Shown one piece after another: positions 1 through 24,877 of a DNA stretch of 24,877 nucleotides. The translations under genes were made by a program, and so were the position numbers. Origin of the DNA: a virus; IMG/VR virus record IMGVR_UViG_3300037119_001754, positions 1 to 24,877 of that record; one strand, given 5' to 3'. Every line of letters starts with the position of its first letter. The first letter of the stretch is position 1. The notes beneath the pieces are model-generated. The model was not told the origin of the DNA. It did not search any database and saw only the letters and a program-made list of their open reading frames with translations.

Positions 1-34
1 GAAGGAAGTTGTCGTCGAGCTTGAACCACGACAT
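1..34 (-). CDS. Partial CDS, probable phage replication/DNA-binding protein N-terminus
   Basis: Only the first eleven codons are present before the window edge. They read MSWFKLDDNFL from an ATG at position 34. This opening resembles the conserved start of many phage and plasmid replication or helix-turn-helix proteins in actinobacteria (typically MSWFKVDD-like followed by a short His-Pro motif), but that match is from memory. The gene would follow recT and the strong hairpin at 72-111 in the same direction. An overlapping ATG in another frame (about position 38) gives a different short reading. The family resemblance of the chosen frame is the only reason to prefer it. Confidence 0.45.
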   Translation of the reverse strand, partial: MSWFKLDDNFL

Positions 35-71
35 GCGTCATCGGTCGCTCTCGTCGTCGAGGGACAGAGCA

Positions 72-111
72 GCAGCCGGCGACGGGCATGGCGACACCCG
101 TCGCCGGCTGC
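72..111. terminator. Perfect 15-bp GC-rich hairpin after recT
   Basis: Positions 72-86 (GCAGCCGGCGACGGG) and 97-111 (CCCGTCGCCGGCTGC) are exact reverse complements separated by a 10-base loop. The hairpin lies about 65 bases past the recT stop codon and before the next start, where an operon terminator is expected. Neither side carries a clear T-run. It therefore fits the U-tract-poor hairpin terminators common in actinobacteria, or an RNA-processing or stabilising element. Confidence 0.6.
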
Positions 112-177
112 CTGGTTGTGATCCGGCGGGATCACTCTGCGCAAGCATGCCGCCGCTACGGCACGCATCACGGCAGA

Positions 178-978
178 TCATGTCGGATCATCCTTGGCCT
201 CGGCGACCCACGCCTCGTCGTCGTCGAGCGGTGCCGGCTCGGGCTCGGCCGCGGGTAGCTCTGGCTGCTCGGGATCGAGGTCGCGGACGTCGACCACGCT
301 GCCGTCCGCGCCCTGCGCGACGACGAGCTGCGGCATCGGCGGCAGCCAGCGGCGCATGTCGAGCACCACGCTCTTCAGCGCCATCGCGTCGTATGACCGC
401 TTCCACGCGTCGCCGTCGCGCTGCTTGCTAAACGAGCGGTGGTACTCGACGTCCTCACGTGTCAGCGAGTGCGTGCGCTGCTTGCCGTCTGGGTACTCGA
501 TGCGCACCCACCACGCCCGTGCGGGCCCGCCACGGTCACGCGGTGGCCGGCGGGCGTGGGCAGGGACGTGGCGGAACTTGCCGCTGCCCATCTCGTGCTC
601 GAACGTGTCATTGGGGTAGACGGGCGCGCCGTCGAAGATCGTGCCTGGCATCGCACGCCGTGCCAGTTCCATCACGCCTCCGTAGCCGAGCTGGAACGTC
701 GCCGTGCGCCCGTAGGGCAGGATCCACGCGAGGTTATTCCCGTCGTTCGGCGGCAGCCCTAACTGGGCGCAGCGCAGCGCTGCGCCGAGCACGGTCTCAG
801 GGTCGCAGTCCCACAGCTTGGGCGTGACGCGCATGGCGTTGGCGATCTGGGCGACGAACGTCTCGGTCGAGATGTCGGTGCGGGCGAGCAGCTTGGTCAC
901 GACTGGCTTGTAGCGGTTGAGCAGGTCGACGACCACTGCCTGCGGGCGCGGCTTGGCCGGCGCGGTGGATGGGCTCAT
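178..978 (-). CDS. recT: RecT-family single-strand annealing protein
   Basis: This 266-aa protein is a RecT-type recombinase that anneals single-stranded DNA onto homologous targets. Recognition rests on the N-terminal block with the VLGAALRCAQLGL region (about residues 63-75), then a LAWILPYG...FQLGYGG block (about 83-101). Both are typical of phage and bacterial RecT proteins. The C-terminal 40 residues are acidic and proline-rich, as in many RecT tails. The ATG at 978 overlaps the stop of the upstream exonuclease gene by four bases (ATGA), which fixes the start and couples translation. With YqaJ it forms an exonuclease/annealase pair like lambda Red or Rac RecET. A strong hairpin follows downstream. 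Confidence 0.93.
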   Translation of the reverse strand: MSPSTAPAKPRPQAVVVDLLNRYKPVVTKLLARTDISTETFVAQIANAMRVTPKLWDCDPETVLGAALRCAQLGLPPNDGNNLAWILPYGRTATFQLGYGGVMELARRAMPGTIFDGAPVYPNDTFEHEMGSGKFRHVPAHARRPPRDRGGPARAWWVRIEYPDGKQRTHSLTREDVEYHRSFSKQRDGDAWKRSYDAMALKSVVLDMRRWLPPMPQLVVAQGADGSVVDVRDLDPEQPELPAAEPEPAPLDDDEAWVAEAKDDPT

Positions 979-1982
979 GGCAGGTACTCCCCATGCAGAC
1001 GCAGCACGCGAGTCGTGCTGATGCGGTCGTAGCGGTCGCCGTGGTCTGCGCGCACGGCCTTGGCGTCGACGTCGGTGCGCGACTGGGCCCGCCACGAGGC
1101 GGCGAGCCGGCCGTCGATCGTCCCCTCAGACAGCGCCGCTCCGTCTGGTAGGTCGACGTCGAGGCCGGCTCGCACGAAGGCGTCGCGCAGCGTCGTCTCG
1201 CGAAACTTGATCAGCTTGGTCTTGGCGGCGACGTCACGCTTGAGGTCGCACAACTCGGTGGCGACGTCGACGAGGTCGTCGAGGGCGACCGTCGGCACCT
1301 CGGCCGTGTCGACGTGCCCCCACGTCGAGGTGATCGCCTCGGCTGTCTTCGGGTGGTCGTCTGGCGGTGGTGGCGTGACCTTGCCGTTGAGCGACGGTAT
1401 GACGTAGTCGTTCCAGAACGTCTCGGCGACGTCGACCAGCTCTGCTTGGCGCTCGGCGTCGGCTGCGACCTCGAAGATGCTGAAGCGAGGCCGACCGTAG
1501 GGGAACTGCAGCGCGGCGACCCACGCCTGCGTGTAGCCGGTCACGTGGAGCTGCCACTGCACCTGCGCGACGTAGTGCTCGGGCAGCGCGTCCCACGCCT
1601 GCGACGTGTACTTGGCCTCGAACACGCCGAGCGCGCTGCCGATGTAGTCATCCTCGGGTGAGTCGAGTACGAATCCATCCACTGTGGCGAAGTGGTGCGG
1701 CATGCGCAGATGGCGCACGAGCGTCTGCTCGCCGGCAACGGTGAGGCCCGTCTCACGCTCGAACCATGCGCCGATGACGGGCTCGAGGTCGGCACCGAGG
1801 CGCATGCTCGGCGTCCAGTCGTCGGGCCCGTCGTCGGGTGACAGGCCGACCTTGGAGACCCAGACCGACCACGGCGACGCCCACGGCGAGATCCCGGCGA
1901 CGCCGGCTATGTCCGAGCCGCCGATGCCGCTGCGACGCTCGTCGAGCCAGGCGGCACGGTCGGCGATGGCCGTGGACGTCAT
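975..1982 (-). CDS. YqaJ-type viral recombinase exonuclease
   Basis: This 335-aa protein belongs to the YqaJ/lambda-exonuclease fold of PD-(D/E)XK nucleases. It would resect double-stranded ends to supply ssDNA to the adjacent RecT. The N-terminal IGGSDIAGVAGISPW motif (residues 20-34) is the usual YqaJ start. Catalytic candidates are E67, D102 in TVDGFV, and E122/K124 in FEAKYTS. The conserved helix with YVAQVQWQLHVTG (138-149) follows. The C-terminal half is a helical extension of about 130 residues. The ATG at 1982 overlaps the upstream stop as ATGA, and the gene's own stop overlaps the recT start in the same way, so the pair is tightly co-translated. Confidence 0.92.
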   Translation of the reverse strand: MTSTAIADRAAWLDERRSGIGGSDIAGVAGISPWASPWSVWVSKVGLSPDDGPDDWTPSMRLGADLEPVIGAWFERETGLTVAGEQTLVRHLRMPHHFATVDGFVLDSPEDDYIGSALGVFEAKYTSQAWDALPEHYVAQVQWQLHVTGYTQAWVAALQFPYGRPRFSIFEVAADAERQAELVDVAETFWNDYVIPSLNGKVTPPPPDDHPKTAEAITSTWGHVDTAEVPTVALDDLVDVATELCDLKRDVAAKTKLIKFRETTLRDAFVRAGLDVDLPDGAALSEGTIDGRLAASWRAQSRTDVDAKAVRADHGDRYDRISTTRVLRLHGEYLP

Positions 1983-2452
1983 GCCAGCGCCCGAGTCGGC
2001 AGTTCAGCGAGCGGTAGCAGCGCCGACTGCGGCACCATGAAGCACGGATACGGCACGCGCTCGGACCAGTAGCACGACTGCCTGCCGTCGCGGCCGAGGA
2101 TCCAGCCAGGGATGCGGAAGGTGGGCACGTCGGCGATGACGAGCACGAACGCGGCGTCGTCGGAGTCGCTGTCGCGCAGACTCAGATGCCCGTTGTGATG
2201 CACGGTCGAGCGCACCTGATACGGGCCGACGTCGCCCGCGTAGTCGAGCGCAGGCGAGTCGGCCCAGTACAGCCCGAGCGCCTTGGCGACCGCCATCTCG
2301 GCAGCCGCAGCGATGACGTGGGTGCCCCATGGATCCTCGGGCGCGTAGACCCGATGAGCGGCGCGTCGTGCGAGCGCCCGCAGTTGGCGCTGGCAGCCGA
2401 CGTGTGCCGCCTGCTGTAACTCGGACCAGCAGAGCGTTACCTCGGTGGTCAC
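1979..2452 (-). CDS. PD-(D/E)XK-like phage protein of unknown role
   Basis: This is a 157-aa protein with no name I can give securely. The middle carries an AAAEMAVAKALGLYW helix (E52), a GDVG element (D74), a strand ending YQVRST (78-83), and a hydrophobic strand AFVLVIADV (101-109) followed by GWILGRDG. That order matches a compact PD-(D/E)XK nuclease-like fold of a type common in phages, although Q79-V-R81 replaces the usual ExK. It may therefore be catalytically altered or only structurally related. The GTG at 2452 overlaps the previous stop as GTGA, which decides the start. It sits between small early genes and the YqaJ/RecT pair, so a role in DNA processing is a reasonable inference. 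Confidence 0.72.
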   Translation of the reverse strand: MTTEVTLCWSELQQAAHVGCQRQLRALARRAAHRVYAPEDPWGTHVIAAAAEMAVAKALGLYWADSPALDYAGDVGPYQVRSTVHHNGHLSLRDSDSDDAAFVLVIADVPTFRIPGWILGRDGRQSCYWSERVPYPCFMVPQSALLPLAELPTRALA

Positions 2453-2670
2453 GAGCGCAGCCTCGGCAGCCTGCCTGCGATGCGGGCGAAGGCATGGCAG
2501 GGGCAGGGGCACGTGGCGAGCGTCCCGTCGTCGGTCGTGCGCCACGGTGGTGGTTCCTTGGCGACCTGCAGCGCGTCGGAGCGAGCCCACTCGATCCAGT
2601 TGGCATAGCCGTGCTCGGCTAGCCACGCTGATGTCAGGGCGCGCTTCTCCTCACAGTGGCTGCAGCGCAT
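2449..2670 (-). CDS. Small zinc-binding protein (CxxC ... CPCPCH)
   Basis: This 73-aa protein has C3-x2-C6 at its N-terminus and a CPCPCH cluster at residues 54-59, enough ligands for a small zinc-binding fold. Cys-rich proteins with a CPCPCH-like signature recur among early genes of actinobacterial phages (from memory), with no function known to me. The ATG at 2670 lies four bases after the upstream stop and is preceded by a GGTGA element. A GTG at 2682, overlapping the upstream gene by eight bases, would add MGDA in front. The stop overlaps the next gene as GTGA. Confidence 0.7.
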   Translation of the reverse strand: MRCSHCEEKRALTSAWLAEHGYANWIEWARSDALQVAKEPPPWRTTDDGTLATCPCPCHAFARIAGRLPRLRS

Positions 2671-2674
2671 CGCG

Positions 2675-2863
2675 TCACCCACGTCGCCACCCGATCGCCT
2701 TGGACTGCTCGACCTCGGCGTCGGTCTGGCGTCGGCGTAGGTCGGCCTCGTAGAACGGGACGTGTTCGCTGCGGCGCTGCCGGCGCACCCATAGCCAGAT
2801 CACCGCGAGCCAGACGAGGGCGATGCCGAGGTAGACGAGATTCCACACTGCGTCGGCGCTCAC
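2675..2863 (-). CDS. Small single-pass membrane protein
   Basis: This 62-aa protein has one clear transmembrane helix at about residues 7-25 (LVYLGIALVWLAVIWLWV). A basic stretch (RRQRRSEH) and a charged C-terminal tail of about 35 residues follow. The positive charges after the helix predict the C-terminus in the cytoplasm. The GTG at 2863 overlaps the preceding stop as GTGA. I do not recognise a family. The early-operon position argues against a holin and leaves superinfection exclusion or host take-over as unproven possibilities. Confidence 0.7.
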   Translation of the reverse strand: MSADAVWNLVYLGIALVWLAVIWLWVRRQRRSEHVPFYEADLRRRQTDAEVEQSKAIGWRRG

Positions 2864-3030
2864 GTTCCCGTCACCTCGCCACACGCGCAGACGTGCATGC
2901 TCCGATGGGTGTTGCCGACGATGCAGACGTGCTCGTGCGGGTCGCCGAGCGTCGTCCATCGCCACTCGCAGAGCGGCGTCATAACGGCACGCACGACGGC
3001 GTCGAGGTCGGGCTCGTCGTTCAAGCTCAC
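2860..3030 (-). CDS. Small Cys/His-rich protein
   Basis: This 56-aa protein has a C-terminal half rich in possible metal ligands: H32, H34, C36, H42, H46, C48 and C50 (ending MHVCACGEVTGT). The spacing suggests a small zinc-binding fold. The N-terminal part (NDEPDLDAVVRAVM) is acidic and helical. The GTG at 3030 overlaps the VRR-NUC stop as GTGA, and its own stop overlaps the following gene as GTGA. No function can be assigned. Confidence 0.65.
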   Translation of the reverse strand: MSLNDEPDLDAVVRAVMTPLCEWRWTTLGDPHEHVCIVGNTHRSMHVCACGEVTGT

Positions 3031-3428
3031 GATGGCCTTGCCTTGCCGAACGAGAGCGCGGCGACGATGTCGGGCCAGTCGTCGGGCGTCCACACGGCGG
3101 TATCAGCGCCCGACGTGGTGAGGCGCTGCTGCCACTGCTGCTGGCGGGCCGAGAGCTTGTTCCCTCGCGTCTTCAGCTCGCGGAACAGGACCGTGCCGCT
3201 CGGGTGGATGAGCAGCAGGTCGGGGAATCCCGCGGTGTCGTACCAGGCGCGGCCGGTCAGGTTGCCGCCGTAGTGGACGGCGAGCCAGTCGAAGCGGCGC
3301 GCCATGTCGACCACGGTGCGCTCGAAGTCGCGCTCGGCGACATTGGTCTGCTCGCGCGAGTCGGCACGGGCGAGCGCGCCGGCAAGAATGTGCTCGACGG
3401 CGTCGGCGTCGCGGTCGCGCGGGCTCAT
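3027..3428 (-). CDS. VRR-NUC domain nuclease
   Basis: This 133-aa protein is a stand-alone VRR-NUC domain, the compact PD-(D/E)XK nuclease found in many phages, where it is suspected of cutting DNA junctions or flaps. Visible catalytic elements are GFPDLLLIHPSG (D70) and the strand LFRELKTRGNKLSARQQQW, with E84, K86 and Q96. An N-terminal acidic helix (ERDFERTVVDMARRFDW) supplies the usual first glutamate. The length is typical for the phage form. The ATG at 3428 overlaps the stop of the upstream HTH gene as ATGA, so its translation probably depends on ribosomes finishing that gene. Confidence 0.9.
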   Translation of the reverse strand: MSPRDRDADAVEHILAGALARADSREQTNVAERDFERTVVDMARRFDWLAVHYGGNLTGRAWYDTAGFPDLLLIHPSGTVLFRELKTRGNKLSARQQQWQQRLTTSGADTAVWTPDDWPDIVAALSFGKARPS

Positions 3429-3660
3429 GCGACGACATCGTCAAGGTGCTGCGTGTGCCGCTCGATCATCGCCTCGATGTCGTCGGAGCGGATGAAGCTG
3501 CGCTGTCCGATCTTGACGAGGCGCAGCTCGCCGTCGTAGATGTGCTGGCGCAGCCAGCGCGGACTGATGTCGCCTAGCAGGCTGCAGGCGTCAGGGAAGC
3601 TGTGCAGTCGGACGGTCGGAGGAAGTCCCCCCCCCCCCCCTCAGTCGGCTCGCTGGTCAT
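3425..3660 (-). CDS. Excisionase-like HTH protein, frameshifted at a poly-G run
   Basis: The downstream frame, in sense orientation, encodes LHSFPDACSLLGDISPRWLR, then an IYDGELRLVKIGQRSF segment and IRSDDIEAMIERH. That pattern matches the MerR-like/HTH_17 excisionase family (helix, turn, wing, ending in a short helix). No standard start exists in this frame: the run of 14 G is directly preceded in frame by TGA. The good start, ATG at 3660 with GGGGGA eight bases upstream, is out of phase by one base. It terminates at a TAG (3574-3576) after 28 codons. A run of 15 (or 12) G would join them into a protein of about 78 aa. Its place next to integrase fits a recombination directionality factor. 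The stop overlaps the VRR-NUC start as ATGA. Confidence 0.75.
3627..3640. repeat. Homopolymer of 14 C (14 G on the coding strand)
   Basis: Fourteen consecutive C lie inside the eighth-codon region of the excisionase-like gene. With 14 bases the start codon and the HTH frame do not match; 12, 15 or 18 would match. Such tracts are prone both to slipped-strand mispairing in vivo and to length errors in sequencing. The sequence alone cannot separate the two. Confidence 0.9.
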
Positions 3661-3849
3661 TTCGGATTCCCCCAAGGTGTCGCGGCGGCGAACTTGCGGT
3701 TACCAGATCGTGCTGGTAGTAGCGCCAGTGTGCCAGTGCTCGCCTGTGGGCAACCAGGGGAGAGATCGGAATCTTCTGTGGACTAGTTGTGCTACCTGCT
3801 GTGAAATCTGGGGATAGTGCTGTCCACAGCGTGTGCGTAAACCCGCGTG
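3661..3849. promoter_or_regulatory. int-xis spacer with inverted repeats and DnaA-box-like sites
   Basis: This 189-bp non-coding spacer is visibly less GC-rich than the flanking genes. It holds an 8-bp inverted repeat, CTGTGGAC (3776-3783) and GTCCACAG (3822-3829). It also holds three sequences one mismatch from the actinobacterial DnaA box TTGTCCACA: the complement of 3745-3753, the complement around 3777-3785, and 3820-3828. GCCAGTG is repeated at 3724-3730 and 3732-3738. A GGGGGA ribosome-binding site for the excisionase-like gene lies at its left end. I could not find a convincing -35/-10 pair. It may carry the promoter and protein-binding sites that control excision. Confidence 0.45.
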
Positions 3850-3858
3850 CTACCTGCT
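3789..3858. repeat. 12-bp direct repeat spanning the integrase stop
   Basis: GTGCTACCTGCT occurs at 3789-3800 and again at 3847-3858, with 58 bp between starts. The second copy covers the integrase stop codon. The spacing and location suggest a protein-binding site or a relic of local duplication. Confidence 0.55.
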
Positions 3859-5028
3859 CAGGATCTGATCCATCGCCTCGGCGGCGTCGGCCCGTGCGGG
3901 TTCCATCAGGTGCCCGTAGACGTCGGCGGTGACGCGGATCGATGAGTGCCCGAGCATCTCCGAGACGGTCTTCAGCGGCACCTTGGCGGCGATCAGCAGC
4001 GACGCCGCTGAGTGGCGCAGCCCGTGCGGCGTCCAGCGCCCGACGCCGGCCGCGGCCGACAGGTCGGCGACGAGGCGTGTGACGCGGTCGAGGTCGCGGG
4101 GCGTGCCGGTGCCCGAGGTGAACACCATGTCGTCGAAGCGTGCGTCGCGCGCCCACTCGGGCCCGTAGACGGCGCGCTCGAGGGACTGCGCCTCGCGGTG
4201 GCGGCGCAGCACGGCGACGACGGCAGCGGGCAGCACGAGCGTGCGCCGGCTGCCCTTGGTCTTCGCCTGCTGCTCCCAGACATGCACGCCGCGGTCGCCC
4301 TTGACGAGCGTGCCCTGCACGGTCAGGCGTGGCGTGACGGCGTCGAGGTCGAGGTCGCGCCAGCGCAGCCCGAGCGCCTCGCCGCGGCGCAGGCCGAGCG
4401 CGAGCAGCACCATGACGAGCGCCGACTCGCCGACCGCGTCGGCGGCGTCGAGCAGGCGCTGCGCCTCGTCGACGGTCAGCGTCGTGCGCTCGGGTGGCGG
4501 GACGTTGACTCCATCGACGAGCGCGGCGACGTTGCGGTCGACGAATCCGTCGGCCTGGCCGACGCGCAGCGCGCGGCGCAGCACCGAACGGGCGAGGCGC
4601 ACAGTGTTCGGCGACAGGCCGCGCCGCGTCAGCGTGGCGATCATCTGGCGCACGTGGGCAGGCTCGAGCTTGGCGAGCTGCACGGCACCGATCGTCGGAT
4701 CGACGTAGAGACGGACGATGTCGGCGTAGTGCCGAGCCGTGCGCGGCTTGCCCTCGATGGCGACGACGTCGTCCAGCCAGTAGGTGAGGAAGCGTGAGAC
4801 GGTCATCGCCGCCGGCAGGTCTGGACTGGCGGCGACCACGGTCTTGAGGTCGTCGAGGCGTGCCGCCAGCTCGGCCTGCGTCTTGGCGACGACGGTGCGG
4901 TAGCGACGCCTGCCGGCATGGTCGTGCACGCTGACCTGACCGACGTAGCGCTGCCGGCGCTCGTCCCACCACGTCGAGCCCTCGCCGTTCGGCCGGCGGC
5001 GTTGCGTCTTGCTGCGGGAGTTAGTCAT
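3850..5028 (-). CDS. int: Tyrosine-family site-specific integrase
   Basis: This 392-aa phage integrase catalyses attP x attB recombination. An N-terminal arm-binding region (about 15-65, with GSTWWDERRQRYVGQVSV) is followed by a SAM-like core-binding domain (about 75-170) and the catalytic domain. Catalytic residues visible are R214 in GLRRGE, a lysine in QAKTKGS (K256 or K258), H335 and R338 in HGLRHS, H361 in LGHSS, and nucleophile Y371 in DVYGH. Length is normal. The ATG at 5028 lies inside one copy of the AGTTAGTCA repeat and follows a three-codon ORF. The closest AAGGGG element (5042-5047) is 13 bases away, which is unusually far. The neighbouring tRNA and repeats make this the attP side of the genome. 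Confidence 0.95.
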   Translation of the reverse strand: MTNSRSKTQRRRPNGEGSTWWDERRQRYVGQVSVHDHAGRRRYRTVVAKTQAELAARLDDLKTVVAASPDLPAAMTVSRFLTYWLDDVVAIEGKPRTARHYADIVRLYVDPTIGAVQLAKLEPAHVRQMIATLTRRGLSPNTVRLARSVLRRALRVGQADGFVDRNVAALVDGVNVPPPERTTLTVDEAQRLLDAADAVGESALVMVLLALGLRRGEALGLRWRDLDLDAVTPRLTVQGTLVKGDRGVHVWEQQAKTKGSRRTLVLPAAVVAVLRRHREAQSLERAVYGPEWARDARFDDMVFTSGTGTPRDLDRVTRLVADLSAAAGVGRWTPHGLRHSAASLLIAAKVPLKTVSEMLGHSSIRVTADVYGHLMEPARADAAEAMDQILSR

Positions 5029-5211
5029 CAGTTAGTCATAGCCCCTTCGGTATGGGTCGGCACTGGGCGGCAGGGTAGCACGCACGCTGGACTTATAGTG
5101 GTACCGACGGGCATAGGTTGGCACGGAACGTAACTGGGGGTGAAGATGTACGACCGCGAAGTGCCTGCTAGATGGCATCGGAGTGCTGAGAGTTAGTCAG
5201 AGAGTTAGTCA
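5019..5211. repeat. Paired AGTTAGTCA repeats, probable attP arm or Xis sites
   Basis: The 9-mer AGTTAGTCA occurs four times on the plus strand: 5019-5027, 5030-5038, 5191-5199 and 5203-5211. The first pair (11-bp spacing) covers the integrase start codon. The second pair (12-bp spacing) ends exactly one base before the tRNA. A second, imperfect 12-bp repeat (two mismatches) lies between them at 5052-5063 and 5113-5124. Short paired repeats between an integrase gene and a tRNA core are the usual form of integrase arm-type or excisionase binding sites. Assignment to one protein or the other is not possible here. Confidence 0.65.
5028..5047 (-). promoter_or_regulatory. Three-codon ORF overlapping the integrase start
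   Basis: Upstream of integrase the minus strand reads ATG ACT AAC TGA (5039 to 5028). The TGA overlaps the integrase ATG by one base (TGATG). AAGGGG (5042-5047) is only two bases from this first ATG and 13 from the integrase ATG, so neither spacing is ideal. The arrangement would make integrase translation depend on termination and re-initiation. It arises because the AGTTAGTCAT repeat is duplicated here. Confidence 0.45.
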
Positions 5212-5286
5212 CGGGCTGTGGCGCAGTCTGGTTAGCGCACTGGTCTGGGGGACCAGGGGTCGCGGGTTCGAGTCCCGCCAGCCCGA
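5212..5286 (+). tRNA. tRNA-Pro (anticodon GGG)
   Basis: The cloverleaf is complete. The acceptor stem pairs CGGGCTG (5212-5218) perfectly with CAGCCCG (5279-5285), with A5286 as discriminator. The D stem is GCGC/GCGC. The anticodon stem CTGGT/ACCAG encloses the loop CTGGGGG, giving T33 and anticodon GGG, which reads CCC proline codons. The T arm is GCGGG-TTCGAGT-CCCGC. The 3' CCA is not encoded (CCG follows). It lies between the integrase with its repeats and three plus-strand phage genes. It is either a functional phage tRNA or the attP core carried as a whole gene. Confidence 0.95.
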
Positions 5287-5295
5287 CCGTTGACC

Positions 5296-5310
5296 GGTGA
5301 CTCAGTCGCC
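5296..5310. promoter_or_regulatory. Near-perfect palindrome between tRNA and HTH gene
   Basis: GGTGACTCAGTCGCC has arms GGTGACT and AGTCGCC that are complementary except at one position, centred on C5303. It lies 10 bases after the tRNA and 18 bases before the GTG of the zinc-ribbon/HTH gene. It contains TGACT, the complement of the AGTCA core of the att repeats. It could be an operator or a P'-arm site. Binding is inferred only. Confidence 0.35.
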
Positions 5311-5327
5311 GGCTACTGTGTAGCCGC

Positions 5328-5594
5328 GTGTGGAAGTGCCCCCAGTGCGGCTGTGAGAGCGAGCAGGATCACAGCCAGATCGCCCTCGTCAACGCCAGCA
5401 TCGCCCGAGACAAGGCCGGCGACTGGATCGCTGCCCGTGACGAGGCGATCGCCCACTGTCTCGAACAAGGCGTATCAATGCGGTCGATCGCCGCCGAGCT
5501 GAGTATGAGCCATGGCGGGATCTCGAAGATCCTGAAGCGTCGCGCCAAGGCGGCGGCTGCGCTGCAGAAGTGGGCCGACGATGCCGGCGCGTAG
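5328..5594 (+). CDS. Zinc-ribbon plus helix-turn-helix small regulator
   Basis: This 88-aa protein starts with a zinc-knuckle motif, WKCPQCGCE (C4, C7, C9), and continues with a helical linker. It ends in a helix-turn-helix, MRSIAAELSMSHGGISKILKR (about residues 51-71), whose ISKIL recognition helix is typical. A DNA-binding regulator is the natural reading. The GTG at 5328 lies 41 bases after the tRNA with no clear Shine-Dalgarno sequence. A palindrome sits immediately upstream. It is the first of three plus-strand genes opposed to all lytic genes, so a lysogeny or immunity role is plausible. It lacks the length and Xre fold of a classical cI-type repressor. Confidence 0.75.
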   Translation: MWKCPQCGCESEQDHSQIALVNASIARDKAGDWIAARDEAIAHCLEQGVSMRSIAAELSMSHGGISKILKRRAKAAAALQKWADDAGA

Positions 5595-5868
5595 ACGTCA
5601 TCGGATGTCCTACCCACACAACGTCATCGACGGGCTCGACGGGCAGCGCCGTTACGCGTGGGCCCGAGCCTTCGCTGCCGAGGCCGACGCCCGCCAGCTC
5701 GAACGGCTGTGCGAAGTCCTACGCGATCGAGTCGACGTCATCCTCTATGAACATCTCGAACTGCTCGACGCCGTTCTCAGTCAGCGCAACGTCGACGCCT
5801 TCGCCCGCGCTTGGCGAACGCGTCAGATCCTCGACCGATTCCTCGCCGGCCGGCCCGAGACAGTGTGA
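5581..5868 (+). CDS. Small hypothetical helical protein
   Basis: This protein of up to 95 aa contains charged amphipathic helices (YAWARAFAAEADARQLERLC, then VLRDRVDVILYEHLELLDAVL, then FARAWRTRQILDRFLAG). There is no recognisable domain, signal peptide or membrane helix. The ATG at 5581 overlaps the HTH gene by 14 bases; an ATG at 5605 (MSYPHN) just after that gene's stop is an equally good start. I recognise no family. Co-transcription with the HTH gene is likely from the overlap. Confidence 0.6.
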   Translation: MPARRRHRMSYPHNVIDGLDGQRRYAWARAFAAEADARQLERLCEVLRDRVDVILYEHLELLDAVLSQRNVDAFARAWRTRQILDRFLAGRPETV

Positions 5869-5889
5869 CACCCTTCCTGTACGATCATC

Positions 5890-5917
5890 GGCCCGCACCG
5901 AACAGACGATGCGGGCC
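5890..5917. other. 8-bp stem-loop in the leader of the membrane gene
   Basis: GGCCCGCA (5890-5897) pairs with TGCGGGCC (5910-5917) around a 12-base loop. It lies in the 73-bp gap between two plus-strand genes, 25 bases before the ATG at 5942. No T-run follows. It may be a weak terminator or a structured 5' leader. A TACGAT hexamer (5880-5885) just upstream resembles a -10 element but has no good -35. Confidence 0.35.
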
Positions 5918-5941
5918 CGTCCACAACGACTGAGGATCGCT

Positions 5942-6202
5942 ATGAACAAAGTCCAAAGTACCAAGCCACTACCGGCACGGAGCGGCGAGCCGCACGTGTC
6001 CCGCCTGGACGAGCAGGGTGGCGGCGTGACGATCATCGTGTTCCTGCTCGGCATCGTTGCCTGGTTCGGAGCGTTCGCGATGATCGTGAACGCCAAGGAT
6101 CAGAACACCCCGACGGAGAACTACGCGTTGGGGATCGCGTTGACGATCGTCGGGGCGACGTTGATCATCGCCGCGACGATCTACGACAGCAGGCGTAACT
6201 AG
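5942..6202 (+). CDS. Small two-helix membrane protein
   Basis: This 86-aa protein has a polar N-terminus of about 28 residues and two transmembrane segments: VTIIVFLLGIVAWFGAFAMIV (about 29-49) and a second around ALGIALTIVGATLIIAATIY. They are joined by a short polar loop (NAKDQNTPTENY). An upstream GAGGAT sequence (about eight bases from the ATG at 5942) acts as ribosome-binding site. It ends four bases inside the convergent small membrane gene at 6199-6321. The family is unknown. In a plus-strand lysogeny group, a superinfection-exclusion role is conceivable but unproven. Confidence 0.72.
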   Translation: MNKVQSTKPLPARSGEPHVSRLDEQGGGVTIIVFLLGIVAWFGAFAMIVNAKDQNTPTENYALGIALTIVGATLIIAATIYDSRRN

Positions 6203-6321
6203 TCACCTCGGTCGCGGTGCTCGAGGATCTTGAGCAGCCGCAGCAGGGCGATGGCGGCGACGATCGTGCCGGCGATGAACGCGCCGGCAACGGTCAGGCT
6301 CGCCCACTCGAAGGCGGTCAC
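6199..6321 (-). CDS. 40-aa single-pass membrane protein
   Basis: A GTG at 6321 overlaps the stop of the Thr-rich secreted protein as GTGA. It opens a 40-aa frame reading VTAFEWASLTVAGAFIAGTI and then a VAAIALLRLLKILEH segment, ending TAG at 6199. One transmembrane helix (about residues 7-28) is followed by a charged tail (KILEHRDRGD). The coupling, the clean hydrophobic profile and the position at the end of the late cluster support a real gene. Small one-helix proteins after the lysis genes may be holin accessories, but nothing here proves that. It overlaps the convergent plus-strand gene by four bases. Confidence 0.68.
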   Translation of the reverse strand: MTAFEWASLTVAGAFIAGTIVAAIALLRLLKILEHRDRGD

Positions 6322-7175
6322 CGCGTCGGCGGCAGCTCACCGCTCGGCGGGCCCGTCGGCCCGAACGGGCCCGAGGGCGAGGCGCACGCCGCGGTCGACG
6401 GCGGGTAGGTCACGGTCGTCGTCGCCGTCGGGTTGATCTCGGCAACGATCGTCAGACCTTCACGCCAGATCGCGTCGCTCGGGTCGAGCACCCAGAATCC
6501 GTCTGCGTTGAGCATCCAGCCAGGCCAATCGGTGGCGTTGCCCTCGGCGTCGACGCTCGCGCCAGGGTAGAGCAGCGTGACGGTCGCGCCGGCCTCGTAG
6601 GTCAGCGCATGCACCTCGATCACCGCGCCGTTGACGTCGAGGAAGGTGATCGTCCCAGTGAGCCCGTTCAGCTCGGGCTGGTTGCCGAACGTCAGCGTCA
6701 CGAACGGGACATCGGCCGAGCAGACGACCGACGCCGCGCCGATGTCAAGCGTCGTCGGCAGCGTCGTCGTCGTGGACGTGCTCGTAGTACCACCAGCCGT
6801 CGTCGTCGTGGCTTGCGAGGTGCTCGGCGCGCTGCTGCTTGAGGGTGGCGGAGCGCTCGTCGTCGTGGTGCTCGACGTGCTCGACGTGGCGGGCTGCGTC
6901 GTCGTCGGGATCGTTGTGCTGCTCGATGTCGTCACGGTAGTCGTCGTGTTGCCCTGAGTGTTCGGCACGCAGTCGGGGCACGTCGACGTCGTAGGCGACG
7001 ACGTAGGCGGCAGCGTGGAGGTCGTCGTTGGTGGCGCGGTAGTCGAGTAGATCGATGTCGACGTAGTGCCCGTCGTGGTCGTCGGGTAGCCGTAGCCGCC
7101 ACCATCGAACCATGCGAGCGCAGGTGTGGCGACAACGGCGGCGGTTGCCCCGATGATGGCGGCTAGGCGGGTCTT
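6318..7175 (-). CDS. Secreted Thr/Ser-rich mucin-like protein
   Basis: This 285-aa protein has an N-terminal signal peptide (VKTRLAAIIGATAAVVATPALA, cleavage expected before WFDGG). A low-complexity stretch of about 120 residues follows, almost entirely Thr, Ser and Pro with one CPDC. After it comes a folded domain of about 110 residues with beta-rich segments (VPFVTLTFGNQPELNGLTG, ITFLDVNGAVIEV), and the end is a Pro/Gly-rich tail. The GTG at 7175 has GGGG eight bases upstream; GTG 7184 is the alternative. Thr-rich linkers of this kind are common in secreted actinobacterial proteins. In a phage it may be a lysogen surface protein or a virion decoration. The stop is coupled (GTGA) to the 40-aa membrane gene. 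Confidence 0.78.
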   Translation of the reverse strand, partial: KTRLAAIIGATAAVVATPALAWFDGGGYGYPTTTTGTTSTSIYSTTAPPTTTSTLPPTSSPTTSTCPDCVPNTQGNTTTTVTTSSSTTIPTTTQPATSSTSSTTTTSAPPPSSSSAPSTSQATTTTAGGTTSTSTTTTLPTTLDIGAASVVCSADVPFVTLTFGNQPELNGLTGTITFLDVNGAVIEVHALTYEAGATVTLLYPGASVDAEGNATDWPGWMLNADGFWVLDPSDAIWREGLTIVAEINPTATTTVTYPPSTAACASPSGPFGPTGPPSGELPPTR

Positions 7176-7197
7176 CACGTCAGACACCCCAAGCGCG

Positions 7198-7635
7198 CTA
7201 CGTCCGACGCATCGCCTCCGCAACGCTCATGCCAGCATCCCGAGCACCTCGATACCGGCGACGCCTGCGCTCGTTCGCGCATATCGAGCAGTAGCGGAGA
7301 GACTGACCCGCTCGGCCACCACTGCGACGATGTGTGGTTCTGTCGTACTCGTGGCCCATCGGGCAGTGCATCTTCTGAGCGTTGGATGCGCGGCCCTTGC
7401 GGGCCATGTCGCTCGAGTTGGCCTTCGGTGTTCCCAGTCTGAGATGTTCCAGGTTGATACATCCGCGGTTGTCGCAGGTGTGCATGATGACGCACCCCGG
7501 CGGGATCGGGCCATTGGCCTGTTCCCATGTCCAGCGATGCATCGCGATCATCTTCCGATGACCGCGTTCGCCACCCATCATGTAGGGATAGCCGGTGTTC
7601 CAGTGCTTCCCGGCCCACTGGGCGCAGTCTTCCAC
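7198..7635 (-). CDS. HNH endonuclease (HNH_3 type)
   Basis: This 145-aa protein shows the HNH_3 pattern: an N-terminal CAQWAGK...GYPYM block, then MHRWTWEQANGPIPPG. The core VIMHTCDNRGCINLEHLRLG (about residues 49-68) follows, with the H, D/N and H positions of the beta-beta-alpha metal finger. A second cysteine pair set (CPMGHEYD ... YCSICANERRRRR) forms a C-terminal zinc-binding element common in phage HNH proteins. An in-frame TAA nine bases upstream makes the GTG at 7635 the first possible start. It has no clear ribosome-binding site. It sits between a small membrane gene and the secreted protein in the late cluster, so a free-standing homing endonuclease is likely. Confidence 0.9.
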   Translation of the reverse strand: MEDCAQWAGKHWNTGYPYMMGGERGHRKMIAMHRWTWEQANGPIPPGCVIMHTCDNRGCINLEHLRLGTPKANSSDMARKGRASNAQKMHCPMGHEYDRTTHRRSGGRAGQSLRYCSICANERRRRRYRGARDAGMSVAEAMRRT

Positions 7636-7650
7636 TGGGTGAGTTTAGCA

Positions 7651-7842
7651 TCATAGGACGAGCCAGCCGAGGGCGACGGCGGCGAGGCCGAGGGCGACGA
7701 CCGACAGACCGTTCAGCGGGTAGGTGTGGTCGGTGCGCGGGTGCAGCAGGAAGGCGGCGACGATGAAGAGGATGAATCCGACGAGGAACATCACGTCGGC
7801 GAATCCTGTATTGCCCTCGCTGATGTCGGCGAGCAGTTGCAT
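7651..7842 (-). CDS. Small two-helix membrane protein, holin candidate
   Basis: This 63-aa protein has two transmembrane segments: ADVMFLVGFILFIVAAFLL (about 15-33) and LNGLSVVALGLAAVALGWLVL (about 43-63). They are separated by a short polar loop (HPRTDHTYP). A good AAGGGAG element six bases before the ATG at 7842 fixes the start. Size and topology match small phage membrane proteins, some of which are holins. It lies six genes downstream of the endolysin, which weakens the holin call. The other candidate membrane genes here are 6199-6321 and the plus-strand 5942-6202. Confidence 0.75.
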   Translation of the reverse strand: MQLLADISEGNTGFADVMFLVGFILFIVAAFLLHPRTDHTYPLNGLSVVALGLAAVALGWLVL

Positions 7843-7857
7843 GGTTGTCTCCCTTGG

Positions 7858-8601
7858 CTATGGCACGGCGATGGCGTCGTCGCCGCGGTAGGCACCGACG
7901 ACGGGCTCGTCGCCGATGTTGAGCCCGACGATCAGAGCCTCGGGCAGGTAGATGCCGGCCGGCGGTGGCAGCACCTCGGTGGCGTGGAACTCGTCGAAGT
8001 CGACGACCGACGGCGTGACGTCGTCGTCATTGTTCCACGTGCCGAGGAAGAGCCGACCGCTCGTGTAGCTGGCGTCGGTCACGTCGATCTTCCACAGTGG
8101 CGGCTCTGGATCGCCAGCGAGCCACCACTTGGCGCGGTGGCGAGAGCCTCGGGAGTGCACGCGGTAGGTGCGCCATACGCCATCGTTGTGCGGGACGTCG
8201 CCGGCTTGGGCGAGGAAGTCGTACGCGTTGATCGTGTTGAAGCGCACCACGCCCGCGTCGGTCGTCGGCGTCGGATGGATGATCGGCTTGATCGACAGGA
8301 TGTAGCCGTCGGTCGGGTCGGGCCCGCTGGCGACGTTGGTGCCGACCCTGAATCCGACCTCGACCGTGTCCGAGATGGTCGTGCGCATGTTCACGTAGAT
8401 GTTGACGTCGCCGAACGTGTCGGCCGGCGAGGCGATGATGCGGCAGTTATTGGTCGGGCTGCCGGTGACCATGCGGCCCGCACCCGATGCCACGGTGGGC
8501 GCGCTCGACGAGCCGCGCACGTTGCGGATCGTCGTCCAGATCGAGCTGCTCCACGCCGCGCCGTCTGAGAGCGTCCACGTATCGTCGACGGGACCAGGCA
8601 T
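7858..8601 (-). CDS. Concanavalin A-like (jelly-roll) tail-associated protein
   Basis: This 247-aa protein has alternating strands over about residues 5-210 and motifs typical of a ConA-like/LamG jelly roll: a WTLSDG start, a VNIYVNMRTTISDTVEVGFR sheet, and DGYILSIKP, FNTINAYDF and LFLGTWNNDDD elements. A C-terminal extension (PEALIVGLNIGDEPVVGAYR) follows. The ATG at 8601 directly abuts the TAG of the methylase (TAGATG). Binding to cell-surface glycan or to other tail fibres is the likely role; the ligand is unknown. It is the last probable structural gene of the late cluster. Confidence 0.68.
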   Translation of the reverse strand: MPGPVDDTWTLSDGAAWSSSIWTTIRNVRGSSSAPTVASGAGRMVTGSPTNNCRIIASPADTFGDVNIYVNMRTTISDTVEVGFRVGTNVASGPDPTDGYILSIKPIIHPTPTTDAGVVRFNTINAYDFLAQAGDVPHNDGVWRTYRVHSRGSRHRAKWWLAGDPEPPLWKIDVTDASYTSGRLFLGTWNNDDDVTPSVVDFDEFHATEVLPPPAGIYLPEALIVGLNIGDEPVVGAYRGDDAIAVP

Positions 8602-9072
8602 CTAGCGCACTCTGCCGAGCCGACTGATCGCCTCGACACACTCGGGCCCGATCGCCGCCAGGTAGATCGGGAACATCATCGTCTTTCCGTTGGCGAACGC
8701 GAACGAGCCGACGTTCTCTGGCACCACCAGGGCGTCCGACTCATCCCACAGGACGTTTAGCCAGCGGGACCGAGCGAACGGGACGAAGGCGACGCCGTTG
8801 CGATGAGCGACGAATCGATTGACCCAGGGTGTGACGTTGCTGTAGGGCGGATTCATCCACACGCGCCCATCCCACGGCTGCGCCAGCCCGTCGTCGCTCG
8901 GGTCGAGGTAGCGAGCGGCCGGTATCCACGGGATGCCGCCTGACGGTGCGCAGACGTCGAGGTCGAACGTGATCCCCATGCGCTCGAACACCCACGACGG
9001 CGTGTAGTAGTCGTCGCTCGTGGTCGTCGTCTGATGGACGGGGAACAGTCGAGGCGCGAGGGCGATGGTCAC
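8602..9072 (-). CDS. Phage Dam-type adenine-N6 DNA methyltransferase
   Basis: This 156-aa protein of the phage N6-adenine methyltransferase (DNA_N6_MTase/Dam) family transfers methyl groups from SAM to adenine. It shows the DDYYTPSWVFERMG start, FDLDVCAP for SAM binding, and GLAQPWDGRVWMNPPYSN, where NPPY is catalytic. The C-terminal FVPFARSRW ... FAFANGK block is typical. The GTG at 9072 overlaps the stop of the beta-helix gene as GTGA, which settles the start; in-frame sequence further upstream is antisense or overlapping noise. It lies among tail-fibre genes, an unusual place for a modification enzyme. Protection of progeny DNA from host restriction late in infection is the probable role. 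Confidence 0.9.
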   Translation of the reverse strand: MTIALAPRLFPVHQTTTTSDDYYTPSWVFERMGITFDLDVCAPSGGIPWIPAARYLDPSDDGLAQPWDGRVWMNPPYSNVTPWVNRFVAHRNGVAFVPFARSRWLNVLWDESDALVVPENVGSFAFANGKTMMFPIYLAAIGPECVEAISRLGRVR

Positions 9073-10094
9073 GGTGGGTCCAGTGGCCCGAAACCGGGAT
9101 ACCCGTAGGGGATAGAGCCGACGATCGTGGACGGCTGGCCGTCGACGTCGAGGTCGCAGATGTAGCCCGACCACGTCGCCTCGTCGACCAAGTCCCATCG
9201 GTCGATCGAGAGCGGGTGGTAGACCCACGAGCCGTCGACGATGTAGAGATTCTTGAGGATGCCGCCGTTATTGCATTCGTAGCAGTAGCCGGCACCCGAC
9301 ATCAGCAGCCCGTCGATGTCGAAGGGCTGCGCCTGCGTCGTGCCGCAGATCATGCACGAGGTGCCACCGCAGCCGGGATCGCCGACGCCTGGCGTCTGGT
9401 CGGTTGTCCACTGGTCGACGCTGATGATTGTGGAGTTGCGCACCTTGAGCCCGACGCCAGCGTGCCCGTCGTCGAAGGCTTGCAGCCCGTCGCCGTGGTA
9501 GTCGAGCCCTTGGATCGGCGAGCACGGGTGCGGGCCCGTGATCCGCACGTAGCAGTTGTACATGCGCGTCAGGTGGGCGTCGGTCGTGTAGGCGGGGTCG
9601 CGCAGCGGCATGGTCGAGCCGCCCAGTCGGAATCCTTCGATGTGATCGAGGATCGCCGTGCGCCGCACGAGCATGCCGGTGTCGCCGATCGCCGAATAGC
9701 CGCTCGTGAACTCGCCGCCCTGCTGCGGCACGCCTGGCGGGTCGAGCTTGACCGTGCAGTCCTCGACGAGCAGATCGTTGCCGATCGTGTTGCCGTACCC
9801 GTTGGAGAGCACGCCGCCGATGACTTCGCAGCGGCGCACGGTGACGTGCGCTGCGGTGATCATCAGCGCGCCGTAGATGCGGGTGTCCTGCAGCACGCCG
9901 CCGGTCTCGGAGAACTGCACCAGTTCTCCGGCCTCGGGCGAGCCGATCGTCGTGGTCGGTATCCAGCCCTCGATCGCGTCGACGCCCACGTTCGTCGCCG
10001 TCGGGAACTCGACCGTGGTCGTCGTGGCGGTGGCGACGTCGAACCAGCCCTCGGCCGTGCGGTACTTGACGAGCGGGTTGTAGACGTTGGTCAT
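9069..10094 (-). CDS. Right-handed beta-helix tailspike-like protein
   Basis: This 341-aa protein has successive short strand-turn repeats typical of a parallel beta-helix: DTRIYGALMITAAHVTVRRC, EVIGGVLSN, NDLLVEDCTVKL, LVRRTAILDHIEGFRL, LTRMYNCYVRI, LKVRNSTIISV, GGILKNLYIVDGSW. Pectate-lyase-like beta-helices in phages serve as tailspikes that bind or cleave surface polysaccharide. HGDGLQAFDDG (about 236-246) resembles the aspartate-bearing turn of such folds, but I cannot define an active site. A cysteine-rich loop (CGGTSCMICG, YCYECNN) may be disulphide- or metal-bound. The ATG at 10094 overlaps the upstream stop as ATGA, and the stop is coupled to the methylase. Confidence 0.82.
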   Translation of the reverse strand: MTNVYNPLVKYRTAEGWFDVATATTTTVEFPTATNVGVDAIEGWIPTTTIGSPEAGELVQFSETGGVLQDTRIYGALMITAAHVTVRRCEVIGGVLSNGYGNTIGNDLLVEDCTVKLDPPGVPQQGGEFTSGYSAIGDTGMLVRRTAILDHIEGFRLGGSTMPLRDPAYTTDAHLTRMYNCYVRITGPHPCSPIQGLDYHGDGLQAFDDGHAGVGLKVRNSTIISVDQWTTDQTPGVGDPGCGGTSCMICGTTQAQPFDIDGLLMSGAGYCYECNNGGILKNLYIVDGSWVYHPLSIDRWDLVDEATWSGYICDLDVDGQPSTIVGSIPYGYPGFGPLDPP

Positions 10095-10744
10095 GGCGAG
10101 ATGAGGAAGTAGACGGTGTCGGGGTCGTGCGACGGCAGCGCCTCGTAGGCGACGGGCGTGCCCTGCCACAGCTTGGCGATGCCGTTGAGCCCTTGCACCA
10201 CGTCGGGTGTCGAGCGCAGCACGAGGTCGCCGACGAGCGCGCCGAACGGGTCGCCGAGCGTGTACGGGTCGGGGATCCAGAAGCAGACGTCGGTCGACGG
10301 GCGCAGGTCGGTCTCGTCGGTGTAGGTGAACACAGAGACCGACGTCGAGGCCGTCCCGGCAGGGCCGGCAGGGCCAGGCGGTCCCGGCACGGGGACCACG
10401 ACGGTGTCGGGCGCGGCCGGCAGCGGCGACAGGTCGGTCCAGTCCCACGGGCCAGGCGTCGGTAGCGAGACGATCCACGCGCCCGACATGCCGGTGCGCG
10501 TCACCTTGTAGGTGATCGGCCCGTCGACGTTGGCGGTCAGCTCGGGATCGTCGGTGCCGCGCAGGAACACTGTGAACGCGCCGGCGAGCAGAGGCGTCGA
10601 CACTGGGCCAGGCGTGACGGTCTCGGGTACCGACGTGTCGGGGATGTTCGCCGGGACCAGCTCGAACGTGAGGCGTCCACCGCCGAGCGCGGGCGTGCCG
10701 TCTGGATTGGTGAAGCGGCCGCTGAGGTGGACTAGTGCTGCCAT
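10091..10744 (-). CDS. Short tail-fibre protein with collagen-like stretch
   Basis: This is a 217-aa protein. Residues 1-115 form a beta-rich domain (LSGRFTNPDGTP ... LLAGAFTVFLRGTDDPEL ... WDWTDLSPL). That domain parallels the N-terminus of the collagen-like fibre at 11432-13360 in order and motif (F-N-DGT, then GxF, then TDD). A short Gly-X-Y stretch GPPGPAGPAG (about 125-134) follows, then a C-terminal domain ending HDPDTVYFLISP, a form often seen in phage minor tail proteins. AGGGGA six bases before the ATG at 10744 supports the start. The shared N-terminal domain is probably a virion-anchoring module, so this may be a second receptor-binding fibre. Confidence 0.75.
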   Translation of the reverse strand: MAALVHLSGRFTNPDGTPALGGGRLTFELVPANIPDTSVPETVTPGPVSTPLLAGAFTVFLRGTDDPELTANVDGPITYKVTRTGMSGAWIVSLPTPGPWDWTDLSPLPAAPDTVVVPVPGPPGPAGPAGTASTSVSVFTYTDETDLRPSTDVCFWIPDPYTLGDPFGALVGDLVLRSTPDVVQGLNGIAKLWQGTPVAYEALPSHDPDTVYFLISP

Positions 10745-10754
10745 GGCATATCCC

Positions 10755-11435
10755 CTAGGTGATCGGCGGGCCCGAGGTGTCGGTGGTCGCGGCAGCGCCC
10801 GTGGCCGTCAGCGTGCGCCCGCTCGCGCCAGAGTCGGTCGTCGACGGGCCATTGTCGAAGCGGTAGTTGGCCCACAAGTTGGAGGTGATCGTCGCCGCGT
10901 AGGTCGCCGACTCGGTGTCGAGCTGCGCCTGCGTCAGCGCCGTCGACGTCCAGATCTTGACGGCGGCGATCGAGCCCGAGAGCCAGGAGTTGAAGCGGTC
11001 GACGCCGATGCGCATCGTCGACGAGGCCGACGGCCCGATCGAGCCAGAGGCGCGGTTGGCGGTCTGGATCGAGCCGCCTGCAGCCTTCCAGTAGAGGTCG
11101 GCGACCCCCGACGTGCGGTGAACGAAGGCGATGAAATACCACGTGCCCACGACGATGTTGAACAGCGAGCGGGTGGTCGGCGTCTGCGTCTCGTGGCGCA
11201 GCTCGCGGACTCCGTCGAACGTCGTCGAGTAGTAGACCGAGGCGCTGGAGTCGGCGCTCAGCGGCGTGGCGTAGGCGGCGCGGTCGACGGTCATCTTCGC
11301 CCAACAGCACCACGTCAGGTTGACGCCGTTCAGACCTGTGCCGCTGACGGTGTAGCCACCCGACGACGACCATGCCGCAGCCTTTGAGGTCGCCGACGGG
11401 CGCGCGAGCACCGGGACGCCGAGGTGGCGAGTCAC
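10755..11435 (-). CDS. LamG/concanavalin-like tail protein
   Basis: This 226-aa protein has a clear LamG/pentraxin-type pattern: NLTWCCWAKMTV, then WYFIAFVHRTSG, GVADLYWKAAGG, IGVDRFNSWLSGSIAAVKIW and LTQAQLD. A YRFDNGPST closing strand follows. This is the layout of LamG_3 domains that bind carbohydrate or protein. The GTG at 11435 overlaps the stop of the collagen-like fibre as GTGA, so the two are probably made and assembled together. An adhesin or fibre-tip role is inferred. Confidence 0.8.
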   Translation of the reverse strand: MTRHLGVPVLARPSATSKAAAWSSSGGYTVSGTGLNGVNLTWCCWAKMTVDRAAYATPLSADSSASVYYSTTFDGVRELRHETQTPTTRSLFNIVVGTWYFIAFVHRTSGVADLYWKAAGGSIQTANRASGSIGPSASSTMRIGVDRFNSWLSGSIAAVKIWTSTALTQAQLDTESATYAATITSNLWANYRFDNGPSTTDSGASGRTLTATGAAATTDTSGPPIT

Positions 11436-13360
11436 GATGCCGCGGCGTCTCCCGTGAGCACCCAGACGTCGGTCGCCGTCTTGATCAGCGTGAGCACGCT
11501 GTACTGGGCGCGGCTCTTCGCCGTCGCCATGCTCTTGGAGATCGTCGGCGGGCCCGCACCCGTCACGGTGAACTGTCCGGCGGCGAGTTGGATGAGGTCG
11601 ATCGAGGTGCCGATCGGGAAGGCGACCGACGCATTCGTCGGCACGGTCAGCGTGATCGCCGCGGCGTTGGACAGTGTGACGATCTTCCCCGCGTCGGTGA
11701 GCACGAGCGTGTAGCTCGTGCCGGTCTGGGCGTTGATCGCCTGCGACAGCGGCTGGTATGCGCCTGCGACGCCGGCAGCGGTGACGGCGCGCGTCGTGTC
11801 GGTGCCGGTCAGCACCTCGGCAGCGGTCGCCAGCTCGACCACGCCCGTCGCCGTATCGCTGGCCGCGCCCACGGCGAGCGTGCGGTTAGCCGACAGGTCG
11901 GCCGACGTGGTGCCGGCGATCGTCAGCGGTGCGGTTGTCGTCAGCGTCGTCGTCTTGTCGGCCTTGAGCGCGTCGGCCGTCGCCTGCGCCGTCGAGACCG
12001 GCTTGCTCGCGTCGCTCGTGTTGTCGACGTTGGCGAGCCCGACCGACGTCTTCGTCAGCGTCGTCCAGTTGACGGCGTAGTCGGCCGAGGTGACCTTGTA
12101 GAGCACCTGATCGGTGGTGCCACCCTTGGGAATGCCGACGGCGGCCGGCGCGATCGGCTGCACCTCGACCTTACCGGCGGCGATCGTCCCACCGCCCGAG
12201 GCGTAGGCGACGGCTATCTCGTGGTAGACGCCCTTGTCGACACTGTTCGAGGTGACGTTGAACGTGGCCCACTTCGATGAGTCGTCGAAGTCCTGCACGT
12301 AGAACTGGTAGCCGGCCTTGATGCGGTCGAGGCCGAGCGTCACGTCGAGGCCGTCGAAGTCGGTCTGCATGATCCAGACCTTGGTCGCCGCGGCGAAGCT
12401 GCTGGCATTGAGGCGCAGCTGATTGCCGCTCGGCGGCTCGGTCGTCGTGGCGTTGTAGCTGAATGAGTTGTGTCCCGAGACGCTGCCGCCGGCCGGCCCT
12501 TGCGGGCCCGCTGCGCCTGCGACGCCTTGGATCCCCTGCACGCCCTGCGGGCCCTGGATCCCTTGGATCCCCTGCGGGCCAGGCACGGTCGAGTCAGCGC
12601 CGTCCGCGCCGTCCGCCCCGTCCGCGCCGGGATCGCCCTGCGGTCCTTGGATCCCCTGCACGCCTTGGATCCCCTGCACGCCAGCGGGCCCTTGCTCGCC
12701 CTGCGGTCCTTGGATCGAGCCGACGTTCACCCATGCCGTGCCGGTCCAGACGATGCCGTCGCCGGCCTGCGCGTCGCTGCCGCCTTCACGGTCGGGCGCA
12801 GCCGTAGGCACTGGCGTGCCGAGCACGTAGAGGTCGTTCGGCGAGGGCGACGTCGGCAGCGGTGTCGACGCACCGGACAGCACGCCGCGCACGTTGACGC
12901 TCGTGCCTGCCGCTCCGTCTTCGCCGGCTGGCCCTGCCGCTCCGTCTTCGCCGGCCGGCCCTGGCTCGCCCTGGGTGCCGGCGGGCCCGACGAGGTAGAA
13001 CGTGCCCTGCGAAGATGCGACGGGCGTGACGTCGGCGAGGTTGACCGTCGTGCCGCCAGGCGCTTCGATGTCGAAGCTGTAAGCGGCGTAGCCGCCGAGG
13101 CGCACGCGCACTAGCCACGTCCAGTCGGTCGGATTGAGGTCGTCGTCGTCGGTCGCGGCGAGCGTCGCCGAGAACGAGCCGGCGACGTCGAGGGCGACGA
13201 CCTGCGGCACGGCGAGGATCGTCACGGGCGTCGTCGCCGCGGCGTCGAGCACGCGTGGAGGTTGGGGGATGAACTCCACGGTGCCCGACGGCACGGTCCC
13301 GTCACTATTGACGAACGCCCCGACGACGGTGCAGGTGGCGACGTTGCCAGGCAGCGACAT
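11432..13360 (-). CDS. Collagen-like tail fibre
   Basis: This 642-aa protein has an N-terminal beta domain (1-120) with VVGAFVNSDGT and LAATDDDD motifs. Two Gly-X-Y triplet regions follow at about 125-155 and 217-292, including QGIQGPQG and GADGADGAD blocks, which form collagen-like triple-helical shafts in phage fibres. A segment with DLYVLG and GDGIVWTGTAWVNVG, often seen before such shafts, lies between them. The C-terminal half includes the repeated-fibre motif SVGLANVDNTSDASKPVS (about 463-480), then a terminal strand-rich head. The ATG at 13360 overlaps the amidase stop by one base (TGATG). It is the main candidate receptor-binding fibre. Confidence 0.9.
   Translation of the reverse strand: MSLPGNVATCTVVGAFVNSDGTVPSGTVEFIPQPPRVLDAAATTPVTILAVPQVVALDVAGSFSATLAATDDDDLNPTDWTWLVRVRLGGYAAYSFDIEAPGGTTVNLADVTPVASSQGTFYLVGPAGTQGEPGPAGEDGAAGPAGEDGAAGTSVNVRGVLSGASTPLPTSPSPNDLYVLGTPVPTAAPDREGGSDAQAGDGIVWTGTAWVNVGSIQGPQGEQGPAGVQGIQGVQGIQGPQGDPGADGADGADGADSTVPGPQGIQGIQGPQGVQGIQGVAGAAGPQGPAGGSVSGHNSFSYNATTTEPPSGNQLRLNASSFAAATKVWIMQTDFDGLDVTLGLDRIKAGYQFYVQDFDDSSKWATFNVTSNSVDKGVYHEIAVAYASGGGTIAAGKVEVQPIAPAAVGIPKGGTTDQVLYKVTSADYAVNWTTLTKTSVGLANVDNTSDASKPVSTAQATADALKADKTTTLTTTAPLTIAGTTSADLSANRTLAVGAASDTATGVVELATAAEVLTGTDTTRAVTAAGVAGAYQPLSQAINAQTGTSYTLVLTDAGKIVTLSNAAAITLTVPTNASVAFPIGTSIDLIQLAAGQFTVTGAGPPTISKSMATAKSRAQYSVLTLIKTATDVWVLTGDAAAS
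12527..12682. repeat. Three exact 18-bp repeats in the collagen-coding region
   Basis: TTGGATCCCCTGCACGCC occurs exactly at 12527-12544, 12647-12664 and 12665-12682, the last two in tandem. On the coding strand it specifies Gly-Val-Gln-Gly-Ile-Gln triplets. A 9-bp GCCGTCCGC-type unit recurs around 12599-12620. Identical codons across repeats, not only identical amino acids, indicate recent duplication and potential for length change. Confidence 0.75.
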
Positions 13361-14190
13361 CAGGGCCGAGCGATCAGCTTGTCGACGTCGGTGCGGATCT
13401 CGGTCACGTCGGTCTTGATCCACTCGAGCACCGTCGAGGCGTCCTTGGTCCCCGACGGCGTCTTGATCTGCTTGCGCCAGACCAGCTCGGCGGCTCGCTG
13501 AGCGATTCGTTCGATGTCTTCGTCGGTCACTTCGTCCTCCAGTTCTGGCGGCTTGGGTGGGATCGTCACGCCGGCCCACCGCCGCATCGCCTCGGCTCTG
13601 ACGTCGGCTTGGTCCCACGTTCCCGAGGTGGTGCACGGGCGCGGCTGCCATGGGCCGAGCACGGCCGACGCCTTGGCCGGATCGATCTTGCGTGAAGGTG
13701 CCCACCCTTGCGGCCCGCCGTGGGTGTAGAGGTCGCTCGGGATGTTGCCGAACTTGAAGTTCAGCGTGTTCGAGGCGAGCAGGTAGGCGTCGATCTGCGC
13801 CTGCGGCCACGGCTGCCCCGTGCCATTGTTCCCGGCCTCGATGGCCCACGACATCGTGTTGCCGCGGTCGACGCCGATCACACCGCGATGCATCGCCATC
13901 GGACCACCCTTGCCGGCCGTGTTGGCAGCGCCCGCCGCGATCATGTAGCAGGTGCCGTCGGGCCACAGCAGCATGTTGCCGATCGGGGCGACGTCCGAGC
14001 CCTCGGTCTCCCACCACAGATTGGCCTCGAGGTTCATATTGCCGGCCGTGTGGTGCCACTGCACGCCGAGCGGTGGCGAGGCGAATCCACCCGACGAACG
14101 GGCGCGGGTCTCCCAGTCGTCGGTCTCGACGACGGTGAGGCCGGCCTCGCGCAGCCAGTCCGCGGCCTCGACGTAGTAGCGGCCGACCAT
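13360..14190 (-). CDS. N-acetylmuramoyl-L-alanine amidase endolysin (PGRP/Amidase_2)
   Basis: This 276-aa zinc amidase cleaves the bond between muramic acid and the stem peptide of peptidoglycan. The catalytic domain spans about 10-185. WHHTAGN holds H46/H47, TMSWAIEAGNNG holds E118, and THGGPQGWAPSRKIDP holds H157, K168 and D170 as zinc ligands and proton relay, in the form common to actinophage lysins. A Pro-rich linker (IPPKPPELEDE) leads to a helical C-terminal region (DEDIERIAQRAAELVWRKQI ... VLEWIKTDVTEIRTDVDKL) that may mediate wall binding or oligomerisation. There is no signal peptide, so export needs a holin or lysis by another route. The ATG at 14190 overlaps the previous stop (TGATG). 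It lies between fibre genes. Confidence 0.92.
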   Translation of the reverse strand: MVGRYYVEAADWLREAGLTVVETDDWETRARSSGGFASPPLGVQWHHTAGNMNLEANLWWETEGSDVAPIGNMLLWPDGTCYMIAAGAANTAGKGGPMAMHRGVIGVDRGNTMSWAIEAGNNGTGQPWPQAQIDAYLLASNTLNFKFGNIPSDLYTHGGPQGWAPSRKIDPAKASAVLGPWQPRPCTTSGTWDQADVRAEAMRRWAGVTIPPKPPELEDEVTDEDIERIAQRAAELVWRKQIKTPSGTKDASTVLEWIKTDVTEIRTDVDKLIARP

Positions 14191-14561
14191 CAGCGCGGCC
14201 CTTCCCGCTCGAGCCAGTCGACGATCAGGTCGGCGAGGTCGATAGCAATCTGCTGCTCGTCGGGTGACAGGTCATCCCACGGCTGCGGCGAGCGCTCTTC
14301 GTGGATGCGACGGGCGAGCAGTGCAGGATTATCGGGCTCGCGCACCACGACGAAGTCGACGACGGCGACGGCACGGTCGGCGAGCCGGCCGCGCTCGACG
14401 CCCGACAGCTCGTGCCATGTCGGCGTGTCGACGCCTGCGAGCGCGTCGACGAGGTGGCGCAGCAGGTGCAGCCGGCGAGCGACCTGTAACGGGTCGATCG
14501 TCGGCTCGGCATCCCATGCGTCGGCGGTCTCGATGTCGCCGAATTCGAACGTCATGCTCAT
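14190..14561 (-). CDS. Helical hypothetical tail-region protein
   Basis: This 123-aa acidic protein starts MSMTFEFGDIETADAWDAEP. Predicted helices follow (VARRLHLLRHLVDALAG, GVERGRLADRAVAVVDFVVV, SPDEQQIAIDLADLIVDWLE). No family is recognised. The ATG at 14561 overlaps the stop of the 18-codon ORF as ATGA, and the stop overlaps the amidase start as TGATG. Its position between the S74 fibre and the endolysin suggests a fibre-assembly or lysis-timing role, but nothing in the sequence confirms it. Confidence 0.72.
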   Translation of the reverse strand: MSMTFEFGDIETADAWDAEPTIDPLQVARRLHLLRHLVDALAGVDTPTWHELSGVERGRLADRAVAVVDFVVVREPDNPALLARRIHEERSPQPWDDLSPDEQQIAIDLADLIVDWLEREGPR

Positions 14562-14614
14562 TCCTCGGGCTCGGTCGGATCGTCGGGATCTGGATCTTCG
14601 GGTGTGAAGTTCAC
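14558..14614 (-). CDS. 18-aa acidic micro-ORF coupled on both sides
   Basis: A GTG at 14614 overlaps the S74-fibre stop as GTGA. It opens VNFTPEDPDPDDPTEPEE, whose TGA overlaps the next ATG as ATGA. GGAGGGAGG sequence lies about eight bases upstream, an excellent ribosome-binding site that would otherwise serve no start. The peptide is Asp/Glu/Pro-rich. It may be a real micro-protein or simply a translational bridge that carries ribosomes from the fibre gene to the next one. Confidence 0.55.
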   Translation of the reverse strand: MNFTPEDPDPDDPTEPEE

Positions 14615-15813
14615 GCTGCTGCACCTCCCTCCAGTACCTCGATGCGGGTTGTGAGTGCGGCGTTCTGTGCGGACAGTTCCTGGATGGCGGCCGTCAGGAA
14701 CGGGATCAGCGTCGACGTGGCGAGCTGTTGCGGGTCGATGCCACCGGGGTCGTCGGGGTCATCCGGCGGGAGAACGGCGTCTTTGTCGCCGGTGACGGCG
14801 GCAGGGATCACCTCGGCGACTTCGTGGGCGATGAACCCGTCGAACTCCGAGCCGTCCTCCTTCCACGACAGGTGCTTGGGCTGCAACGCGTTGACGGTGT
14901 CGAGGCCGCCCTCGATCGGACCGAGATCGTTCTTGAGTCGGTAGTCCGACGTCTCGTTGACGACGATGGCGTTGCCGGCGCCCTGGGCGATCGACCCGGC
15001 GACGCCACCGCCAGATCGCTTGTACACGGAGAAGTTCTCACCCGAGGCGTCAGCGGTGCCGGCGTGACGCAGCTCGAGGTTGGTCTGGCCGGCGGCATCG
15101 ATCGTCGACAGGATGATCCCGGCATTGGTCCCGGCGAACGTCTCGACTCCGGCGACGGCGGCGTTCGACGCTGACTTGCCGACGAGGACGGCGTTACCAA
15201 TGATCGACATGCGGATCGTGCTGTTGGTCGAGAACGACAGGTCGTTGACCGACAACAAGTTGATCCCGTTGACACCTCCGGCGACGTGGCCGTATTCGGA
15301 GGTGCCGGCCTCGTTGTGCAACGTGATCTCCGGCGCCGAGGAGCGGACACGGATGCATTCGTTGCCAGACGCCGGGTTGACGGTGAGCATTCCTGTGAGT
15401 GACGTTGCGGCTGCCGACAGCGCGCCGACGACAGCCAGCGCGCCGGTGATGTCGGCGCCGGCGTTGTCGACACGGAATCTTTCGACGGAGTTGACGAGGA
15501 ACGTGAACGCGTCGGTGGCGTCCTCGACGTTGAGTTGCATGCCGCCGGCGAGGCCGATGATGTGGCCGTAACGCAGCGGCGTCGCGGCGTTGGACTCGAA
15601 CCAGATCGCCGGAGTGTTCGACGGGTGCTGCAGTTTGAGCGCCGGTGAGGCACGGATGATCAGGGTGCCGGTCATCCACTGGTTGGCGACGGCGAGACCG
15701 TCGCCGATCGCACCGTTGACCTTGACGCAGCGCTGATTCAACTCGTTGGCGACGGCCATGCCCCACGTCGTGCGGATCAGTTCGTTGCTGGAGACCGGGG
15801 GGATGGTGGCCAT
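14611..15813 (-). CDS. Tail fibre with C-terminal S74 intramolecular chaperone
   Basis: This is a 400-aa protein. The body is strand-rich (SNAATPLRYGHIIGLAGGMQ, FLVNSVERFRVDNAG and similar) and ends in a Peptidase_S74 domain starting at S289 in TSDYRLKND. This domain trimerises the fibre and then cuts itself off at the Ser-Asp bond. Downstream hallmarks are ALQPKHLSWKEDGS, FDGFIAHEVAEVIP and a final coiled coil (LTAAIQELSAQNAALTTRIE). AGGGAG six bases before the ATG at 15813 fixes the start, ten bases after the upstream stop. The mature fibre would be about 288 residues. Confidence 0.92.
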   Translation of the reverse strand: MATIPPVSSNELIRTTWGMAVANELNQRCVKVNGAIGDGLAVANQWMTGTLIIRASPALKLQHPSNTPAIWFESNAATPLRYGHIIGLAGGMQLNVEDATDAFTFLVNSVERFRVDNAGADITGALAVVGALSAAATSLTGMLTVNPASGNECIRVRSSAPEITLHNEAGTSEYGHVAGGVNGINLLSVNDLSFSTNSTIRMSIIGNAVLVGKSASNAAVAGVETFAGTNAGIILSTIDAAGQTNLELRHAGTADASGENFSVYKRSGGGVAGSIAQGAGNAIVVNETSDYRLKNDLGPIEGGLDTVNALQPKHLSWKEDGSEFDGFIAHEVAEVIPAAVTGDKDAVLPPDDPDDPGGIDPQQLATSTLIPFLTAAIQELSAQNAALTTRIEVLEGGAAA

Positions 15814-15823
15814 GTGGTTCTCC

Positions 15824-17230
15824 CTAGACGCCTTCGGACCAGCGGGTGCGACCTGCCGGCGGGGTCGGTGCAGTCGGCGGCTCGGGCTGCCAGTGAGCGG
15901 TTAGCGCCGTGCCGTCGGACCAGCGGCCGTCCTGGGCGCCGACCTGGAACGGCTTCGCATTGTCCAATGCGAGACGCGCCTGCCAGCCCTCCGGCGTGAT
16001 CGTGTGCTCGACGCCGACGACCATCATCGCCTTGTTGAACACGATGCGGCCGTCGACGCCTTGGTGCTTGCAGAACACGATCGACGGCTTGAACGGCGAC
16101 ACGCGGGCTAACACGTCGACGACGGCAGGGTCTGTCGCAGCGTCCAGCGTGACACCGGCGATGCGCGGCATGTAGTCCGGCGAACGGACGTCGAGGATGC
16201 GGTCGCGCAGGATGACGATGTCGGCGTCGAGACGGGTCTCGAGGTCGGTGCGTTCGAACGTCTCCTCGCCGTACAGCTTGAACGCGGCGTCGTTGCGCCG
16301 GCTGAACGGCACCTCGTCCGGCCTGCCGAGAACGACTTTCGTGGTGATGTCTTCACGGTTGAACGACTGTTCCCAGTTGAGCGGACAGACCCCGCCACCG
16401 AAGTTGCCGATCGTCCCGTCCGGCTCGGCCGACATCGACACCGCCTGCCAGTCACGGCCCCTGAACGCGACGTTGCCGTTGGCGTCGCCGAACACGGCGC
16501 CACCGCACGAGTCGGCGGCGATGTCCAACAGGTCGACAGCCTGCGCGTCCAATGTGGTCGCCTTCAGTTGCACCGACGTCGTCTGCAGGTCGCGGCGCCC
16601 GGTGAACCACGACACGGCGTTCAAAATGCGTCTCACGCGGTCGGTGCCGGTCTCGTTGGCGCCGACGCCGACCGCCAATTCGCCGAGGAAGGTGCGTCCG
16701 GCCTCGCCCTTGGCGTCGATGCATTCGAACGTGACGAACTCGCCGTCCTCGGCATCGAAGCCGGGTTCCATCCCGTCGATGAACCCGGCCCACAGATAGT
16801 GGTTCGTGGCGTCGTCGACGCGGACACCGACGCGCACCTCGCGGCCGGGGCGCATCGACAGCAACTGGTCGGGGTCGCCGAGCGGGTAGTCGGCCCAGCC
16901 GTCGGCGTTGTCGACGACGATCGTCGCCGTGCCGACCTCCCACGTCTCGTCGGCACGCTCACGGCCACAGAACGTCGAGACTTCGCGGACGTGGCAGGGG
17001 ATGCCGATGTAGAACGGCTGGTCGCCGACCCAGTGCGACGTCGGCTCGTTGGTGCCGCCGGTGTCGGGTTGCCAGCGGGTGACGGCGAACCCGGCGACAT
17101 CGGGGACGCCGTCGAGGTTGGCGTCGGCCTGCCACAACGCGACGATGCCTTCGGCGTCACGCTCGGAGCCGACACCGATCTCGACGATCGGTTGGACCCG
17201 GGTGACGGTAGGGATCGTCGCTGCCGCCAT
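15824..17230 (-). CDS. Minor tail / baseplate protein
   Basis: This 468-aa protein directly follows the tape measure, the position of distal tail and baseplate-hub proteins. It contains ETWEVGTATIVVDNADGWAD and DQLLSMRPGREVRVGVRVDD, LWAGFIDGMEPGFDAEDGEF and FECIDAKGEAGRTFLGEL. Together these are the usual signature of actinophage and Firmicutes-like minor tail proteins in which a hub beta-barrel domain is repeated. Later blocks (AVDLLDIAADSCGGAVFGDA, GNVAFRGRDW) resemble the second half of such hubs. The C-terminus is Pro-rich (PPTAPTPPAGRTRW). The ATG at 17230 overlaps the tape-measure stop (TGATG). Confidence 0.8.
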   Translation of the reverse strand: MAAATIPTVTRVQPIVEIGVGSERDAEGIVALWQADANLDGVPDVAGFAVTRWQPDTGGTNEPTSHWVGDQPFYIGIPCHVREVSTFCGRERADETWEVGTATIVVDNADGWADYPLGDPDQLLSMRPGREVRVGVRVDDATNHYLWAGFIDGMEPGFDAEDGEFVTFECIDAKGEAGRTFLGELAVGVGANETGTDRVRRILNAVSWFTGRRDLQTTSVQLKATTLDAQAVDLLDIAADSCGGAVFGDANGNVAFRGRDWQAVSMSAEPDGTIGNFGGGVCPLNWEQSFNREDITTKVVLGRPDEVPFSRRNDAAFKLYGEETFERTDLETRLDADIVILRDRILDVRSPDYMPRIAGVTLDAATDPAVVDVLARVSPFKPSIVFCKHQGVDGRIVFNKAMMVVGVEHTITPEGWQARLALDNAKPFQVGAQDGRWSDGTALTAHWQPEPPTAPTPPAGRTRWSEGV

Positions 17231-19974
17231 CAGCGCCGCCCGTTGACACGTTGATGCCGGCGGAGGGCGCGGGCGACGGTGCGCTCGACGTCGAAGTGGT
17301 TGCCGAGCACGCCGGCGTTGATCGTCACGTTGATCGGCTGCACCGCCGGCACGAACGGCGTCTGTGTCACGCTCGAGATCGTCGTCGTCGAGGGGCCGGC
17401 CAGCGGGGTGACGCCAGCCGTGGTCATCGCCGCCGGTCCGATAGCGGCCTGCTGCGTCGCCGCACCGCCGCCGCCACCACCGCCGCCACCACCAACGACG
17501 ATGGGGATGATGTGCGGGTAGCGGGTGCGGGCGAGATAATCGAGATCCTGTTCAGCCTGCGACGTGTGCGCCTCGGCGGTAACCGGGGCGTCGCGTGGCG
17601 CGGCGAGCAGGGCGAGGATGATCTGGGCGACTCTGGCTTCAACCGACGCGGTGATCGGCGCGTTGCGTGGCGCGGCGACGGTATCGATGGCACCCTTGGT
17701 CTTGTCGGTGTCCACCGGTACGGCGGTGACCTTGGCCTCGTACGTTGCGTGGGTGATGTCGTGCAGTTCGGTGACGACCGCACCCGTGTCAGGGTCGACG
17801 GTGATGACGACCTCTTTGCCGATCCCGGCGAGTTGCTCGTTGAGGATGCGAAGCGCCGTCTCGGGATCCTGATTGGCGATGGCGATGTCGAAGGCGAGCA
17901 GTCGGTCGCCCTCGAGACCGGCGCCCGAGGCGATGTCCTTGAGCACCTGCAGCTTCTGCTGGTCGATGGCGATGTCGATGGCGAGAGTGACCTCCCGCTC
18001 ACCGATCCCGACGTCGGCCATGAACTGGTTCCACGCGTCGTTCTGTTCCTGGATGGTCGCCCCGTTGCGCGCCATCATCGCCTTGAACGGCCCCTCGAAC
18101 TGTGCCCGCATGTCCGCCGCTGCCCGACGCATCCCCTCGGGTCCGCCGAACTCGAACGCTTCGGCGAGTTGCACCTGGGCGGCATCGCGGAACGTCCCGA
18201 TGGCGTCGGTGATCCCCTTCAGATCCTCGGGCATGTTGCGGACGTCGTCCCACGAGTCGGGGACGAGGTCGACGCCGACGATCGTCCCGGCGTAGTCCCT
18301 CGCCGCCTGGTCGACGGCGGCGAAGGCATCGGCGATATTCGTCAACTGTTCGGCGCTGTCGAGGTCGGAGAGTTCGTCGAGTTGATCGAACGCCGCACCG
18401 ATCGCGCCAGCTCGGAAGTCTGTGCCGTTGACGACGGTGCCAGCCCTCGTGACGGCGTCGGACAGGTCGGCGACAGCGGCGGCGGCGTCTATCGCCGCTC
18501 CGACGATTCCGACGATGTTCTCCGTGAAGCCTTCCGTCTCCTTGCCTGACGCCCCGGCCTTGTCGCCGAGCGTGGCGATCTCGATCCCGGCCTGCTTGAC
18601 TGCGTCGGAAACCGGCAGCGCCTTCGTCGTGACGGTTTCGAGATCCTCGGCCATCTCCTTGACGACACGGGTGTCGAGGAATTCCTCGACTTTCTGCTGC
18701 GCCAGCTCGTCCATCTTCTCGTTGGTCAGGTGGAGCATCTGCTGCAGTTGGTTGTAGGCGTCGCGAGCACTCCTCGTGTCGATCGTGCCGTCCTGCAGGT
18801 CGCGGATGACAGCGCCCCACAACGTGTCTTGCAGGCTGAGCTGCTCGGTCTGCCCCTCCAGCGCCTCGTTGATCTGGGCGGCGCTGCGAGCGAAGAATTC
18901 GGCGTTGTTCCCCGCGTTCTCGGTGGCGTCGGCGTTCGCCTGCCACAGTTGCGTCAGGAACTCGCCGGTGGCGGCGGCACGGCCCTCGGCCGCGGGGAGA
19001 TCCTCCAGCGATTCGATGTAGGCGTCGAGGTTCTCTTTGCTCCCGGTGATCAACGGCTCGATCGTCCTGAACGTCTCACCCATCTCGAGCAGGTTGGCGA
19101 TGCCCTCGTTGACCGTGTCGAACGTGTTCTCGCCCTCACGAAGAGTGAGCAGGTTCGTCACGTCCTCGCTGAGGTTGCCGAGGGCGATGCCGGCTTTCTC
19201 CCAGGTGCCGACCGTCTCCTCGGGGACGGCTTCGGCCAGGCTCTGCAGGGCGGTGGCAGCCACGTCGCCGTCTTCGCCGACCTCCTTGAGGGCGTCGGCG
19301 AAGGCCTTGACGCGTTCCTGCTGGGCGGCGGCCTCGGCGCCGGCCTCGCCCATGTACTTCTGCACGAGCGCCAGCGCACCTGACAGCAGAGCGACCGGTC
19401 CAACGATCTTGGCCATCGACCCCAGCGCCGACCCCAGCTTCTCACCCTCGAAGCGGGCATCGGCGGCGTACTCGGCCATCTGTCCGATGGCGACGTTGAC
19501 CGGACCGATCGCGCCGAAGACGTTGCCGGCCTCGCCTGCGACGTTGCCGTACATGTTCGCCAGGGCACTGTTCGCACCGCCAGCTGAACGGGGGATCTTG
19601 TCGATCTCGCCGCGGACGCGGCCCATGCTGCTCTGCACCTGCGACGTGTCGACGGTGACGGTCGGCTCGGCCTTCAACGAGTCGACCTCTTTGATCTTGC
19701 CGACGACGGCGTCGAGGTCGCCCTGCAACTGGTTGAGCCGGGCGATGGTGACCTCGACCTCGGGGTCGCTGGCGTCGAGGTCGTCGAGCTTGAGAACGAG
19801 ATCGGCTATCTCGCCCTGCACCTTGCCGAACTTCGACGTCAGCAGCAGCTCGGCGGGATGGGCGGTGAGCTTGTCGACCTTCGAGAACAAGTCCTCGATG
19901 TCACCGGAGAGCTGCTTGACGTCGTCCTCGCCGTCGACGCGTACGTTGAGGCGTAGCTCTTCGCTCTTGGCCAT
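17230..19974 (-). CDS. Tape measure protein
   Basis: This 914-aa protein is the longest gene here, which with its position before the minor tail genes identifies the ruler for tail length. The first 120 residues are heptad-rich coiled coil (DIEDLFSKVDKL, LVLKLDDLDAS). Hydrophobic segments follow around 170-205 (GSMAKIVGPVALLSGALAL), then long Ala/Glu-rich helices, then a C-terminal part with a run of ten glycines near residues 827-836. At about 1.5 angstrom per residue, a helical ruler of this size would give a tail of roughly 130-140 nm. The ATG at 19974 overlaps the preceding stop (TGATG). Confidence 0.92.
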   Translation of the reverse strand: MAKSEELRLNVRVDGEDDVKQLSGDIEDLFSKVDKLTAHPAELLLTSKFGKVQGEIADLVLKLDDLDASDPEVEVTIARLNQLQGDLDAVVGKIKEVDSLKAEPTVTVDTSQVQSSMGRVRGEIDKIPRSAGGANSALANMYGNVAGEAGNVFGAIGPVNVAIGQMAEYAADARFEGEKLGSALGSMAKIVGPVALLSGALALVQKYMGEAGAEAAAQQERVKAFADALKEVGEDGDVAATALQSLAEAVPEETVGTWEKAGIALGNLSEDVTNLLTLREGENTFDTVNEGIANLLEMGETFRTIEPLITGSKENLDAYIESLEDLPAAEGRAAATGEFLTQLWQANADATENAGNNAEFFARSAAQINEALEGQTEQLSLQDTLWGAVIRDLQDGTIDTRSARDAYNQLQQMLHLTNEKMDELAQQKVEEFLDTRVVKEMAEDLETVTTKALPVSDAVKQAGIEIATLGDKAGASGKETEGFTENIVGIVGAAIDAAAAVADLSDAVTRAGTVVNGTDFRAGAIGAAFDQLDELSDLDSAEQLTNIADAFAAVDQAARDYAGTIVGVDLVPDSWDDVRNMPEDLKGITDAIGTFRDAAQVQLAEAFEFGGPEGMRRAAADMRAQFEGPFKAMMARNGATIQEQNDAWNQFMADVGIGEREVTLAIDIAIDQQKLQVLKDIASGAGLEGDRLLAFDIAIANQDPETALRILNEQLAGIGKEVVITVDPDTGAVVTELHDITHATYEAKVTAVPVDTDKTKGAIDTVAAPRNAPITASVEARVAQIILALLAAPRDAPVTAEAHTSQAEQDLDYLARTRYPHIIPIVVGGGGGGGGGGAATQQAAIGPAAMTTAGVTPLAGPSTTTISSVTQTPFVPAVQPINVTINAGVLGNHFDVERTVARALRRHQRVNGRR

Positions 19975-20402
19975 CAGCGCCCCCAGTCGAGGTCGTCGAC
20001 GATCACGTCGGCTGCCTTGTCGAGAGCCTTGGGCCCGTAGCGGTCGGTGATGTCGTGGCCGCGGCTCGTCGACCCGCGCACCGAGGCGCGCGGGCCGAAC
20101 GGCGTGGCCAGCGCAGAGCCCCGACGCGCCCGTGCCGGCACGGCGCGGCGACGCCCCTTGTCGGCGAGCGTGTAGGACGCGCCCGACATCGTCACGACGA
20201 CCTGATTACGACCCGACCGCTTCGACTCGATGCGTGCCGCGCCGCCGTGGTCGAGCCCCGACATACGCAGATCGCCGCCGAGCACGCGTGCCGTGGCGTC
20301 GTGCATCACCTTCACCGCGGCGTCGGCCGCGCGCCTCGTATCGATGTCGTCGAGCTTCTCGACTAGGTCGAGCGCATAGCGGGCGAGGGACGACGATGCC
20401 AC
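19974..20402 (-). CDS. Basic hypothetical protein at the tail-chaperone position
   Basis: This 142-aa protein lies between major tail protein and tape measure, where most siphoviruses encode tail assembly chaperones G and G/T. It does not look like one: it is Arg-rich (GRRRAVPARARRG) and single-frame. Its beta segment (RNQVVVTMSGASYTLADKG) and ALATPFGPRASVRGSTSRG region are more like HK97 gp10-type or minor head-tail proteins. The GTG at 20402 lies five bases after the upstream stop; in-frame sequence further upstream is antisense-like Arg/Ser noise. No slippery heptamer is evident. The role is uncertain. Confidence 0.65.
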   Translation of the reverse strand: MASSSLARYALDLVEKLDDIDTRRAADAAVKVMHDATARVLGGDLRMSGLDHGGAARIESKRSGRNQVVVTMSGASYTLADKGRRRAVPARARRGSALATPFGPRASVRGSTSRGHDITDRYGPKALDKAADVIVDDLDWGR

Positions 20403-20406
20403 AACA

Positions 20407-20934
20407 TCACGCGGCGACTTCGACGCCCCATGCGATCGACGGCTTGCGGCTGCACGGCAGCGAGACCGTCGCCGTGAGATTCTCACGAGCGGGCCCGCCG
20501 AAGCTGCCGGCGATCAGGCGACATCGGCCGACCGCCTGCGGTGCAGCGCCGCCGTTGAGGCCGAGCAGGAAGTAAGCCTCGAGAGTGTCGTTGGTGAAGA
20601 GGTACTCCGAGAGCCCGTTGAGGATGATCGGATCTTGCAGGAACTCGGCGTCGAGCGAGTAGCTCGTCTCGCCAGGCTGCGGCACGACGACCGACGCCTG
20701 GCAGAACGTCGCCGGCACGGTCACGTCGTTGGCGTTGGGCGATGCGTTGAGCGCCGCCGATGTCACCTGACAGACCCAGTGCGCGGCGGCTGCTTCGTAG
20801 TCGGCCATCGTCGCCGTCGCCGACGTCACTCCCCCTGGCCCCTGCCAGGCGTCGGTGTAGCCGACCTCACCCGTGTCGACGAGAGCGAGGGCGAACTCGC
20901 CTTCCTCGATCTGGAAGATTCGAGCTGCGACCAT
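20407..20934 (-). CDS. Major tail protein
   Basis: This 175-aa protein makes the tail tube. It is beta-rich throughout (RIFQIEEGEFALALVDTGEV, VTVPATFCQASVVVPQPGET), with SYSLDAEFLQDP as a characteristic tube-protein motif. LSEYLFTNDTLEAYFLLGLN is typical of phage tube subunits where a helix packs against the barrel. The C-terminal strands (RCRLIAGSFGGPARENLTA) complete the fold. Position after the probable tail terminator and upstream of the tape measure supports the call. GGAGG seven bases before the ATG at 20934 is strong, as expected for a highly expressed protein. Confidence 0.8.
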   Translation of the reverse strand: MVAARIFQIEEGEFALALVDTGEVGYTDAWQGPGGVTSATATMADYEAAAAHWVCQVTSAALNASPNANDVTVPATFCQASVVVPQPGETSYSLDAEFLQDPIILNGLSEYLFTNDTLEAYFLLGLNGGAAPQAVGRCRLIAGSFGGPARENLTATVSLPCSRKPSIAWGVEVAA

Positions 20935-20947
20935 GGGACGACCTCCG

Positions 20948-21394
20948 TTAGACGAGGATTGGTTCGGGTGGGACGGTGACGGGGACGGGCTCGGGGATGC
21001 AGAACGAGCGCGCGGTGATCGTCGCGGCGACGTCGATCACGGCACCGCGCAGCACGGTCGAGGCGTCGACGAAGACGTCGCTCGGCTCGACGTGGCGAGG
21101 CTGCAGGCCGGCCGTCGCCTCGATCGCGTCGAGCGCCTGCGAGCAGAGGTCGTCGAGCAGCGCGCACTGGGCGTGCGACGCCCCGTCGACGACGAGGTGC
21201 AGCGGGAAGACGAAGACCCACACGTTCGTGCTCTGGCCGACGCGCTCGGGATCGCCGCGCGCCGCGTCGACCCATGCCAATGGTGCCAGCCCGCGCTGCA
21301 CCTTGGTCGCCGGGTAGGCATTGACGCGACCGGGCAGGACGACCTCGACGGCGTCGGCGATGAGCTGGCGCGCCTGCGCGAGGTGGTTGCTCAC
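20948..21394 (-). CDS. Probable tail terminator / tail completion protein
   Basis: This 148-aa protein opens with an alpha-helical segment (NHLAQARQLIADAVEVVLPG). RVNAYPATKVQRGLAPLAWVD follows, the form of gpU-like and Gp11-like terminators. A strand pair (NVWVFVFPLHLVVDG) and a helix (QCALLDDLCSQALDAIEATAG) come next, and it ends PVTVPPEPILV. It lies immediately before the major tail protein, where tail terminators sit in HK97-like genomes. The GTG at 21394 overlaps the connector stop as GTGA, which rules out the longer in-frame reading. The fold assignment is by pattern only. Confidence 0.68.
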   Translation of the reverse strand: MSNHLAQARQLIADAVEVVLPGRVNAYPATKVQRGLAPLAWVDAARGDPERVGQSTNVWVFVFPLHLVVDGASHAQCALLDDLCSQALDAIEATAGLQPRHVEPSDVFVDASTVLRGAVIDVAATITARSFCIPEPVPVTVPPEPILV

Positions 21395-21735
21395 GCCAGC
21401 CCTCGTCGCTGCTTGTACGGCTCGAGCAGGTGGCGCACCTCGTCGAGCGGATCGCCGTAGATGCCCGTGAAGACGTCGGGCGCGGTCGGCCCGCCGTGGT
21501 TGTAGAACCAGATCGACGCATGCTCCAGACAGAACTGCACGAGCGGTGGCGGTGGCGGGCCCGTGAGCAGGTCGCAGCGGTCGAGGTACTGGTCGATGTA
21601 CGCCGCGGCGGCAGGGATACACGCGCTGAGGCGGTCCTCGTCGACGTCGCCGATCTGCAGGCGCAGCTTGTCGCGGACGCCTTCGAGCGTGTCGGCGACG
21701 TCGTACCACGGCGACAGCGAGATCAGCGCGACCAT
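21391..21735 (-). CDS. Head-tail connector protein (gp6/adaptor type)
   Basis: This 114-aa mainly helical protein resembles small head-tail adaptors: ADTLEGVRDKLRLQIGDVDE, RLSACIPAAAAYIDQYLDRC and FCLEHASIWFYNHGG. These helices match the Phage_connect/gp6-like fold that sits under the portal. The acidic N-terminus and C-terminal basic YKQRRGLA are usual. The ATG at 21735 overlaps the upstream stop (TGATG). In these genomes one adaptor and one stopper normally follow the capsid gene; this is the better adaptor candidate of the two. Confidence 0.72.
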   Translation of the reverse strand: MVALISLSPWYDVADTLEGVRDKLRLQIGDVDEDRLSACIPAAAAYIDQYLDRCDLLTGPPPPPLVQFCLEHASIWFYNHGGPTAPDVFTGIYGDPLDEVRHLLEPYKQRRGLA

Positions 21736-22007
21736 CAGTCCTCGGGATCCTCGACCTGCTCGGCCTGCTCTTCGAGCCAGGCGACGAGCGTCGTGCGATT
21801 CTTGCCGGCGATCTCGGCGGCGAGCACGGCCTCGACCTCGTCGGGATTCTCGGCGACCCACTCCTCGATCTGGGCGATGGTGAACGCGTCGGGATCGTCG
21901 GGCAGCGCCTTGGCCGTCACCGCGCGCGCCTCGGGCGCGGCACCACCGCCCCACAGCGACGGTGGCAGCGAGACGTCGTAGTAGCGCTGCAGGTCGGTAT
22001 CGGTCAC
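21735..22007 (-). CDS. Small acidic protein after the capsid gene
   Basis: This 90-aa acidic protein opens TDTDLQRYYDVSLPPSLWGG. Its C-terminal half is a helix-rich, Glu-dense region (IAQIEEWVAENPDEVEAVLA, then KNRTTLVAWLEEQAEQVEDP). The C-terminal FTIAQIEEWVAENPDEVEAV resembles the SAP/LEM-like or Rho-N-like mini-domain that some phage head proteins carry. No enzymatic motif is present. The GTG at 22007 overlaps the capsid stop as GTGA, and its stop overlaps the connector start (TGATG). It is probably a head-completion component. Confidence 0.68.
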   Translation of the reverse strand: MTDTDLQRYYDVSLPPSLWGGGAAPEARAVTAKALPDDPDAFTIAQIEEWVAENPDEVEAVLAAEIAGKNRTTLVAWLEEQAEQVEDPED

Positions 22008-23230
22008 GGCCCGAGCAGTTGCGTGGCGTTGGCGAACGGCGTCGGGCGGTAGGCGGCGACGGCTGCGGCGACGGCGACCTGACGGCCGAGCACGCTCGCC
22101 TCGACCGTCTCGAGGATCGGGAAGCGGTACATATAGCCCTCGATCGCAGCGGGCCCCGAGACGTAGATGTCGCCGTCGGTGATCGCTGGCGTGACGACGA
22201 GGCGCAGGCCGGCGATGCTGCCGGCGAAGCTGTCGGCCGATGACGTGCCCGACGCGTTCGCCGCGCCGATCGTCGGGAACAGTGGCCGAGAGGCGGCGTC
22301 GACCAGCGACCCGAGACGAGCCCATGCCGCTGGCCCGACGATCACCCATTGCGGCAGCTCGTAGGTGATCGCGTAGTACGCGGCAGCGCCGTCGTAGATC
22401 GCCTTGAGAACTGCCTCGCCGTCGCCGGTCAGCGAGAGCGTGACGTGCCCCGTCGAGTTGTCGAACTCAGCGAGCATGTACGCCTCGACGTCCGCTTCGA
22501 GCCGGCGGCGCATCTGATCGAGCACGAGCCCGAGCGCCGTCGGATTGAACGACAGGAGCTGCTGAGAGATGTTGAGATAGCCGCCGATCGTGTCGAGGCC
22601 GACGTTGGTGGCTGTGATCGAGAATGCCTTGCTGGCCAGCTCTCCCTTCTCCAGCGCCTGCACGCCCGTGCCCGTGGCGAAGTTGGCGTCGACGACCTGC
22701 GGCCGACTGAATCCGAATCCGTCGCTGGCCGGGACGTCGCGCATCCCGATCGCCGATGCCAGCGGCATGCCCATCGGGTACGGGTTGATCACGGGCCCGA
22801 CCGACGGCTTGACGACGAGCCCTGCCATGTCGCCCGCCGTCGCCGTCGTGTCGGCGATCAGCGTGCCCATATGCTCGGCGGCTCTGCGCATCACACGCCC
22901 GAGACGGGTGCGTGCGTCGGCGTCGCCCTGATGCAGCGTGTCCCAGAGCAATTCGCCGGCCGAGCGGTAGCGGAAGTCGCCGCCGACGACGCCCATCGAG
23001 CCGAGCCCACGCAGCCGCTTCGCCGTGTCGTCGGCGAGGGCGAGGTCGACCGTGATGCGGTCGAGGTCGGCGTTGAACGAGCGAACCTTGACGTTGGCGT
23101 CGTCGATCGAGGCGCGGTCGTCGTCGTTGAGCTCGCGGCCTTCCTCGGCGGCGCGCGTCGTCAGCGTGTCGATCAGTTGAAGAGCGGTCTCGCGCTTGTG
23201 CTCGATCTGCTCTGCGAGGTCGGTGGCCAT
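22004..23230 (-). CDS. HK97-family major capsid protein
   Basis: This 408-aa protein is of normal size for an HK97 major capsid protein that includes its scaffolding delta domain. Residues 1-75 are charged coiled coil (LAEQIEHKRETALQLIDTLT ... RITVDLALADD), and the protease would remove them. The core begins around residue 100. It has GMPLASAIGMRDVPASDGF, FSRPQVVDANFATG, GYLNISQQLLSFNPTALGLV (spine-helix region) and ADVEAYMLAEFDN, and the P-domain closes with YELPQWVIVGPAAWARLG. No lysine/asparagine pair for cross-linking was sought. GGGAG seven bases before the ATG at 23230 fixes the start. Confidence 0.93.
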   Translation of the reverse strand: MATDLAEQIEHKRETALQLIDTLTTRAAEEGRELNDDDRASIDDANVKVRSFNADLDRITVDLALADDTAKRLRGLGSMGVVGGDFRYRSAGELLWDTLHQGDADARTRLGRVMRRAAEHMGTLIADTTATAGDMAGLVVKPSVGPVINPYPMGMPLASAIGMRDVPASDGFGFSRPQVVDANFATGTGVQALEKGELASKAFSITATNVGLDTIGGYLNISQQLLSFNPTALGLVLDQMRRRLEADVEAYMLAEFDNSTGHVTLSLTGDGEAVLKAIYDGAAAYYAITYELPQWVIVGPAAWARLGSLVDAASRPLFPTIGAANASGTSSADSFAGSIAGLRLVVTPAITDGDIYVSGPAAIEGYMYRFPILETVEASVLGRQVAVAAAVAAYRPTPFANATQLLGP

Positions 23231-23415
23231 GAGGCGCTCCCGTCGGGTCGTTACGGATTAGGTCCGCTTCGTCACCGGTACGGGTGTCGCCTCTGGCCGG
23301 ATGACCGATCAGGTCGGGGTCTCGGCTCGGGACGGGTGTCGCCCTGTCGTGTCTCTGCTGGCGGGTGAGACTAGATCACGTCGTCGTAACTACGCAACCA
23401 CCATCGCGAATGCCC
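23231..23415. promoter_or_regulatory. 185-bp spacer between protease and capsid genes
   Basis: This is the only sizeable gap in the late head genes. ACGGGTGTCGCC appears twice, at 23280-23291 and 23332-23343, 52 bp apart. A weak stem GTCTC/GAGAC lies at 23351-23371. Neither strand holds a credible ORF. On the minus strand, TTGCGT near 23394 with TAGTCT 18 bases on could be a promoter for the capsid gene, but the match is poor. The place suits a dedicated capsid promoter or an RNA-processing site. Confidence 0.4.
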
Positions 23416-24132
23416 TCAGAGGCGTCGAGCCGGCCGTAGCGCGCTCTGGGCCCGTAGCTCGGCGAGCAGCGCCACAGCGGCGTCCAGAGCAGGCGTGCCG
23501 GGATCGGGCGTCGGCGAGGCGTCGGCGCGGATCGAGAGCACGCCGGCCGAGGCGTAGGTGGGCACGGGCACGGCGGCGATGTGCTCGATGTCGACCTGAC
23601 GCCGGCCTACGAGCCGGCGCTCGCCCCGGTCGTCGACGATCGGCGGCACGCGGTCGCAGAACGAGACCGACAGGCCGCGCCAGGCCGTGCCGAGCATCTC
23701 GCGCACGAGCCCGTAGTCGTGGCGCTTGGTGTAGAGCTGGAACTCGCCGTATGCGCCGTCGGCACGCTCGGCGAGGTCGAGCCCGTAGCCGAGGTGGCGG
23801 TCGACGCCGGGCTCTTCGTGGCCGAGCTGCAGGCGCAGGAAGTGCGCGCCGACCTTGTCGATGATCTGGCGCAGCCGCGTCGTGCAGCCAGGCAGGAAGT
23901 GCTCGTCGTAGTCGAGCAGCTCGCCGTGGACGACCTCGCGGACGTGGGCTATCTCGCCGAACGGGACGATGCGCCCGAGCACGCGGCCCTGGTCCTCGTC
24001 GACGACCTCGACGGTGGTCGAGGCCGAGCGCGTGTAGGTCTGCCCGACGGCGACCTCGGGCCCGCTGCGCTGGTACTCGACGAACGTCGAGTTTGTGGCC
24101 GTGGTGTTGGCGTTGTGGCCGATGTTGATCAT
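23416..24132 (-). CDS. HK97-type prohead protease (S78)
   Basis: This 238-aa serine protease cleaves the capsid delta domain during maturation. It shows VLGRIVPFGEIAHV (about 51-64), LQLGHEEPGVDRHLG with the catalytic His candidate H105, and WRGLSVSF with S155. IEHIAAVPVPTYASAGVLSI follows, with the conserved Glu (E183) before the typical P-x-x-P-x-A segment. A Pro-rich linker and a helical C-terminus (DAAVALLAELRAQSALRP) follow. Residues 1-45 are an extra disordered N-terminus. The ATG at 24132 overlaps the portal stop as ATGA. Gene order portal-protease-capsid is the classical HK97 one. Confidence 0.9.
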   Translation of the reverse strand: MINIGHNANTTATNSTFVEYQRSGPEVAVGQTYTRSASTTVEVVDEDQGRVLGRIVPFGEIAHVREVVHGELLDYDEHFLPGCTTRLRQIIDKVGAHFLRLQLGHEEPGVDRHLGYGLDLAERADGAYGEFQLYTKRHDYGLVREMLGTAWRGLSVSFCDRVPPIVDDRGERRLVGRRQVDIEHIAAVPVPTYASAGVLSIRADASPTPDPGTPALDAAVALLAELRAQSALRPARRL

Positions 24133-24877
24133 GCTGCTCCAGTCAGGATCTGGGCGTCGGCCTCGGCCGTGTCGACGGCGACGAGCGGTGCGACGGGCTC
24201 GGGCTCGGGCGTCTCGTCGGGCGTACCGGGCCCGAGGCGCTCGGCACTGCGGATCTCTGCCGCGGTGATCACGCGCACTCCGTCGCCGTCCTGGATGCCG
24301 TGGCCCGTGGCGTAGGCCGTCATCCGCTCGGCGAGCGGCGGCTGCGTGTAGCGATCGGCATTGAACTCCATCCGCCGGCCGAGCGGCAGCAGCCACAGCG
24401 ACCACGCCTTGGCGATGGCGTCGGCGAGCGTGCGTAGCTCGTGCCGCCAGTGCGCCTCGAAGAGATCCGTCGAATTCGTGTAGGTCATCCCGTCGGCCAT
24501 CGCCACGTTGACGAGGTGCGCCGGCACGCCGAACGCAGCGCAGATGCGGCGCTCGTCGAACTCGCGCAACTCGAGCAGCGCCATATCGCGCGGCGACAGC
24601 GTCAGCGTCTCGATCTTCGCCCCACCCGACATCATCGCCGGCGCGCCATGCGAGTCGAAGCGCGCCGCCAGCCAGCGCCCTCGAGCCTCGATCACCTGAT
24701 CCTCGGTCGGGTAACCGGGCACGGTGATCACGGCCCACGGCACGCCCCCGCGGGCGGCGAGGTCGGCGGCGTAGGTCTCCAGCGCGCCCGACGTGACGAT
24801 CGAGCGCGACACCCACTGCAGCGGCGAGATGCCGCGCAGCAGGCCCGCCATGCCCTGCAACTTGACGTGGCAGATGT
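24129..24877 (-). CDS. HK97-family portal protein, 5' end outside window
   Basis: The frame is open to the right edge and reads ICHVKLQGMAGLLRGISPLQ at the border, the conserved stretch just before the portal stem. The 243-249 residues seen are the C-terminal part. It contains PAMMSGGAKIETLTLSPRDM and LLELREFDERRICAAFGVPA, and the GMTYTNSTDLFEAHWRHELR crown-helix region follows. A Pro/Glu-rich tail (PETPEPEP-like) ends the chain. Portal forms the dodecameric DNA gate at one capsid vertex. The missing N-terminal part (about 150-200 residues) and the terminase should lie to the right. Confidence 0.92.
   Translation of the reverse strand, partial: ICHVKLQGMAGLLRGISPLQWVSRSIVTSGALETYAADLAARGGVPWAVITVPGYPTEDQVIEARGRWLAARFDSHGAPAMMSGGAKIETLTLSPRDMALLELREFDERRICAAFGVPAHLVNVAMADGMTYTNSTDLFEAHWRHELRTLADAIAKAWSLWLLPLGRRMEFNADRYTQPPLAERMTAYATGHGIQDGDGVRVITAAEIRSAERLGPGTPDETPEPEPVAPLVAVDTAEADAQILTGAA

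Follow-up and report, generated by a model that had tools for sequence, protein, structure and literature searches.

A Giles/Pukovnik-type excisionase gene, recorded out of frame at a run of 14 G, is best explained by a real, slip-prone tract present in mixed lengths, a reading that we favour tentatively and give slightly less than an even chance. The window analyzed, a 24,877-base IMG/VR virus record and not a host genome, would then be a contig holding one out-of-frame length. The N-terminal linker of the excisionase (RDF) would have turned into a long G tract that replication slippage alters by a base or so, and we infer that in-frame and out-of-frame genomes would coexist in the population. 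In-frame genomes would encode a Xis of 76-79 aa that contains a short Gly linker. Those out of frame would yield a 28-residue peptide and no efficient excision; in them, translational coupling into the adjoining VRR-NUC gene would be lost and expression of the recombination genes further downstream probably lowered as well. The first-pass annotation had framed the choice as "phase switch or sequencing error", a fair pair that omits -1 frameshifting or transcript slippage as well as plain slippage mutation. All of these are weighed below.

A G14 tract separates a start codon from an HTH coding frame

The elements around the tract all lie on the minus strand:

3669..3673, minus strand: Shine-Dalgarno-like GGGGG, 8 nt before ATG 3660 (upstream 25 nt, CCGCGACACCTTGGGGGAATCCGAA)
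3641..3660, minus strand: start codon (ATG) and opening codons of xis leading into the run, seven codons before G14
3627..3640, minus strand: G14 homopolymer as read in the letters; no other homopolymer in the 24,877-nt window reaches 8
3425..3628, minus strand: Xis/RDF winged-HTH coding frame, not in phase with ATG 3660 when the run has 14 G

The length of the G14 run is far beyond chance. All other G or C runs reach 6 at most, and 1.1e-4 runs of 14 or more are expected under a first-order Markov model of the window; as many G8 matches occurred in 0 of 100 shuffles. With 14 G, the ORF from ATG 3660 reads MTSEPTEGGGGDFLRPSDCTASLTPAAC* and stops after 28 codons. The conserved HTH frame is exactly -1 relative to that of ATG 3660, remains open to 3425 without an internal stop and is closed by a TGA directly before the run; a start of its own (ATG, GTG or TTG) was sought between the run and the HTH and none is present. 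The first-pass annotation had described this arrangement, from the ATG with GGGGG upstream to the startless HTH frame, and the letters bear it out. It had further proposed that 12, 15 or 18 G would restore a protein of about 78 aa, in agreement with the 76-79 aa that we computed for lengths divisible by 3, at which the two frames fuse. The region shares two features with contingency loci, a tract beyond chance within coding DNA and a tract length that decides the reading frame. The tract's placement close to the start of the ORF, behind a good Shine-Dalgarno sequence and ATG, is a frequent site for contingency tracts and favours the slip-prone tract.

The same geometry (GAG GGG GGG GGG GGG GAC) could serve productive frameshifting, whereby the ribosome slips at G GGG GGG, a slippery site in the ATG frame with the HTH frame at -1, or RNA polymerase adds a G, in either case giving a low set level of Xis. 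Phage tail-chaperone genes provide known cases of recoding by frameshift (PMC3711429). Here, however, the downstream RNA is not unusually structured (fold z -0.32) and offers no stimulatory structure, tract and frame change are not conserved among homologues, which are uninterrupted, and a run of 14 bases exceeds what a programmed site needs. We regard frameshifting as improbable.

The interrupted gene resembles excisionases of Giles and Pukovnik

Sequence and structure comparisons indicate that the HTH gene very likely encodes an Xis/RDF-type excisionase. Its protein matches PF12728 (HTH_17) in Pfam at 1.5e-7 and 32 bits, against a curated cut-off of 27, and the excisionase family phrog_1840 in PHROG at 1.6e-6; against TIGR01764, the excise model of NCBIfam, it scored 14.6 bits, below the cut-off of 28.8. 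The only matches among phage records were Giles-type genes, mostly annotated "excise", with Giles gp30 "excise" the best at 41% identity, and their adjoining integrases are about 31-32% identical to that of the window. An AF2 model of the HTH part (pLDDT 86) had Pukovnik Xis (4J2N) as its top Foldseek match in the PDB (E 7.8e-3, TM 0.63/0.77). Sequence match and winged-HTH fold are joined by an adjacent tyrosine integrase:

3850..5028, minus strand: tyrosine integrase, just upstream of xis (PF00589, 1.3e-23; phrog_1, 4.2e-68)

Taken together, these results uphold the earlier call of an excisionase-like gene. Further upstream, between the integrase and a divergent HTH region, lies a complete tRNA-Pro (GGG) gene (window 5212-5288, plus strand), which may mark an attachment site or be phage-borne.

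The closest layout was found in L156, where an integrase is likewise nearby and xis overlaps the next gene by ATGA. The L156 xis has 17 residues before the conserved Leu, matching the joined frame in the window. Since in-frame joining yields a protein roughly like that of the L156 xis in overall size and in the length of its N-terminus, ATG 3660 belongs to the HTH frame.

The excisionase gene is coupled to a recombination operon

Behind xis, seven genes overlap in series, beginning with VRR-NUC and ending with yqaJ and recT:

3027..3428, minus strand: VRR-NUC nuclease gene (PF08774, 2.7e-6), ATGA overlap with the xis stop
3030-2860, 2863-2675, 2682-2449 and 2452-1979, minus strand: four small overlapping ORFs between VRR-NUC and yqaJ, the last matching phrog_18407 at 9e-25
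975..1982, minus strand: YqaJ/RecE-like exonuclease (PF09588, 1.1e-22), ATGA overlap
178..978, minus strand: RecT annealing protein (PF03837, 7.4e-25), ATGA-coupled to yqaJ

The VRR-NUC start has no Shine-Dalgarno sequence of its own. The overlaps that follow are GTGA at 3030, GTGA at 2863, 8 nt at 2682, GTGA at 2452 and ATGA at 1982 (yqaJ) and 978 (recT); these coordinates confirm the ATGA coupling of xis to VRR-NUC and the chain of overlaps down to recT that had been proposed. It is plausible that an end of translation at codon 28 abolishes coupling into VRR-NUC and exerts polarity on the operon, as polarity is seen in the pilus operons of Bifidobacterium breve (PMC9187656).

Such coupling also enters a stronger proposal, an evolved poly-G switch in a phage RDF, in which tract length would set both excision and translation of the nuclease, RecE and RecT genes, at random for each genome, and the phage population would hedge between locked and releasable prophages. 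We consider this unlikely, and in the open-licence papers searched we found neither a phase-variable excisionase nor a simple-repeat switch of a phage life cycle. The fact that the operon genes behind xis are open counts for an ordinary slippage mutation, which would have knocked out xis in one phage or decaying prophage and become fixed in the sampled lineage. The out-of-frame state and the frequent slippage of runs in hosts of this kind (PMC10159617) point the same way, but a real run of 14 bases should mutate back about as readily as forward, and permanent loss would be unlikely. We give this explanation a slim chance.

The tract is absent from related loci

In Giles and L156 the xis gene reads through without interruption. 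G or C runs do not exceed 6 in any of the loci compared, namely those of Giles, ZM2, Gravaillia and L156 and those of four Gordonia phages that have similar HTH genes. On these comparisons the G tract is a peculiarity of the window's phage or of its lineage. According to the first-pass annotation, homologues lacking the tract and carrying an intact gene would reveal an assembly error. Such homologues do exist in Giles, Gravaillia and L156, but those directly compared are only 34-41% identical, so they indicate that the tract is not general to the xis family rather than proving an error.

Related genomes had also been suggested as a source of the same tract at variable length. No second copy was found in the viral or genome collections. 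The only near-identical contig, L025 (IMGVR_UViG_3300037071_001111), is 98.8% identical over window positions 11-2460 and ends about 1 kb short of xis; at the other side it reaches about 1.6 kb beyond the window's left end. Searches of IMG/VR by Xis protein, by integrase or by a 30-mer from the 3' end of xis returned no close relatives, and a pattern of at least 9 G with the HTH motif at the right distance had no match there.

Several other candidates were set aside. A looser pattern with 10 G gave two matches in the genome collection, neither of them similar to the window's xis by tblastn. VRR-NUC relatives (L005-L024, GC about 0.49) had no xis homologue and no long runs, a contig with a YqaJ 47% identical (L026) carried only a distant HTH_17 gene, and the plasmid matches were weak HTH proteins.

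Long G tracts in other phage contigs

We also scanned IMG/VR for G14; the counts that follow concern the matches listed and are not rates. Among these, many runs of 14 or more sit at contig ends, where they look like artefacts, and some are internal. The runs at ends count for a chimeric join, in which poly-G artefact reads would have fused two unrelated fragments at the run. In the window, however, integrase and xis stand side by side as in Giles and L156, the start site, the Shine-Dalgarno sequence and the length of the N-terminus suit the gene that follows the run, and tetranucleotide profiles are nearly as alike across the run (0.88-0.96) as within one side (0.92-0.97). A chimeric join is very improbable.

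The longest flanking frames were joined in frame in about a third of the internal runs among the matches listed, so an out-of-frame length alone says little. Some internal runs fall within recognizable genes. In at least three contigs, 85-90% identical, a tract occupies the same place in a C5 cytosine methyltransferase gene (PF00145), and a fourth contig has one at a different place:

L037:1452-1465: G14 in a C5 methyltransferase gene
L048:4846-4859: G14 in a C5 methyltransferase gene
L095:5323-5337: G15 in a C5 methyltransferase gene
L065:6688-6702: G15 in a C5 methyltransferase gene, at the different place, beside the PCQDIS motif

Behind the methyltransferase tracts two frames stay open, each leading to a different plausible C-terminus. 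Tract length could, from the sequence, switch the enzyme among an off state and two C-termini. The recurrence of the tract at one fixed place in L037, L048 and L095 suggests that phage genomes can carry genuine tracts of this kind, and it shows that phage genes do contain poly-G runs of about this length whose recorded lengths differ. In other contigs, a G15 disrupts the frame of a gene resembling N6/N4 DNA methyltransferases (L097:13592-13606), a G15 lies close to the C-terminal end of a phage antirepressor with a KilAC domain (PF03374), where the longest-open frame changes at the run (L107:371-385), and a C14/G14 stands just after a plus-strand ATG (ATGACCACCCC...) in a contig whose capsid is 42% identical to that of the window (L036:7291-7304), so that a related phage also has a tract where an ORF begins.

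Slippage in the likely host and the recorded tract length

The host is probably actinobacterial, judging by the xis and capsid matches in the phage collection, which are mycobacteriophages. Mycobacterial runs of only 7-9 nt already undergo shifts at 1e-5 to 1e-2 per CFU, and NucS repair leaves frameshifts uncorrected (PMC10159617). A G14 that is real and sits in an actinobacterial host should therefore occur at several lengths. A G11 tract of B. breve was found at mixed lengths even within a single colony (PMC9187656). Rather than being favoured by selection, the window's tract may simply have arisen by chance in a host whose mismatch repair does not correct indels.

Recorded lengths can be wrong. 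RefSeq held a minority length for a B. breve G-tract, and Illumina reads fail through G-tracts, a problem termed "G's end" (PMC9187656). These reports lend weight to a miscounted tract, in which the gene would be an ordinary in-frame one and short-read polymerase stutter or assembly would have given 14. The HTH frame is well kept, and the in-frame share of about a third seen among the internal IMG/VR runs is as if random, both of which suit a miscount. Even if the count is off by one or two, the tract remains long, slip-prone and absent from relatives. We judge a miscount rather unlikely, and still the most credible alternative to the slip-prone tract. Overall, the published work on mycobacteria and B. 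breve implies that the recorded 14 is not to be trusted to one base, yet that a real G14 should vary (PMC10159617, PMC9187656).

Significance and comparison with known systems

If real and variable, the tract would place a simple-sequence switch in a gene that decides the phage life cycle; those G-tract switches that we found in the literature act on bacterial genes for surface structures, modification or metabolism. Temperate phages whose hosts lack mismatch repair of indels would also gain a route to bet-hedging. If miscounted, it would illustrate that long G tracts in viral contigs conceal intact genes.

Among excisionases, Giles gp30 and Pukovnik Xis (4J2N) resemble the window's protein in being small winged-HTH proteins encoded beside a tyrosine integrase. 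The Giles xis has no G tract, is uninterrupted and diverges from int, whereas in the window both genes point the same way and xis is coupled to the recombination operon. The methyltransferase tracts of L037, L048 and L095 share with the window a G14-G15 run in phage coding DNA on whose length the frame depends; they differ in the gene affected and in that the position of the tract is kept in three contigs while its length differs.

Among bacterial systems, the sortase-pilus switch of B. breve (bbr_0113, bbr_1889; PMC9187656) offers several parallels. There too the G-tract lies in the first gene of an operon and two ORFs, the second of them startless, are joined at some lengths only; in this high-GC actinobacterium, in-frame versions give pili, and downstream genes suffer polarity when the tract is out of frame. 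In contrast to the window, which has a phage DNA-binding protein and one recorded tract length, the B. breve tracts affect chromosomal surface pilus genes and their length mixtures have been measured. Similarly, the contingency loci of Campylobacter, Neisseria and Helicobacter contain long coding poly-G/C tracts whose length sets the frame, but unlike the window they show demonstrated length variation and reside mostly in surface or restriction-modification genes.
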